Positions 1-64,000 of a stretch of DNA of 64,000 nucleotides are shown here, piece by piece; positions within the stretch are counted from its first letter, which is position 1, and every line of letters begins with the position of its first letter. The translations under genes were made by a program, and so were the position numbers. The notes beneath the pieces were generated by a model that was given only the letters and a program-made list of their open reading frames with translations, was not told the DNA's origin and made no database searches. The stretch covers positions 372,001 through 436,000 of the forward strand of contig NZ_AFEJ02000002.1 of the NCBI RefSeq assembly GCF_000238775.2, in the 5' to 3' direction. Source of the stretch: Acaryochloris sp. CCMEE 5410. Lineage in GTDB: Bacteria > Cyanobacteriota > Cyanobacteriia > Thermosynechococcales > Thermosynechococcaceae.

Positions 1-2874
1 CTCGACACCGAACTCCAAGCCCTACAGCAGCAGCTCGCCGAAATCCGCGCCGCCAACGAACAGCAACCCGACCCCCACGACTACACTGAAGCCGAAACCC
101 GCCACTACCTCATCGACCTCGACCTGAAACGCGCCGGATGGCCCCTCGACCAAAAACGCGATCGAGAATACCAAGTCACCGGCATGCCCACCTCTAAAGG
201 GACTCACACCGGCACTGGCTATGCCGACTACGTTCTCTGGGGCGACGATGGCAACCCCCTCGCCGTCGTCGAAGCCAAAAAATCCACCGTCAACCCCGCT
301 ATTGGCCAGCAGCAGGCCAAACTCTACGCCGACTGCCTAGAAGCCATGCATAACCAGCGGCCTCTGATCTTTTACACCAATGGCTATACCACCTGGCTGT
401 GGGACGACACCGTCTACCCTGCTCACCAAGTCGTCGGATTTTACAAAAAAGACGAACTGACCCGCCTTATCCGCCGCCGTACCCAGCGTCAGAGTTTAGA
501 CACGGCCCAGATCAAAGATGAAATTGTCGACCGCTACTACCAAAAGCGGGCCATTGGCAGTATTTTCGAGCAGTTTACCCAGGCTCGCCGCAAAGCGCTG
601 TTAGTGATGGCCACCGGCACCGGCAAAACCCGCACCGCCATCGCCCTAGTCGATGTTCTTCAACGGGCAGGCTGGGTCAAACGCGCCCTTTTTCTCGCCG
701 ACCGCGTGTCCCTCGTTAAACAAGCCGCCAGTTCTTTCAAAAAAAATCTGCCCGACTCCAGCCCCGTCAACCTCGTCACCGAAAAAGATACCGATGGCCG
801 GGTCTACGTCTGCACCTATCCCACCATGATGGGTCTGATAGACCAAACAGAGGATCATAAAGCCCGATTTGGCGTCGGCCACTTTGATCTCGTCATCATC
901 GACGAAGCCCACCGCTCCGTCTACCAAAAATACCGAGCTATCTTCCAACACTTTGACTCGCTGCTCGTGGGCCTCACTGCCACCCCTCGCGAAGAAATCG
1001 ACAAAAACACCTACGACCTCTTCGACCTAGAACCCGGTGTCCCCACCGATGCCTATGAACTCGAAACTGCCGTCGCTGATGGCTTCCTGGTGCCCCCCCG
1101 TGTGGAACAGGTAGATCTGCGCTTTCCCCGCGAAGGCATTGACTACGACACCCTCAGCGACGACGAAAAAGCCCAGTGGGAAAGCCTCGACTGGGGTGAT
1201 GATGACGACTCAGACACCCTGCCAGACCGGGTCAATGCCGCCGCCGTCAACAGTTGGCTCTTTAACAAAGACACCGTCGATAAAGTCCTCAAATACCTAA
1301 TGGAGAACGGTCACAAAGTCAAAGGAGGCGACAGACTCGCCAAAACCATCATCTTTGCCCGTAATCACGACCACGCAAAGTTTATCGAGGAACGGTTTAA
1401 TCACCACTATCCTCACCATGCCGGACATTTTGCCCGCATCATCGACAACTATGCAAAATATCCCCAAAGCCTGATCGACGATTTCTCCATCAAAGACAAA
1501 GCCCCCCACATCGCTATCTCCGTAGATATGCTCGACACCGGCATTGACGTGCCCGAGGTCGCTAACCTGGTGTTCTTCAAGCCCGTCTATTCCAAAATCA
1601 AATTCTGGCAAATGATCGGTCGCGGCACCCGCCTTTGCGAGCATCTCTTTGGTCCTGATCAAGACAAACAAGACTTTCGCATCTTCGACTTTTGCTTTAA
1701 CTTCGACTTCTTCCGCGAACAGCCAGAGGGTATCACCAGCAGCGGCAGCGCTCCCCTCAGTACCCGACTCTTCCGCGCTCGTGTGCAGTTGCTGGGCTAC
1801 GTTAATGCGAATCCTGAACTAGATCCAGATATCGCCCTCAAAGGCTCCCTTACAGATCAGCTATATGGCGAAGTGGCCGCCATGAACCCCGAGAATTTCA
1901 TGGTGCGCATGCACCTAGAAGCCGTAGAAAAGTTCCAACAGCGCCAGACCTGGGACCAAATAAACGACAGCGATCGGGAGGTGCTCACCCAAGAAATCGC
2001 TGGTCTGCCCAATGACCTAGAAATCGACGATATCGAATCGCGGCTATTTGACCTCAAACTATTGCGCATGCAGCTTGCCCAGACCGAGGGAGACGCCGCC
2101 ACCTTCGAACGCCATCGTCAGCGCGTGGTAGAGATGGCCCTGCTCATCGAAGAGAAAACCACAATCCCCGCTGTCGCTGCCCAGCTCGAATACCTTAACC
2201 GTATACAAGAAGCTAGTTTCTGGGAAGCCATCGACCTGAACGACCTCGAAGAGTTGCGCCTGCGCCTGCGAGGGTTAACCCCATTTCTCGACAAGAAAAA
2301 ACGCAAGATTGTTTACACCGACTTCCAAGACGAAATCATCAGGGTGCGAGAACAAGACGTGGTCTACATGCCCAAAATGACCGGCGTGCAGTACGAGAAA
2401 AAAGTCAAAGCCTATCTGCGCAACCATCAAGATTACCTTGTCATTCAGCGGTTACGGACCAACAAACCCCTGACTGATACCGATCTGCAAGGACTAGAGG
2501 CCGCTTTAGCCGAGATCGGCGCAGACGAAGGCGAAACGCTCCTCTCCAATTTATTAACGCGCAGTAATGCTCCATCCCTCGCTCATTTCATCCGCAGCCT
2601 CGTGGGAATGGATCGCAAGACTGCTCAAGCTGCCTTTTCTCATTTTTTAAATGACCGCAGCCTTACACCCCCACAGATCCGCTTTATTGAAATGGTGATC
2701 GATCAGCTCACTGCACAAGGCATCGTAGAAGCTTCTGCCCTTTACGAACCACCCTTCAGCAACCTTCATGCAGGCGGTCCCGATGAGTTATTTCAAGGGC
2801 AGGAAACCATCATAGACGGCATCTTCGAGACTTTAGCATCAATCCACAGTGGGTTAGTCTCTACGGCCAGTTGA
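1..2874 (+). CDS. hsdR: Type I restriction enzyme, R (motor/nuclease) subunit, 5'-truncated by window edge
   Basis: The frame is open from base 1, so the gene starts upstream; 957 residues are visible. A PD-(D/E)xK-type nuclease core is seen (D76, then E91-x-K93 in VVEAKKS). It is followed by an SF2 translocase: Walker A ATGTGKT near residues 204-210, DEAH at 301-304, GLTATP near 324, and a motif VI region in MIGRGTRL. The C-terminal 350 residues match the EcoEI-type R C-terminal region, which binds the methylase. Known role: ATP-driven DNA translocation and cleavage of unmodified DNA together with HsdM and HsdS. Neither partner lies downstream, so they would be upstream of the window. Codons are strongly C-ending and the gene looks more GC-rich than its neighbours, suggesting transfer. 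Confidence 0.93.
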   Translation, partial: LDTELQALQQQLAEIRAANEQQPDPHDYTEAETRHYLIDLDLKRAGWPLDQKRDREYQVTGMPTSKGTHTGTGYADYVLWGDDGNPLAVVEAKKSTVNPAIGQQQAKLYADCLEAMHNQRPLIFYTNGYTTWLWDDTVYPAHQVVGFYKKDELTRLIRRRTQRQSLDTAQIKDEIVDRYYQKRAIGSIFEQFTQARRKALLVMATGTGKTRTAIALVDVLQRAGWVKRALFLADRVSLVKQAASSFKKNLPDSSPVNLVTEKDTDGRVYVCTYPTMMGLIDQTEDHKARFGVGHFDLVIIDEAHRSVYQKYRAIFQHFDSLLVGLTATPREEIDKNTYDLFDLEPGVPTDAYELETAVADGFLVPPRVEQVDLRFPREGIDYDTLSDDEKAQWESLDWGDDDDSDTLPDRVNAAAVNSWLFNKDTVDKVLKYLMENGHKVKGGDRLAKTIIFARNHDHAKFIEERFNHHYPHHAGHFARIIDNYAKYPQSLIDDFSIKDKAPHIAISVDMLDTGIDVPEVANLVFFKPVYSKIKFWQMIGRGTRLCEHLFGPDQDKQDFRIFDFCFNFDFFREQPEGITSSGSAPLSTRLFRARVQLLGYVNANPELDPDIALKGSLTDQLYGEVAAMNPENFMVRMHLEAVEKFQQRQTWDQINDSDREVLTQEIAGLPNDLEIDDIESRLFDLKLLRMQLAQTEGDAATFERHRQRVVEMALLIEEKTTIPAVAAQLEYLNRIQEASFWEAIDLNDLEELRLRLRGLTPFLDKKKRKIVYTDFQDEIIRVREQDVVYMPKMTGVQYEKKVKAYLRNHQDYLVIQRLRTNKPLTDTDLQGLEAALAEIGADEGETLLSNLLTRSNAPSLAHFIRSLVGMDRKTAQAAFSHFLNDRSLTPPQIRFIEMVIDQLTAQGIVEASALYEPPFSNLHAGGPDELFQGQETIIDGIFETLASIHSGLVSTAS

Positions 2875-3123
2875 TCTTAATGCAGTCAGGCTGCTCAACA
2901 TCAATAGCTGCATTAAAATGACAAGGATGTCTGCCCAAAATGTATGGGGTCTTATCGCCAAACCCGCTGTTTCTTCCACATTTGGGCAAAAGAACAGCGT
3001 TTGCAGGGTCTTGTCCGCTTTTGGTGAACCCAAAGAGGCAAATGACAAAGAGTCTGACCTGTAGTCAGTCCAGCAAGTTTGCTTTCATACAATAGAGACT
3101 GAACTGATGGAACGAAGCATCTA

Positions 3124-3933
3124 GTGTTGCAGAACCTCTCAATTCCTCAATCCCTCTTGGCCTTAATCGTACTTCAACCCATTGACCTAGCTTGGGCATT
3201 AGGCTTAATGGCGATCGCCATTGGTCTCTCGGTTTGGCAGCAACTTGACCTGACCTGGAGCTTATTTTTAGCCATGGGTCGAACAATTTTACAGCTCATG
3301 ATTATGGGCTATGTCTTGTGGTTTATTTTTGACTGGAAACATCCAGGAGCTGTTTTAGCCCTGGTAGCAGGCATGTTGACCGTAGCCAGCATTGAATCTC
3401 GCAACCGCATTGGCAAAGATATTCCCCACCTTATCCCCTGGCTATGGGGCTCAATTTTTATCAGTACGGTTTTGACTCTGAGCTACACGACCCTTTTTAT
3501 CCTGCAACCAGAGAATTGGTTTGATCCGCAATATCTCATTCCCTTAGCGGGGATAGTGATGGGAAACGCGATGAATGGTGCTGCGATCGCAGGGGAACGC
3601 CTCGTCAAAAGTTTAAAGGCGAATCGTAATGAAATTGAGACCCACCTTTGCCTAGGAGCCTCTCCTCAGCAAGCAATTGCCCAATATCGTCGCGATGCCA
3701 TTCGGGCCGGACTCATTCCCACGATCAATGCCATGATGGTGGTTGGCCTCGTTAAGCTACCTGGCATTATTACGGGACAGCTGCTTAGCGGTGTTAACCC
3801 TCAAGAAGCAGCCTCATACCAGATATTAATTATGTTTATGTTGGCTTTCGCCACCTTAGTGACCACCTTGCTGGTGGCGAAAGGAGTGTATCGTCAGTTT
3901 TTTAATGCATCTGCTCAGTTGACCTTGCCCTAA
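3124..3933 (+). CDS. FetB/UPF0014 family ABC transporter permease
   Basis: A 269-residue integral membrane protein with about seven hydrophobic segments. It matches the UPF0014 (YbbM/FetB) family, including the conserved GMVMGNAMNG-like stretch, seen here as AGIVMGNAMNGAAIAGERL, and the later VKLPGIITGQLLSG segment. In E. coli, FetB pairs with the ATPase FetA to export iron and relieve oxidative stress. No FetA-type ATPase is adjacent here, so the partner and substrate are unknown. The start is a GTG with only a weak upstream GGAA. It follows hsdR by 249 bases with no recognisable signal between, so it is probably transcribed independently. Confidence 0.82.
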   Translation: MLQNLSIPQSLLALIVLQPIDLAWALGLMAIAIGLSVWQQLDLTWSLFLAMGRTILQLMIMGYVLWFIFDWKHPGAVLALVAGMLTVASIESRNRIGKDIPHLIPWLWGSIFISTVLTLSYTTLFILQPENWFDPQYLIPLAGIVMGNAMNGAAIAGERLVKSLKANRNEIETHLCLGASPQQAIAQYRRDAIRAGLIPTINAMMVVGLVKLPGIITGQLLSGVNPQEAASYQILIMFMLAFATLVTTLLVAKGVYRQFFNASAQLTLP

Positions 3934-3958
3934 AAAGGGAGGGATGTTCAAGAACCCG

Positions 3959-4411
3959 TTACTCAGCTTTGACTTCCAGGCCAATATCAAACATAACTTC
4001 TCTAACACCGGGAATATCTTTGATTTGAGTGACAATATCACGAGCAATATCAATATCTTGGACATTGCCAAAAATTTGGACTGAACCACTCGCTACTGCT
4101 GCAAAGACTTCTGGGTTAATGTCTGATTTGATCAAAGATTTAATTTCTGGATCAGTGAGCCGTTCCGCTTCTGGTTGGAACTGGACATATTCCAAGCCAC
4201 GGTAGCGCAATTTGGTGGGGTCAATTTTCAGATCTTCATCAATGACTCGTTGTCGCTGATCTAAAGCACTATCGGATGCTCCCATTGCAGCCAATTGAGG
4301 CAGGTTAAGGGTTAGAGCAGCCACGCTATTGCCAAACAAGAGGATACTGACTAGGCAGGCAGCCAAAGCTGAACTCAGAAATCGTTGAGACTTCAAAAAA
4401 GGAAGTTTCAT
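3959..4411 (-). CDS. Exported BON-domain protein
   Basis: About 150 residues. I chose the ATG at 4411 because it starts a classical signal peptide (MKLPFLKSQ, hydrophobic core, then SVAA before a likely cleavage site); an upstream in-frame start at 4456 would bury it. The C-terminal 70 residues (LIKSDINPEVFAAVASGSVQIFGNV...DIPGVREVMFDI) look like a single BON domain, a small alpha/beta fold thought to bind phospholipid or other membrane ligands in the periplasm. No partner is nearby. Convergent with the FetB-like gene, 25 bases apart. Confidence 0.65.
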   Translation of the reverse strand: MKLPFLKSQRFLSSALAACLVSILLFGNSVAALTLNLPQLAAMGASDSALDQRQRVIDEDLKIDPTKLRYRGLEYVQFQPEAERLTDPEIKSLIKSDINPEVFAAVASGSVQIFGNVQDIDIARDIVTQIKDIPGVREVMFDIGLEVKAE

Positions 4412-4875
4412 CAGCAGGACAGTGATTGTACTGGCAAGAAAGAAAACAAGGAACATGGCAGATCAATTCAATACAACACCAGCCAACAGGCCGCATTTCA
4501 CCGTAACACTTTTCATTCCTTTACATTCACCCTGGTATGCAGAATATAGGACTGCGCTATAGGCGTTTCAGCATATGACGGCAATCTTTTCGGTCAAAGC
4601 ATTCTCCTCTCCAGTACGATAGCCCTAGCCATCAACTCTCAAATTTTGAAGGCTTTCGAAGTCAAGCCGAGACCAACATCCTCAGGGCTAGCTGGTCTAT
4701 CGTCTGCTCACACAGGACTTCAATCTGTTGCCAATTTTTCTCTCAGAATTGCGCTTTCCCGTCTTTTTGAGGCGATCTTTGGTCTATATCAGCGCCAGAA
4801 ACTCTTGTGTTGTCCCTAGCCATGAGTGCCATATCCCTTTAATCACCATTTTTATCGTCACCCCATTGGGCTAAC
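4412..4875. other. Gene-free stretch of about 460 bases
   Basis: Lies upstream of the BON gene and downstream of the site-2 protease gene, both on the minus strand. I see no convincing open frame. A 7-base inverted pair (TAGCCCT near 4620 and AGGGCTA near 4683) could form a weak hairpin, but no T-run follows. It presumably contains the BON gene promoter. Confidence 0.5.
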
Positions 4876-6546
4876 CTAACCGGAGATCATGGCTCCATCA
4901 GAATTGGAATGGTAACCCGCCATCAACTGCTGAAATGCGGGTTCTGAGCGCAATGGATCGAGGTCTGCATCAGAGGCTGCCAGGTCACCAACTTTTGGAT
5001 CGAGATTAAGAGCCTGGCTCAGCATGTCTAATGCCTGTTCACATTGTCCTTGCAAACTATAGGTACAGGCCTTGTTATAGACAGCTGTGGCATTCTTAGA
5101 ATCTAAGGAAAGGGCTTGATCATAGGATGCAATCGCCCCTTCAAAATCTTGGAGTTGTAGCAAGGCTGAACCTTTGGCAATCCAGGTTTGGGTCGCATCT
5201 GCCCGCAGATTTAAGGCATGATCGTAGCAGCGAATGGCTCGCTTATACTGCTGCTGAGGCATCAGTGCAAGTCCTTTTAAGTACCATGCGGTCCAAGAGG
5301 ATGGATCAATGTAGGCAGCTCGATCAAAGCTATCAACCGCTGCTTTATATTGGCCCAGGTGATAGTGGGCTAAACCGTGATCGCACCAAATATTCGCATC
5401 TTCAGGATCAAGAGCGAGGGCCTGCTCGTAGTCAGCAATCTCATCTTCATAGCGCTGTAATCCTCGCTGAGCCCGGCCTCGATGCACCCAAGCTAAGGAC
5501 TGATCAGACTGCAAATGCAGGGTTTCGTCGAAGGCTGCGATCGCATGTTCGTACTGCTGCATAAATAACAGGGCAATCCCCCGGGAATGCCAGGTATCGG
5601 CATCGGGTTTCAGTTGGATGGCCTGGTGAAAGGCTGCTTCAGCAGCCTCGTACTGATGATCTTCGAGCAGCAGCTGTCCTCGCTGATACCAATATTGGGG
5701 CTGATCGGGATTGGCCTGAACGGCTTGTTCTGAGTTTGCGATCGCACGCTGCAAATCCACCCTTTGATTAGACTGAACGTGGGTTCTAGGGTTCAATCGT
5801 TGACCAATAGCAATCGTCGCCACCAGAATCACCAGCGGCAGCCAGGACCACTGCTGAAAAACAGCATATCCCACCTTTGAGAATAAAACTGGGATACCTA
5901 TCTGCTGAGTCAATCCATCCACAAATCCCCAAAAGGTGGCATTGGCAACGGGCACAAACCACAACAAAACAAATAAGATCAAAAATCCGTAACGGCTATA
6001 CTTTCTCGCTTGTTTCTGCACAGAAGGGGGAAGCCAAGGCTCAATAATGCCAAAGCCGTCCAGAGATGGGATAGGCAAGAGATTTAAAACAGCACCTGCA
6101 ACTTCTAACAAGCCTAAAAACGCCAGGGCTAACCATAGCTGATCTTGGGTAGTCAGGGCTTCTAATTCAAACGTTCCTAAACTCAGGGAAGTTTCCACAG
6201 TTTCAAGGGGATTCCCTAGCCGAAAAGGCACTGCCAATACCAACGCCACTATAAATGTTGCCGCAGGCCCTGCTGCGGACATGGCACTATCCCACAATCG
6301 ATTCCGGATCAGGCTGCGATTGATATAGACTGCTCCTCCAGGCAATGGGATGCCACCAATGAGTAGAAAGACAATTGGCAATACCAAACTCAAAGAAACA
6401 TCCGTATATTTGAGGGGGTTTAGGGTGAGATACCCCTTATCTTTGACCGTTTTATCTCCGCCCCAGTAAGCAATAATGGCATGTCCAAATTCGTGCAGAC
6501 AAACAGAGACAATCCATCCCAAGAAAACGATGAGGGTAACAATCAC
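4876..6546 (-). CDS. Site-2 protease (M50) membrane metalloprotease fused to TPR repeats
   Basis: 556 residues. The N-terminal half is a membrane protease: HEFGH near residues 18-22 is the zinc site and NLLPIPSLDG near 150-160 supplies the third ligand, as in S2P-family intramembrane proteases that release anchored sigma or anti-sigma factors. The C-terminal half (about 265-540) is a run of seven or eight TPR units with the typical W..G..L...Y..A...Y..AL pattern, a protein-binding scaffold. The start is a GTG; no in-frame ATG precedes HEFGH. It follows the DnaJ-TPR gene by 23 bases on the same strand, so the two probably form an operon. Substrates are unknown. Confidence 0.85.
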   Translation of the reverse strand: MIVTLIVFLGWIVSVCLHEFGHAIIAYWGGDKTVKDKGYLTLNPLKYTDVSLSLVLPIVFLLIGGIPLPGGAVYINRSLIRNRLWDSAMSAAGPAATFIVALVLAVPFRLGNPLETVETSLSLGTFELEALTTQDQLWLALAFLGLLEVAGAVLNLLPIPSLDGFGIIEPWLPPSVQKQARKYSRYGFLILFVLLWFVPVANATFWGFVDGLTQQIGIPVLFSKVGYAVFQQWSWLPLVILVATIAIGQRLNPRTHVQSNQRVDLQRAIANSEQAVQANPDQPQYWYQRGQLLLEDHQYEAAEAAFHQAIQLKPDADTWHSRGIALLFMQQYEHAIAAFDETLHLQSDQSLAWVHRGRAQRGLQRYEDEIADYEQALALDPEDANIWCDHGLAHYHLGQYKAAVDSFDRAAYIDPSSWTAWYLKGLALMPQQQYKRAIRCYDHALNLRADATQTWIAKGSALLQLQDFEGAIASYDQALSLDSKNATAVYNKACTYSLQGQCEQALDMLSQALNLDPKVGDLAASDADLDPLRSEPAFQQLMAGYHSNSDGAMISG

Positions 6547-6569
6547 AACGGCGGTTTCATTCCTGTCGG

Positions 6570-7877
6570 TCAGCTAGCAAATATTGTAAAAGTGCCATAG
6601 GTCAATGCACTGGTTATCAATAATAGAGTCGGAACGGCCAATGTAGCATTTTGCTCTGACAAGTTATTCACTTGAGAGCAGCCCACATACAGCATCAACA
6701 CCGAATCACACCCCAGATAGAAGGATAAAATCCAAACGCCAGCCGCCCCAAATTGAACCACCAGCCCACTTAAAAACATCAGCAGACTCAGAGGCAAGAG
6801 CGTTGCCCCACTGATAAAAATATCGCTGGCCCAACTCCCTCGAGCCCGAATCAGACTCCGAACAAGTTGATTCAAAAAAACTAAGCTAAAAAATGGCATC
6901 GCGCCGAGTATAAACCGTTCGCCCAAGGTGACTGAACTAAAGACAATCGGAAACAGGTTAGCGGCTAACACAAACCCCAGTATGGACAGCCCCGCATAGC
7001 TTAACCCCACTTCAGTAGCCCGACGAGCAGACAAGCGGCCAAAGGTGGGCAACAATCCACCACTTGGGTTCATAAAGAACTCAGGAATCGTCGTAAAAAT
7101 ATCTTGTAAGAGACCTTGCTCTCTTAATTGCTGTCTTTGGACTTTAACCTCAGATTTCGAGTGGCGACTCCGCCCCATCTCTTGCAAAATCACCTGCACT
7201 CGGTTGACTTCATCTGGTTCACCTTGGGCTTCAAAAAGCTGTGCAGCCTTGGTTAAGTCTTCACGGGCCAACGTCTCTTCCTGCATTTCCAGACGGGCTC
7301 GTCCACGGTGCAACCAGGCTTGGGCATAATCTTCGTCCAGAGCAATAGCTTGGCTATAGGATGCGATCGCAGCGGGTGCAGAGCCTAACTGCAATCGGGC
7401 TCGCCCCTGGTAATAGTAGGCCTGGGCAACCGTATCATCCAACCCCAAAATCTCCGCACATTCTGCCAGTACCCCTTCGTCATCCCCCTGAACAAACCTC
7501 ACCTGACATCGTTTGAGGTAGGCATCCAAGAATTCTGGATCGGATTCAATGGCACGGGTGTAGTCCTGAATGGCCCCCACATAATCTCTTTCAGCAGCCT
7601 TTTGAGTCCCTCGGGCATACAATGCTTGAGCGGTGGTGAAACCATTACTGCCATCCCCATGAATAAATCCATCCACTGGGCTAGAAGGATAGAGGGCTTC
7701 AGAAATAATGTCATAGGCTTCGCTCAAACGTTGAAACTCAGCCTCAGCAGCAGGGTTGTCTGGGTGTAAATCAGGGTGGCAGGTTCTGGCCTGACGCCGA
7801 AAGGCAGCTTTAAGCTCTGCAGGCGTTACATCCGCTGAAACTCGAAGCAGTTGAAAGTAAGGTTGCAAATCCGCCAT
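6570..7877 (-). CDS. DnaJ-domain protein with TPR repeats and C-terminal membrane segments
   Basis: 435 residues. Residues 5-65 form a J domain with the HPD tripeptide (in CHPDLHPDN), which stimulates Hsp70 ATPase. About 85-240 hold three or four TPR-like repeats, and about 290-435 contain four or five hydrophobic segments, so the protein is probably a membrane-tethered co-chaperone. The ATG at 7877 gives the standard start of a J domain. It lies directly upstream of the M50-TPR protease. The pairing suggests a chaperone that delivers or senses clients at a membrane where the protease acts; that link is inference. Confidence 0.82.
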   Translation of the reverse strand: MADLQPYFQLLRVSADVTPAELKAAFRRQARTCHPDLHPDNPAAEAEFQRLSEAYDIISEALYPSSPVDGFIHGDGSNGFTTAQALYARGTQKAAERDYVGAIQDYTRAIESDPEFLDAYLKRCQVRFVQGDDEGVLAECAEILGLDDTVAQAYYYQGRARLQLGSAPAAIASYSQAIALDEDYAQAWLHRGRARLEMQEETLAREDLTKAAQLFEAQGEPDEVNRVQVILQEMGRSRHSKSEVKVQRQQLREQGLLQDIFTTIPEFFMNPSGGLLPTFGRLSARRATEVGLSYAGLSILGFVLAANLFPIVFSSVTLGERFILGAMPFFSLVFLNQLVRSLIRARGSWASDIFISGATLLPLSLLMFLSGLVVQFGAAGVWILSFYLGCDSVLMLYVGCSQVNNLSEQNATLAVPTLLLITSALTYGTFTIFAS

Positions 7878-8054
7878 TAATATCTAAATTCAGGAGTGAT
7901 GCTGCTTGATGAGCAAATTCTAGTTTAGCTAGTTCAGAATAGGCCAATTCGTTCTTTGTAAGCCATCTCTTGGCAACGCCACTAGCGTTATTCACAAGAC
8001 CGGATATCAGACACCCCTACACAACCCTATCAATACAGGGAACAGAATGCCCAC

Positions 8055-8684
8055 CTACACTGGAGGAGACTTAGGCTGCAACTGTTGCTCCCACAGCCAC
8101 AACAAACCATTACTGATGACAGCTAACAGGCCCACCACAATTGTCCCAGCCCAGATTTTGTCATATCGCCCCGCTTGAGCAATGCCCTCAAAAAGCAATA
8201 CCCCCAATCCCCCTGCCCCAAATTTAGCTGCAATGGTTCCTAGAGCAATCATGACCGTCGTAGCTAAGCGAACCCCCGCCAAAAAGACAGGTCGCATTAA
8301 CGGAACTTGCACCTGCCACCAACATTGCCAGGCAGACATACCCATCCCTTGAGCTGCCTCCAATATAGGTTGCGGAATAGACTGCAACCCCACCAAAATA
8401 CTTCGCACCAATATGACTTGTGCATATAGGGTCATGGCTACTATTGCGGTCATGGAACTGAGTCCCAGCAACGGGATGAGCAAAATCATCAAGGCCAAGC
8501 TAGGAATGGTATAAATCACTCCCAATATCGCCATAATGGGTCCTTGCAGCCAAGTCCACCGATAAATGATCCAGGCAATAGGAACTGCAATGATCACAGC
8601 CCCTCCTAAAGCAATCCCCGTCATTTGCAGATGCTCCAGCAATAATTCCAATACAAGATCTGGATTTTGGAAGATATAGCTCAT
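8055..8684 (-). CDS. Osmoprotectant-type ABC transporter permease (OpuBB/OpuCB-like)
   Basis: About 209 residues with six hydrophobic segments and the EAA loop that contacts the ATPase (EAAQGMGMSAWQCWW). It belongs to the BPD-type permeases of glycine betaine/choline/carnitine uptake systems. I chose the ATG at 8684 rather than an in-frame start at 8705 because it overlaps the TGA of the preceding gene as ATGA, a sign of translational coupling. The matching ATPase is probably the gene at 16188-17147; no substrate-binding protein is seen in the window. Confidence 0.8.
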   Translation of the reverse strand: MSYIFQNPDLVLELLLEHLQMTGIALGGAVIIAVPIAWIIYRWTWLQGPIMAILGVIYTIPSLALMILLIPLLGLSSMTAIVAMTLYAQVILVRSILVGLQSIPQPILEAAQGMGMSAWQCWWQVQVPLMRPVFLAGVRLATTVMIALGTIAAKFGAGGLGVLLFEGIAQAGRYDKIWAGTIVVGLLAVISNGLLWLWEQQLQPKSPPV

Positions 8685-8959
8685 GATTTTGTGTTGCTCA
8701 ACCAACCATGTAAGCCAATGGCCCCTAAGATGCCGCTCAGCAAAGTCCAGACACCATCGGCAAACAAGTTAATCCGCTGAATATTTTGAGCGGCTTCTGC
8801 TTTGAATAGTGCAGATAAATCATCTGTACTGCGAAGAACATCTTCATAGGCTCGATAGTCGATTTTGAGCTGTTGCCAATCCGTTAAGGTTGCATTGCCA
8901 AAAATAACCACTCCAGCTACCCCCGGAATAATTACAAGCAGGAAAAGGGCGTTTCGCAT
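8681..8959 (-). CDS. Small two-helix membrane protein coupled to the ABC permease
   Basis: Starting at the ATG at 8959 gives about 92 residues: a hydrophobic segment near the N-terminus, a polar helical middle (about 50 residues) and a second hydrophobic segment near the C-terminus. A longer start at 9058 is possible (125 residues), but neither has a strong ribosome site. I do not recognise the family. Its stop overlaps the permease start as ATGA, so it is probably co-translated and may be an accessory subunit of that transporter. Confidence 0.6.
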   Translation of the reverse strand: MRNALFLLVIIPGVAGVVIFGNATLTDWQQLKIDYRAYEDVLRSTDDLSALFKAEAAQNIQRINLFADGVWTLLSGILGAIGLHGWLSNTKS

Positions 8960-9215
8960 CTTCAAATGTTCACTCCAGAAAGAGGAAAAGAGTTGTGCAC
9001 TGAATCCTGTTGATTGGTGGGAGGAAGCTGGGGCTTCACCAAATTTTGACAGAATCATCAGAAACTACAGTCAATGTATCGTATGAATTTAAGTTCATAT
9101 ACATGGGGCTGAGCCCATTTCACGGATCACCACTCAGATTGGTCTTTTAGAATCAGCCTGATACAGTTTGATTAATCTTGGACCTACGCTTAGCCACCTG
9201 TATCTAACCTCAGTC

Positions 9216-12200
9216 ATGAAGATCATTCACGGAACCTGGATCCCTGACGAAGCCGCATTTATGCAAAAAGGGGCCTTCTATCTTTGGGTTGAAACCTCTA
9301 AACCTAAAAAGAAGCGCAAAACGGCCCGTTCTATTCATCCCTATCAGTTGGCCAGAGATGAATTAGAGGACTTCCTCAGCAATGAGTTAGGCGTAAAACC
9401 CGGTCGCCCCCTAGAACAACTGATTGATTCACGCCATTTTTTGCTTCCCAGCACCGATCAGGCCCCGCTCCCCTCTCTTGAACTATCCCGATACCTGGAG
9501 CAAGCCACTCCTGAGACTTTTGAGTGGCAGTATTGGCAAGTGGATTGCTTTGAGGTCAAAACCTGGGTAAAGACAGGCCAATATGAACAGCGACCCGTAA
9601 CCGACATTATCAAGCTACTGAATGAGCTACACTTTATTGCCCTGCATAATCTCGCGGATATGCAGCTCGGGGCAGATTTACTGTTTTGGTACCACTACAC
9701 CCAAACCCTCAAACCCGTCTTGCTGAAAGACCTATATATTCCAGCCTTGCGTTATCGAGAGGCATCATCCACCAAAGACTCTCGCAGCAAATCTAAATCT
9801 CGGACTAAATCTCCGTCTGTCGAAATCTATCCAGCCTGGGAAATTGTTAGTGAATCCTATGAAACTGAGCTAGATCGATTTGTGGATTATATGCCTTTAG
9901 CCTGTGTATCCGGGTTCTCAGACTGTCCTAAAACCCCCACTTTTTATGATCGCAAAACGCTACTACGGCATTTTTCAGAACATTTGCTGACTGAAATTAT
10001 TACCGCAACCTATTTACCCGCCAGCTTTACGAAGAAAATTGCCAGCACCTTGATTGAGGATTGTCTGCAATCGCAACCGGTCATGCATTATGGCCGTAAC
10101 ACCAATCAGGAGCTGTATGAGCAGTGGCGAGTGTGGCGCGATCGCATCCACCAGACCCAAACCTCAACGCCTTTTTATCTCTGCTTTCAGCTCCAGGATC
10201 CCCCCAAACCAGAAGAGGCTTGGCAACTACAGTTTCTCGTCGCACCTAAGCAGGATCCGTCCCTACAAATTTCCCTCTTGGATTATTGGCGGTTCAAACC
10301 TGAAAAGCAACAGGAATTACATAAGCAGTTAGGTGAGAGTTTCCAGCAGAATCTATTGCTGAGCTTAGGGTATGCCGCTCGAATTTATCCCCAGCTTTGG
10401 CAGGGATTAGAAACTGACCAACCCATTGGTATTCCCTTGGAAATTGGTGCCGCTCTAGACTTTTTACAGGAATCCGCCTGGGTCTTAGAGAATGCAGGCT
10501 ATAAGGTCATTATCCCGGCCTGGTGGACCCCCAAAGGACGGCAGCGGGCCAAAATCAAGCTACGGGCGAAAGGCAAGTCCTTCTCCAGCGCCAACGATAA
10601 ATCCAAAAGCTACTTCTCTCAAGATCGGCTGGTCCAATATAAGTACGACCTCGCTATTGGCGACCAAAAGGTATCTGAACAGGAATGGCTGGACCTGGTT
10701 CAGGCTAAATCTTCCCTGGTGCAGTTTCGAGGCCAGTGGATGCACCTCGACCAGGACAAAATGCAGCAGATGCTGGAGTTCTGGAAAACCCAGCAAGCCG
10801 AAAACCCCGATATGACCCTTCTAGAGTTTATGCGGATGACCGCAGAAGGGGGAGACGATGTTGAAGTTGATTTTAACCGCGACAAGACCCTGGCCCAGAT
10901 GCTCAAGCAGCTTCAAGATAAGAGTAGCTTGGATGCGATGGCCGAAGGCCGGTCGGAGACCATCGCAGATCCTAAAACCCTTAACGGCACCCTGCGAGAA
11001 TACCAAAAACGAGGTGTCTCCTGGCTAAACTATTTAGAGCAGCTCGGTCTAAACGGCTGCTTGGCCGATGATATGGGCTTAGGCAAAACTGTGCAGGTGA
11101 TTGCTCGCCTAGCTCAGGAACGGGAAGAAGCCGAAACCGTTCCCCCCACCCTGCTGATTGCCCCCACCTCAGTGGTGGGCAACTGGCGGCGAGAAATCCA
11201 GAAATTTGCCCCCCATCTACAAGCCATCGTTCACCACGGCAATGAACGGGCCAAAGCCGCCAAAGAGTTTAAAGCAATGGCAGACCAAAATGATGTGGTC
11301 ATCACTTCCTTTAGCCTCGCCCGCAGGGATAGCAAGCTATTGGATGCCGTTCCCTGGCATCGGATTGTTTTAGATGAAGCACAGAATATTAAAAATCCCA
11401 AAGCCGCCCAAACCAAAGCCATCCTCAAGCTCTCGGCTACCCACCGACTGGCCCTCACCGGGACTCCCGTGGAAAATCGATTGCTGGATTTATGGTCCAT
11501 TTTCAACTTCCTCAATCCAGGGTACTTAGGCAAGCAAAACCAATTTCGCAAGAACTTTGAACTACCGATCCATAAAGACAATAACCGCAGGCAATCCACC
11601 ACCCTCAAAAAGCTAGTGGAGCCCTTTATCCTGCGGCGGGTTAAAACGGACAAGTCCATTATCAAAGACCTACCCGATAAGGTGGAGCAAAAGCTCTATT
11701 GCAATCTCACCAAAGAGCAAGCCTCCCTTTACGAAGCCGTTGTCAAGGAGATTTCCAAAGACATTGACGAGGTAGACGGCATCCAGCGCAAGGGCATGAT
11801 TCTTTCCACCCTGCTAAAGCTCAAGCAAATTTGCAACCATCCCCGTCAGTTCCTCCAAGATGAAAGCGACTTCACCCCCGAGCGTTCCCATAAACTGAGC
11901 CGCCTCACGGAAATGATCACCGAAGTCATGGAAGAAGGGGAAAGTTTACTCGTATTTACCCAATTCACTGAACTCGGGGATGCCTTAGAAAAGTATCTCC
12001 GCCAAACCCACCACTACACCACCTACTACATTCATGGCGGCACCAACCGTAATAAGCGAGAACAGATGATTACTGAGTTTCAAGATCCTGAGACTGGACC
12101 ATCTGTGTTTATTTTGTCTCTCAAAGCAGGGGGCGTCGGCATCACCCTTACCAAGGCCAATCATGTCTTCCACTTTGATCGCTGGTGGAATCCGGCAGTG

Positions 12201-12428
12201 GAGGATCAAGCCACAGACCGTGCCTTTCGGATTGGCCAGAAAAAAAATGTATTTGTCCATAAGTTTGTCGCCATCGGCACCCTAGAAGAGCGGATCGACG
12301 AAATGATTGAGGACAAGAAAAAACTAGCAGGGGCAATCGTGGGTTCAGATGAGTCTTGGTTAACCGAACTCGATAATGAATCCTTTAAAAAACTTATCTC
12401 CCTTAACAAGAGCGCTATCTTGGAATAA
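9216..12428 (+). CDS. SNF2-family DEAD/DEAH-box helicase
   Basis: About 1070 residues from the ATG at 9216 (MKIIHGTWIPDE); an upstream in-frame start at 9168 adds an unconvincing leader. The first 600 residues form the long accessory region typical of bacterial SNF2 proteins. The motor follows: DDMGLGKT at 618-625, DEAQ at 720-723, LTGTP in motif III, and a C-terminal RecA lobe with SLKAGGVGITLT and DRAFRIGQ. Such proteins translocate on duplex DNA and remodel protein-DNA complexes. In many bacterial genomes they neighbour a SWIM zinc-finger protein, and one lies at 15304 here. No nuclease domain is visible. Confidence 0.9.
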   Translation: MKIIHGTWIPDEAAFMQKGAFYLWVETSKPKKKRKTARSIHPYQLARDELEDFLSNELGVKPGRPLEQLIDSRHFLLPSTDQAPLPSLELSRYLEQATPETFEWQYWQVDCFEVKTWVKTGQYEQRPVTDIIKLLNELHFIALHNLADMQLGADLLFWYHYTQTLKPVLLKDLYIPALRYREASSTKDSRSKSKSRTKSPSVEIYPAWEIVSESYETELDRFVDYMPLACVSGFSDCPKTPTFYDRKTLLRHFSEHLLTEIITATYLPASFTKKIASTLIEDCLQSQPVMHYGRNTNQELYEQWRVWRDRIHQTQTSTPFYLCFQLQDPPKPEEAWQLQFLVAPKQDPSLQISLLDYWRFKPEKQQELHKQLGESFQQNLLLSLGYAARIYPQLWQGLETDQPIGIPLEIGAALDFLQESAWVLENAGYKVIIPAWWTPKGRQRAKIKLRAKGKSFSSANDKSKSYFSQDRLVQYKYDLAIGDQKVSEQEWLDLVQAKSSLVQFRGQWMHLDQDKMQQMLEFWKTQQAENPDMTLLEFMRMTAEGGDDVEVDFNRDKTLAQMLKQLQDKSSLDAMAEGRSETIADPKTLNGTLREYQKRGVSWLNYLEQLGLNGCLADDMGLGKTVQVIARLAQEREEAETVPPTLLIAPTSVVGNWRREIQKFAPHLQAIVHHGNERAKAAKEFKAMADQNDVVITSFSLARRDSKLLDAVPWHRIVLDEAQNIKNPKAAQTKAILKLSATHRLALTGTPVENRLLDLWSIFNFLNPGYLGKQNQFRKNFELPIHKDNNRRQSTTLKKLVEPFILRRVKTDKSIIKDLPDKVEQKLYCNLTKEQASLYEAVVKEISKDIDEVDGIQRKGMILSTLLKLKQICNHPRQFLQDESDFTPERSHKLSRLTEMITEVMEEGESLLVFTQFTELGDALEKYLRQTHHYTTYYIHGGTNRNKREQMITEFQDPETGPSVFILSLKAGGVGITLTKANHVFHFDRWWNPAVEDQATDRAFRIGQKKNVFVHKFVAIGTLEERIDEMIEDKKKLAGAIVGSDESWLTELDNESFKKLISLNKSAILE

Positions 12429-12489
12429 TAAATATGGAAAGTCACAACTTATGTATTTCAACCTCATTTAGGTGTAAGTAGACCAGTTC

Positions 12490-12711
12490 ATGCCGCGAAA
12501 GATTCGGGAACTGAAGGCTCAACTTGTACGCACAGGATTCGTCTATTTACCTAAACGGGGTAAAGGTAGCCACGAACGGTGGAAGCATCCTCTTCTCAAT
12601 AAAACGTTGACCCTCTCAGGCAAAGATGGAGATGATGTCCCCCGCTACCTAGAAAAACAGCTAGCCAAATTACTGATTGAGTTGGAAGAAATACGAAAGG
12701 ACGAAGATTAA
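12490..12711 (+). CDS. hicA: HicA-family mRNA interferase toxin
   Basis: 73 residues with the HicA double-stranded-RNA-binding-like fold pattern: an N-terminal helix (RELKAQLVRTGFVYLP), then KGSHERWKHP, where the histidine of GSH is the catalytic residue in the family, then a basic strand and a C-terminal helix. The toxin cleaves mRNA and is neutralised by HicB. Its TAA overlaps the ATG of the next gene by one base (TAATG), the usual coupling of hicAB. It lies 61 bases after the SNF2 gene. Confidence 0.85.
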   Translation: MPRKIRELKAQLVRTGFVYLPKRGKGSHERWKHPLLNKTLTLSGKDGDDVPRYLEKQLAKLLIELEEIRKDED

Positions 12712-12929
12712 TGAGCCAATACAGCATGATTATTCAATGGTCTAAAGAAGATCAGCTTTATCTAGTCACAATCCCTGAATTCGCTGATCTCGTCGTCATG
12801 CCTTGCACTCATGGTGCGACTCGTGAAGAAGCAATTCGCAAGGGAGAAGAGGTGATTGATATGTATCTAGAGTCCTGGCAAATGGAGAATCAACATATCC
12901 CTGAACCGAGTACTCTGCAAATGGTTTAA
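12711..12929 (+). CDS. hicB: HicB-family antitoxin
   Basis: 72 residues with the HicB partial RNase H-like fold: an N-terminal strand MIIQWSKEDQLYLVTIPEF, then THGATREEAIRKGEEVI, typical of HicB-like antitoxins. It is a short form without the C-terminal DNA-binding domain of longer HicB proteins, so autoregulation would need another mechanism or a weak operator. It is translationally coupled to the toxin gene. Confidence 0.85.
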   Translation: MSQYSMIIQWSKEDQLYLVTIPEFADLVVMPCTHGATREEAIRKGEEVIDMYLESWQMENQHIPEPSTLQMV

Positions 12930-12959
12930 TCCCAATTATGATCACAGTAAACAGGCGAG

Positions 12960-12996
12960 AATTTCAACAGGTATCTGAATCTACAGGTTGAAAATT
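12960..12996 (+). terminator. Possible stem-loop after hicAB
   Basis: AATTTCAAC (12960-12968) faces GTTGAAAATT (12987-12996), giving a stem of about nine pairs with one bulge and an 18-base loop, 30 bases after the hicB stop. There is no T-run on the plus strand, so it is weak as an intrinsic terminator. Confidence 0.25.
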
Positions 12997-13176
12997 GGCG
13001 GCAATCTCAGAAAGATAGTTGATGCCTCATGTAGACGGAAGAACTTTGCAGATCTGGCTCCCACTTGAAAGTTGTTTGACCAAACTTACAGTCGCTAGGA
13101 CGCTACTTCAACATCCCTGTAATTCCGGCATAGCTTGTTTCGCGCTAAGGTGGCTATAAATCTTAACAAAATTAGC

Positions 13177-14643
13177 ATGACAACTATTGCATCAGAAAAA
13201 TTAGGTGAGCACGCTTCTTTAGTTAAAGACTGGGCCAAAGGCTATGACTCTCAGCTAAATGAATATAGTTACTGGATTGATGAGATAGAAGGCACCATTC
13301 CCCCGGAACTTCAAGGCACTTTATTTCGGAATGGAGCTGGGAGTTTAGAAGTCAACGGCCAAAAGATCGGTCATCCCTTCGATGGGGACGGCATGATCTG
13401 TGCCATTACCTTTGACCAAGGCCGTGCCCACTTTCAAAATCGCTACGTCCGCACAGAAGGCTATCTCAAAGAACAAGCCGCTGGGAAAATCCTGTACCGA
13501 GGGTTTGGCACCCAAAAAGCGGGTGGATGGCTAGCCAACATCTTTGACACTAATTTCAAAAATGCAGCCAATACCAGCGTCATTTACTGGGGAGATAAAT
13601 TATGGGCCATGTGGGAAGGTGGTCATCCCCATCAGCTCGTTCCTAAGACCCTAGAAACCATTGGCCCAGATACTCTAAATGACTTACTCTCAGCCGATCA
13701 GCCTTTTTCAGCTCACCCCAGAATCATTGATGGCCGTTTTATTAATTTTGGCGTCAAGGGGATTGCATCCCAAAGCTTAACCATCTTTGAACTCGATGAG
13801 CAGGGCAACCCATTAAAACAGTCCTCTCATCCTTTGTCAGGGTTTGCTTTTTTACACGACATGTTAGTAACGGCAAATTACTACATCTTTGTGCAGCATC
13901 CTTTTCAGGTCAAAGGATTACCTTTCCTGCTAGGATTCAAAACCATTGAACAATGTTTTGACTTCAATCCAGAGCAACCCACCAAAATCATCCTGATTTC
14001 TCGCCATGGGAATCATGATCTAGAGATATTAGAAACCGATTCATTCTTTGGATTTCACCATGGCAATGCTTGGGAAAAAGCAGGGAAACTCTACTTTGAA
14101 TCTGTTTGTAGTGATTTCTTCCCCCAGAAACAGCAAGACGAGTTAGATTTTGAGCAAATTGACTTTGAATCGTTCCCTACGGGAGAGTTATGGGAATTTG
14201 AGGTCAATTTATCTTCTAAAACCATTGTCTACCAAAAAGTAGTGGAAAGAGGCTGTGAATTCCCCTCTGTGCATCCCCAATGGGTCGGGAAAGAGCATCG
14301 TTATGTATATATGAGTGTCTGTGACAGTTCAGATAAAAATGGTCCCCTGCAAGCCATTCTGAAACTTGATAAAGAATCTGGCGAGCAGCAAATTTGGAGT
14401 GTGGCTCCCAGAGCATTTCCGGGTGAACCGATTTTTGTCCCTCGCCCCGACAGCACTCAAGAAGACGATGGCTGGATACTCTCATTGGTGTTTGATGCTG
14501 CCACCCATCGTTCTTATTTGGCCATTTTAGATGCCCAAGATTTGAACACCGTCATTGCAAAATTACACCTTCAGCATCATATTCCCCATGGATTCCACGG
14601 TAGTTGGACGTCTAAAGTTTTCCTTGACTCTTCTAAAAATTAA
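13177..14643 (+). CDS. Carotenoid cleavage oxygenase (RPE65/CCO family)
   Basis: 488 residues from the ATG at 13177; a TTG at 13135 would add 14 residues with no family resemblance. The family's four iron-ligand histidines can be placed: SAHPR, FLHDM, GFHHGNAWE and the C-terminal HGFHG. The overall fold is the seven-bladed propeller that cleaves carotenoids or apocarotenoids with O2 to make aldehydes such as retinal. Length and spacing match cyanobacterial apocarotenoid oxygenases. The substrate cannot be told from sequence. It is flanked by unrelated genes (hicAB, Uma2). Confidence 0.88.
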   Translation: MTTIASEKLGEHASLVKDWAKGYDSQLNEYSYWIDEIEGTIPPELQGTLFRNGAGSLEVNGQKIGHPFDGDGMICAITFDQGRAHFQNRYVRTEGYLKEQAAGKILYRGFGTQKAGGWLANIFDTNFKNAANTSVIYWGDKLWAMWEGGHPHQLVPKTLETIGPDTLNDLLSADQPFSAHPRIIDGRFINFGVKGIASQSLTIFELDEQGNPLKQSSHPLSGFAFLHDMLVTANYYIFVQHPFQVKGLPFLLGFKTIEQCFDFNPEQPTKIILISRHGNHDLEILETDSFFGFHHGNAWEKAGKLYFESVCSDFFPQKQQDELDFEQIDFESFPTGELWEFEVNLSSKTIVYQKVVERGCEFPSVHPQWVGKEHRYVYMSVCDSSDKNGPLQAILKLDKESGEQQIWSVAPRAFPGEPIFVPRPDSTQEDDGWILSLVFDAATHRSYLAILDAQDLNTVIAKLHLQHHIPHGFHGSWTSKVFLDSSKN

Positions 14644-14747
14644 CAACTGTACAGAAAAGAATAAGGCCCTAATCTAAGAATCAACAGAAGCAGACTACAT
14701 TAGAATTAGTCCCCAGCCCACCCTGATTGCCCAAGGCAAAACCGATC

Positions 14748-15311
14748 ATGACTCAGGCTGCCACACGAAAACTAACCCTAGATGAGTTTCTCACTCTTCC
14801 TGAGGGTGAAACGGCCTGTGAACTCATTGATGGAGAAGCAATTCCTAAAATATTTCCAACTCGTTTTCATTCCAAAACTTGTGGTGCTTTAATCATGCTG
14901 TTGCAACAGTGGGCACCAGGTCGAGGAGAAGTGGGTATTGAATGGGCGGTTGTCTTATCCCGAGATGGCAAACCTTGGGTCCCTGTTCCTGATTTGCTCT
15001 ATATCTCCCATGAGCGTCTTTCTAGCATGGGAGATGAAGATGGTCCCTGCCTTGTCCCCCCCGAATTGGTAATCGAGGTCATCTCACCGGATCAATCTTT
15101 TGGAGGGATGGCGGAAAAGGCAACAGACTATTTAAGTGCAGGCATATTAAGAGTCTGGATCGTAGATCCTAAGGCAAAAACTATTACGGTGTTTATACCT
15201 GAACAATTACCTATTACCTATCGAGAAAATCTTGTTCTGAGTGATGAATTATTCCCTGAGCTAGAACTAACGGCCCAGGACGTATTTAGAGGAGTAATCA
15301 CCCATGGCTAA
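14748..15311 (+). CDS. Uma2-family (DUF820) putative restriction-endonuclease-fold protein
   Basis: 187 residues from the ATG at 14748 (a TTG at 14727 is also in frame). The sequence has the cyanobacterial DUF820 pattern: an N-terminal TLDEFLTLPEG, ELIDGE, PDLLYI, then PPELVIEVISP and LRVWIVDP, which supply the D...ExV residues of a PD-(D/E)xK core. These proteins are abundant in cyanobacteria and their biological role is unsettled. The last 8 bases overlap the start of the SWIM gene, so the two are probably translated together. Confidence 0.82.
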   Translation: MTQAATRKLTLDEFLTLPEGETACELIDGEAIPKIFPTRFHSKTCGALIMLLQQWAPGRGEVGIEWAVVLSRDGKPWVPVPDLLYISHERLSSMGDEDGPCLVPPELVIEVISPDQSFGGMAEKATDYLSAGILRVWIVDPKAKTITVFIPEQLPITYRENLVLSDELFPELELTAQDVFRGVITHG

Positions 15312-16143
15312 CTTCAGTCGAACCTGGTGGGGACAACGGTTTCTTACCGCAATTGAGCAAATTACCGATTCGGGGCGATTAGGTCGGGGGCGATCCTATG
15401 CTCGGGGGAATAAAGTCAAAAGCTTCACCATTCAGGATGGATTTGTGGAAGCTCGGGTTCGTGGCTCGGTGAATCCTTATTTTGGGGTTTATAAAGAGCC
15501 TTTGTATGAAACCAGCATTGAGTTTGAGCCAATTAGTAAAGCCAATTGGGCAGCTGCGATCGCATTTATTGCATCCAAAGCCAGTCTAATCTCGCGGCTA
15601 ATGCTAAATGAAATGCCCGACAATATCGAAGATGCCTTTGCCAAACTGGATCTCAACCTGCTGCCCCGCAGCAATTCTAATTTCACGACTCAATGTTCTT
15701 GTCCCGACTGGAGCAATCCCTGCAAACATATTGCTGGTGTCTATTACCTATTAGCTGCAGAGCTGGATCAAGACCCATTTTTGCTGTTTGAATTGCGGGG
15801 TCTGTCTCGGGACAATTTACAAAAGGAACTTGCGAAATCTCCCCTCGGTCAGGCATTATCCGCTGAACTCACTGCCCAGCAAACAGAACTGGAACCAGAC
15901 ACCAGTTACTACACTCAGCCCCTGACTACACCCGCATCCGAGATCGAACAGCTCAAAGACTTTTGGCAAGGAGAAAAGCGGCTCCCGCAAACCATTAATG
16001 CCCCACCTTCGACCGGAGTCTCTGGGATTTTGGTTAAAACCCAAGGCGACTTCCCAGCCTTTTGGCCAAAGGAGCAATCCTTCTTAGCCGTTATGGAAGA
16101 ATTCTATGATCGAGTCAGAGATAAAAGTTCTGCAGTGCTTTAA
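15304..16143 (+). CDS. SWIM zinc-finger protein
   Basis: 279 residues. The SWIM motif CxCx(n)CxH is clear at about residues 132-142 (CSCPDWSNPCKH), a zinc-binding module associated with DNA or protein binding. The N-terminal TWWGQRFLTAIE and RLGRGRSYARGNKV are the standard opening of the bacterial proteins found beside SNF2 helicases. The SNF2 gene lies 2.9 kb upstream on the same strand, separated by hicAB, a carotenoid oxygenase and Uma2. The two probably work in one complex, which is inference from family context. It overlaps the Uma2 gene by 8 bases. Confidence 0.85.
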   Translation: MANFSRTWWGQRFLTAIEQITDSGRLGRGRSYARGNKVKSFTIQDGFVEARVRGSVNPYFGVYKEPLYETSIEFEPISKANWAAAIAFIASKASLISRLMLNEMPDNIEDAFAKLDLNLLPRSNSNFTTQCSCPDWSNPCKHIAGVYYLLAAELDQDPFLLFELRGLSRDNLQKELAKSPLGQALSAELTAQQTELEPDTSYYTQPLTTPASEIEQLKDFWQGEKRLPQTINAPPSTGVSGILVKTQGDFPAFWPKEQSFLAVMEEFYDRVRDKSSAVL

Positions 16144-16187
16144 TTCAAATGACTCAAGCGCAAACCATCGCAACGGATTCAACGGTC

Positions 16188-17147
16188 TTAGCCTTCATCA
16201 AAACGGCTTGGATCTTGCCAAACAGTTTGAAGATGATTGAGGTCTAAAATTCCTACCACATCTGTCCCGTTCATAACCTGTAATTGCGATTGACCCAACT
16301 TCAATAACATGGACAAGGCCTCTCGTAACGTGCTACGACTGGCAATTTTGGGAAGATGGGGAACGGAGGAAGCTGTGGATACCATCACTCGTTCTACAGG
16401 CAATACCGATAGCTGTTTTAGAATGTCCTCAGTCCCCACTAATGCTTCAACAAAAGCATTGGCGGGTTGGGTGAGAATTTGCCACGGTGTTCCATATTGG
16501 ACCAACTGTCCTTGATTAAGAATCAGAATCCGGTCTGCTAATTTCAAAGCCTCTTCAATGTCATGGGAGACAAATAGAATCGTTTTTTTGAATTGTTGCT
16601 GTAACTGCTGCAGCTCTTGTTGCAGGGATTTACGGGTAATGGCATCCAAAGCCCCAAAGGGCTCATCCATCAGTAACACTTTTGGTTTGGCCGCCAAAGC
16701 CCGCGCTAACCCCACCCGTTGTTGCTGTCCACCGGAAAGTTGGCTGGGGTAGCGTTTGCCAAACTCTAGGGGAAGTTGAACGAGTTCCAATAATTCTTCT
16801 ACCCGAGCTGCGATCTCAGTTTTTGACCATCCCAATAACTTAGGCACGACCGCAATATTTTGAGCAATGGTCATATGGGGAAATAAACCTGCCTGCTGGA
16901 TGACATATCCCATTTGGCGACGCAGAGTAGTCAGGGGAACCGTATGAATGCCTTTGCCATTGAAGAAGATCTGTCCTGAGGTTGGCTCATACAAACGGTT
17001 AACCAGCTTTAACAGGGTAGTTTTGCCACAACCCGATGGCCCCAAAATCACCACTAATTCCCCAGCCTCGACTTCAAAAGTGCAGCTTCGCAATGTTGGC
17101 TCTGGTGCACTTGGGAATTGCAAACTGACCTGTTCAAAGTGCAACAT
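16188..17147 (-). CDS. Osmoprotectant-type ABC transporter ATP-binding protein (OpuCA/ProV-like)
   Basis: 319 residues: Walker [10 protein letters not shown] near 36-44, Q-loop in [15 protein letters not shown], signature [15 protein letters not shown], Walker [13 protein letters not shown], and the switch histidine in [15 protein letters not shown]. The last 90 residues are a short remnant of the CBS region usual in glycine-betaine ATPases. It powers uptake of compatible solutes and is the probable partner of the permease at 8055-8684, although seven genes separate them. Divergent from the Cys-rich gene at 17244. Confidence 0.85.
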
Positions 17148-17243
17148 ATTATTAAAGATTTTTCAGGAGAGTTTTTGAGTCATATCCACTTTGGTCCAGA
17201 ATGATGACCAGTCTAACCTAGACCTCACTTTCGAGATAGTCCT

Positions 17244-17555
17244 ATGAATTTGAGTCGTTGGCTGCAGTTTATGGGCAATGAGCCTTCTAAACAATCACTG
17301 TCTAAACTAGAAGCAGATTATATAGGCTGGTGGCAAACTCTTAGAGATGATCCTGATCGTCCTGAAGAAATTTGCACTTGTCTTTGCCATACAGGAGGCA
17401 TCGTGCATTGCAAACCCTGCTGTATCAATTGTCCAACCTGTCATTTACCGATTCGAGAAGACTTTTTTGCAGATCATCCTTCTCGCTGTGGTCAATATTT
17501 AGGACCACAGAATAAGAACCATGACATTGACGAGGGCTATGACTATGAGCGGTAG
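17244..17555 (+). CDS. Cys/His-rich small protein of unknown function
   Basis: 103 residues. The middle holds a dense metal-ligand pattern: CTCLCH, then HCKPCCINCPTCH, then HPSRC, that is nine cysteines and several histidines in about 40 residues. It probably binds one or two zinc ions or an iron-sulfur cluster; the family is not recognised. The N-terminal helix carries a WW pair and the C-terminus is acidic. It lies 55 bases upstream of ccmK3 on the same strand, but a link to the carboxysome is only positional. Confidence 0.6.
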   Translation: MNLSRWLQFMGNEPSKQSLSKLEADYIGWWQTLRDDPDRPEEICTCLCHTGGIVHCKPCCINCPTCHLPIREDFFADHPSRCGQYLGPQNKNHDIDEGYDYER

Positions 17556-17610
17556 AACGATTGAGGTATAGTTTGTACTGCGGGTAAAGGGTTAGCACCG
17601 GAGAAAAACA

Positions 17611-17922
17611 ATGCCAGTTGCCGTTGGAATGATTGAAACCTATGGATATCCGGCTGTTTTAGCAGCAGCAGATGCCATGGTCAAAGCCGGTCGGGTGGCC
17701 CTAATGGGGTACACGAGCTGCGCCAGCGGTCGCTATGTTATCTCCATTCGTGGACCTGTGGCGGAAGTAAAGCGGGGCATGGAGGCAGGTATTGCCGCTG
17801 TTGAAGGGATGCCTGGTTCAGCTAAAGTTGAATCCCACTATATCGTGCCAAATCCCCCTGAGAATATTGAGGCGATTTTGCCGATTGATTACTCAGAACG
17901 TTCTGAACCTTTCCGAACGTGA
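17611..17922 (+). CDS. ccmK3: Carboxysome shell protein CcmK3-like (BMC domain)
   Basis: 103 residues, a single bacterial-microcompartment domain. The GGAG seven bases before the ATG supports the start. It resembles CcmK3 of beta-carboxysomes: the family ending SHYIVPNPPENIEAILPIDY and FRT, and a pore loop SCAS where CcmK4 has RAGS, so the basic pore residue is lost. CcmK3 is known not to form stable homohexamers and to enter mixed hexamers with CcmK4. It sits 41 bases before ccmK4, the usual satellite pair away from the main ccm operon. Confidence 0.9.
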   Translation: MPVAVGMIETYGYPAVLAAADAMVKAGRVALMGYTSCASGRYVISIRGPVAEVKRGMEAGIAAVEGMPGSAKVESHYIVPNPPENIEAILPIDYSERSEPFRT

Positions 17923-17963
17923 AGTAAGGGTTAGAACGAGCGCTAAGTTGTACATTATTATCT

Positions 17964-18305
17964 TTGAGGAAAGTCGGAATGCCACAGGCAGTTGGGTCAC
18001 TGGAAACGAAAGGATTCCCCCCCGTATTGGCGGCAGCAGATGCCATGGTCAAAGCAGGGCGAGTGACCTTAGTCGGTTATATTCGGGCGGGAAGTGCTCG
18101 GTTTACGATCAATATTCGCGGGGATGTATCTGAGGTCAAAATGGCTATGGATGCCGGTGTGGCAGCGGCAGAAAAAACACCAGGTGGTGTTTTGGAGACT
18201 TGGGTGATTATTCCTCGTCCCCATGAAAATGTGGAAGCAGTCATGGACATCGAATTCGGCGATGAGGTAGAAGAATTCCGCCGCGCAGTTGAAGGTCTAG
18301 CCTGA
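17964..18305 (+). CDS. ccmK4: Carboxysome shell protein CcmK4-like (BMC domain)
   Basis: 113 residues with one BMC domain. The GYIRAGSARFTINIRGDV stretch carries the standard pore motif (R-A-G-S), and the ending VIIPRPHENVEAV matches CcmK4. A GAGG lies nine bases before the ATG. It forms hexameric facets of the shell that control passage of bicarbonate and RuBisCO metabolites. It is downstream of ccmK3 in what looks like a two-gene operon. Confidence 0.91.
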   Translation: MRKVGMPQAVGSLETKGFPPVLAAADAMVKAGRVTLVGYIRAGSARFTINIRGDVSEVKMAMDAGVAAAEKTPGGVLETWVIIPRPHENVEAVMDIEFGDEVEEFRRAVEGLA

Positions 18306-18343
18306 TCCTGGGGAAGAGTCAGTTCTCCCAACTAGGAATTTTT
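18306..18343 (+). terminator. Possible terminator after ccmK4
   Basis: TCCT-GGGGAAGA (18306-18317) can pair with TTCTCCC...AGGA (18323-18337) and is followed by AATTTTT. The stem is imperfect. It overlaps the stop of the convergent DMT gene. Confidence 0.4.
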
Positions 18344-19204
18344 AGGTGTAAACAGATCATTTGCGATCGCAGTTCCTAACAGCACCAATCCACATCCAAT
18401 TCCCATCGATACCGTCACGATTTCTCGTAGCGCTAATGCTCCCCAAAGCATGGCAAATAAGGGAATCAGGTAAGCGACGGTCAAAGTTTTGCTTGGCCCC
18501 ATAGCTTTGATCAAGTGAAAATAGAGCATCTGGGCCAGAACCGAAGACAGAATCCCCAAAGCAAAAACAGACAGGAGTGCTTTGGACGAAGGAATCTGGC
18601 TAGGTATGGAGAACGGAAGCAATGGCACCAGGCTCACCGCCGCACTCAGTTGGCTTCCCGTTGTTACAGCTAAAGCAGGAACTCCGGCAAACTGCTGCTG
18701 AATATAAGGGGCAGCAATGGCGTATAGCAAAGCCGCTAAAAGCCCCGCAGCAATGGCAATGCCTTGATTAAGGGTTAGGGGTATATCCTGCCAGCCCACT
18801 AAAAGCACTACCCCCAAAAAACCAACCACAAAGCCCACCAAGCGGGGCATGGAGAGTGTCTCCTGTAGCCACAGGACCACAATCCACAAGCCAAACAAAG
18901 GCGTCGTGGCATTCAAAATGGCAGTAAACCCCGAAGATAAGGATAAAGAAGCATAGGCTAACAGGCTGAATGGCAAGGCTGAATTTAAGATGCCCAGCAG
19001 CATCAAAGCCCGCCACTTGCGCTGAATCTGAGGCCATAGCCCTAATTTGAACACCAGCGGTAGCAAGGTCAGGCTAGCGATTAAAACTCTCAGTTCAATC
19101 AACCAAATCGGTCCCCATTCTGGCGCTGCAATCCGGGTAAACAGAAACGAACTACCCCAGATAGCGGCTAGCAGCAGCAGTTTAAGAAAATTGTGAACCG
19201 ACAA
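18332..19204 (-). CDS. EamA/DMT-superfamily transporter
   Basis: 290 residues with ten hydrophobic segments in two five-helix repeats, each with the EamA signature (FLFTRIAAPEWGP near the start; LLAALLYAIAAPYIQQQF in the second half). Such proteins export amino acids, nucleotides or other small metabolites; the substrate cannot be told. It directly follows fabH on the same strand (stop of fabH at 19205, start at 19204) and may be co-transcribed with plsX-fabH. Confidence 0.82.
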   Translation of the reverse strand: MSVHNFLKLLLLAAIWGSSFLFTRIAAPEWGPIWLIELRVLIASLTLLPLVFKLGLWPQIQRKWRALMLLGILNSALPFSLLAYASLSLSSGFTAILNATTPLFGLWIVVLWLQETLSMPRLVGFVVGFLGVVLLVGWQDIPLTLNQGIAIAAGLLAALLYAIAAPYIQQQFAGVPALAVTTGSQLSAAVSLVPLLPFSIPSQIPSSKALLSVFALGILSSVLAQMLYFHLIKAMGPSKTLTVAYLIPLFAMLWGALALREIVTVSMGIGCGLVLLGTAIANDLFTPKNS

Positions 19205-20194
19205 CTAGCGCTGCCACTGAAAGATAGCCGCGCCCCAACTCAAGCCTGCCCCAAACCCAGAGGCCGCAATCGTATCTCCAGGTTTAATATGGCCTTTGCG
19301 AACCGTTGCGTCCAGTGCGAGGGGAATCGTAGCGGCAGAGGTATTGCCATAGTTGGCGATATTACTAATCACCTTCTCGGCAGGCACTTTGAGGCGTTTG
19401 GCCACCGCATCGAGAATGCGCTGGTTTGCCTGGTGTAAGAGCAACCAATCAATATCGTCCGTTTTTAAGTCCGACTGGAAGAGGGCCTTCTCCACGACTT
19501 CAGGCACTCGATTCACTGCAAATCGATAGACTTCCTTCCCATTCATAGAAATAGGTTGATATGTCCCTTGACTAACATTAATTCCCCCAGTCAAGGGACG
19601 TGCCTCGCCCTGATATTGGACATTGAGGCAATCATGTAAACAGCCGTCGCTGTGTAAAGCAAAACCGAGGAAGCGATCGGTGTCATTAGCTTGGAGAACC
19701 ACCGCTCCTGCTCCATCCCCAAAGAGGACACAGGATCGACGATCAGTCCAATCCACCCAACGAGAGAGCACATCAGCTCCGACCAGGAGGACATTGCGGT
19801 AGACGCCCGTGCGGATAAATTGGGCAGCCGTAATCATGCCAAACACAAACCCAGAGCAGGCAGCGGTGAGGTCAAAAGCAACCGCATGCTTTGCACCAAT
19901 TGCAGCCTGGATTTGACAAGCACTGCCAAACAAATCGTCGGGGGTTGAAGTGGCCAGTAAAATTAGATCAATATCAGTGGCTTCCACTTGGGCCATCTCT
20001 AAAGCGTTTTGGGCTGCGATCGCACCCAGTTTCGCCAACGTATCATCTGGACCCGCGAGATGCCGAGATCGGATGCCCGTGCGACTGGCAATCCACTCAT
20101 CAGAGGTATCAACGATTTGGCTCAGACCATGATTATCCAGGGAAGTCTCAGGAGCAGCAGAGCCGCACCCAGTAACTGCCAATCCAGTGGCCAT
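19205..20194 (-). CDS. fabH: Beta-ketoacyl-ACP synthase III
   Basis: 329 residues from the ATG at 20194 (MATGLAVTGCGSAAPET); a GTG at 20203 has a better-placed GGAG, seven bases away, and could be used instead. The thiolase-fold triad is visible: Cys in DLTAACSGF, His in LLLHQANQRI, and Asn in ANYGNTSAAT. The enzyme condenses acetyl-CoA with malonyl-ACP to start type II fatty-acid synthesis. It lies just downstream of plsX, the common plsX-fabH order. Confidence 0.93.
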   Translation of the reverse strand: MATGLAVTGCGSAAPETSLDNHGLSQIVDTSDEWIASRTGIRSRHLAGPDDTLAKLGAIAAQNALEMAQVEATDIDLILLATSTPDDLFGSACQIQAAIGAKHAVAFDLTAACSGFVFGMITAAQFIRTGVYRNVLLVGADVLSRWVDWTDRRSCVLFGDGAGAVVLQANDTDRFLGFALHSDGCLHDCLNVQYQGEARPLTGGINVSQGTYQPISMNGKEVYRFAVNRVPEVVEKALFQSDLKTDDIDWLLLHQANQRILDAVAKRLKVPAEKVISNIANYGNTSAATIPLALDATVRKGHIKPGDTIAASGFGAGLSWGAAIFQWQR

Positions 20195-20205
20195 TTGCTG
20201 CACGT

Positions 20206-21240
20206 TTATTCTCCATTGGAGGCGGCTGTCACCGTCTGTTGATAGCAAGATTGAATACGCTGGGATACCTGATTATCCGCAGCCTCTTTTGCCAATCGAA
20301 TGGCATTAAAGATTGAAGGCGCTTGGGAACTGCCATGGCTAATGATACAGACACCTGCAACGCCTAAGAGCAATCCTCCACCATGTTCTGCATGGTCCAT
20401 CCGCTGTTTAATCCGACGCAGGTTGGGCTTTAAGATACCCGTCCCCACTTTGCCATGAATGCCTCTGGGCAACTCTTCTCGTAGTATTTGAAGGGCAACT
20501 TCGCCCACCGCCTCCGCAAATTTCAGGAGGATATTGCCAGTAAACCCATCGCAAACAATGACATCAAACTGGCCTGAGAGCACATCACGGCCCTCAGCAT
20601 TGCCAATAAAGTCAACGTGAGGATTCTGTTCTAATAGTTGATAGGTTTGAACCGATACTTCATTGCCCTTACAGGATTCTTCTCCAATGTTGAGCAATCC
20701 CACTTTTGGCGCCTCAGTTCCTAAAACGTATTCGCTGTAGATGGTGCCCATGGTGGCAAACTGATCGAGAAATGCCGGGCGACAGTCTACATTTGCCCCA
20801 ACATCCAGTACCAATACGGGTTTACCAGCAATGATGGTGGGGAAGACACCGCCAATGGCCGGTCGATCAATCCCTGGAATTCGGCCCAGTCGTAAGAGGG
20901 CGGCAGCCATTGCAGCTCCAGAGTGACCTGCTGAAACAACTGCATCAGCCTTCTTCTTTTTGACTAAATCCATCGCCACGTTGATCGAGGCCTTACGCTT
21001 GCGGCGAAGGGCACTGATCGGCTCTTCGTTCATCTCGATCAGCCCTTCAGAAGGGATGATTTCAACAGGGACGGAATCAGAATGGTTTTTGATGGAAGCT
21101 TCAAGACGGTCAGGATCACCGACTAGTAAGACATCTGCATCCAATTCTGCTTGGGCTCTTAAGGCACCAGCAACAATCTCATCTGGGGCATGGTCGCCCC
21201 CCATGGCGTCAATGGCAATACGTGCGCGAGTGGCTCCCAT
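20206..21240 (-). CDS. plsX: Phosphate acyltransferase PlsX
   Basis: 344 residues. The opening ARIAIDAMGGDHAPDEIV and the segment GQFDVIVCDGFTGNILLK are family hallmarks. PlsX converts acyl-ACP to acyl-phosphate, the substrate of PlsY, in phosphatidic acid synthesis at the membrane. It is first in a plsX-fabH-DMT run. The stop is 11 bases before the fabH ATG, so translation is probably coupled. The C-terminus is about ten residues longer than many homologues. Confidence 0.93.
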   Translation of the reverse strand: MGATRARIAIDAMGGDHAPDEIVAGALRAQAELDADVLLVGDPDRLEASIKNHSDSVPVEIIPSEGLIEMNEEPISALRRKRKASINVAMDLVKKKKADAVVSAGHSGAAMAAALLRLGRIPGIDRPAIGGVFPTIIAGKPVLVLDVGANVDCRPAFLDQFATMGTIYSEYVLGTEAPKVGLLNIGEESCKGNEVSVQTYQLLEQNPHVDFIGNAEGRDVLSGQFDVIVCDGFTGNILLKFAEAVGEVALQILREELPRGIHGKVGTGILKPNLRRIKQRMDHAEHGGGLLLGVAGVCIISHGSSQAPSIFNAIRLAKEAADNQVSQRIQSCYQQTVTAASNGE

Positions 21241-21540
21241 GTGGCAATCTTGTAGAATCTTTAAGTATTTTAACAGATTGTCTTAGTCTAACTTAACGGA
21301 ATCCGCTTAAATCAAAGTTTGAAATGAAATGGCTTTCGTTAGGATGAAACGACACTTGCGATCGCAGACTAAATACACCTAAGGCAGTCAACACAGTTAA
21401 TGCTTGGATGCTGACCCTACAGACATCCTATAACACTCCCATCCGGATTCAATAAAAACAACGCAATAAGTTAGCCACAACCTCAACTTTGCTGAAGCAG
21501 ATGGATTACGCTCTATTGTTTCTATTGTTTGAGAGAGAAT
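21241..21540. other. Gene-free stretch between plsX and tRNA-Leu
   Basis: No gene is supported; an apparent frame here is the translated tRNA plus its flank. It holds a HIP1 octamer near 21358 and a short direct repeat (CTATTGTTT twice, near 21512-21530). It presumably contains the plsX promoter. Confidence 0.45.
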
Positions 21541-21621
21541 GCGGACGAAAGGACTTGAACCTTCACACCTTGCAGTACTAGAACCTAAATCTAGCGCGTC
21601 TACCAATTCCGCCACGTCCGC
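21541..21621 (-). tRNA. trnL: tRNA-Leu (anticodon UAG)
   Basis: Read on the minus strand it begins GCGGACG and ends CGTCCGC, a perfect seven-pair acceptor stem. The D arm has GGTAGACGC. The anticodon arm is CTAGA-TTTAGGT-TCTAG, placing TAG at positions 34-36, so it reads CUA leucine codons. A short variable arm is followed by the T arm GGTTCAAGTCC. CCA is not encoded. About 81 bases, a little short for a leucine tRNA, with no intron. Confidence 0.92.
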
Positions 21622-21868
21622 AAATTTGGCTTTATTATCATAGCGCAGCTTTTGGCGAGAAACAGAAGTCTACCAGAAATTCTGTAAAAAATATTGTAAG
21701 TAACCTGCCAATGTTGATTCAAGTCGCTATCTGCCAACCACAACTACCGAAACAAACTGCCAAAAATCGCCACAATTCAATCTATCTGCTCTCAAGATCG
21801 CACATGGATTGATTGAGGGTAAGCTTTTGTTCAGAGGGCACTATTTGTGCATTGATGAGGCGAACAGA

Positions 21869-23098
21869 TTGGACTGGTCTACCCTTGGCGTCGTAATAGT
21901 GCCACCCATTGCTGGTGGCATCATTGGCTATTTCACCAATGACCTTGCCATTTCAATGTTGTTTAAGCCCTATCGAGCCATCAAGATAGGCGATCGTCGG
22001 CTTCCTTTTACTCCAGGGCTTATTCCTCGCAACCAAGAACGGTTAGCCCAAAAGGTATCTGATGCAATCACGACCTCCTTGCTAACCCCAGAAGAGTTAC
22101 AAGCCATTGCCCAGCGATTGTTGCAAACTGAACGGGTACAAGGCGCTATTTTTTGGCTACTCCAACTTGCCTTAGATCAAGTCAAGTCTGATACGGGTCA
22201 AAGGACCGCCCAAATTTTAGCCAACATCCTTAGGGATTTTGCCGATCAATCCTTACCTCGCATCATTGTGGCCCTAGCCCGTCGCGAAGATTTTCTCCAA
22301 GATCAGCTGGACCAAGTGTTCGATCAAGTACTCCTGGACTTACAACTGACAGATGACCAAGCCCAACAGCTTGCCAACTGGATTATTAATGTTGTAGTAC
22401 CACCGGATACCCTACGACTACTGCTGATTGACTTCCTGACCGACCGCAATATTGCGATTTTGGATCGCGATCTACGCACCAAAACCAGTGGAACCTATTG
22501 GTTAGTCGCCAATGTAATGGGAGTCCAAAATAGCTTAGTGAAATTGCGGACCTTCTGTATCGAAGAGAAATTAGCGTGCAACGCCATAGTGGCAGAATTG
22601 CTGACATCCCTGGGAATTCGTCAACGGTTTGTCGAATGGCTAGCCAGTTTATCGCTACAAAACCTACCCGTTCGCACCGTGCGACAGCTCCGGCAGCAGT
22701 TTCGTGAAAGCGTACGAGGATATACCCAAAATAAAGGAATTTCCGTATTGCAAAACCTTGGGACTTCTGTAGATTGGGATGAAACCGCCATGCTAATTGT
22801 CAAACGATTGCAGACTTCTGAAGTTGTTACAACATCTCTCAAAGACATCAGTGAAGATTTAGCCTTGATCTTGGAGCGATACTTGGAACGTGATTTAGAA
22901 ATGATTGTGGTGAAAGCCCTGCCCATTTTAAATCTGGACCAGGTGATCATCGATCGCGTCAACCACACTGCCCCAGAGGATTTAGAGGCAGCGATTCAGG
23001 GCATTGTCAAAACAGAACTCCAAGCCATCGTCATTTTAGGAGGGGTCCTGGGAATTGTAATTGGATTATTGCAGTCCTTAATTCTGTTATTTTCCTGA
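21869..23098 (+). CDS. DUF445 family membrane protein
   Basis: About 409 residues from a TTG at 21869, chosen because GAGG lies eight bases upstream and the protein then begins [17 protein letters not shown], as cyanobacterial relatives do; a TTG at 21809 would add 20 residues. The hallmark [17 protein letters not shown] and [14 protein letters not shown] identify DUF445. It is predicted to be anchored by an N-terminal and a C-terminal hydrophobic segment with a long helical middle. The function is unknown. Confidence 0.78.
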
Positions 23099-23277
23099 CA
23101 AACAAGGCAACCCATCTCGATAATCTGAGACAGGAAACGTTCTACAACAAGATGTCATTTTCTGTTTGAAGTGCGGCTAGGTTTAAGAGTCAATCAAAAC
23201 TAGGGAAAGATAAGGGAAGATTTTATGTTGTCTATTCATCTACAAAGGTTGATCACCTTTTTGCATTCCCAAAAGTC

Positions 23278-24279
23278 ATGAATTCTGAACCTAAAGTCAC
23301 ACCTACATCCGACCATCCTTCATCCCCTGAACAGGCCGAACAGCAACCCATTATTCAAACCTTTAGTTTACGGAAGACCTATCGCACTGGCTTCTGGATG
23401 AACAAAACCGTCACCTCCCTGCAGCAATGCAGTGTTCAGGTCATGGCTGGTGAGACATTTGGTCTACTGGGACCTAATGGTGCAGGGAAAACCACTTTAT
23501 TAAAGATCCTCTTAGGTCTTGCTAAACCCTCTGCAGGTAGAGGGTTCCTATTGGGCAAGCCTTTAGGGGATCGGTCAGCCAAACAGCATATTGGATACCT
23601 GCCCGAGAATGCCTACTTCTACGACTATTTAACCGGGTGGGAATTTCTCAAGTATGCGGCGGGTTTGTTTCAAATCCCCGAAAAAGTCCAAAAACGACGC
23701 ATTCCAGAACTATTAGACATGGTGGGATTAGATCGTAAAACTGCCAAGAAAAAGCAAATGCGACGCTATTCCAAGGGGATGCTGCAACGGGTGGGTATGG
23801 CCCAAGCGTTGATCAATGATCCAAAACTCGTCTTTTTAGATGAACCCATGTCAGGTCTCGATCCTATGGGGCGGTATCAAATGCGGGAAATTATTCTGTC
23901 CTTAAAAGAGCAAGGCAAGACCGTATTCTTCAATAGCCATGTTCTGTCCGATGTGGAAGTGATTTGCGATCGCGTCGCCATACTGGCTTTGGGAGAGCTA
24001 ATCTGCGAAGGCACCCTGGATCAACTATTAGGTGCAAACACCCAAAACTACCAAGTCAAAGGGAGAGGGGGTAGCTCAGAAGTCCTTTCAGAAGTCCTAA
24101 TCGATTTTGAGATGCAGGCCGAGCAATGGCATGGCCAGCTTCAAGGCGATCCACAAATCTTTATTTCCAAACTAGACAGCATGGGAGGCACGTTGATGGA
24201 GATGAAACTGATGCGACAATCCCTAGAAGACTTCTTTATCCAACAACTCCGGCAGCGAGGCATTCAAAAAAGCCGCTAA
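23278..24279 (+). CDS. ABC transporter ATP-binding protein (CcmA/NatA-like)
   Basis: 333 residues. Walker A GPNGAGKTT near 69-77, signature YSKGMLQRVGMAQAL, Walker B LVFLDEPMSGLD and switch His in FFNSHVLSD. About 30 extra N-terminal residues precede the nucleotide-binding domain, and the C-terminal 90 residues are the accessory domain of export-type ATPases. The usual ABC-2 permease is not adjacent: the next gene is convergent and overlaps by four bases. The permease must be elsewhere, and the substrate is unknown. Confidence 0.83.
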   Translation: MNSEPKVTPTSDHPSSPEQAEQQPIIQTFSLRKTYRTGFWMNKTVTSLQQCSVQVMAGETFGLLGPNGAGKTTLLKILLGLAKPSAGRGFLLGKPLGDRSAKQHIGYLPENAYFYDYLTGWEFLKYAAGLFQIPEKVQKRRIPELLDMVGLDRKTAKKKQMRRYSKGMLQRVGMAQALINDPKLVFLDEPMSGLDPMGRYQMREIILSLKEQGKTVFFNSHVLSDVEVICDRVAILALGELICEGTLDQLLGANTQNYQVKGRGGSSEVLSEVLIDFEMQAEQWHGQLQGDPQIFISKLDSMGGTLMEMKLMRQSLEDFFIQQLRQRGIQKSR

Positions 24280-25085
24280 GCTTCGTTAAGGTCACCCGTA
24301 GGGTCATCGTCCATAGCAGGCGTATCAGCCCAGCTCGAACTTTCCTCTTCTTCACCATCGCCTAGGGCAACAAGCACAACAGTGATATTGTCTTGCCCGC
24401 CTTCGTCTTTCGCCGCTTCGACTAAAGCATCTACAACCGTCTCGCAGGGGTGTTTGACCTCGAAGAACGGCGCAATTTGCTCATCCGCCAGCTCTTCTGT
24501 TAAGCCATCACTACAAAGCAACAACTGATCGCCAGATTTGACATCAAGGGGTTGGATGCCGATTTCATCAAGCTCTTCACGTCCCAAACATTGGGCTAAC
24601 ACATGACGCCAAGGGTGGCTTCGCGCCTGATCCTTCGTCAACAAGCCAGATTTCACGGCTTGAGAGATCCAGGTGTGATCCTCTGTAATCTGTGCTAACT
24701 GGGATCCTCTCCATCGATACAACCGCGAGTCACCAATATGAGCACACCAAGGTTGGCCTTCTGTAGGGAATAAGACCACTACAACGGTTGTTCCCATGTC
24801 AGCCCGTTCTGGGAAGTCTTTTTGATTCTGGATAATATCTTGATTCGCTTTCAGTAGCGCTTTTTTCAATAAATCTGGTGGATTAAGCTGGGCTTGCCAA
24901 TTTTCCACCAAAAACTTCTGGATGGTTTCAGCAGCTATCCGGCTCGCTTCTTCGCCACCTGCATGGCCCCCCATTCCATCCGCCACGATAAAAAACCGGC
25001 CTTCGGGTTCATCAATCCGGTAAGAGTCCTGGTTCGCCTTACGGACTAACCCTTGATCACTAAGGCCTGCAAACAGACGTTTCAT
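24276..25085 (-). CDS. PP2C-family serine/threonine protein phosphatase
   Basis: 269 residues of the Stp1/PrpC type. Metal-binding residues lie in GLVRKANQDSY, VADGMGGHAGGEE, SDGLTEEL and GGQDNITVVL. It removes phosphate from Ser/Thr residues placed by Hanks-type kinases. The last 25 residues are acidic and variable. The next gene upstream is an ABC1-type kinase gene, but the two families are not known as a pair and the gap is 131 bases. Confidence 0.88.
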   Translation of the reverse strand: MKRLFAGLSDQGLVRKANQDSYRIDEPEGRFFIVADGMGGHAGGEEASRIAAETIQKFLVENWQAQLNPPDLLKKALLKANQDIIQNQKDFPERADMGTTVVVVLFPTEGQPWCAHIGDSRLYRWRGSQLAQITEDHTWISQAVKSGLLTKDQARSHPWRHVLAQCLGREELDEIGIQPLDVKSGDQLLLCSDGLTEELADEQIAPFFEVKHPCETVVDALVEAAKDEGGQDNITVVLVALGDGEEEESSSWADTPAMDDDPTGDLNEA

Positions 25086-25216
25086 ATTAGTTTCAACGAT
25101 TCTATAATTCCTCTACTGTGATTACCATCTGCTTCAAGTTAGGAAGATGATATAAAGCCTCAGACATTCAAATAGTGTAGCGAAAAAAGCACCTTTCCTG
25201 ATTTGCCTATAAAATG

Positions 25217-26947
25217 CTACAACATTCGTTCAAAACTGTCATAACGTTTCATTCTTAATAACAGCCGCAAGAAGACAATAGCAGCGACGCTGGCAGCTAG
25301 AGCTGCAATCGCAGCCAGCCACACGTACTTATTCACCAGCAAAATCGTTGCAGAGAGCGTAAAAGTACCAATAAGCAAGGCGTAGTTGGTTCCCATATGG
25401 GTTAAATTCAGCCGCCGCAAAATCCGGTCTGTTTCCACTGAGCGTACCCGCATCCGGAGGTCACCCTGCTCTAACTTGTCCAGGGTATCTTCCATTCGTC
25501 GGGGTAAGCCCAAGGCAGTATTACTAACCTGGGCAGCCTGTCGCCCCAACTCTCCCAACAGATCACCATTTTGATTATTCGAAAATCCACCGTTGGTCAT
25601 AAGTTCTGCTGCAAAGGGTTCTGCAACCTCCATAAAGTTAAACGTAGGATCTAAACCCCGCCCCACCCCTTCTAAAGTGGAAAAGGCCCGCATGACAAAT
25701 GTAAACGTTGCGGGGAAACGAAAGGGTTGATCATAGGCAATCTCAAATAGATCATCGCCAATTTGAGCAACAGACTGCTTATCAAACGGCTGCCCCATAA
25801 AATTATCCAACATATATTGGATCGAGCGCCGGATCGGACCCATATCATCTACAGGTAATAGTGCCCCCAAATCGATCAAAGAAGCAATTACTTTATTGGC
25901 ATCTTTTTGGGCAAACCCGAAAAACGTCTTTAGCAGCTTCTCCCGGGTCAACGTCGTAATCTGGCCCATCATGCCAAAATCATAGAAAATCAACTTTCCA
26001 TCTGAACTCACGGCCAAGTTGCCAGGATGAGGGTCAGCATGGAAGAACCCATCCGTTAAGAGCTGATAAAGATAGGCTTTGGCACTCAGCTGGGCAATTC
26101 GCTTTCGATCGATACCCGCAGCATCAATGGCATCATAATTACTAATTTTGAGACCTGGAACATACTCTAAGGTCAGCACTCGGGGCGTTGCATATCGCCA
26201 AAAGACTCGGGGCACATACACCCATTCTTGCGACCGAAAATTGCGTCGAAACTGATCCGCATTGCGGCCTTCATTTAAATAGTCAATTTCTTCATAGAGG
26301 ATTTTGCAGCATTCTTCGTAGATGCCCAGCCAGTCTCTTCCAGGCCCCCACTTGGGGTGGTTTTGAAAATAATGGGCAATGCCTTTTAAAATTCTCAGGT
26401 CAATATCAAACAGCTTTTTGAGACCCGGACGCTGAATTTTGACAACAACTTCTTCCCCGGACTGCAGTTGAGCACGGTGAACTTGACCTAAGCTCGCCGC
26501 AGCCAGAGGAACGGGATCAAAACTGCAAAATAACTCTGGAATAGTACGGCCAAAGTCCTTCTCAATAATTCGTTCTACAATCTCATAGCTAAAGGCCGGT
26601 ACACGATCCTGGAGCTTGGACAGCTCTTCGACATACTCCGCTGGGAATAAATCCGCACGGGTTGAAAACAATTGTCCAACTTTAATAAAGGTGGGTCCTA
26701 GATCGAGTAAAGTCTCTCGGATCCAGATGGCTTGCTTTCGTCGTCGGGTCGCTCGCTTGTCTTCGGTCATCCCTCCGACATAACTCCAAGACTTACTCAA
26801 CCACCACCTAGAGCTAAGCAGCTGCAGCACAAAGGCCCAAATATCCAGGAAACGACGTTGCCGAGAATAGCTTTCTCGATTCCAGCGATAGGCTTTGCGA
26901 TTTTGTTTTGGGAAGGTCAACTCAGAGGATGAAACTGACACAGGCAC
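25217..26947 (-). CDS. ABC1/AarF (UbiB-like) atypical kinase
   Basis: 576 residues. The kinase-like domain has the Ala-rich loop and SLGQVHRA, the KIQRPG lysine, HADPHPGNLAV (catalytic loop) and YDFGMMG (DFG equivalent). Two hydrophobic segments near the C-terminus anchor it. Family members support quinone and prenyl-lipid metabolism; in cyanobacteria and plastids they associate with thylakoids or plastoglobules. The GTG start overlaps the upstream stop as TAGTG, so translation is coupled to the 105-residue gene before it. Confidence 0.88.
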   Translation of the reverse strand: MPVSVSSSELTFPKQNRKAYRWNRESYSRQRRFLDIWAFVLQLLSSRWWLSKSWSYVGGMTEDKRATRRRKQAIWIRETLLDLGPTFIKVGQLFSTRADLFPAEYVEELSKLQDRVPAFSYEIVERIIEKDFGRTIPELFCSFDPVPLAAASLGQVHRAQLQSGEEVVVKIQRPGLKKLFDIDLRILKGIAHYFQNHPKWGPGRDWLGIYEECCKILYEEIDYLNEGRNADQFRRNFRSQEWVYVPRVFWRYATPRVLTLEYVPGLKISNYDAIDAAGIDRKRIAQLSAKAYLYQLLTDGFFHADPHPGNLAVSSDGKLIFYDFGMMGQITTLTREKLLKTFFGFAQKDANKVIASLIDLGALLPVDDMGPIRRSIQYMLDNFMGQPFDKQSVAQIGDDLFEIAYDQPFRFPATFTFVMRAFSTLEGVGRGLDPTFNFMEVAEPFAAELMTNGGFSNNQNGDLLGELGRQAAQVSNTALGLPRRMEDTLDKLEQGDLRMRVRSVETDRILRRLNLTHMGTNYALLIGTFTLSATILLVNKYVWLAAIAALAASVAAIVFLRLLLRMKRYDSFERML

Positions 26948-27264
26948 TAACCAGAATGGCTGCGGTAGTTTTGCAGAGCTGAACGGAGCTGGGCAATTTC
27001 TGCCCGTAACTCATCAATAGTCTCTTGTAAATCACCAGAATTAGCGGTACTGGAAGCCGACGAGTAGCTTTGAGGATTGCGAGCTGCTTCTGAATCAGCT
27101 CTTTCCCTGACCTGATCGGTGAAATGACGGATTTTTTCCCGTTGCTCAGCATCAAACTTTCCCACATTGCTGAGGGTATCTGTTAGTTGATGCTCTAGCT
27201 CTTCATATAAAACTTCAGCAGTAGCTCTACCCAAGAAAAATGCGCGGATTAAAGGGTTGGTCAT
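26947..27264 (-). CDS. Small phasin-like conserved cyanobacterial protein
   Basis: 105 residues, mostly helical, beginning MTNPLIRAFFLGRATAEVLYEELE and ending with a heptad-like coiled coil (LQETIDELRAEIAQLRSALQ). It resembles small cyanobacterial proteins of unknown function (DUF6825 type, from memory). It is translationally coupled to the ABC1 kinase gene, so it may regulate or localise that kinase (inference). Confidence 0.65.
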   Translation of the reverse strand: MTNPLIRAFFLGRATAEVLYEELEHQLTDTLSNVGKFDAEQREKIRHFTDQVRERADSEAARNPQSYSSASSTANSGDLQETIDELRAEIAQLRSALQNYRSHSG

Positions 27265-27604
27265 GGGATAGTTACATTACGATGGCTTCGCAAAAATTAT
27301 AACTTGCCTCTTTGCACTCCTGCTCTAACTTGAACCCATAGAATCATCCTGCTGTAGATGAATTCAGACAAAAGCTGGAGAGGTACACCCTCAACCGTCA
27401 AGACTATCCGAAAGAAAAAATATGGAAAACCTTTTGAATTGATGACAAGGGAGGGGTTACTCCGAATAGGTTTCAAAGTTAAAATAGAGTTGTAAATCAA
27501 TACCTTGTCGAATACCGTTCAGATTCAAGCGAACACTGCAGAAATTCTGCAGATGTTTTAAAATTCTGCTGATGTTATTCAATCCCTACTTGAGCTAAAC
27601 GACG
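27265..27604. other. Intergenic region between divergent genes
   Basis: About 340 bases without a supportable gene. It must hold the promoters of the minus-strand phasin-like/ABC1 operon and of clpS. The clpS side carries a palindrome and a tandem repeat, listed separately. Confidence 0.5.
27536..27580 (+). promoter_or_regulatory. Palindrome and imperfect tandem repeat upstream of clpS
   Basis: CTGCAGAA-A-TTCTGCAG (27536-27552) is a perfect eight-base palindrome with a one-base centre. The unit GAAATTCTGCAGATGTTTTA (27541-27560) is followed directly by a similar 20-base unit (27561-27580, about three-quarters identical). It lies 25-70 bases before the clpS ATG, where an operator would be expected. 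The binding protein is unknown. Confidence 0.4.
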
Positions 27605-27886
27605 ATGTCTGTTGAAACACTTGAAAAACGCTCTACAGGCCGAAAGCTGGCACCAAAGTACCGTGTTTTGCTCCATAACGACGATTTCAACTCAATGGAA
27701 CATGTCGTCCAAGTGCTGATACAAACCGTCCCCAATTTAACCCAGCCCCAAGCGGTCAGCGTGATGATGGAAGCTCACACCAATGGCATTGCCCTCGTGA
27801 TTACCTGCGCCTTCGAGCATGCGGAGTTCTACTGTGAAACGCTTAAAATGCATGGTTTAACGAGCACCATAGAGCCTGATGAGTAA
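27605..27886 (+). CDS. clpS: ATP-dependent Clp protease adaptor ClpS
   Basis: 93 residues. YRVLLHNDDFNSMEHVVQVL is the diagnostic core, the NDD forming part of the N-degron pocket, and the rest has the usual ClpS length and ending (HGLTSTIEP). ClpS delivers N-end-rule substrates to the Clp chaperone. The ATG is the natural start. A strong stem-loop follows the gene. Confidence 0.92.
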   Translation: MSVETLEKRSTGRKLAPKYRVLLHNDDFNSMEHVVQVLIQTVPNLTQPQAVSVMMEAHTNGIALVITCAFEHAEFYCETLKMHGLTSTIEPDE

Positions 27887-27900
27887 GCAAATTTTAGGAC

Positions 27901-27939
27901 GGTAACTAGGGTGAAGCTGATATCTCAGCCCTAGTTACC
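27901..27939. terminator. Strong bidirectional stem-loop between clpS and a lipoprotein gene
   Basis: GGTAACTAGGG (27901-27911) pairs perfectly with CCCTAGTTACC (27929-27939), and the loop contains a further CTGA/TCAG stem. It lies 14 bases after the clpS stop and 98 bases beyond the stop of the convergent lipoprotein gene. A long T-run is absent, but the convergent position suggests a shared terminator. Confidence 0.7.
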
Positions 27940-28036
27940 ATCGCAACACAAAATTTTCTATCCTGGCCAATGGAATGCTGTCTTCATCCGTGGTGCAACA
28001 TCCAATTAGAAGGTGGCATTTGTTGGTATTACCAGT

Positions 28037-28405
28037 CTATTCACCACTAACCAAATACCAACGCCCCTCTTTTCTGACGAGAAAAACTTTCCCATCCTCT
28101 TTGCCGTCTTCGTTGTTAATACTCACCGTTGCTTTGTCGCCATTGATTTGCGACTGAGCCAAGCTTCCTTTAGAAATATCTGCAGAAAAGCGCGCCTGTG
28201 CTTCCTTTTCTGCATCCGCTAGATCGCATATTTTTTGAATTCCTTGATCGGCCTCTGGAGCACATAACCCTCTTAATTCTTCAAAGTTTTTGGAGGTTGC
28301 AACATCAAAAACTTTTTGAACAACCCTTTCAGGGGTTGAGTGCACCCCATGATCTGCACAAGCCGTTATCAGTAATACTCCCAATAGCGAACCTAGCCGT
28401 TGCAT
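28037..28405 (-). CDS. Small lipoprotein, paralogue A (DUF4878-like)
   Basis: About 122 residues. The lipobox LLITAC gives an acylated Cys near position 16. The mature part (STPERVVQKVFDVATSKNFEEL...LCAPEAD...ICDLADAE...GRWYLVS) resembles small DUF4878-type lipoproteins, with two conserved cysteines. It is similar over its length to the gene at 29687-30064. I chose the ATG at 28405; a GTG at 28411 lies inside the IS target duplication. The IS is inserted five bases upstream, and the duplicated GGGAGGG can still serve as the ribosome site. Confidence 0.72.
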   Translation of the reverse strand: MQRLGSLLGVLLITACADHGVHSTPERVVQKVFDVATSKNFEELRGLCAPEADQGIQKICDLADAEKEAQARFSADISKGSLAQSQINGDKATVSINNEDGKEDGKVFLVRKEGRWYLVSGE

Positions 28406-28409
28406 AGCC

Positions 28410-28417
28410 ACCCTCCC
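28410..28417. repeat. 8-bp target duplication, left copy
   Basis: ACCCTCCC directly abuts the left IS end and is repeated exactly at 29580-29587. On the minus strand it reads GGGAGGGT, which looks like the Shine-Dalgarno sequence of the lipoprotein gene. Confidence 0.9.
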
Positions 28418-29579
28418 GGGAGCGTGTCACTTCTTTGAGAGGAAAATGATAATTGATCTTAGATGATCCCTCTTATTGACTATGACACCAGAAGAAGAAC
28501 AAGAATTCAATGCTTGCGTCACACGCATTTCAGAACTGCTGTATCAAGACTCCCAATCCCAGTCTCTGCCCATGAAGACTTTGGCAGAGATTGAATGCAC
28601 CGTTCGGACTCAACTGCAAACTCATGTGTCGCCTCAAATGGGTCTTTTTTATCGACCAAGTTAGCCCGCCAGATGTCGGAGAATATCGACGGACCTTAAA
28701 AAGCATTCTGGGCAAACTCAACCTCACTCGGACCCAAGCAACAGCCCTCAAGGTCAAGCCCAACAGTCAGTTAAGCCCCTACTTAGAGATGTGCGCCCTG
28801 CGTATTAGTGCCAATGTTTCCTATGCCCATGCATCAGAGGATCTAGCAGTTTTAACGGGTATCACAGTCAGCTCCAAACGCAGCAGCGTCTCGTTCATCG
28901 TCAAACCTTCAGTCCACCCTCTTTGACGCAAGGAGTCACTCAGCTCAGCTTAGATGGGGGCAATATTCGGTTGATTACTCCAAAAGGGGAACCCTGCCAC
29001 TGGCGTGGTTATAAAGCAGTTCGCATCAATGGCGATAGGGTTGGCTTGGCCTACTATCAAGACCATACTTCCCTCTGCCTGGCGGTGAACCGCTTCAGAT
29101 TTGCTGCAAGGGTTTACTGTCTTGGGGATGGTCATGTTGGGATTTGGAAGCTTTACCGACAGATGAGACTGCCAACTCAACAGGAGCAGATCCTAGACTG
29201 GTTCCACTTGATGGAGAATTTACATAAAGTCGGTGGGTCACTCAAACGGCTGCAGCAAGCTGAAACCTTTTTGTGGAGAGGGAAGATTGATGAGGCCATC
29301 GATTTGTTCTGTGGTTTGAGCAAACCTCAGGCTAAACGGTTCTGTCAGTATTTGCGAGACCACCGAGAGCGGATTCCCAACTATGGTTACTATCAAGCTG
29401 AGGGAATACCCATTGGCTCTGGTGCCGTTGAGTCGCTTGTTAAGCAAATTGACCGAAGGACAAAGATTTCAGGTGCGCAATGGCAAGAAAAACATATCCC
29501 CAAAGTCCTAGCTCATCGCTGTGCCTATCTCAATCGACAACTTGACTCTATTTTTCTCCTGAAAAAGTGACACGCTCCC
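28418..29579 (+). mobile_element. ISKra4-like insertion sequence (element A), 1162 bp
   Basis: The terminal inverted repeats GGGAGCGTGTCACTT (28418-28432) and AAGTGACACGCTCCC (29565-29579) match perfectly, and an 8-bp direct repeat flanks them. The transposase runs on the plus strand but is broken into three frames. The exact duplication indicates a fairly recent insertion between two paralogous lipoprotein genes. Confidence 0.92.
28482..29570 (+). pseudogene. ISKra4-like transposase, two frameshifts
   Basis: The reading frame changes twice. The N-terminal piece (MTPEEEQEFNACV...) runs into a stop after a T6 run near 28648; one T fewer would join it to FIDQVSPPDVGEYRRTLKSI. The second change is near 28875 at an AAA run (one more A would restore KTQQRLVHRQ), leading into LSLDGGNIRL (first catalytic Asp) and the C-terminal IGSGAVESLVKQIDRR (Glu). 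The terminal stop lies inside the right inverted repeat. It could be recoded, decayed or an assembly error; as written it yields no full transposase. Confidence 0.8.
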
Positions 29580-29587
29580 ACCCTCCC
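29580..29587. repeat. 8-bp target duplication, right copy
   Basis: ACCCTCCC, identical to 28410-28417, directly after the right IS end. Confidence 0.9.
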
Positions 29588-29686
29588 TCATACGTCATCG
29601 ATCTCCAGCCCATCAGTTTCAAACCTGGTTCCACTAATATTCAGGGTGGAAATCAAGAAGCTTAATCCGTCCAGCAAGGCTCAATA

Positions 29687-30064
29687 CTACTCTTGGAAAC
29701 GCTGCAAATACCAATTGCCATTTTCCTGAATGAGTTCAAATTCAAGGGAATTTTTTTGGTTAGGACGCATGACAGCTTTTACCGTTGCCGTATAACCGCT
29801 AAATTCGGTACTTCCTCTTATTTGTGCAGTCAAGAAGCGATCAACAAACTTTTCTTTTTGGTCAGGCTGAGCTTCAGAAATTTCGCAGATAATGTTAGCC
29901 GTGGTTTCTGCCTGGGGGGCACACAAAGGACTGAGTTGCTGAAGGTCTTTTGTTTTTGCCGAATCGAAAATTCTTTGAATTACACCTTCAGGGGTAGATT
30001 GAGTACCGCCCTGACAGGCGGTCAGGGTCAATAGTGAGACCAATAATATGAGCTTTCTCAGCAT
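29687..30064 (-). CDS. Small lipoprotein, paralogue B (DUF4878-like)
   Basis: 125 residues. The lipobox LTLTAC places the acylated Cys near residue 17. The mature part parallels paralogue A: STPEGVIQRIFDSAKTKDLQQLSPLCAPQAE, IICEISEAQ, and an ending GNWYLQRF. It was probably the upstream member of a tandem pair now separated by IS element A. Function is unknown; such domains often bind ligands in the envelope. Confidence 0.72.
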   Translation of the reverse strand: MLRKLILLVSLLTLTACQGGTQSTPEGVIQRIFDSAKTKDLQQLSPLCAPQAETTANIICEISEAQPDQKEKFVDRFLTAQIRGSTEFSGYTATVKAVMRPNQKNSLEFELIQENGNWYLQRFQE

Positions 30065-30211
30065 GAGGTTGAGGCTCGAAAAAGGGCGTATAAATCACTT
30101 ATGGGGCAGATTATACACAAAATCAGATTTCGAGACCTAAACGTAAAACCTAGTTTTGTGAAGTACTAATAACTAATATCAATCTGATTATCATTCATGG
30201 TCTTGCTCGTC

Positions 30212-31543
30212 CTATGCCTGTTGCAGAATGGCCATGAAAAATCCATCCATTTTTTTCTGATGGGGCCATATCTTGAGATTGCTTTGTGGCTCTGAAGTTG
30301 AAACCCAATCAATAATGGGCAGTTGGGCTTGCCATTGGGGCATTTGCGCTAGAAATTGGTCAATTATCTTTTCATTCTCTTGCGGATGGAGGGTGCAAGT
30401 GGAATAGAGGAGTGTCCCTCCTGACTTCACCCAACGGGCACTATTCAGGAGTAGGTCTAGTTGCAGGGTTGATAGGTCTTGAATATTGTCTGGGGTTTGA
30501 CGCCAACGGGCATCGGCATGGCGATGTAAGGTGCCTAAGCCTGAACAGGGGGCATCCACCAACACATAGTCTGACAAGGGGATTTGGTCCGGAAGTTGCC
30601 GACTGTCCCCGGTCCAAATCTGGACTGCATCGATCTCTAAGCGTTGAAGATTTTGCTTTAGCTTGCGTAGACGAGACGGGGTGCGATCGCACGCCCAAAT
30701 CTCCCCACGATTCTCCATCAACTCCGCCATATGAGTGGTTTTACCGCCGGGTGCCGCACAAACATCCAGGGCAATGGCTCCCGGTTGAGGATTCAGCAGA
30801 TGCCCCACGAGCTGAGCGCTAGCCTCTTGCACAGTCCACAACCCCTCCTGAAAACCAGGCAGTTGGGGAATGGGACCGGATTTACCTTTGATTCTGAGGG
30901 CTTGGGGTAAATGGGGGAGGGGCGTTGTGGTGACGCCTGCTGCTGCGAGTTGCGATCGCACCGATTCACGATCGGTCTTTAGAGGATTAATCCGCAAATC
31001 GATATGGGGAGGCTGGTTGCAGTAGTCGCACAGCTTTTTCGTCTCTTCGGAACCAAGTTGATCATGCCAAACCTGCACAATCCAATCAGGATAGCTATAC
31101 AAAATCCCTAGACGCTGAATGGGATCAGGGGGTAACTCTAGAGGGTCATTCAGGTTGGCTGCTGCCCGTGTATATTGCCGGAGCAGTCCATTAACGAACC
31201 CTGACAATCCCGACAGTTTATTCTGTTTCGCTAACTCCACGGTGGTAAAAATAGCGGCAGCATCAGGAATATGGTCGAGAAAGCGCAGTTGATAAAGTCC
31301 CAGATGCAATAAGGTGCGCAAATCAGGAGGCTGCTGGTGGGCAGGCTTTTTGGCAAATTGGTCAATCAGCGCATCCAGAGTCCGTTGGCGACGAACACTA
31401 CCATAAAGTAGCTCAGTCAATAGGCGGCGATCAGCATCAGCTATCGTTTTCGGCATCACCCGACTAAGGGCAACGTCTGCATAGGCTCCTCGATGGACTG
31501 CTTTGAGGCCTTGATAAGCCAGTTGTCGAGGATTGGGGGTCAT
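30212..31543 (-). CDS. rsmB: 16S rRNA (cytosine-967-C5)-methyltransferase RsmB
   Basis: 443 residues. The first 140 form the NusB-like domain (RQLAYQGLKAV...LLTELLYGSVRRQRTLDALI), then a SAM-dependent methyltransferase: ALDVCAAPGGKTTHMAEL (SAM loop), VLVDAPCSGLGTLHRHADARW (motif IV, PC) and YSTCTLHPQENE (motif VI, TC with the catalytic Cys). The length is standard. It modifies 16S rRNA in the small ribosomal subunit. Confidence 0.93.
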   Translation of the reverse strand: MTPNPRQLAYQGLKAVHRGAYADVALSRVMPKTIADADRRLLTELLYGSVRRQRTLDALIDQFAKKPAHQQPPDLRTLLHLGLYQLRFLDHIPDAAAIFTTVELAKQNKLSGLSGFVNGLLRQYTRAAANLNDPLELPPDPIQRLGILYSYPDWIVQVWHDQLGSEETKKLCDYCNQPPHIDLRINPLKTDRESVRSQLAAAGVTTTPLPHLPQALRIKGKSGPIPQLPGFQEGLWTVQEASAQLVGHLLNPQPGAIALDVCAAPGGKTTHMAELMENRGEIWACDRTPSRLRKLKQNLQRLEIDAVQIWTGDSRQLPDQIPLSDYVLVDAPCSGLGTLHRHADARWRQTPDNIQDLSTLQLDLLLNSARWVKSGGTLLYSTCTLHPQENEKIIDQFLAQMPQWQAQLPIIDWVSTSEPQSNLKIWPHQKKMDGFFMAILQQA

Positions 31544-31733
31544 TCAGTACTGGTGCAGCAACTGGCCTCATTGTATAAGGACTCAGGTTCCACAACTCAA
31601 TCGCCAGTATGTCTATGTTGTGGAGCAAAATTCTGCACCATAACCGCTTCTTGCATCTAGAATCTTTACCTAGAGATGTCATTCATTATGTGTGTTAAAA
31701 CCATAATCCAGAGCATGGATTTGTTCACAGAGA

Positions 31734-32267
31734 ATGAGTATAGATTTTTGCATTGCCTGCAATGATTGCTACGAATATCTAGAGTTGCATAAATGGTTTC
31801 CTGATGACGACCTTTCTGAAAAATATCCATGTGATCTGAAACGTGGAAACTACAGTGGCTCCCCTACAAATAAGAATAAAGTAGAGAAAGCAATAGCCAT
31901 ATTCGAAACTGGGCTAAGACAAAAGTGCCCTGGCCATTGGATCGAAAATCTGGTCCCATATTTGCAGTCATTTATTGAAGCACATGATGGTCATTCCCTG
32001 TCCATATATAACGACTGTGGCGATATGCCGTGGGATTTTGCTGAGCCTGACTGGCACAAATGGAAAGAAATTAGAGGGCCAATGTCGTGCTGGGATGAAA
32101 ACTTCAAAGACGTAGTTCTTCCTAGAAACATGATTGATGATTTAGATATTAGTACTTGGGAGGATGCACTAACTCATTACAAAAATAACTGTCTCGATAT
32201 AATTGGCCCAGGGATACCCAATGAGCTCAAAAAAATCTTCAAAACTCATCTTGAGAGTTTGAAATAA
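31734..32267 (+). CDS. Hypothetical protein, unknown family
   Basis: 177 residues, acidic and Trp/Cys-rich (ACNDCYEYLELHKWFPDDD near the N-terminus; CGDMPWDF and WHKWKEIRGPMSCWDEN in the middle). No signal peptide or membrane segment. I do not recognise it. Together with the next gene it forms a small AT-richer patch between rsmB and the second Uma2 gene, suggesting acquired DNA. Confidence 0.5.
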   Translation: MSIDFCIACNDCYEYLELHKWFPDDDLSEKYPCDLKRGNYSGSPTNKNKVEKAIAIFETGLRQKCPGHWIENLVPYLQSFIEAHDGHSLSIYNDCGDMPWDFAEPDWHKWKEIRGPMSCWDENFKDVVLPRNMIDDLDISTWEDALTHYKNNCLDIIGPGIPNELKKIFKTHLESLK

Positions 32268-32575
32268 GTAGTTGAACAATGCTGTAATCCCTATGAAGTT
32301 TTTTCGTCCAAATATATTGATACTTCGAGATTCAAGTTCGGTTAAGTTTTTCTGATTCACTTTTGGTGCTTGTTATTCTTTGGAGTACGGTTAAGCCTTG
32401 TGTGAATCGGATGTTCGCCGCTAGTTCTCATGTTATGTGGATTCCGGTCTGTGATTTAACCATGCGACGGACTGGATATTCTAATCACCTTATTAATTGG
32501 GCTATTTTTTTCATTCATGGGGGTTATCAGGATTCGTTATCCGGCTGTTCATATACACGAATACTTGTTACAGAC

Positions 32576-32878
32576 ATGGAGACTTCACTTTATAGATTAC
32601 TCTGGCGAAATCAACTTATCGCTACTCTAAATGAGGTTCACCCGTTTGATTTTCCGTGGGTCTGTGCGAGATTCGTTGCTGAAGAAATGGATCCACAAAT
32701 CTACCAGTTTCTTCAATGGATCGATCGCGAATCGAAAACGGAAGATGGGATTATTAATGATCCACCATTCCCCAACGAGTTACTGGATGATTGGTACATC
32801 GAGAAACCAGATGGCTCAAAGTCCGAAATAATGTTTCCTGTCTTTGATTTCTCGGATGGCACAGTCGAATGGCGATAA
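32576..32878 (+). CDS. Hypothetical protein, unknown family
   Basis: 100 residues from the ATG at 32576 (METSLYRLLWRNQ). The frame stays open upstream to 32363, but that extension (VMWIPVCDLTMRR...) reads like non-coding sequence. The protein is acidic and Trp/Phe-rich, ending PDGSKSEIMFPVFDFSDGTVEW. No signal or membrane segment. Not recognised. Confidence 0.45.
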   Translation: METSLYRLLWRNQLIATLNEVHPFDFPWVCARFVAEEMDPQIYQFLQWIDRESKTEDGIINDPPFPNELLDDWYIEKPDGSKSEIMFPVFDFSDGTVEWR

Positions 32879-32987
32879 GGAACAAGTATAGCAATTTGGA
32901 TATATTTTGCAACATTAAATTTGGGAAGCGGACAAAGAGTTTTGGTATGTACACTAAAGGCAATGAGCTATCAGGAGTCTGGAGACG

Positions 32988-33644
32988 ATGCAAACTCAGC
33001 TACCTGTAACGGAAACCACCCAGACAAGTTCCGCTGAACAGCGGCTAACGCTGAGTAATGTTTCTTGGGAGACTTATGAGAAATTACTGAATGCCTTTGG
33101 CGAACATCGAGCCGTTCGACTTCACTATGACGAAGGAGTTCTAGAATTCATGGTTCCTTTAGAAGCCCATGAAAATCCGAGCGATATCATTGGAGCCTTT
33201 ATCCGACGCTTAGTTGTGGATAGTGGCTGTGACATCAAAAGTATGGCATCCACGACATTACGCCGCAATGAGCTACAGAAGGGAGCAGAACCTGATAAGT
33301 GTTTTTATATTCAAAACGAATCCAAGGTGCGGGGCCGAGAAGTTGACTTAGACCAAGATCCACCGCCTGATTTAGTGGTTGAAGTAGACATTACCCATAC
33401 TGATATTGATAAAAACAGGCTATATGCCCAATTGGGTGTGCCTGAGCTGTGGCGCTTCAATGGTCAATCGCTAACGATTTATCAGCTTCAAGGTGAACAA
33501 TATCAGGAAGTTGAGCAGAGCCGTAGTCTGCCATGGATAAACAAGGCTTTGTTTTACGACTACCTCAATACCTGCAAGTCCATGGGAGAAGCCCAAGCGT
33601 TGCGTCAGTTATCCGCTTGGATCACCACACATCTGCCCCAGTAG
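32988..33644 (+). CDS. Uma2-family (DUF820) protein, second copy
   Basis: 218 residues. The PD-(D/E)xK-like pattern is seen in LHYDEGVLEFMVPLEAHE, then VDLDQDPPPDLVVEVDITHTD and LGVPELWRFNGQSLTIY. It diverges strongly from the Uma2 copy at 14748 and belongs to the subgroup starting with a low-complexity Thr/Ser-rich leader. The cellular role is unknown. Confidence 0.8.
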   Translation: MQTQLPVTETTQTSSAEQRLTLSNVSWETYEKLLNAFGEHRAVRLHYDEGVLEFMVPLEAHENPSDIIGAFIRRLVVDSGCDIKSMASTTLRRNELQKGAEPDKCFYIQNESKVRGREVDLDQDPPPDLVVEVDITHTDIDKNRLYAQLGVPELWRFNGQSLTIYQLQGEQYQEVEQSRSLPWINKALFYDYLNTCKSMGEAQALRQLSAWITTHLPQ

Positions 33645-33741
33645 ACTTAGATATTCTCGAAATCAAACGCTTCTCCAACCTTGTTGCCTCAAAATGTTAA
33701 CCTTTGTAAAGGATTTTCATTCTTATTCAGGTTAATTTACG

Positions 33742-34491
33742 ATGGCTCGATCTTCTCCCCTGCAAGAAGCGGCTTCAGACAAGGGTTCTAGCGAAAGTCA
33801 ACCCTTTATCCAATTAGAGAGACTGAGTAAAGCCTTCCAAGAAGGGATGGTTGACCGTCAGGTCTTGCAGGAGATTACAGCGACCTTTGCCACAGGTGAG
33901 TTTGTGGTCCTATTGGGTCAGAGCGGCAGTGGTAAAAGCACGCTCCTGAATTTGATCAGCGGCATTGAACAACCCACCAATGGAAGAGTCACCATCAACG
34001 CCACAGAATTATCTGCACTGAATGAACGAGACCGCACCTTGTTTCGTCGCGATCGCATCGGTTTTATCTTTCAGTTTTTCAACCTAATTCCTACCCTGAC
34101 GGTGTTAGAGAATATCACCCTGCCCCAGGAATTAGCAGGCGTATCCCAGGCAGAAGTATCGGAAAAGGCGATCGCACTGTTGCAGCGGGTGGGTCTCGAA
34201 GATCGCGGCGATGCCTTTCCTGACAAACTCTCGGGGGGCCAGCAGCAGCGGGTGGCTATTGCCAGGGCCTTAGTCCATGACCCAATGCTGGTCTTAGCCG
34301 ATGAACCCACGGGAAATCTGGACGAAGAAACGGGCAAGATTGTGCTGGATCTGCTGCTAGAACTGACCCGGTCGGCTCAGAAAACTTTGATTATGGCTAC
34401 CCATAACCCCGAAATCGCCAAGCTGGCTGACCGGGTGGTACGGATGCAGGATGGTCATCTGGTGGAAGACACACGACTGGGGGCGGCCTGA
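33742..34491 (+). CDS. ABC exporter ATP-binding protein (LolD/MacB-type)
   Basis: 249 residues. Walker [10 protein letters not shown] near 58-66, Q-loop in [18 protein letters not shown], signature [15 protein letters not shown], Walker [23 protein letters not shown] and EPTGNLD are typical of the ATPases that pair with FtsX-like permeases. Its TGA overlaps the ATG of the permease (TGATG). It is the first gene of a three-gene operon with the permease and the CrtC/AttH-like protein. Confidence 0.9.
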
Positions 34492-37109
34492 TGACCGCAG
34501 TCTTAGAACCTCAAAGAGAACCCCAAAGCTCCAATCGGCCTCTATGGCGAATGGCTTGGCGACGGTTTCAGCAGCGCTCCTTGCAATATCTTCTCTGTTT
34601 GCTGGGGGTGGCCTTGGGGGTGGCAATGCTGGTGTCTATCGACTTGGCCAATGGCTCAGCTCAAACTGCTTTTGAATTATCTACAGATGCGATCGCAGGT
34701 CGCGCTACCCACCAAATTGAATCCATTGCCCCTGCGGGTATTGACGAGTCCGTTTATCTGCAAATTCGCCAACAGGCGGGCCTGACTAAAACTGCCCCGA
34801 TTGTGGATGGTTATGTTTTGGCCCCTGACTTGGGCAACCAGCCCATGCGCCTTGTCGGTGTGGATCTATTTTCAGAACCGCCTTTCCGTAATTACTTTGC
34901 CCCGGAGAATCAAACTGTAGGGTTGGCGGGACTGCAAACCTTTTTGACCGAACCCAATACCGTCGTTCTTTCCACGGATGTGGCTCGACGCTATCAGGTG
35001 GATTTAGGGGATACCCTGACCCTCGATTTAGCGGGGCGTCAAGTTCCAGTGCGGTTAGTGGGCAAGGTGCAGCCGGAGAGCGCCACCACCCAGCGAGCCT
35101 TAAGTAGCCTGATTTTTACCGATATTGCTACGGCTCAAGAAATTTTACAGATGGGAGGGCACCTTAGCCATATTGATCTGATTGCCGAAGCAGAGGGAGA
35201 CTTGGATACGATCGCATCCCTATTACCAGAAGATGCCAGACTAGAAACCGCTGCTGCTCAAAAAAACGCCGTGCGGCAGATGACGGCAGCCTTCCGGTTA
35301 AACCTAACGGCCCTCAGCTTACTGGCCTTGGTGGTGGGTATGTTTTTGATCTACAACACCGTCACCTTTAGCGTGGTTCAGCGTCGTCCTTTATTTGGTG
35401 TGTTGCGCTGTTTAGGCACCACCCCCAGACAGCTTTTTACCCTGATTATGGGTGAAACGGCTATTCTGGGAATTCTCGGATCTTTTCTGGGGATGGGATT
35501 AGGGATTGTATTGGCCCGCAGTATTGTCGGTCTGATTACTCAAACCATTAACGACTTTTACTTTGTGGTCAGTGTGCAGCAGGTGGCAATCCCGCCCGTC
35601 TTGCTGGTGAAGGGAATGCTGATTGGCATCAGTTCTGCTCTGCTGGCCGCTTTGGTGCCTGCCATAGAAGCCATGCGCACTAGCCCCCAAACCATCTTGC
35701 AGCGCTCCTCATTGGAAAATAAGGTGCAAAAGCTTCTGCCCTGGCTTTTTCTCAGTTGGGTAGTGATTACAGTGATTGGCATTGGCCTATTGCGACTGAA
35801 AGCGGGATTAGTGGTGGCCTTTGCGGGGCTATTTGCCATTGTCCTGGGATCCGCTTTGCTGACGCCTCCCGTTACTGCTGCTTTGATGAAGTTGGTCCAG
35901 CCCCTTACCCAGTCCCTGGGAGTGTTGGGACGGTTGGCCCCTCGGGATATTGTTCGATCTTTGAGCCGGACTTCAGTTGCGATCGCAGCTCTAATGGTAG
36001 CGGTCTCAGTGATTGTCGGCGTTTCGATTATGGTGGGGTCTTTCCGGGTTACCGTGGTTCAGTGGTTGGATCAAACCTTGCAGGCAGATATCTATGTCAC
36101 TCCACCCAGCACCAACGCCAACCGGGTCTTAGGCCAACTCGATCCAGCCGTGGTAGCCGAAATAAAACGCTGGCCAGGGCTAGATGATGTGGTCACCTAT
36201 AACGATACCGATGCTACCGTCACTGCCTTTACCTATGGCGACAAGACCTTAGAGATCGAACGATCGATCAAACTAATTTCCGCTGAAGGCGACGTCTCCC
36301 ACGGTCAACGCCCCTACTCCTGGCGGCAGAACGCCATTGATCCGTGGCCTGCCTTGAATCGAGGGGAAGGTGTGATTGTCTCCGAAGCCCTGCTCCTCAA
36401 AGCCAACTTGAGCGATCCACCCACCGCAATTACGATTGACAGTCCCCAAGGTCCACAGACCTTCCCCGTCTTGGCGGTGTTCTACGACTATTCCTCGGAT
36501 CAAGGCACGGTGATTTTGGACAACGATCCGTTTATCCAGATTTGGGGGGACGAGGGTATCGCCTCTATGGGTCTCTTTACTACTCCCGATATTGACCTAG
36601 ATACCGTAGTGGAGGATCTAAGGGAACGATATCAAGGCCGCACGGACGTGGTGGTCCAATCCACCCGCAGCCTTCGGGACGGCTCCCTAGAAATCTTTGA
36701 TCGCACCTTTGCTATTACCCAAGCCCTGCGCTTACTAGCTGTGATCGTGGCCTTTATCGGGGTTCTGAGCGCCCTGATGAGTCTGCAGCTAGAGCGCACC
36801 CGCGAAATTGGTATTCTCCGGGCCACAGGTATGACGCCTCAACAGTTGTGGTGGATGACCTTGCTGGAAACAGGACTCATGGGCAATGTGGCGGGTTTTC
36901 TGGCCATGCCCCTTGGCTACGTTCTGGCCTGGATTTTAATCTACGTGATTAATGTGCGGTCCTTTGGCTGGACCCTACAAATGCAGCTCAATCCCAGCTA
37001 TTTCTGGCAGGCTTGGCTAGTGGCCATTGTGGCTGCTTTACTGGCAGGGATTTATCCGGCTTGGCGATTGAGTCGAGTCACGGTGGCAAGCGCAATTCGG
37101 GAGGAATAA
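34491..37109 (+). CDS. FtsX-like ABC exporter permease, double-repeat type
   Basis: 872 residues. An N-terminal membrane helix is followed by a large extracytoplasmic domain, then helices near 265-420 and a second unit (helix near 480, soluble domain, three helices at 735-872). The FtsX signatures ERTREIGILRATGMTPQQLWWM and VPAIEAMRTSP are visible. This is the long exporter form that moves lipoproteins or lipid-like molecules out of the inner membrane. The CrtC-like gene starts two bases after its stop. Confidence 0.88.
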   Translation: MTAVLEPQREPQSSNRPLWRMAWRRFQQRSLQYLLCLLGVALGVAMLVSIDLANGSAQTAFELSTDAIAGRATHQIESIAPAGIDESVYLQIRQQAGLTKTAPIVDGYVLAPDLGNQPMRLVGVDLFSEPPFRNYFAPENQTVGLAGLQTFLTEPNTVVLSTDVARRYQVDLGDTLTLDLAGRQVPVRLVGKVQPESATTQRALSSLIFTDIATAQEILQMGGHLSHIDLIAEAEGDLDTIASLLPEDARLETAAAQKNAVRQMTAAFRLNLTALSLLALVVGMFLIYNTVTFSVVQRRPLFGVLRCLGTTPRQLFTLIMGETAILGILGSFLGMGLGIVLARSIVGLITQTINDFYFVVSVQQVAIPPVLLVKGMLIGISSALLAALVPAIEAMRTSPQTILQRSSLENKVQKLLPWLFLSWVVITVIGIGLLRLKAGLVVAFAGLFAIVLGSALLTPPVTAALMKLVQPLTQSLGVLGRLAPRDIVRSLSRTSVAIAALMVAVSVIVGVSIMVGSFRVTVVQWLDQTLQADIYVTPPSTNANRVLGQLDPAVVAEIKRWPGLDDVVTYNDTDATVTAFTYGDKTLEIERSIKLISAEGDVSHGQRPYSWRQNAIDPWPALNRGEGVIVSEALLLKANLSDPPTAITIDSPQGPQTFPVLAVFYDYSSDQGTVILDNDPFIQIWGDEGIASMGLFTTPDIDLDTVVEDLRERYQGRTDVVVQSTRSLRDGSLEIFDRTFAITQALRLLAVIVAFIGVLSALMSLQLERTREIGILRATGMTPQQLWWMTLLETGLMGNVAGFLAMPLGYVLAWILIYVINVRSFGWTLQMQLNPSYFWQAWLVAIVAALLAGIYPAWRLSRVTVASAIREE

Positions 37110-37111
37110 TC

Positions 37112-38242
37112 ATGCGGCGATGGCTTGGATGGGTAATCAGTTTTGTTCTCGGCTTATTTTTAATAGGCAGTCCCGCTTGGTCTATGGAACAGGGCACGGT
37201 GGAATGGGCTGCTCCCGCAGAGGTTCCTGAATTTCAAAAAGCAACTGCCCCGATCAAGCTCTCGTTTCCCAAGGACTTTGGCCCCCATGAAGACTACCAA
37301 ACTGAATGGTGGTACTACACGGGAAATCTAGAAACGGAATCTGGACGGCCTTTTGGTTATGAGTTAACCCTATTTCGTCGGGGACTTACGCCTGGTTTAG
37401 CCGATCAACAGGGATCGGCTTGGCGCAGTAATCAAGTCTATTTCTCCCACTTCACCCTTAGCGATATTGAGAATCAACAGTTTTACCCGATCGAGCGGTT
37501 TAATCGCGGTGCCGCAGAGCTGGCTGGAGCACAGGCGAATCCTTATCGTATTTGGCTGGACGACTGGTCTGTCGAGGAAGAGCAGCCAGGACAGCTACAG
37601 CTCCATGCTCAAGGGCCAGAAGCAGAACTTAACTTACAGATATCCCTGACAGACCCTGTTCTGCAGGGTAATAACGGTTTTATTGTCAAAGGCACTGAGC
37701 CTGGGAACGCTTCCTACTATTACTCTGTCGTGCAGCAACCCACCCAAGGAACAGTCGTTATTGAAGGAGAACCATTCACGGTTTCAGGTTCTAGCTGGAC
37801 GGATCACGAATTTGCCACCCGACCGCTGAGTCAAGGGACTCAAGGTTGGGACTGGTTTTCTCTGCAATTAGAAGATAGTTCAGCGTTAATGCTCTATGGT
37901 CTTCGTTCAATTGATGGCTCTGATTTACCAGAATCGAGTGGAACCTATGTTAATTCTGATGGTAAGGTGCAGCATTTGAATGGTGAGGATTATCAAATCC
38001 AAGTCTTGGATCGATGGACCAGTCCTAAATCTCGAACCCAGTATCCGTCCAAATGGGCGATTTCTGTTCCCAAACTCGATTTAGAGATACAGGTCGCACC
38101 CATGATGAATAACCAAGAGCTACTGCTATCTACAAAGTACTGGGAAGGAGCCGTTGGCATTTCTGGAACACAATCTCAACAGTCGATTCAGGGCAAGGGC
38201 TATGTAGAACTCACAGGTTATGATCGCGACCTAAATTTTTAA
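37112..38242 (+). CDS. Exported CrtC/AttH-type lipocalin-like protein
   Basis: 376 residues from the ATG at 37112, chosen because GGGAGGA lies nine bases upstream and a signal peptide follows (MRRWLGWVISFVLGLFLIGSPAWSM). The mature protein has the carotenoid 1,2-hydratase/AttH pattern: DYQTEWWYYTGNLE, GYELTLFRRG, SSWTDHEFAT and GWDWFSLQLED. The two-domain lipocalin-like fold binds hydrophobic ligands. Association with an FtsX-type ABC exporter recalls the attEFGH arrangement, pointing to lipid or terpenoid export rather than carotenoid hydration (inference). Confidence 0.82.
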   Translation: MRRWLGWVISFVLGLFLIGSPAWSMEQGTVEWAAPAEVPEFQKATAPIKLSFPKDFGPHEDYQTEWWYYTGNLETESGRPFGYELTLFRRGLTPGLADQQGSAWRSNQVYFSHFTLSDIENQQFYPIERFNRGAAELAGAQANPYRIWLDDWSVEEEQPGQLQLHAQGPEAELNLQISLTDPVLQGNNGFIVKGTEPGNASYYYSVVQQPTQGTVVIEGEPFTVSGSSWTDHEFATRPLSQGTQGWDWFSLQLEDSSALMLYGLRSIDGSDLPESSGTYVNSDGKVQHLNGEDYQIQVLDRWTSPKSRTQYPSKWAISVPKLDLEIQVAPMMNNQELLLSTKYWEGAVGISGTQSQQSIQGKGYVELTGYDRDLNF

Positions 38243-38280
38243 GGTGCCACACAAATCTCCAAGATTTTGAGCATTAGAGC

Positions 38281-38694
38281 TTAGTAATCGACAGTCGGAT
38301 AAACCACCTTTAGATCATCGTTTTGCCAGTGCTGATTGGCATTGACTTTACGGGTTGCTGCATCTGACTCCCACTGTGGTTTTGTATTGCCTAGCTTACC
38401 GTTATAAAAGAGATACAGTTTGTCATCGTCTACAATGTAGCTGCTGGGATCAATAGGGAAGGTTTTACCCTCTGAAACCGCCACAGCACAGAATCCACCA
38501 TATTGAGGTGCATATTTCGTGGGAGCTGCATCAAATGTGGCTTTGTTAGCTGTGCTACTGAAGTGATAAGTTGCACCTTCATAAGTCGTGGAAATTTCGG
38601 CACTCCCTTTGACAGGCTGGTTAGAAAAGTAAGACACAGGATCATATCCTTGAAGTGCAACCCCTGCTTCATTGAGGTTGAGTAGATGGGCCAT
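38281..38694 (-). CDS. YHS-domain protein
   Basis: 137 residues. A YHS-like domain spans about 10-70 (GVALQGYDPVSYFSNQPVKGS, then ATYHFSSTANKATFDAAP and YAPQYGGFCA), a small metal-binding fold seen in copper and other metal proteins. No signal peptide is apparent. AGGAGGT five bases before the ATG is a strong ribosome site. It is divergent from the disrupted LysR gene, which may have regulated it. Confidence 0.82.
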   Translation of the reverse strand: MAHLLNLNEAGVALQGYDPVSYFSNQPVKGSAEISTTYEGATYHFSSTANKATFDAAPTKYAPQYGGFCAVAVSEGKTFPIDPSSYIVDDDKLYLFYNGKLGNTKPQWESDAATRKVNANQHWQNDDLKVVYPTVDY

Positions 38695-38798
38695 GATTAC
38701 CTCCTGATGTATACCTGATTTCTTGTAGTTAAAGGCTTATAGCTCTTATCGTCAGCTAATTACAGGGTCTGAGCAAGACGTTTTTTCAGATTGAACCT

Positions 38799-38813
38799 AT
38801 AGACAATATCTAT
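38799..38813 (+). promoter_or_regulatory. LysR-type operator candidate (T-N11-A)
   Basis: ATAGA-CAATA-TCTAT is a perfect five-base palindrome that includes T-N11-A, the core of LysR-family sites. It lies in the 123-base region between the divergent YHS and lysR genes, 105 bases upstream of the YHS start and five bases before the lysR ATG. It fits autorepression of lysR and activation of the YHS gene. Confidence 0.42.
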
Positions 38814-38881
38814 CGCGATGGATCTCTACCAAATTCGCTATTTCTTAACCATTGCTGATGTAGGTAATTTTACAAAAGCAG

Positions 38882-38890
38882 CTGAGCAAC
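38882..38890. repeat. 9-bp target duplication, left copy
   Basis: CTGAGCAAC is repeated exactly at 40374-40382 on the other side of IS element B, copy 1. Confidence 0.92.
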
Positions 38891-40373
38891 GGGCGTAAGC
38901 ACAGAATCGGGGATGTATGGCTCAAAGAAAAACGGGTCAAGGACAATAGATCCTGTACCCGAATCAAAAACTTGTCATGAGCCTAACATCGCAATTGCCA
39001 ACCGTACTAGAGCATCACGAATTTCTAGAACAGGTCGAAGCACTCAAAGAATCACCCAGCCTGAGTCAGATGGTTTATATCGTTCTGCAAATGGGTTTGT
39101 ATTTGGCTCGATGGCTTCTGGAGGATGAACTCTCACGGCGAGCAAAAACAGTATTTGAATGGCCTAGGTGTAGCACCTGCGGAACCCGCTTGCACTCGAA
39201 GGGATGGGAATCTCGTCAGATGCAGACACTGGTGGGAAATATTTACTGAAAGCGACGGGTGGGTCGTTGTCCAAAAGGGTGTCCAGGTAGTCTATCAGCT
39301 CCTCTGGACCAATCCATTGGGATTACCTCTTACCAGCACAGCAGTAAAGAACTGGTGCGTCTAGGCTGCTTGTTAAGTCTATTTATGCCCTATGAACTGG
39401 CCAGTTGGATGCTGAGTCAGTGGAGTGGTTTATCCGTCAGTTCATCAAGCTTGTGGAATTGGGTGCAAGTCATGGGCAACAAAGCTTATCAGGAGCTAGA
39501 GGCTCAACTCAAAGCTCAAGCATCAGGTGAACAGGCTCCTAGTGAAGCGATTTCAGAGGTGTTGTCTGCTCTGCCTTTGGCCATTGCTGCTGACGGTGTG
39601 ATGGTGCCCTTTCGCCCCACTCCGAAAACCCCCAAGGGAAAAATCCAGTGGCGAGAAGTTAAAGTCGCTATCTTAGCCCGCCTGGGAACACGGCTCACCC
39701 GAGCTAAAAGAGTGTCCCCAACTACTGCGTCGAAGACTGGTAGCAGTATTGGGCGATATCGACCAGTTCATCCCCTTACTGCAACTCGAAGCCCGCAAAC
39801 AAGACTTTGAATCGGCCCCAAGCGTCATCTGGTTGAGTGATGGGGGGCGAGGCTTCTGGCGAGTCTACCGCACCTTGTTCTCTCACTGTGCTGTGGCAGT
39901 TCTCGATTTTTTCATGCAGCAGGCCATCTTGCACGAGCAACAAAAGTGATGTTTGGGGATGTTCGCTCTGCTCAAGCCCAAGCCTGGTTTCGGCGCTGGC
40001 GACACCAATTGCGACATGGGCAACACCTATTAGTATTGCGGTCCTTGACGATGTTGATTCACTCACAATTGTTTACGGGCAAATCTTTTACGACGTTGCT
40101 CCAGGTACAGGCTTATTTCCAGCGCCATCTGCGACACATCCAATATCGCCACTTTGAACAACTACAGATACCGCTGGGGTCAGGAATGGTCGAAAGTGCT
40201 TGTAAGTGGCTGATTCAACAGCGCTTTAAGGGGGTTGGTATGCGCTGGAGTGAGGATGGTTTCAATCATCTACTCATGCTGCGGCTTGCCTGGGTCAATC
40301 AACGGTTTGACTCCCTATTCCCAGGGGTAACCATTCCGAAGTCTAAGGCATCCCCGATCCATTAGCTACGCCC
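38891..40373 (+). mobile_element. ISKra4-like insertion sequence (element B), copy 1, 1483 bp
   Basis: Ends are GGGCGTAAGC... and ...GCTACGCCC. The inverted repeats share GGGCGTA and ATCGGGGATG with a few mismatches between. A 9-bp direct repeat flanks it. Nearly identical to the copy at 49281-50762 in opposite orientation; the differences I found are single-base length changes in homopolymer runs. Confidence 0.93.
38977..40365 (+). pseudogene. ISKra4-like transposase of element B, copy 1: nonsense codon and two frame changes
   Basis: The conceptual protein is about 460 residues: an N-terminal helical part, a zinc ribbon (CSTCGTRL...GRCPKGC), catalytic Asp in IAADGVMVP, second Asp in VIWLSDGG, DFFHAAGHL, and Glu in LGSGMVESACKW. 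Lesions: a TGA at 39247-39249 where Trp is expected, a +1 change near the A4 run at about 39704, and a -1 change at T-TTT-TTC near 39910. The last is a perfect slippery heptamer that would read on as HAAGHLARATK. No single frame encodes the enzyme. Confidence 0.82.
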
Positions 40374-40382
40374 CTGAGCAAC
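40374..40382. repeat. 9-bp target duplication, right copy
   Basis: CTGAGCAAC, identical to 38882-38890. Confidence 0.92.
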
Positions 40383-41306
40383 TGTTCGTTTCGCAGCCAT
40401 CGCTCTCAGCGGGAATTAAGAAGCTCGAAAAGGAATTAGATGCAACGCTATTTGAACGAGGAGGACGAACAGTTCTATTGACCCCTGCAGGGCATCTATT
40501 CCAAGAAAGGGCACGAGCGATTGTGGCAGAATACCAGTCAGTGCGCCAGGACTTACAGCAACTTAAGGATAAGCCAACTCTCCGAATAGCTACTCTGCAC
40601 TCAATCCGGGGAAACAGCATAGCTGAGTTAATTAGTAAATTCCACAAACAATATCCCAACGTTTTTATTGAACTTTGCAATGGGTGTCTTCCAGACCTTC
40701 AGGACTGGCTAGAGCAGGGCAAGGCTGACTTAGCGCTAACTTGGTTGCGTGAGCAGGATGATGATCAAAACTCCCAATTCTTGTTTCATCAGCCCTTAGC
40801 TCTAGCCGTTCCTAGCAATCATACTTTTGCCCAGATAAAAAGTGCTTGTTTAGCCGATCTAAACGAACAGCCCTATATCAAGCGACTAAACTGCGAATTC
40901 TGGCAACTTTATCCCAAACTCTTTGATCAAGCAGGTGTTATACCTCATATGGTCTATGCCTCTAATAATGAAGAATGGGTTATCTCACTGATCCAAGCAG
41001 GTGTAGGGATGAGTATCATGCCTGTTTGGGACGATCTAACTCATATCACCTACATACCAATGACTGATTTGAGTCTAAGCCGAACTATCGGCCTACAGTG
41101 GCGTCGTCAACAGAATTTCGATGTTGTTAACTGGTTCCGTAACTTTGTGGTCGAGCAAGACTGGCAGGTAGCTTGTTCATCGTTGTGCCAAAAAGCAGAT
41201 ATGCAATTAGACAAATCACTCCCAAGCCAAGAATAATCAAATACTTTCGAGCATCAGCAGCAATCTCTCGAATTTTATGCATTGGCTTGTTTTTGAAAGA
41301 ATTTGA

Positions 41307-42260
41307 TTAGTTCAACGACTGCTGAAAGGTTTGTGCCATTGCCTTAAATTGGGGCAGATAGTTCTTAACTTGCTGTTGGCCTACCATTCCCATCATCAGA
41401 ATATATCCCCCTTCGTCTGGGAAAAGCATGACCTGATAGAGCATCAAGGGAGTTTGAGATTTTTGATCTTTGCCCGTCGCAGTCAGTTCATAGCCCTCTA
41501 GCTCATCGATGGTTATAGGTGTCGTGGTCTGGACCGATTCAATTTCAGTTTGGGCTGTTTCCAACAACCGCCGTCGTGCATATTCTTTACGATTCCCAAC
41601 GAATACCTCCCCAATCGATAACGCCACAATAAACATAGGATCATTCGGAGTAGCAGTAGGAATTGTGCCATTTAGGGTGAATAGGGCGGTATTCCCCATT
41701 GCCACCCCTTGGACTTGGGCTAGGTCAGCGACCGCTTCAATCTCGAAGGGAAGGGGAGCTGCCGCCATTTGAGACGGTTCAACAGACTGAAGAACCGTTT
41801 GCAGTGAGTGTCTCAGTTTAGATGCATGAGTCTTAGGGGCGGTAGCCACAACCATTTTTGTCCGTTCGGTATCACCAAAAAGCACCGCCCACTTCAGAAA
41901 TTCCTGGCCATTGGCTTGCTGAGAAAAGTACACCTTGACGCCAGACTGCCCCTTAACTTGAGTTAACTCCTTGGAGTGCAGGGTCATTCCTTTTTCTGCC
42001 AGAGCCGGTTTCGTAAACCCCTGAGTCACTTCTGCAAAGGGCCCTGGAATGGCCAACACCATCACCGATGCCCCCGTAGAAGGTTGTTGAAATCCATAGA
42101 AACTTTCTGCTTTCTCAAATCCTGACGGCTGCAGAATCGCAACACCCACATCTGGGAAAGCCACAAGAGATGGAGCTTCCTTGGCAACTTGAGCCTTCAG
42201 TTTTCCGGGGGTTGCTAATAGGGGGATCCAAGCCAGGGCTGCGACAAGTTTTCGGAGCAT
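41307..42260 (-). CDS. Exported hypothetical protein
   Basis: 317 residues from the ATG at 42260, chosen because it begins a signal peptide (MLRKLVAALAWIPLLATPGKLKAQVA); the frame extends to 42335, but that part is low-confidence. The mature protein resembles beta-rich periplasmic proteins of unknown function, with segments such as GFEKAESFYGFQQPSTGASVMV and LEGYELTATGKD. It has no cysteine-based lipobox. It lies just downstream of recJ on the same strand. Confidence 0.6.
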   Translation of the reverse strand: MLRKLVAALAWIPLLATPGKLKAQVAKEAPSLVAFPDVGVAILQPSGFEKAESFYGFQQPSTGASVMVLAIPGPFAEVTQGFTKPALAEKGMTLHSKELTQVKGQSGVKVYFSQQANGQEFLKWAVLFGDTERTKMVVATAPKTHASKLRHSLQTVLQSVEPSQMAAAPLPFEIEAVADLAQVQGVAMGNTALFTLNGTIPTATPNDPMFIVALSIGEVFVGNRKEYARRRLLETAQTEIESVQTTTPITIDELEGYELTATGKDQKSQTPLMLYQVMLFPDEGGYILMMGMVGQQQVKNYLPQFKAMAQTFQQSLN

Positions 42261-42335
42261 GATGGGTAAAGGAATCAGAAATAAGAGGGTATTTAGGAAA
42301 GCTTGATTGTGGAGGGAGGAAAGTTGCGATCGCAC

Positions 42336-44678
42336 CTAGGGCATCACATCATCAGGGTCCTGCTGGTCAGCAATGATTCCACCCATCACATCCACAGAAA
42401 CGGATTGAAAGTACTGCTGCTGAAACTGTTCTTCTCGGACCGCATCTACAAATTGCAGAATAGCCTGCTGACGCTCTTCCGCCGTCAAGTTTCTAACAGA
42501 TGGCTTGCCGCTAATATGGATCAGGTTTTTGTGATCACGCACCGTGAAACCATAGACCTGCAAACTTGCCAAGCCTACCTGCAGCGCATGAGGGCCAATC
42601 TTGAGGCTGGCTTGCAGCAAAGTTCGGCTGACGCCTCTCTTCATTCGCGCCAAGTACTTAGCCATCCCCACCAACTGTTTCCATACCGCCACTGAGTCAG
42701 GGGCATCAGCGCTCTGATAAGCGACGGCTAACGTCTTACCCGCCATTTTGGCCTGCTTTGCCCAACTTTGAACCGTAGCCCAGGAATCGGGACAGTGATC
42801 CATCACCAATAGCTCTGGACTGGGTTCAGCTTTATTTGGGTTCTGTCGCCAATCCATGATGGGTGAATTCAAGGTCTGGGTTGGATTTTCTGCTACAGGT
42901 CGCACTGCTTCCAGGCGGACCTCATATCGTCTTTCGTAAGCATTAAAATCCAGCTCCACAATCGCATCACAAGGACCAGCGGGAATCTCCTCCTTATAAT
43001 GCCCCCACCATAATCCTGGGAACCCTGACTCAAATGACGTATCACAGATATAGAAGGTGGTTTTGATGTATTGAACCTTATTGCCCTTGCGATCTTTGAT
43101 GTTCTTATTCCAAACCTGATCAAACCAGCAGTTGCGGATCAGTAACTTAGGGACTGGATTACCCATCCCACAGGGTTCTAACAGCTTTAATTCCTTAAAA
43201 AGTGATCGGCCCCCATCGGTGGCTAATTCGGCTAAGGTCACCACCAAATCGGCCTGAACAACGGCTTCGGGTTCTGTGGCCTGCTGCTGCCGAGCTTGCT
43301 GATTAATACCCTCCACCAGTAAAGAAATATTGGCAACGGGCAAACTCAAGCCTGCGGCAAAGGGATGTCCACCGAAGCTCGTCAGTAGGTTTGCCTGGCT
43401 ATGCACCAATTCATAGAGATCGATCTGGTTTACAGACCGGGCTGAGCCACGGGCAAGGCAAACATTGCTCTTGCCCGCCACCGTTTCCTCCCAGAGAAGA
43501 ATCGTCGGTCGGCCATAGGTTTGAGCAATCTGACCTGCGACTAATCCCAATACACCAATGGGCCACTGCGGATCACTTAAAACAATAACGGACGTAGTAG
43601 ACAGATCCAGTTGTTCAAGCTTGCGAGTCACCTGCCGCAGCACGTCTTTTTGCAGGGATTTGCGGCGGGTATTGGCCAGTTCAGTCTCTTCTGCCAACTG
43701 CCGACAGCGAGCCGGATCTTTGCTGGTCAGTAACTCCACACAAAAACTAGCCTCGCCATGAATGCGGCTAACCGCGTTGATGCGGGGGCCAAGGCCAAAG
43801 GAAATATCGGTGGGACGATCGCCATTGCGCTTACACAGTTCTAAGAGCTTGGTTATGCCAGGGCGCGTTCGTTGGGTGAGTTGCCGTTGCAGCTGCTGAA
43901 TGCCCCGTTGGGCCAAATACCGACAATCTCCTTTTAGAGCAACCAAATCGGCAATCAGACCAATCGTCACTAAGTCTAATAGATGATCTAGGGGCTGCTG
44001 AGGAACCTGGGGCAACGCCAAGTAAAGGGCTTCCACCAGCTTAAAAGCCACTGCTACTCCAGACAGATGGGCCAAGGGATGATCCGAGGGGAAATACCGC
44101 GAGTTAATAATAGCGGTCACTGGAGGCCGTTCTAGCGGCAAGGTATGGTGATCCGTGATGATCACATCTAGCCCCAGCTCGTTGGCATATTCAATTTCGG
44201 TCAGATTAGTACTTCCCGTATCACAAGTAACGATCAGCTGATAGCCTTGCGCCGCTAATCGCTCAATTCCAGGCCGATTCAGACCGTGGGATTCTGTGAT
44301 GCGATTGGGAATGGTGTAGGTGAGGAAGCGATTCTGGGTAAAAAATTGTCCGAGTCCGTCCCAGAGAACGGCGGTCGAGGTGATGCCGTCGGCATCGAAG
44401 TCGCCCCAGATGGCTACTTTTTGGTTGCGATCGCAAGCCTGTATCAGCCGCTGAACCGCTTGCTCCATCTCTGCCCCAAAGGCAGACGGAGAAGTGGGTT
44501 GGTAATGATTCGGATCTAAAAATCCGGGAATCATTTGAGGGTCGTGAATCCCCCGCTGCCAGAGTAATTGAGCTAAATATTGACCTGAAATTTCTGGCGC
44601 AACACGTTGTATATCAGCAATCAGCCACTGCGGTGGCGTGACGGCTTGAATAAGATGCCATTGAGGGTCAGTGGGCAT
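42336..44678 (-). CDS. recJ: Single-stranded-DNA exonuclease RecJ
   Basis: About 780 residues from the ATG at 44678; a TTG at 44708 would add ten. The DHH-phosphoesterase motifs are clear: GDFDADGIT near residue 95, CDTGS near 152, TDHH near 175, and the DHHA1-type GGHPFAAGLS. RecJ degrades 5' ends in recombination and mismatch repair. It is longer than E. coli RecJ through a C-terminal extension of about 200 residues, common in cyanobacteria. The start overlaps the stop of a small upstream ORF by 11 bases. Confidence 0.92.
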   Translation of the reverse strand: MPTDPQWHLIQAVTPPQWLIADIQRVAPEISGQYLAQLLWQRGIHDPQMIPGFLDPNHYQPTSPSAFGAEMEQAVQRLIQACDRNQKVAIWGDFDADGITSTAVLWDGLGQFFTQNRFLTYTIPNRITESHGLNRPGIERLAAQGYQLIVTCDTGSTNLTEIEYANELGLDVIITDHHTLPLERPPVTAIINSRYFPSDHPLAHLSGVAVAFKLVEALYLALPQVPQQPLDHLLDLVTIGLIADLVALKGDCRYLAQRGIQQLQRQLTQRTRPGITKLLELCKRNGDRPTDISFGLGPRINAVSRIHGEASFCVELLTSKDPARCRQLAEETELANTRRKSLQKDVLRQVTRKLEQLDLSTTSVIVLSDPQWPIGVLGLVAGQIAQTYGRPTILLWEETVAGKSNVCLARGSARSVNQIDLYELVHSQANLLTSFGGHPFAAGLSLPVANISLLVEGINQQARQQQATEPEAVVQADLVVTLAELATDGGRSLFKELKLLEPCGMGNPVPKLLIRNCWFDQVWNKNIKDRKGNKVQYIKTTFYICDTSFESGFPGLWWGHYKEEIPAGPCDAIVELDFNAYERRYEVRLEAVRPVAENPTQTLNSPIMDWRQNPNKAEPSPELLVMDHCPDSWATVQSWAKQAKMAGKTLAVAYQSADAPDSVAVWKQLVGMAKYLARMKRGVSRTLLQASLKIGPHALQVGLASLQVYGFTVRDHKNLIHISGKPSVRNLTAEERQQAILQFVDAVREEQFQQQYFQSVSVDVMGGIIADQQDPDDVMP

Positions 44679-44832
44679 TCGCAGTAGTGTGGGCAGCGTT
44701 TTGCTCAATTAGCTCATCCACCAAGGAGGAATAGTGGTGGACACCAATCTCTCCTCTAAGATAGCGTTGATACACCTCGGCAATGGCCTGCATAAGGGGC
44801 TGACCTTTGTGGGCTAAAGTAGTTGTGCTCAT
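44668..44832 (-). CDS. Small ORF overlapping the recJ start
   Basis: 54 residues beginning MSTTTLAHKGQPLMQAIAEV and including YQRYLRGEIGVHHYSSLVDE. It is amphipathic and helical with no signal. Its TGA lies 11 bases inside recJ, so translation may be coupled. AAGGGA lies upstream at a slightly long spacing. I do not recognise the family; an alternative is a leader peptide or chance ORF. Confidence 0.5.
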   Translation of the reverse strand: MSTTTLAHKGQPLMQAIAEVYQRYLRGEIGVHHYSSLVDELIEQNAAHTTANAH

Positions 44833-45022
44833 GATGTATCGATCCCTTTTGTTAATAGTGTCAGTTAAGTCGGTTCAGACTTGTTTTTTGAATTAACTAA
44901 ACAATACCGAGATCACAAATCAAACAAATCAGGAAAAATACGGATTATTTAGAAGTATCCTAACCCTTCATTTTTAAGAAGGGCAAAATACAGACAAACC
45001 GTCACCTAGACTACATTTCATC

Positions 45023-45766
45023 TCAAACAGGCGACACTTTTGCCCGATATAAGAGCTGTTTGCCCTGCCGATACCCCACATAGCGAAATCGGACTGGATC
45101 TCCTAATTTCAGGGGTTGTCCAGTCATGGACATAACCTGGTGCCACTGAGGATCATAGGTCGTTTCAGCTCCCACTTCACCAATCGGACTGACGCCCCAA
45201 GACGCTAATAATTTTTCTAAGGGACTCAGTAAAGGCAACAATTTTACCGCCGGGGCATCCGGGTTTTTACGGGCAGCATAGGCAGCAGTCGGCCATTGCA
45301 ATAGCAATGGCTCTAGGGCCTGAATCGTGGATTTTTGGTACTCCACTAGTAGGTATTCTTTCTGGGTCTGTAGTTGCTGCTGCTGGCGCTGGTATTCCTG
45401 TTGTAACTGCACCATCTTTTGCTGAAGTTCTTCATGCTTCTGAGCAGAGAGGTCAGAGTCCCTACGCAAATTTACGGAGACAAGCTGATTTTCTCCTGCC
45501 GGAGACTGCAATCTCCGTATTATCACGGAGTCATTTTGAGAAAAGGTGGCCAGCAATACCTCCAACTCAACTTGTAAAACCTCACTTAACAAGAGGACCT
45601 TTTGCAAACGCAAATCTAAGATGCGACCTTGTCGAATCCAGTTAATATGTGCTCTCGAAAGGCCTGACGTTCGGGATAGCTCGGCAAAGCTCTTAAACCC
45701 TGATCGTTGCATCAATTCGATCAGCCTTGGGGTGTAGTCAGGGGCTGCTGAAGGGTTAATTGCCAT
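45023..45766 (-). CDS. HTH protein with coiled coil and GrpE-head-like C-terminus
   Basis: 247 residues. About 12-65 is an XRE/Cro-like helix-turn-helix (SFAELSRTSGLSRAHINWIRQG). About 108-150 is a strong coiled coil rich in Gln (EELQQKMVQLQQEYQRQQQQ). The last 70 residues (GVSPIGEVGAETTYDPQWHQV...KLGDPVRFRYVGYRQGKQLLYRAKV) resemble the beta-head of GrpE, the Hsp70 nucleotide-exchange factor, but lengths differ and this is tentative. It lies 106 bases downstream of mutS on the same strand. Confidence 0.6.
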   Translation of the reverse strand: MAINPSAAPDYTPRLIELMQRSGFKSFAELSRTSGLSRAHINWIRQGRILDLRLQKVLLLSEVLQVELEVLLATFSQNDSVIIRRLQSPAGENQLVSVNLRRDSDLSAQKHEELQQKMVQLQQEYQRQQQQLQTQKEYLLVEYQKSTIQALEPLLLQWPTAAYAARKNPDAPAVKLLPLLSPLEKLLASWGVSPIGEVGAETTYDPQWHQVMSMTGQPLKLGDPVRFRYVGYRQGKQLLYRAKVSPV

Positions 45767-45875
45767 CAATTAAGCCAACCAAAAACATAAATCCCAGAAT
45801 GCAACATCGGATGGAACCACTGCAAATCTACAGACTGGCCGGGGGGGTCCCACAATCTCACGCTCTTCATCAGCC

Positions 45876-48527
45876 TCAAAAAGGTAATTCAAACTGCTGG
45901 GTTTTAGCCTCAGTTTCAGCAGATGATTTACGAGCATGCGGTTGAGTATTACCTTTGCGAAGCCCCACAGCAATTTTGCTATGCTGCTCGATCTGCTTCA
46001 TCACTTGCTTTGCTCGCTTAATCACCGATGGGGGTAAACCGGCCAACCGTCCCGCCTCAATCCCATAGGAACGACTAGCCCCACCTGGGCAAACTTGGTG
46101 CAGAAAGATAATTTGATCTGGAAGTTCTTTAACCAGCACCTGATAGTTAGCCACATTTTCTACCAAACTCGCCAGCTCATTCAGCTCATGGTAGTGGGTG
46201 GCAAAAATCGTGCGGGCTTGGATAACGGTAGCAAGGTGCTCAGCCACGGACCAGGCAATGGCCAAACCATCAAAGGTGGCGGTGCCTCGACCAATTTCAT
46301 CTAGAAGAACCAATGATTTAGAAGAGGCATGGTTGAGGATATTTGCGGTTTCATTCATCTCCACCATAAATGTGGACTGTCCAGTAGCCAAATCATCCAC
46401 AGCTCCTACACGAGTAAAGATGCGATCACAAATGCCTAACCGTGCCGATTGTGCTGGCACATAGCTACCAATTTGAGCCATCAGCTGTATCAGCCCCACC
46501 TGACGCAGATAACAACTTTTACCGCTCGCGTTCGGCCCCGTCAAGATAACGAGGTCGGGATGGGGCGTTAAATCAGCGGAAGGCGCACTCCCGAGTTCAG
46601 TCGCATTAGGGACAAAAAATCCGGGTGGCAAAGACTGCTCTACCACCGGGTGACGACCGTCAAGAATTTGAATCTCGCGACTGTCGCTCATATCAGGACA
46701 GCAGTACCCCTGATACACCGCAACCTCCGTCAGCCCCACCAGAATATCAACGGCAGAGACGGCAGCAGCCACCGTCCGAATCAAGCTGGCCTGCTCCCCG
46801 ACTTCTGTGCGAAGAGTGACAAACAGGTCATATTCCAGTTGAAACTGTTCCGTTTGGGCGGTGAAGATCCGAGCCTCTCGTTCCTTTAGCTCCGGGGTAA
46901 TAAACCGTTCTTCGTTGGTCAGTGTTTGTTTACGAATATAGTCATCAGGGGCTTGATCGGCTTTGGCACGAGAAATACTAATAAAGTAACCAAAGGCTTT
47001 ATTGAACCCCACTTTCAGGGTGGAAATTCCCGTGCGTTCTCGTTCGTCCTTCTCCAAATTGGCAATCCACTGCTGGTCGCTAACAATTTGCTGGCGCATC
47101 TGATCCAGCTCAGGATTAACGCTCGGCTTAATAAGGCCCCCTTCCGTTAAAGAGATGGGGGGAGACTCCACTAAATGAGCACGCAGACGCTGGGCCAGCT
47201 GATCGAGGATGGGAGGAACCGTTTGCAGAGCCTGCAAATAATGAGCCTCACACTTGGCGACTTTGTGGGATAGCTCTGTTAATTGCCCCAAAGATTCTGC
47301 CAAAGCAACCAGGTCACGGGCATTCGCAGTGCCGGAGCCCGCCCGCCCTGCTAGGCGTTCTAAGTCGTAGATTTTCTGCAGCTGGTTTTGGAGTTCTTTA
47401 CGAAAACCAGTTTGGGGCAATAATTCAGTAATGGCAGCTTGACGGGCTTGAATATCATTGAGATCGAGTAAGGGCTGCAATAACCATCGTCGCAAGGCTC
47501 GACTACCCATAGCAGTTCGGGTGCGATCGATTGCCCAGAGCAAAGACCCCCGAAAGGTTCCATCGCGGGAGGTTTGGGTGAGTTCTAAATTACGCCGACT
47601 TTGGTGGTCAAGCACCAGATATTGGCTGAGGGTATACGTGGCCAGGGGCTGGAGGGGAATGTGGGTATCTTTTTGGGTGGCTTCTAGATAAGCCAATAGT
47701 CCACCCGCCGCTCGTACGGCCAAGGGGAGATGCTCGCACCCTAGCCCTTCCAAAGAACGCACTCCATAGACTTCTTGAATTCGCTGGCGGGCTTCTGCTT
47801 GAGTGAATGACGTTTGCGATCGCAACGAGTAGCAAAACTGATTCGGCAATCCTTCCGGAAGTAGATCCGACTTTTCGCCAGGTCGCAAAATCTGTTGAAT
47901 ATCGGGCGCATCCGTTGGGAACAATACTTCCGAAGGCTGAAGCCGCAGCAATTCTTGAGCCAAAGTTTCCCGTTCACTAAACTGAGTCGTCAAAAACTCC
48001 CCGGTGGAGATATCCGCATAGGCCAAACCCCAGTGATTACCCGCCAACACAAACGCCGCCAGAAAGTTATTACTACTGGCATTCAGCATCCCCTCTTCCA
48101 ACAGGGTTCCAGGTGTAATCACCCGAGTGACTTCCCGCTTCACTAACCCCTGAGCTTGGGCTGGGTCCTCCATCTGATCACAGATAGCAACGGCAAAGCC
48201 TTTCTCCACTAGCAAACGACTATAGCGATCGAGCTGATGATGGGGAATCCCTGCCATTGCCACTCGACCCACCTCATTTCCAGACTGCCTACTAGTCAGG
48301 ACCAGTTCTAAGGCTTGAGCAATAGTACAAGCATCTTCAAAGAAGGTCTCATAAAAATCCCCCATTCGATACAGCAAAATGGTTTGAGGGTATTCATCCT
48401 TGAGGTCCACATAGTGGCGCATCATCGGGGAGAGGGCTTCCCGATCTACAGTAGTGCGATCTCGATGTTGGGCTGGGTTTTTGCCTTCTCTTATAACAGG
48501 GACATCAGGGGCAACAGAATCGCTCAT
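45876..48527 (-). CDS. mutS: DNA mismatch repair protein MutS
   Basis: 883 residues with all MutS domains. The N-terminal [14 protein letters not shown] contains the Phe-x-Glu mismatch reader. The ATPase has [16 protein letters not shown] (Walker A), [15 protein letters not shown] (Walker B and D-loop) and [11 protein letters not shown] (switch). The length is typical and the ATG at 48527 is the natural start. It initiates mismatch repair with MutL. The gene-free region beyond its start separates it from the polysaccharide island. Confidence 0.94.
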
Positions 48528-48587
48528 GGAGGATCATCAAGTCTGAATCGTATGTTTACGACTCTATCGCAGCCTACAAGGCAGCTC

Positions 48588-48623
48588 AACTAGATAAGTT
48601 ATACTTCGCCTATTTATCTAGTT
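48588..48623. promoter_or_regulatory. Inverted repeat upstream of mutS
   Basis: AACTAGATAA (48588-48597) and TTATCTAGTT (48614-48623) are perfect ten-base arms with a 16-base loop, about 60 bases upstream of the mutS start. It could be an operator or an mRNA hairpin. No T-run follows. Confidence 0.4.
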
Positions 48624-49271
48624 AATCTAAGGCTACTTCAGCAATACTCCAACTTAGATTCACTTGAGAATAGGCTGATAACTCGTACGCGATAGTGCCA
48701 TAACTACGCGAAAATCTTTCACACACGCTTGCGGGACCTTGATGAGGAACCCCAAGCCATCCACTAGGACATAAAATCTCCGTCCTTGGAACTCGTTTAT
48801 CTCCATCAAAACCACAGATCTTGCACCTTTTCTCGTAACTTTAACGGACTAACGATCGGTTGCCATGGCTAAAGAGTAGGGAGATTCGCCCCTCTACTAG
48901 GATAGTCTCTTTCGCAGAGGGCGGTTAATGTGCACTTATCCCCTCTTAAACATAAGAGTACAACATTTAGCTCAGTAGAAAATCATGAAGTACAAGATAC
49001 TATTGACAGCCAGTTCCTTAAGTAATGGCAGGTGGCAATAAAAGCAACTATATCAACATGTGGATACTGGAATCACATAGATTCCATATAGGAATAAACA
49101 AATTAATATAGAAAGCCGAAAAAATATTCAAGGCACCTGCTTCAAAGCATCTTAAATCACTTTTAATAGAAGGAGCTTAATAAGCAATTACCTTTTATAT
49201 CCTTTAAAAAAAATCTTATAAAGCTATTTACTAAAAGCTCTAATCGTTAATAATTTCATATAAATACTATT

Positions 49272-49280
49272 GCTCCAACA
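49272..49280. repeat. 9-bp target duplication, left copy
   Basis: GCTCCAACA directly before the IS end; repeated exactly at 50763-50771. Confidence 0.92.
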
Positions 49281-50762
49281 GGGCGTAGCTAATGGATCGG
49301 GGATGCCTTAGACTTCGGAATGGTTACCCCTGGGAATAGGGAGTCAAACCGTTGATTGACCCAGGCAAGCCGCAGCATGAGTAGATGATTGAAACCATCC
49401 TCACTCCAGCGCATACCAACCCCCTTAAAGCGCTGTTGAATCAGCCACTTACAAGCACTTTCGACCATTCCTGACCCCAGCGGTATCTGTAGTTGTTCAA
49501 AGTGGCGATATTGGATGTGTCGCAGATGGCGCTGGAAATAAGCCTGTACCTGGAGCAACGTCGTAAAAGATTTGCCCGTAAACAATTGTGAGTGAATCAA
49601 CATCGTCAAGGACCGCAATACTAATAGGTGTTGCCCATGTCGCAATTGGTGTCGCCAGCGCCGAAACCAGGCTTGGGCTTGAGCAGAGCGAACATCCCCA
49701 AACATCACTTTTGTTGCTCGTGCAAGATGGCCTGCTGCATGAAAAAATCGAGAACTGCCACAGCACAGTGAGAGAACAAGGTGCGGTAGACTCGCCAGAA
49801 GCCTCGCCCCCATCACTCAACCAGATGACGCTTGGGGCCGATTCAAAGTCTTGTTTGCGGGCTTCGAGTTGCAGTAAGGGGATGAACTGGTCGATATCGC
49901 CCAATACTGCTACCAGTCTTCGACGCAGTAGTTGGGGGACACTCTTTTAGCTCGGGTGAGCCGTGTTCCCAGGCGGGCTAAGATAGCGACTTTAACTTCT
50001 CGCCACTGGATTTTTCCCTTGGGGGTTTTCGGAGTGGGGCGAAAGGGCACCATCACACCGTCAGCAGCAATGGCCAAAGGCAGAGCAGACAACACCTCTG
50101 AAATCGCTTCACTAGGAGCCTGTTCACCTGATGCTTGAGCTTTGAGTTGAGCCTCTAGCTCCTGATAAGCTTTGTTGCCCATGACTTGCACCCAATTCCA
50201 CAAGCTTGATGAACTGACGGATAAACCACTCCACTGACTCAGCATCCAACTGGCCAGTTCATAGGGCATAAATAGACTTAACAAGCAGCCTAGACGCACC
50301 AGTTCTTTACTGCTGTGCTGGTAAGAGGTAATCCCAATGGATTGGTCCAGAGGAGCTGATAGACTACCTGGACACCCTTTTGGACAACGACCCACCCGTC
50401 GCTTTCAGTAAATATTCCCACCAGTGTCTGCATCTGACGAGATTCCCATCCCTTCGAGTGCAAGCGGGTTCCGCAGGTGCTACACCTAGGCCATTCAAAT
50501 ACTGTTTTTGCTCGCCGTGAGAGTTCATCCTCCAGAAGCCATCGAGCCAAATACAAACCCATTTGCAGAACGATATAAACCATCTGACTCAGGCTGGGTG
50601 ATTCTTTGAGTGCTTCGACCTGTTCTAGAAATTCGTGATGCTCTAGTACGGTTGGCAATTGCGATGTTAGGCTCATGACAAGTTTTTGATTCGGGTACAG
50701 GATCTATTGTCCTTGACCCGTTTTTCTTTGAGCCATACATCCCCGATTCTGTGCTTACGCCC
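49281..50762 (-). mobile_element. ISKra4-like insertion sequence (element B), copy 2, 1482 bp
   Basis: Same ends as copy 1 (GGGCGTAGC... and ...GCTTACGCCC on the plus strand), opposite orientation, with its own 9-bp duplication. It differs from copy 1 by one A fewer in GGGAAATATTT, one C more in the run near 49935 and one G fewer in the G6 run near 49808. It sits in non-coding DNA at the left border of the polysaccharide island. Confidence 0.93.
49289..50676 (-). pseudogene. ISKra4-like transposase of element B, copy 2: multiple frame changes
   Basis: It shares with copy 1 the TGA, the A4 run and the T-TTT-TTC heptamer, and adds three homopolymer indels that break it further. Pieces run MSLTSQLPTV... 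from 50676, MGRCPKGC from 50395, MGDIDQFIP from 49904, and a final frame ending SKASPIH at 49289. No intact enzyme is encoded. Confidence 0.82.
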
Positions 50763-50771
50763 GCTCCAACA
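50763..50771. repeat. 9-bp target duplication, right copy
   Basis: GCTCCAACA, identical to 49272-49280. Confidence 0.92.
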
Positions 50772-51410
50772 CTTATGTCATACCCTGAAAATATCCAGTT
50801 TTAGAAGCATTATGAACCAAAATCTAATATTAATAACACCTAATTGAATTTATTAACTAAACTATAAGTTGCTCAAGTGCAGAAAAACTCTTAGAAAAAC
50901 AGTTGCTGATACTAACAAGAAGTTGTAAACACTTTAAAAGTATATAGACGAACATTTATCAATTTAGTTCCATGATAATATCACGTCTCAATTAATTTTC
51001 AGTACAGACCACAATCTACCATCCAGATATTTTATGATTTCTCAAAATAAAATAAATTTTAGTTATTTCAATAATACATTTATCACACATCCTTTATAGC
51101 CCACTCTAGCACTGTCTTACAGATCATTATTCATGAGCGATTTATTGTCTATGGCAATACTCAAAATTATAATTCACTAACTTTATATGACTAAATATTA
51201 CTTTTTCTAGTCTATTTTCTACATTGACATAATATCCAAGAATTATTATCCTTTGTAGAGCTTATGCAAGTGAGGCCCTCCCATAGGTGGTTTAAAGCTT
51301 ACTTTCACCAAATATAGTAAATTTTCCTGCTCAGTAAGTTCAGATTGCCACACTACAAATTGCTTATCTCCTGATGATGAAATTCCCCTACTTCTCCCTC
51401 ACTCGTATCC
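50772..51410. other. AT-rich gene-free leader of the polysaccharide cluster
   Basis: About 640 bases, strongly AT-rich, with no supported gene. It probably contains the promoter and a long 5' leader of the cluster starting at 51411. One promoter-like pair is listed separately. Confidence 0.5.
51224..51252 (+). promoter_or_regulatory. Candidate sigma-70 promoter for the polysaccharide operon
   Basis: TTGACA (51224-51229) matches the -35 consensus exactly; TATCCT (51247-51252) after 17 bases matches four of six -10 positions. It lies about 160 bases before the first gene. AT-rich DNA gives such matches by chance, so this is weak. Confidence 0.35.
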
Positions 51411-52268
51411 ATGCAGCTAGAATCAAAATCGGCCAATCTGGGCCTAACCCTCAAAAAAGGTTCAGTTGATCAACCAATTATCGAAGTTTCACTTCTTGAG
51501 CGTCGAATCACATTCATGACAACGTCAAGAATAGTTGACGTGATAGATGATGCCTGTCTTCACCACAACAAAATTGTAGTGTCCAACTACAATGTCCATG
51601 GTTTCAACTTATCAATGCAGTTGCCTTGGTTATATCGCTTCCATCAAAAAGCAGATTATGTCCATTGTGACGGCATGGGAATATTAAAGACAGCAAATTT
51701 CCTGGGCTTAGATCTGCCTAGCAGCTACCACACATCCTATACATCTCTAATGCCAAAGGTTCTCGACCTTGCGAACCAAAAAGGCTACTCAGTATTTTTC
51801 CTTGGGGGCAAACCCCATATTTTGGAGACAGCACTTCATAATCTAAGGCTTAACTATTCCAATACCAACTTTTTTGGTCATCATGGATATTTCCTATCAG
51901 ATGACCCAGCTGAGAATGCCTTAAACCAGCAAGAAGTCCTAACTTCCATTAATGAAGTTAAGCCAAATATTTTGGTCATGGGTATGGGGATGCCTCTACA
52001 GGAACAATGGGTAGATAGGAACAAAGAGCACCTCAGTGTTAATGCAATTATGCTTGGAGGGGCAATTATCGACCGACTGGCCGGTGAAGTGCCTGACTGC
52101 CCTCAACTTCTTACAGAATTGGGACTTGAGTGGATTTTTCGACTAGTACGAGAGCCAAAACGTCTAATGGGTCGATATGTTATTGGAAATCCTACTTTTT
52201 TGATGAATATTGCCTTGGCGTCTGCCCTTGGCATTCAACCTTTAACCATTCATCAACATAATCAGTAG
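51411..52268 (+). CDS. WecG/TagA/CpsF-family glycosyltransferase
   Basis: 285 residues. Family hallmarks are VVSNYNVHGFNLS, ADYVHCDGMGI, SVFFLGGKPHIL, ILVMGMGMPLQEQWV and GAIIDRLAGEVPDCPQ, followed by LGLEWIFRLVREPKRL. These enzymes add a sugar such as ManNAcA, or a related residue, to a lipid-linked intermediate at the inner membrane. It is the first gene of the polysaccharide cluster. The start has no clear ribosome site; an ATG at 51516 is the main alternative. Confidence 0.88.
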   Translation: MQLESKSANLGLTLKKGSVDQPIIEVSLLERRITFMTTSRIVDVIDDACLHHNKIVVSNYNVHGFNLSMQLPWLYRFHQKADYVHCDGMGILKTANFLGLDLPSSYHTSYTSLMPKVLDLANQKGYSVFFLGGKPHILETALHNLRLNYSNTNFFGHHGYFLSDDPAENALNQQEVLTSINEVKPNILVMGMGMPLQEQWVDRNKEHLSVNAIMLGGAIIDRLAGEVPDCPQLLTELGLEWIFRLVREPKRLMGRYVIGNPTFLMNIALASALGIQPLTIHQHNQ

Positions 52269-52347
52269 ATTGATTCCTTGCTCACAATATTTATTCTATA
52301 TAAAAATACTGAATAGTTAAGTCTAGACCTTTAAACTCCTGAAATGC

Positions 52348-53301
52348 ATGAAGCCTAAGGTATCTGTCATAGTCCCAGCGTACAATATCTCCAAATATAT
52401 ACTTGACGCTTTAAACTCAATTAAAGAACAGACTTATCAAAATTATGAAGCCCTCATTATTGATGATGGCTCTTTAGATGAGACTCCCTCAATTGTCGAG
52501 GAATTTTGTAAGGCTAATCAACAATTTAAATTATTAAAGAAACCGAATGGTGGTTTATCCTCCGCTCGGAACTACGGTATTGATCATGCTAAAGGCCAAT
52601 ACATTGCCCTTTTAGATGGTGATGATATCTACAGCAAAGACAAATTGGCCAATCATGTAGCACATTTAGATAATGACCCATCAATTGGTGTTGTCTATAG
52701 TGCATCTCAAGCGATTCGTGATGATGGCAAAGCAACCTTTTTTGTCCTAAGTGGTAAGCCACTGTATAAAGACATCCTTACTTCTCTACTATGCAAGAAC
52801 TTCATTGGGCATGGTTCTAATGGGGTTTTCCGCCACTGCTTAATCAACGAAGTTGGTAACTTCGATGAATCCTTGCCTAGCTCAGAAGATTTAGATTTTT
52901 GGTTGAGAGTTGCTAGTACAAAACGTTGGAAATTTTATAGAGAGAGGAAGATTCTCTCTTACTATCGAGTTCGACCTTCAGGCCTTTCTTTCAATATTAG
53001 CCGAATGAGAAAGTGTAATGAAAGAGTGATAAGCATGGCTCTTGAGCGATCACCAAAGTTAGTAGCCCCAATTCTCCCTAAAGCTTACGCTTATATGTTC
53101 CGATATTTAGCGAGATTAAGTTTAACTTCTGGAAATATTCCGCAAGCACGGGAATACATCAATAAGTCCTTATCTCATGACCGTTCAATTTTTATCCAAG
53201 ACCCAAGATCTTTATTAACTCTAATTTCGGTATTAGTTTCACCTCTCACTACCCTTACATTAAGAGGGATATTAGGCTCAAACTCTGCAGCTAAGCCTTA
53301 A
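52348..53301 (+). CDS. Family 2 glycosyltransferase
   Basis: 317 residues. The GT-A fold opens KVSVIVPAYNISKYILDALNSI; LIIDDGSLDET and ALLDGDDIY provide the nucleotide and metal sites (DxD-like). NGGLSSARNYGIDHAKG and SSEDLDFWLRV are typical of GT2 polysaccharide enzymes. No membrane segment, so it probably acts at the cytoplasmic membrane face. The sugar donor is unknown. Confidence 0.88.
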   Translation: MKPKVSVIVPAYNISKYILDALNSIKEQTYQNYEALIIDDGSLDETPSIVEEFCKANQQFKLLKKPNGGLSSARNYGIDHAKGQYIALLDGDDIYSKDKLANHVAHLDNDPSIGVVYSASQAIRDDGKATFFVLSGKPLYKDILTSLLCKNFIGHGSNGVFRHCLINEVGNFDESLPSSEDLDFWLRVASTKRWKFYRERKILSYYRVRPSGLSFNISRMRKCNERVISMALERSPKLVAPILPKAYAYMFRYLARLSLTSGNIPQAREYINKSLSHDRSIFIQDPRSLLTLISVLVSPLTTLTLRGILGSNSAAKP

Positions 53302-53332
53302 CAATCAAGTTTTTTACATTGAGATAGATAAA

Positions 53333-54829
53333 GTGATTAAGGCCAAAGCACCAACATCAGCAGCGATAACAGAGCAAACTTTCTTTAAAACTGATCATCT
53401 CCAGAAAGATTTAAAGAAAAAGTCTGTACGTGGTGGAGCGATAACAATGGCCGCCCAGGCTATGAAGTTTATGCTGCAGATGTGCTCAACAATCGTTTTG
53501 GCCCGTCTGTTGACACCCGATGATTATGGTCTCATTGGCATGGTGACAGTCGTCATCAAATTTGTCGTCCTCTTCAAAGATTTAGGTTTGTCAACTGCAA
53601 CAATTCAAAGAGCTAATATCAATCACAAACAGGTCAGCACATTATTTTGGATAAATATTGCATTTGGAATATTTGTTGCTTTAGTTGTTGCAGGATTATC
53701 GCCGTTAATAGCTTGGTTTTATAAAGAACCCAGGCTAATTAGTGTTACTAGCGCTCTAGCATTTATTTTTATTTGCAGAGCCCTATCTGTCCAACATGAG
53801 GCATTATTAAAACGCCAAATGATGTTTAACATCTTGGCAAAAATTGATGTTCTTTCCATGCTATTTGCAGTCATTACCGCCATAGTTGCAGCAACCCAGG
53901 GGGCAGGTTATTGGTCCATCGTTTACATGCTATTAATGATGGCTACCATTAATACCATTGGTGTTTGGATAGCTTGCCCTTGGCGTCCTGGCTTACCTCA
54001 ACGTAACTCAAATGTTCGTTCAATGCTGGCTTTTGGGAGCAATCTAACAGGGTTTAAAATTGCTAACTATCTTTCCCTAAACTTAGATAATATTTTAATC
54101 GGGCGTTTATGGGGAACAGTTGCATTGGGGCTATATGCAAAAGCCTATCAACTCGTTCTGCTTCCCATGGACCAAATCAATGCACCTTTAACAACTATTG
54201 CTCTTCCAGCTCTCAGTCGAATCAACAGAGATCAAGAGAAATATCGAAACTATTACTACAAGGCTGTATTGTCCGTTACGTCAATAGGTATGCCTCTTGT
54301 AGGCTATATGTTCGCAACTGCAGACCAACTAATTCCTTTTGTCTTAGGTGATAAGTGGTCTGATGCTGTTCCAATCTTTCTATTTTTGGCTATACCGGCA
54401 TTTCTTGGGACACTAGAACCTGCAATGGCCTGGGCCTATCAATCTCTTGGAAGAGCTGACCGTCAATTTAGATCAGGACTAGTTATATCAGTATTGACAG
54501 CCATTGCATTTGTTATTGGAGTTCGTTGGGGGGCCATTGGAGTTGCTGCAGCGTTAGGAATTACTCGGCCTTTAATAATAATTCCTTCCTTAATCTATTG
54601 CTATAGAAATACACCTTTATCGCTTTCAGGTTTGATTCTTTCAATCTACAGGCCTGCTTTAGCTTCAATCAGTGCCGCTCTAATAATTTACTTATTCAAT
54701 AGAGTTTCAATCCTTACAGGGAACATATTTATTAATTTAGTTATCAGTTTAGTTGTCTACTTAATTTTTTATGCAGCAATATGGATAATTATTCCGAATG
54801 GGCGAAAAATAATTCGTGAGCTACTATAA
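53333..54829 (+). CDS. Wzx-type lipopolysaccharide/exopolysaccharide flippase (MOP family)
   Basis: 498 residues with about twelve hydrophobic segments. The opening RGGAITMAAQAMKFMLQMCSTIVLARLLTPDDYGL is typical of the WzxC/polysaccharide-transporter branch. It flips lipid-linked repeat units across the inner membrane. The GTG start at 53333 gives a 35-residue charged leader before the first helix. Confidence 0.87.
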   Translation: MIKAKAPTSAAITEQTFFKTDHLQKDLKKKSVRGGAITMAAQAMKFMLQMCSTIVLARLLTPDDYGLIGMVTVVIKFVVLFKDLGLSTATIQRANINHKQVSTLFWINIAFGIFVALVVAGLSPLIAWFYKEPRLISVTSALAFIFICRALSVQHEALLKRQMMFNILAKIDVLSMLFAVITAIVAATQGAGYWSIVYMLLMMATINTIGVWIACPWRPGLPQRNSNVRSMLAFGSNLTGFKIANYLSLNLDNILIGRLWGTVALGLYAKAYQLVLLPMDQINAPLTTIALPALSRINRDQEKYRNYYYKAVLSVTSIGMPLVGYMFATADQLIPFVLGDKWSDAVPIFLFLAIPAFLGTLEPAMAWAYQSLGRADRQFRSGLVISVLTAIAFVIGVRWGAIGVAAALGITRPLIIIPSLIYCYRNTPLSLSGLILSIYRPALASISAALIIYLFNRVSILTGNIFINLVISLVVYLIFYAAIWIIIPNGRKIIRELL

Positions 54830-54970
54830 ATCCACTAATATTACTCCATAAAATTCACTTTATTTTATCAAAATTTCACTTATAAATACTCTCAAAAGAT
54901 TTAGCTTCTATTATTTTGTTGGAATTAGTAAATCAGGAAAAACAGCAGGATATTTTTCAGGCTTTTACCA

Positions 54971-56293
54971 ATGAATCAGACAATTTACCCATTATTTAGA
55001 TTCATCCATCAGAATGCCAGAATCAGGCATGCGTCACATGCTGAGAAAATAGTTTTCTGGACTATTATCTTGACTCCTTTATGGTGGTTATTAGGTATAC
55101 AGCCATTACTCTATCCGGCCATTCTGATTTTTATTTTCATCAAATCTATTAACCTAGATACACTTATTCGAAATCCTCCTCCTCTATCCATATGGGCATG
55201 GCTAGCAATGTCATTGATCATGTTGTGGACTGCTTTAATAGGCATTAGTGACGCATCTTTAGGACTGAAAGAAACTTTAGCTGCAATAGTCACATTTGCT
55301 AAAGGTTACTTTCTTATTTTCATTAGTTTAATACTACCTTTCTGGAATCCTATTCGTACTGTAATAATCACCCGAGCGGTAGCTTGGATGGCGAGTGGTT
55401 ATCTCGTAGGTATACTCTTACTAATCATTAGCTTATTCTTAGGTTTTACAGAATCTTTTTCACCACCCTGGGCAAACTTCTTTCCTGGGAATCCTGCTAG
55501 CTTTGTTGTTAAAGCACCAACTTTTCAAGCATTCTTTGGCGTTGTTGTTCCTCGTACTACCTTATACTTTCCAGACCCTCCAATCCTCGGTATCTGTGGG
55601 CTTCTCTGCTTCATCATATGTCTAGGAGAATCTTGTCCTACATTAAGAAGGTGGGGACTGTTGGGCAGTTTTACAGCTTTAATTATTAGTCAGAGCCGAC
55701 TGGCATGGATTTGCTTACCTCTTTCTCTCTGCATATATTCAATTTTTCGTACTCAAAGAGCCCGTTTGGGATCGCTTTGGACTGGCGCATCAGCAGCTCT
55801 TCTTTGCACATCGCTTGGTGGGATAACCATTGCAGAATTATTAAATAAGCCATTGGAGATTTTTACGAGTGCACGTCCTGCTTCCTCTACCGATAGAGAA
55901 TTCGTAGTTCGTAAAACCTTAGAAGCCTGGCAAGAATCCCCTTTTCTAGGTTGGGGTGTTGCTCAAGGAACTGCTGATTGGCATACCTACAGTATTACAC
56001 TAGGCTCATTTTCCACCTATGCTGCCGTTCTCTATCTACATGGCGTTGTAGGTTTTGCTTTCTTTTTAATAGCTTTACTAAGTACATTATGGAATTTGTG
56101 GAAGCTTGCCATCCAAGATCATTCCGCAGCGCAAAAAGCTCTGGGAGCGGTAATTGCCTTAATTATTTTTATGGAGGCGATCCCATTATCTTGGATGGCA
56201 GTATATTTTTGGTTCTTTTTTGTTTGGGTAGGAAGTATTCTTATCGAACTAAATTCTCAAAATGATGAACTCATAAAAATATCTCATAGTTAG
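54971..56293 (+). CDS. O-antigen ligase/polymerase (Wzy/WaaL-like)
   Basis: 440 residues with ten to twelve hydrophobic segments and a periplasmic loop containing GWGVAQGTADWHTYS, the region that carries catalytic residues in this superfamily. It polymerises or ligates glycan repeat units. Its place between a Wzx-like flippase and a Wzc-like protein supports Wzy. Very AT-rich codons. Confidence 0.78.
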   Translation: MNQTIYPLFRFIHQNARIRHASHAEKIVFWTIILTPLWWLLGIQPLLYPAILIFIFIKSINLDTLIRNPPPLSIWAWLAMSLIMLWTALIGISDASLGLKETLAAIVTFAKGYFLIFISLILPFWNPIRTVIITRAVAWMASGYLVGILLLIISLFLGFTESFSPPWANFFPGNPASFVVKAPTFQAFFGVVVPRTTLYFPDPPILGICGLLCFIICLGESCPTLRRWGLLGSFTALIISQSRLAWICLPLSLCIYSIFRTQRARLGSLWTGASAALLCTSLGGITIAELLNKPLEIFTSARPASSTDREFVVRKTLEAWQESPFLGWGVAQGTADWHTYSITLGSFSTYAAVLYLHGVVGFAFFLIALLSTLWNLWKLAIQDHSAAQKALGAVIALIIFMEAIPLSWMAVYFWFFFVWVGSILIELNSQNDELIKISHS

Positions 56294-56322
56294 CTTGTCC
56301 ATCTAATTTCCTCCTTACTTCC

Positions 56323-57156
56323 ATGCCTTATCTTCCTAAAACGTCTCTAAGAATAAAGCGCTTCAAATCCGTAGTTGAAGACAAGATGCTCAATCAACAC
56401 CTAATACAAGGGCATCAGAACTACCAGAAATTCGTTGTTCTTGCTAGACCGAGAACAGGTTCTAATCTCTTGGTCAGTTTATTACAATCTCATCCAAATT
56501 TAAGGCTATTTTATGAGTTATTCAATGAATCTCTTAGCAGCAAAACATTCTGGGATTTCATCAACTATGATATTGATAATGTATATCAGTATAAAGAAGA
56601 AGAGCCTGTCAGTTTTTTGCAGAAATTAGTGTATAGAGAGATGCCTAAATCTGTTTCAGGCGTAGGTTTTAAGCTATTTTATAATCATGCAAGGTCAAGC
56701 CATGAAAATCAGGTCTGGGACTATTTGAAAGAATCCAAAGATCTGAATGTAATTCATTTAAAGCGCAAGAACCTATTAAAAACTCACCTATCTGAGCAAG
56801 TTGCATTAAAGACACAGATATGGGTAGGGAAGAAAAATCCAAGCGAGATTTACCCAATTGAATTGGATTACAATAATACTTTAGAATTCTTTAATCATAT
56901 GAAAGAGCAAGAAGAGGAACACCATCAGTTTTTCTCAAATCACAATATTTTTGAAGTAAACTATGAAGATCTAGTTAAGGATATTGAATTCTATTCAAGA
57001 AAGTTACAGGCATTCTTAAAGATACCCTATAAGTCGTTATATGTCTCGACACCAAAGCAATCCAGTATACCTTTATCTCAAGCAATTTCAAATTTTCGTG
57101 AACTCAAGGAGAGATTCAATGGCAGTCCTTGGTTTGAATTATTTCAAGTAAGTTAG
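56323..57156 (+). CDS. Sulfotransferase-family protein
   Basis: 277 residues. FVVLARPRTGSNLLVSLLQSHP is a PAPS 5'-phosphosulfate-binding loop, and LNVIHLKRKNLLKTHLSEQ resembles the 3'-phosphate-binding strand and helix. It would transfer sulfate from PAPS to a hydroxyl, probably on the glycan of this cluster (inference from position). The ATG at 56323 may be followed by a better start near 56386. Confidence 0.78.
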   Translation: MPYLPKTSLRIKRFKSVVEDKMLNQHLIQGHQNYQKFVVLARPRTGSNLLVSLLQSHPNLRLFYELFNESLSSKTFWDFINYDIDNVYQYKEEEPVSFLQKLVYREMPKSVSGVGFKLFYNHARSSHENQVWDYLKESKDLNVIHLKRKNLLKTHLSEQVALKTQIWVGKKNPSEIYPIELDYNNTLEFFNHMKEQEEEHHQFFSNHNIFEVNYEDLVKDIEFYSRKLQAFLKIPYKSLYVSTPKQSSIPLSQAISNFRELKERFNGSPWFELFQVS

Positions 57157-57266
57157 TCATAATCAATCAAAATATAGTATTCTCATTTTTAGAACAAAAA
57201 TATATTTTCAAATTATAGAATTAATAATATTTACTTATAAGAAATCAGTGTAATGGAGTTTTAAGC

Positions 57267-59366
57267 GTGGATTTTTGGGTCACTATTTTTAGACACAAGA
57301 AATATTTATTATCTTGGAATATATTTGTTGCCATCATAGTACTTTATGCTTGGAGCACATCAGAAAAGACTTGGACTTCTACCATCAAGTTTGTTCTCCC
57401 CCAAGCGTCTAGCCAACTGGAAGCAAGCTTAGGAAATCTTGGATCATTAAAAGATAATGGGACTACATTTTCAACCCAGCTGAATCCGATCAAGACCCAA
57501 GAGACAATATTAAGAAGTGATGTTTTGGTAGCTCAAGCCTTACGTCTTGATCCTGAATCTACTACCTTTACTGATACAGAGCAGTACAAAAAAGTATACG
57601 AAATCAACGCAGTCGAACTATCAAATGTTTTCTCTCTTGATGTAAGTGCGAAAGATCCAGACATTTCTCTTAAAAGAGCTCAAATTCTGACTAAAGTCTA
57701 TCAACAAAGATTGCATGAGCTTAGAAAAACAGACGTTTCAAGTCGAAAGGAGTTCTACCAATCTGACTTAGAACGGGCTCGGCAGGAAGTCAGTCGGGCC
57801 CAATATGCCATAGCCCAATTCAAAAAATCTTCTGGTCTTGTAAGCGATGAAGCACAAATTGACAAGGCTGTAACCCTTTTATCCTCCTTGAAGGAAGCCC
57901 AAGCAAAAGCACTTGCTGAAGCTCGAGCTGAATCTGATCAAGCAAAAGCACTATCATCCCGGCTTGGAATTACTTCGAAACAAGCAGTACGTGCGCTTCA
58001 ATTGGACAAAAATGAAGATTATTTATTAGTCCGCCAAAAACTCACTGAACTTGAGTCAACTCTTAAGGAACAGCGAGCCAAATTAACTGAAAATCACCCT
58101 GCCGTTCAAGAAACTCTAAATACTCGCATAGGTCTACAACGCCAGCTTAAACAGTATATTAGCCAGGCAAGGACAAGCAAACAAAGTGGTCTCTTATCCA
58201 GTGGTATAGAAGGTCAGACAACGTTTATTGAACAGCTTGTATTATCAGAAAGTCGCGTACAGGCGAAATTAAAAGAAGCTCAACAATATCAAACTGAAAT
58301 TAATTCTCTGAACTCTCAATTGAGCACCCTTCCAGCAAATCAAGCTCAACTGCAAGATTTACAAAGGAAATATGATGTTGCCCAGGGTGTCTACAACGGC
58401 TTAATTGCTCAAATGGAAAAAAGCAATATCGATGCTTTCCAAACTTACCCTAATGTTCAACTATTAAGTCCACCTGCACTAAACCCTATTCCTTCTTCTA
58501 AGCTCCTCTTAATCGCTGTCAATGCTTTCTTTGCTGCAGGATTGGGCAGTCTAGCATTGTTATTATTATTGGAGTCGCGTAATCCTCTACTCCGCCCCAA
58601 AGATCTAGCGAATGTGGAATTCCCTCTTATGGTCAGAATTCCTCATATGAAACGTCAGCTAGATGATGTTGACGTCACAACGGTTTTAGGAAGCGATGGT
58701 GAACCAGCTTTTCTACAGTTGGCGGCCGGAATCCAGTCTCAGCTCCCCGAAACCCAATCTATAGATAGTCGTTGTCTTATGGTTACTAGTGCCGTAGCAG
58801 GTGAAGGTAAAACCACTGTAACAACACACCTCGCATGGGCTCTTGGAGAATTAGGGCTTAAAGTACTAATCATCAAAAATGGAATTAAGAATCTTCCTAA
58901 GAAAAAATTATTATGTTTAGAGCAGAGCAGTAATCATTTAGAAGAAGATACTGATATTTACGAAGAGAATCTATTTAATTCTGAACTAAAGCCCCCTATC
59001 CCTAAACCACAGCGAGTGATTTATACACAGTTTATTAATCGAAATAGTTTTGAAGATCGCCTTCATAAAATCATTGACTCTAATGACTATGATTTTGTTC
59101 TGGTGGATGGCCCACCAATAACGAAAGGCAGCGTTGCAACATTAATGGCAAGTATTATTTCTAATGTTTTGTTAGTAGTTAAGCCTGGTAAAAGTGAGCG
59201 CTTTCCTGTCCAAGATGCCGTAGATATCCTCTTACAAAGCCAAGTAAGATTGGCAGGTCTCGTTGTCAATGATACAGAGTCATCAAATTTCTCTCCCAGA
59301 AATTCATGGAAAGCAAAACACAATTCAGCTGATATTGTGGATCCTAGTCCTGCAGTTCCCATCTAG
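57267..59366 (+). CDS. Wzc-like polysaccharide co-polymerase with degenerate BY-kinase domain
   Basis: 699 residues. GGAG eight bases before the GTG supports the start. Wzz-type chain-length domain: helix near 13-30, long coiled-coil periplasmic part (about 130-375), second helix near 410-435. The cytoplasmic domain has Walker A SAVAGEGKTT and Walker B VLVDGPP. The Walker A' motif, normally with Asp residues (DxDxR), reads VLIIKNGIKN, and the C-terminus lacks the usual tyrosine cluster. It may still control chain length but is doubtful as a tyrosine kinase. Confidence 0.82.
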   Translation: MDFWVTIFRHKKYLLSWNIFVAIIVLYAWSTSEKTWTSTIKFVLPQASSQLEASLGNLGSLKDNGTTFSTQLNPIKTQETILRSDVLVAQALRLDPESTTFTDTEQYKKVYEINAVELSNVFSLDVSAKDPDISLKRAQILTKVYQQRLHELRKTDVSSRKEFYQSDLERARQEVSRAQYAIAQFKKSSGLVSDEAQIDKAVTLLSSLKEAQAKALAEARAESDQAKALSSRLGITSKQAVRALQLDKNEDYLLVRQKLTELESTLKEQRAKLTENHPAVQETLNTRIGLQRQLKQYISQARTSKQSGLLSSGIEGQTTFIEQLVLSESRVQAKLKEAQQYQTEINSLNSQLSTLPANQAQLQDLQRKYDVAQGVYNGLIAQMEKSNIDAFQTYPNVQLLSPPALNPIPSSKLLLIAVNAFFAAGLGSLALLLLLESRNPLLRPKDLANVEFPLMVRIPHMKRQLDDVDVTTVLGSDGEPAFLQLAAGIQSQLPETQSIDSRCLMVTSAVAGEGKTTVTTHLAWALGELGLKVLIIKNGIKNLPKKKLLCLEQSSNHLEEDTDIYEENLFNSELKPPIPKPQRVIYTQFINRNSFEDRLHKIIDSNDYDFVLVDGPPITKGSVATLMASIISNVLLVVKPGKSERFPVQDAVDILLQSQVRLAGLVVNDTESSNFSPRNSWKAKHNSADIVDPSPAVPI

Positions 59367-59591
59367 GATCTTTTTCGCACACTGAGTAAAAGTATTGAAT
59401 TAGGAAACATTGAGTTAACAAAAGAGTGGCGGTACATAAAATTGATTCATGCGCTCAATCAGTTTCCAAAAGCTCCGATTTATACCAGAGATGGGAAAGA
59501 CAGCTAACCAAGGCTTAAGCCGTTGATAGAAAATATAGGGTTCAACAATTATACCAAATCCGACTCATTAACCCCCGAAATATCTTATCTG

Positions 59592-60188
59592 TCAAGCTGG
59601 CCACCAATGGTAGTGAGTGAGAGCTTGAATGTCTGATTGCATTGTCATTAAAGTTCGACAGCGCTGCTCGAGCACATCTTCCAACTCATCCAGGGTCTCA
59701 AAGCATCGATTGGCCAGTGGTTCATCCGCTAGCCGCCACAACCGTTCAGCGGGCTGTAGCTCTGGAGAATAGGGGGGTAAAACCTTCAGATGAATGCCTT
59801 TAGGTACCACCAGATTTTTACAGGTATGCCATCCGGCTCCATCGAGAACGAGAAGAATCTGTTTGTGCTTTCCCGCTCCAACTTGCTGAGCAAAGCTTTG
59901 TAGGGCTTGATTAAACCATTCTCCATTGACCCGAGGCAGAATGAACCATTCGGTATTGCCAGTTGCGGGATGAACGAATCCATACAGATAGGTCCATTCA
60001 TAGCGATGGTCCACCTCAGCAATTGGACGCTGACCCACAGGCGCCCAAATCTTTCGAATAATGGGTTTAAGGCCTAAACGATGTTCATCCAAGGACCAAA
60101 CTTCGACCTGAGCATTAGGGTAGCGTCGCTCCAATTCTGCTTTGTACTTAGGCAGTTTTTTTAAAAGCGGCTTGGGCCTCTGGTTCAC
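59592..60188 (-). CDS. IS630 transposase, catalytic part (frame B)
   Basis: 198 residues. The DDE core is complete: VWSLDEHRLGL (first Asp), ILLVLDGAGWHTCKNL (second Asp), and LPPYSPELQPAERLW (Glu). It begins within an A7 run shared with frame A and lies in the +1 frame relative to it, so the enzyme would be made as a fusion if a frameshift occurs. Confidence 0.85.
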   Translation of the reverse strand: MNQRPKPLLKKLPKYKAELERRYPNAQVEVWSLDEHRLGLKPIIRKIWAPVGQRPIAEVDHRYEWTYLYGFVHPATGNTEWFILPRVNGEWFNQALQSFAQQVGAGKHKQILLVLDGAGWHTCKNLVVPKGIHLKVLPPYSPELQPAERLWRLADEPLANRCFETLDELEDVLEQRCRTLMTMQSDIQALTHYHWWPA

Positions 60189-60651
60189 CTTTACGGTGGT
60201 GAGGACGTGGGCATTGCAGGGACTGCTCCAATCGCTTGAGATAGTCCCAACCGCGTTGGGGCCAAACCTTATCGACTCCTGTCATCTGAGCGATGACCTG
60301 GGCTACTTTGGGGCCGTTCCATAGACCACCGTCGGCGGGTGGGGTTTGTAGACGAGTCAACAATTGTGCACATTGGTCTTGAGTCAGAAGACTGCGAGAT
60401 TGATGAGGTCGCTTATCTTTGCGTCGGTTGCGTAACCCATGGGCGCCATTGTGGTTATACTCCCTGACGATTTCTCGAGCGTAATCGTAGTTGAGACCGA
60501 CCACTTGGGCTGCTTGAGTTAGCGTTGTTTGCTCACTGACGAGCCACAGCAGATGCCAGCGGCGCGATTCTACTGGGTCTTGGCTGGCTCGATAATGAGA
60601 CTTCAGCTCGTCAGGCGAAAAATGGGGTTCGAGATATAGTTTTCTTGGCAT
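60148..60651 (-). CDS. IS630 transposase, DNA-binding part (frame A)
   Basis: 167 residues. It contains a helix-turn-helix (TLTQAAQVVGLNYDYAREIVREY) and a second winged region (NGPKVAQVIAQMTGVDKVWPQRGWDYLKRL) that bind the inverted repeats. It ends FKKTA just after the A7 run (60161-60167), overlapping frame B by 41 bases. Confidence 0.82.
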   Translation of the reverse strand: MPRKLYLEPHFSPDELKSHYRASQDPVESRRWHLLWLVSEQTTLTQAAQVVGLNYDYAREIVREYNHNGAHGLRNRRKDKRPHQSRSLLTQDQCAQLLTRLQTPPADGGLWNGPKVAQVIAQMTGVDKVWPQRGWDYLKRLEQSLQCPRPHHRKGEPEAQAAFKKTA

Positions 60652-60928
60652 TCTCTAATTATGCATTATATCGGAGTTATATAAATCGGATTTGGTATTA
60701 GACGCAAATTATTGAGCGTACTTTTCCAATTAGCGCCATTCTGCTAGTGCAAATGTTGACAAAGCTCTTCTAACATACAGAAATCGGCCCAATCTAATTC
60801 ATTTTTGATTTGCTTGAAGCTATATTCAATTCAGTTGCGCAAACTATACAGTAGCGGCAATTGGAGGTTGTCTCTGAGTAAGCCAGTCATGATGTACCAG
60901 CTGTCACTGACTTATAGGGTGGGAAAAC

Positions 60929-61750
60929 TTATTCTCCTTGGCATTGGGGACAGTAATAATACCGACGTCCACCTTGAGCATCTTTGACAATCGGGGTTGC
61001 ACAGACCCAACAGAACTGCCCTGCTCTGGCAAAGACCCAATGGCGATACACACGCCGCGCAAATCCCTGTGATTTCAATTTAGCGGCCCAGGCAATATCG
61101 TTGGTGATGCCGCCGGTTTCATAGGACTGCCTGGGTAGCGCTAGAGCTGCTTCTGCCAGTTTTTCTAACTGCTCATCGGTACAATCTACGGGTCTTAGGG
61201 AAGGATGAACCCTGGCAACAAACAAGATTTCACTTCTGAGGTAATTTCCCAACCCGGCCAGAAAATGCTGATCAAGCAATAGTGTCGTGAGCCGACGACG
61301 GCGGAAGCGATCGCAACTCAGTCTCTCTTGCAGTTGCTCAACCGTCGTAGATAAATTGAGAACATCTGGCCCAATCCGACTCAGAAAGGAATGGGCTTGA
61401 ATCCCAGCCGCATCCAAGACATCAATATCTGATGCGCTGTAAAGGAGAGCGGATTTTCGATCGCAATGCAAAGCTAGCCGCAATTGTCGCTTGGTTTGGG
61501 GATAGTTGTAGGCTTTACGGATCATCCATTTGCCATAGAGCTGGTTATGGCTGTAGATGCTAAGTCCACAGCCAAAATGCATCAGCAGACCTTTACCCCG
61601 AGTTTCTACCTGTTGAATTTGACTGGCACCTAATTGAGCTTCGTATTTTTTTAGGTGGGGAAAGGCGAACCAGACTTCCTGTAGGGGTTGGTTTGCGATC
61701 GCACCTGCAATCCGATCCGCAGCACGTCTAATTTCAGGTCCTTCAGGCAT
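60929..61750 (-). CDS. nei: Endonuclease VIII (Nei-type DNA glycosylase)
   Basis: 273 residues beginning MPEGPEIRRAADRI, with Pro2 and Glu3 (after Met removal Pro1 and Glu2) as the glycosylase/AP-lyase residues. A helix-two-turn-helix is seen near GLGNYLRSEIL. The zinc finger is CWVCATPIVKDAQGGRRYYYCPQC. It removes oxidised pyrimidines. The MPEGPEI start and zinc-finger form favour Nei over MutM (MPELPEV). It borders the island on the right. Confidence 0.9.
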   Translation of the reverse strand: MPEGPEIRRAADRIAGAIANQPLQEVWFAFPHLKKYEAQLGASQIQQVETRGKGLLMHFGCGLSIYSHNQLYGKWMIRKAYNYPQTKRQLRLALHCDRKSALLYSASDIDVLDAAGIQAHSFLSRIGPDVLNLSTTVEQLQERLSCDRFRRRRLTTLLLDQHFLAGLGNYLRSEILFVARVHPSLRPVDCTDEQLEKLAEAALALPRQSYETGGITNDIAWAAKLKSQGFARRVYRHWVFARAGQFCWVCATPIVKDAQGGRRYYYCPQCQGE

Positions 61751-61911
61751 GGAATCTACAACAACAAAGAAATACTATCTCAGAAAGATAATGCAATATG
61801 CAGTTAAGCTGGTGTAAGAATTTATAACCTAGTAAAACCATTTCGATAAAAAAACATCTACATATCAATTTCTCAAATGAGGCTGACGAGATCAATCTAA
61901 ATCAACTAAAT

Positions 61912-62523
61912 ATGAAGAAGAGTGCGTCTATTCTTTTCACACTAATACTTTCTTTAGCCATACAAAGTTGTAGGGACATTATTTACTCAAAGCCTGAAAT
62001 CCTTCAGCGAGAAAACAAAAGCCTGATCAAAAACCCTGCACTCAACTCCGCAATTGAAACATATATAGATAAACATTATTCAGAAATAATTCGAATCAGG
62101 AACTATAATCCTGACCGTGTAAGAAGAGTATTCTGCATACATCACACAGTTTATGTTGAAACAGCTGTATCAACATCCAATTCAATCACAGCCTATCTTA
62201 AACTGACCTGCGCTGAACCTGGAGACTCCTCACCTCAAGGAAAGGCATTATCGAACTTTCGATCACTCAATTCAAAAGCAAACCTTCAGAAATATCCGAA
62301 GCAAGAGAAATTCAAAGTTATTTCGCAAGAAACACCTCGTGAAACACCTTTCTATTCAGAAGACTTAAATCGGATTATTAGTAACAATGAGGCGCTAAAT
62401 CGCCTTCAGAATTCAAAATTCTCCCAAAAAGAAGATAGCAAAGCAATCGCTTCGAAAGCTACAGCTTTTTATAAGAAGTCTCAAGACTGTCAAGAATCCC
62501 GGAATAAATTTAAAAAGCCGTAG
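61912..62523 (+). CDS. Exported hypothetical protein
   Basis: 203 residues with a signal-like start (MKKSASILFTLILSLAIQSC); the Cys could be acylated, although Gln at -2 is unusual for a lipobox. The mature part is charged, with FCIHHTVYVETAVSTSNSIT, and is lysine- and serine-rich at the C-terminus. Not recognised. Convergent with the next gene, overlapping by 14 bases. AT-richer than neighbours. Confidence 0.5.
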   Translation: MKKSASILFTLILSLAIQSCRDIIYSKPEILQRENKSLIKNPALNSAIETYIDKHYSEIIRIRNYNPDRVRRVFCIHHTVYVETAVSTSNSITAYLKLTCAEPGDSSPQGKALSNFRSLNSKANLQKYPKQEKFKVISQETPRETPFYSEDLNRIISNNEALNRLQNSKFSQKEDSKAIASKATAFYKKSQDCQESRNKFKKP

Positions 62524-63268
62524 TATGCAGTTCTTCTGGGTCGAGATGAGCATGAACCACTTGGCCATCTCGGAACCACACCACTCGCTGGGTGGTACGC
62601 GCCACTTCTGGCTCATGGGTCACCATCACCACCGTCATACCACTGGCGTTTAAGGTTGAGAAAATATCCAGAATCTCGTTTGTTGTTTTGGTATCCAACG
62701 CCCCCGTGGGTTCATCCGCCAGCAGCAAAACAGGCTCATTCACAATGGCTCGGGCAATCGCCACCCGCTGTTGTTGCCCACCAGAAAGTTGAGTCGGTTT
62801 ATTATGAATGCGATCGCCCAATCCAACGCGTTCTAGTGCAGCCTTACCCCGCTCCCGTCGCTCTTTAACCGGCACATTGGCATAAACCATGGGCAGCATG
62901 ACATTCTCCAGGGCACTGACCTGACTCAGCAAATGAAACTGCTGAAAGACAAACCCAAGCTTGCGATTGCGGACCAGGGCCAGCTCAGTATCAGAAAGCT
63001 GAGCCACATCCACTCCATCCAGGAAATATTTGCCGGACGTGGGCCTGTCCAGACAGCCAATCATATTCATCATGGTCGATTTGCCGGATCCAGAAGCCCC
63101 CATAATCGAGCAGTATTCACCAGGGTTGACCACCAGATCCACCCCATCTAAGGCCCGGACTTCCGTTTCGCCTGCACCATAGACCTTAGTGATTGACTCT
63201 AGGCGAATAATGGCCTGTTCTGGATTCCCTTTTGTCAGGGACTGAGCTTGCGGCTGTGTAGAAGTCAT
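62510..63268 (-). CDS. MacB-type ABC exporter ATP-binding protein
   Basis: 252 residues. Walker A GASGSGKST near 56-64, Q-loop GFVFQQFHLLSQVSALENV, signature [15 protein letters not shown], Walker B LLLADEPTGALDTKT, switch His in VTHEPEVA. It is downstream of, and 15 bases from, the matching permease. MacB-type pumps export macrolides, peptides or lipoproteins, driven with a periplasmic adaptor; none is in view. Confidence 0.9.
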   Translation of the reverse strand: MTSTQPQAQSLTKGNPEQAIIRLESITKVYGAGETEVRALDGVDLVVNPGEYCSIMGASGSGKSTMMNMIGCLDRPTSGKYFLDGVDVAQLSDTELALVRNRKLGFVFQQFHLLSQVSALENVMLPMVYANVPVKERRERGKAALERVGLGDRIHNKPTQLSGGQQQRVAIARAIVNEPVLLLADEPTGALDTKTTNEILDIFSTLNASGMTVVMVTHEPEVARTTQRVVWFRDGQVVHAHLDPEELHTTAF

Positions 63269-63283
63269 AGTCTTATTCTTCCC

Positions 63284-64000
63284 TTAAGCACTACGCAGAG
63301 CCACAATTGGATCAAGCTGAGCCGCCCGTCGAGCGGGGACAACGCCAAAGAACAGCCCAATGCCCCCCGAAACACTCACAGCCAATATCACAGCCGGGAT
63401 GGAAATACCTGTTTCTAAAGGGGTAAGACTGCCTACCATTACCGTGCCACCCACACCCACAAAAGTGCCAATCATGCCGCCCACCGCAGACAGAATAATG
63501 GCCTCGATCATAAATTGGACCAAAATATCAGTTTGGGAGGCCCCAATAGCTTTACGCAGACCAATTTCTTGAATGCGTTCTGTTACAGACACCAGCATGA
63601 TATTCATAATGCCAATACCGCCCACCAGCAAAGAGATACTGGCGATCGCCGCCAACATAAGCGTCAAAGCTCCGCTGATATTGCCGATGATTTCCAATGC
63701 TTGCTTCTGAGTCCGAATTGTAAAATCATCTTCGTCAATGATTTTGTGGCGGATCCGCAACAGATTGCGGATCTGAAACTCTGCCGAGGGAATACTCGCC
63801 TCATCTTTAGCAGAGACCGAGATAAAGGTTAGCTCCGTACCAAAAGGAGATGTAGATCCCACCACCCGATTCGCCATGGTCGAAATGGGGATAAAAATCA
63901 CATCATCTTGGCTACTACCGAGGAAAGAGCCCTTCTCCTCCATTAAGCCAATCACTTCAAAATTAAGGTTTTTAATCCGAATTCGCTTACCAATCGGATT
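63284..64000 (-). CDS. MacB-like FtsX-family permease, truncated by window edge
   Basis: The frame is open to base 64000, so the N-terminus lies outside. The last 238 residues are visible: part of the periplasmic domain (GSTSPFGTELTFISV), then three helices. SLLVGGIGIMNIMLVSVTERIQEIGLRKAIGA is the MacB/FtsX signature, and the end is DPIVALRSA. It is the upstream partner of the ATPase. Confidence 0.88.
   Translation of the reverse strand, partial: NPIGKRIRIKNLNFEVIGLMEEKGSFLGSSQDDVIFIPISTMANRVVGSTSPFGTELTFISVSAKDEASIPSAEFQIRNLLRIRHKIIDEDDFTIRTQKQALEIIGNISGALTLMLAAIASISLLVGGIGIMNIMLVSVTERIQEIGLRKAIGASQTDILVQFMIEAIILSAVGGMIGTFVGVGGTVMVGSLTPLETGISIPAVILAVSVSGGIGLFFGVVPARRAAQLDPIVALRSA

Follow-up and report, generated by a model that had tools for sequence, protein, structure and literature searches.

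The described systems closest to the gene examined here are co-polymerases of the PCP-2a type and the BY kinases and pseudokinases related to them. Wzc of Escherichia coli (structures 7nhr, 3la6, and 9r64) is an active BY-kinase PCP-2a protein; phosphorylation of its tail dissolves the octamer, whereas the non-phosphorylating Walker A mutant K540M stays octameric (PMC8285477). In cyanobacteria, Wzc of Synechocystis (Sll0923) possesses Walker A, A', and B motifs, a tyrosine-rich tail, and autokinase activity (PMC6562117). XssK is the PCP of the synechan cluster, which likewise encodes sulfotransferases and is reported to have no OPX gene within it (PMC8205485). Canonical Walker A and B motifs occur “in many cases” according to a survey of cyanobacterial PCP proteins across the phylum (PMC4594306). 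CapB1 of Staphylococcus aureus is a separate protein that keeps DGD at Walker A'; its structure (4jlv) contains ADP-Mg according to the PDB title, and it is reported to have shown no activity in vitro (PMC3795738).

BY pseudokinases are themselves an already known kind of protein, represented by EcpK of Myxococcus xanthus, HfsB of Caulobacter crescentus, and fused variants from an earlier sequence survey. EcpK and HfsB have a BY-kinase-like domain without catalytic residues and without a tyrosine tail, act in a Wzx/Wzy-type pathway, and are stand-alone proteins that partner a PCP devoid of a kinase (PMC12004946). EcpK, in which none of the Walker A, A', and B motifs is present, has been proposed to be a scaffold in the polysaccharide pathway and has been argued not to need active kinases (PMC12004946). 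The fused PCP-2 pseudokinases are SMc01795 of S. meliloti, Mlr8439 of M. japonicum, VV1_2305 of V. vulnificus, and one more (PMC12004946, after Cuthbertson et al.). Among the literature matches listed, no paper title dealt with a cyanobacterial BY pseudokinase.

The stretch of DNA analysed here (the window) comprises 64,000 nucleotides of the genome of Acaryochloris sp. CCMEE 5410. It contains a Wzx/Wzy-type polysaccharide cluster of six co-directional genes (51411-59366), the last of which encodes a PCP. The features of this region are as follows.

39259-40365 and 49289-50676, opposite strands: repeated ORFs of the same sequence, upstream of the cluster (sequence repeat)
51411-52268, plus strand: WecG/TagA/CpsF-type glycosyltransferase (Pfam PF03808)
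52348-53301, plus strand: family 2 glycosyltransferase (GT2; Pfam PF00535)
53333-54829, plus strand: Wzx-type flippase (Pfam PF13440/PF01943)
54971-56293, plus strand: Wzy-type polymerase (Pfam PF04932)
56323-57156, plus strand: sulfotransferase (Pfam PF13469)
57267-59366, plus strand: Wzc-like PCP-2a co-polymerase with a putative fused BY-pseudokinase domain, 699 amino acids (Pfam/NCBIfam, alignments, AlphaFold model, structural matches)
57267-58586, plus strand: co-polymerase part, residues 1-440 (AlphaFold model; structural match to Wzc residues 20-721)
58800-58817, plus strand: Walker A GEGKTT, residues 512-517, kept (family alignments)
58863-58892, plus strand: degenerate Walker A' VLIIKNGIKN, residues 533-542 (family alignments; CapA1B1 and Wzc)
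59100-59117, plus strand: Walker B LVDGPP, residues 612-617, D614 kept (alignments)
59283-59363, plus strand: C-terminal tail without tyrosine, residues 673-699 (alignment, residue count)
59592-60651, minus strand: IS630-type transposase in two overlapping frames (DDE_3 and HTH parts), directly downstream of the PCP gene (Pfam)

The reading frame of the PCP gene is intact over its 699 codons and has a GTG start preceded by GGAG. Pfam and NCBIfam profiles assign the first half of the protein to the chain-length determinants and the second half to P-loop domains of the BY-kinase/MinD type. The matches to TIGR03007 (E 1.7e-21) and TIGR01007 (E 1.7e-17) both stay below the curated cut-offs, that to the tyrosine autokinase profile TIGR01007 with 63.7 bits vs. 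a cut-off of 108.05, and the Pfam GNVR match is also under its cut-off (19.9 vs. 27.7 bits). An AlphaFold model (mean pLDDT 79, pTM 0.46), computed from an alignment (A3) of the window protein and 37 loci, predicts an N-terminal helix (residues 11-31), a periplasmic helical bundle, and a second membrane helix (residues 413-437) in the co-polymerase part. The first helix escaped a hydropathy scan set at 1.6, which marked residues 411-436 together with a stretch of the kinase core (residues 620-641). Compared with Wzc, the whole model gives a Foldseek E of 3e-19 and, for 7nhr, a Z of 22.7 over 366 residues at 5.1 Å, with a match that spans residues 1-680. The kinase part gives a Z of 22.8 over 186 residues at 2.2 Å with CapA1B1 containing ADP-Mg (4jlv), which makes CapB1, tied with others, the closest solved kinase structure by Z. 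Based on the domain profiles and structural matches, the window protein is a PCP-2a with a fused BY-kinase-like domain, i.e., two membrane helices and a periplasmic helical region joined to a cytoplasmic P-loop domain. The stretch 58760-59366, which an earlier note had singled out as a Wzc-like protein, is real but represents only the C-terminal kinase-like part (from approximately residue 499) of this reading frame.

The window protein thus resembles E. coli Wzc in architecture and predicted whole-protein fold, but it lacks the Walker A' DxD and the tyrosine-rich tail, and identity in the structural matches is only 12-19%. Like Sll0923 and XssK it is a cyanobacterial PCP-2a, although these were compared by description only; no Synechocystis record occurs among the best 40 of the 137 matches of the plasmid search. 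It differs from Sll0923 in Walker A' and the tail, and from CapB1, which keeps DGD and is a separate protein. With EcpK and HfsB it shares the disarmed BY-kinase-like domain, the tail without tyrosine, and the Wzx/Wzy-type setting, but its domain is fused to the co-polymerase and, unlike EcpK, keeps Walker A and Walker B. The co-polymerase and the pseudokinase in one polypeptide are a likeness to SMc01795, Mlr8439, and VV1_2305, known here by citation only. If these fused proteins prove to lack Walker A, the window protein could possibly represent a variant of the known kind.

The earlier note had also stated that Walker A and Walker B are kept, that Walker A' carries no acidic residues, and that a C-terminal tyrosine cluster is missing, and these readings hold for GEGKTT (residues 512-517), LVDGPP (residues 612-617), VLIIKNGIKN, and the tail. 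The alignment with Wzc and CapAB that it had proposed as a check agrees with the loss of both Walker A' aspartates, since K537 and G539 fall on both aspartates of DGD/DAD in the alignments to CapA1B1 (4jlv) and Wzc. A chance resemblance or misalignment of the motif can be discarded because the family alignments and those to the two solved proteins give the same result, and the change is not fortuitous since Asp occurs at both positions in all 37 members of the subfamily (see below) with an intact motif. The 27-residue tail beyond residue 672 contains no tyrosine, Y608 being the last one of the protein. Retained are the Lys and Thr of Walker A, the Asp of Walker B, and N668; the latter is found in all 37 intact members, and in the alignments an Asn of CapB1 and of Wzc stands opposite it. 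A conserved Asn close to ADP in the pocket of BceF (PMC8394532) may be its counterpart. By its sequence and predicted fold the domain thus qualifies as a BY pseudokinase, of whose three Walker motifs A' alone is lost. As placed by alignment only, A481 and Q484 occupy the columns of the E and the first R of the ring-interface motif EX2RX2R (named in PMC3795738); these columns are variable in intact relatives (E in 27/37, R in 19/37).

The individual markers differ in diagnostic value. Loss of the first Walker A' Asp was dropped as a sole marker: in a set of 67 rows, a sample biased by the patterns used in its scan, this position is Gly in 30, which are Bacteroidota proteins by record title and contain 3 to 15 tyrosines within their last 40 residues, whereas the second position is Asp in 59. 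Many Bacteroidota PCP-2a kinases (L096, L100, L103-L110, and others) have a GADIRNP-like motif and a tyrosine-rich tail, and DxD is, therefore, not universal. The absence of tail tyrosines was likewise abandoned as a weak argument when taken alone; three of the 37 members with an intact Walker A' have none, and the number in the remaining 34 is 1 to 4. What is unusual is the combined loss of both Walker A' acids.

The designation “degenerate BY-kinase” is consequently borne out by the loss of both acids, the disappearance of the tyrosine tail, and a distant sister that shares the loss (L011, see below). The further claim that the catalytic base is gone would follow from the same changes. However, since D614 stays and EEDTDIYEE (E559-E567) sits in a loop with a pLDDT below 50, a substitute acid may exist. 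The kinase could then still be active, with another acid (e.g., one of E559-E567, or D614 alone) serving and, because the tail is without tyrosine, another protein as its substrate. The acidic stretch does follow the altered motif, in a part of the model (residues 540-582, directly after Walker A') where confidence is low, and the Gly in 30 of the 67 rows indicates that the first position tolerates change. The second Asp, however, found in 59 of those rows and in every one of the 37 intact members, is lost here as well, and the loop sequence of the sister is quite different, so that no conserved substitute acid is seen between them. We consider an active kinase improbable.

How widespread the disarmed motif is can be judged from protein searches that covered 58 related genomes, 29 genomes of the family, and 388 of the class. 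They place the window protein in a distinct cyanobacterial subfamily, well apart from ordinary cyanobacterial PCP-2a; in one search the weakest member was found at E 6e-90 and the next match at E 7e-37. A member at E <= 1e-50 occurs in 35 of the 388 class genomes and at least 41 members, including that of the window, were collected, counts that are lower bounds because the class and phylum searches scored two candidates per genome. A kinase domain is present in 40 of these members (L075, a fragment at a contig end, was excluded from the motif counts, and 13 larger loci duplicating smaller ones were excluded from one motif alignment). The Walker A' DxD is kept in 37 and lost in three, i.e., the window protein (K, G), L011 of genome G014 (R, Q), and L078 of genome G223 (K, E), and in all three the first Asp is replaced by Lys or Arg. 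Five members found later (L170-L174) all possess DxD, bringing the count to 42/45. Among 22 other cyanobacterial PCP loci (L018-L039), all 18 with a kinase domain carry an acidic residue (D or E) at each of the two Walker A' positions.

A scan of genome contigs for closer orthologues, with the window protein as query, confirmed no relative. A contig scan with alignment A2 yielded at least 80 loci, the first four of which (L086-L089) belong to the subfamily as judged by identity (33-39%). Of these 80, 63 were tried and six of them dropped (five for length, one for an internal stop or shift); 37 of the remaining 57 entered alignment A3. Plasmid proteins of the alphaproteobacteria Sulfitobacter and Alloyangia (H5, H7, and H9) match only the co-polymerase part, up to residue 411, and the gene of the Sulfitobacter protein H5 adjoins a Wzy-like gene (H42).

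The three degenerate members were chosen by their motif before trees were made. A tree of the co-polymerase part by itself joins the window protein and L011 as sisters (support 100/99), and so does a tree of the kinase part from which the motif was removed (99/97); each tree implies two changes of state. Since the two sisters are only 40% (co-polymerase part) and 42% (kinase part) identical, the loss is most likely older than their split. A single origin of all three losses was examined by a clade test that was decided upon after the trees were seen; a single clade of the three is rejected by the co-polymerase part (p-AU 2.3e-8), whereas the kinase part alone does not reject it (p-AU 0.161). 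The co-polymerase tree thus suggests that G223 probably lost the motif separately, although one origin is compatible with the kinase part. C503 and K532 are common to all three degenerate members, whereas intact members mostly have R503 (32/37) and R532 (30/37).

Twelve columns of the kinase domain do not vary among the 37 intact members. From this set every degenerate member lacks D537 and D539, and only these, while retaining the other ten; as the members were selected for the loss of these two, it is the retention of the ten in all three that is informative. Of 12 invariant co-polymerase columns, the window protein keeps 12, L011 nine, and L078 11. With a looser threshold, the number of kinase columns kept, out of 52, is 36 in the window protein, 34 in L011, and 39 in L078, which puts all three among the five lowest of 40, and the end branch of L078 is 1.76 in the kinase tree vs. 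0.66 in the co-polymerase tree. Such fast evolution of the kinase part would fit a relaxed constraint. Because there is more change than in most relatives at the looser threshold while the invariant ten are kept, the constraint on the kinase part appears to be altered, not absent.

These fast kinase branches are one reason to ask if the kinase domain, or the gene as a whole, is decaying in a transferred cluster flanked by insertion sequences. The GC content of the region 51-60 kb is low (0.35-0.43 vs. about 0.44-0.54 in most of the window), the IS630-type transposase lies downstream, and the repeated ORFs upstream are apparently two copies of one insertion element, although no Pfam family was found for the two pieces tested. 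The six cluster genes do not include an initiating sugar transferase, and a search for its relic upstream (50601-51500) gave no convincing match among the matches listed; a comparison of the DNA of 51000-59600 with plasmids gave no match. The frame, however, is open over its full length, the loss is common to a sister at about 40% identity, and 10 of the 12 invariant kinase columns and 80 of the 97 conserved co-polymerase columns are kept in the window protein. Decay seems, therefore, rather improbable, and the trees and retained columns point to a Walker A' change that is old and probably recurrent.

The genome contains eight further PCP-2a proteins with a BY-kinase-like domain, which share only 23-26% identity with the window protein and are all encoded outside its cluster. 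Seven of these pass the TIGR01007 tyrosine autokinase cut-off, L007 being the exception, which answers the earlier note's call to search the genome for another BY-kinase. The first Walker A' Asp is present in all eight, leaving the window protein as the sole one of nine without it. In three paralogues (L005, L006, and L007) the second Asp is replaced by Asn, and L005 carries a long extension at its C terminus. The genome also contains one OPX-family match and three LMW-phosphatase-family matches (one partial), none in the cluster of the window. That the disarmed domain cooperates in trans with one of the cell's active BY-kinases, as hetero-oligomer partner or regulator, would draw on these paralogues and phosphatase matches and on the pseudokinase/kinase pairing proposed for CapB1/CapB2 (PMC3795738), but it is very unlikely given the low identity of the paralogues, their absence from the cluster, the independence from active kinases argued for EcpK (PMC12004946), and the lack of a tail tyrosine available for phosphorylation.

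The gene neighbourhoods of 15 loci were also compared. The Wzy of the window is 47-53% identical to polymerases that adjoin the PCP gene, or are one ORF off, at L043, L045, and L080-L085, all of which have an intact Walker A'. The other seven neighbourhoods gave distant Wzy matches only, or none. At L011 (L044; contig C240 of G014, 9401 bases) no neighbouring ORF matches the cluster genes of the window.

The reading that we favour, and hold to be probable, is that the window protein is a fused BY pseudokinase, probably a nucleotide binder, that serves as a scaffold for its co-polymerase and supports polymerisation without tyrosine phosphorylation. In active relatives the Walker A' acids are held to recognise tyrosine, contact the phosphates, and start phosphorylation. 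With Lys and Gly in their place, and no tail tyrosine to receive a phosphate, self-phosphorylation would not take place. Because the P-loop and Walker B are kept, the domain probably still binds nucleotide, which suggests that nucleotide binding still matters here, in contrast to EcpK. Lacking tail tyrosines and Walker A' acids, the protein should behave like the unphosphorylated state of Wzc (PMC8285477). As a scaffold in the cytoplasm, the domain would then keep the ring of co-polymerase subunits together and cooperate with the Wzy polymerase encoded next to it and with an export channel whose gene lies elsewhere. Ring assembly would be controlled by binding of nucleotide or a partner instead of by phosphorylation and a phosphatase, and the product is probably a sulfated polysaccharide, as the sulfotransferase gene of the cluster suggests.

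Speculatively, the Lys or Arg that replaces the first Asp could make contact with the phosphates. This leads to a broader, rather doubtful idea, i.e., that the kinase of cyanobacterial PCP-2a proteins became, on at least two occasions, a phosphorylation-independent nucleotide switch through loss of the Walker A' acids, the first to Lys or Arg, which could neutralise the phosphates instead of Mg2+ and lock the ring in an assembled, polymerising state, with the P-loop kept. Cycles of tyrosine phosphorylation are essential to such co-polymerases in the present model; if the idea were true, a nucleotide-gated, kinase-free class of co-polymerase would exist. As judged from sequence, our results extend the BY pseudokinases to the cyanobacteria. 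Moreover, relatives with an intact and with a disarmed kinase differ at one motif, while their polymerases are approximately 50% identical, and would thus allow control with and without the kinase to be compared directly, in this case for a cyanobacterial polysaccharide that is probably sulfated.
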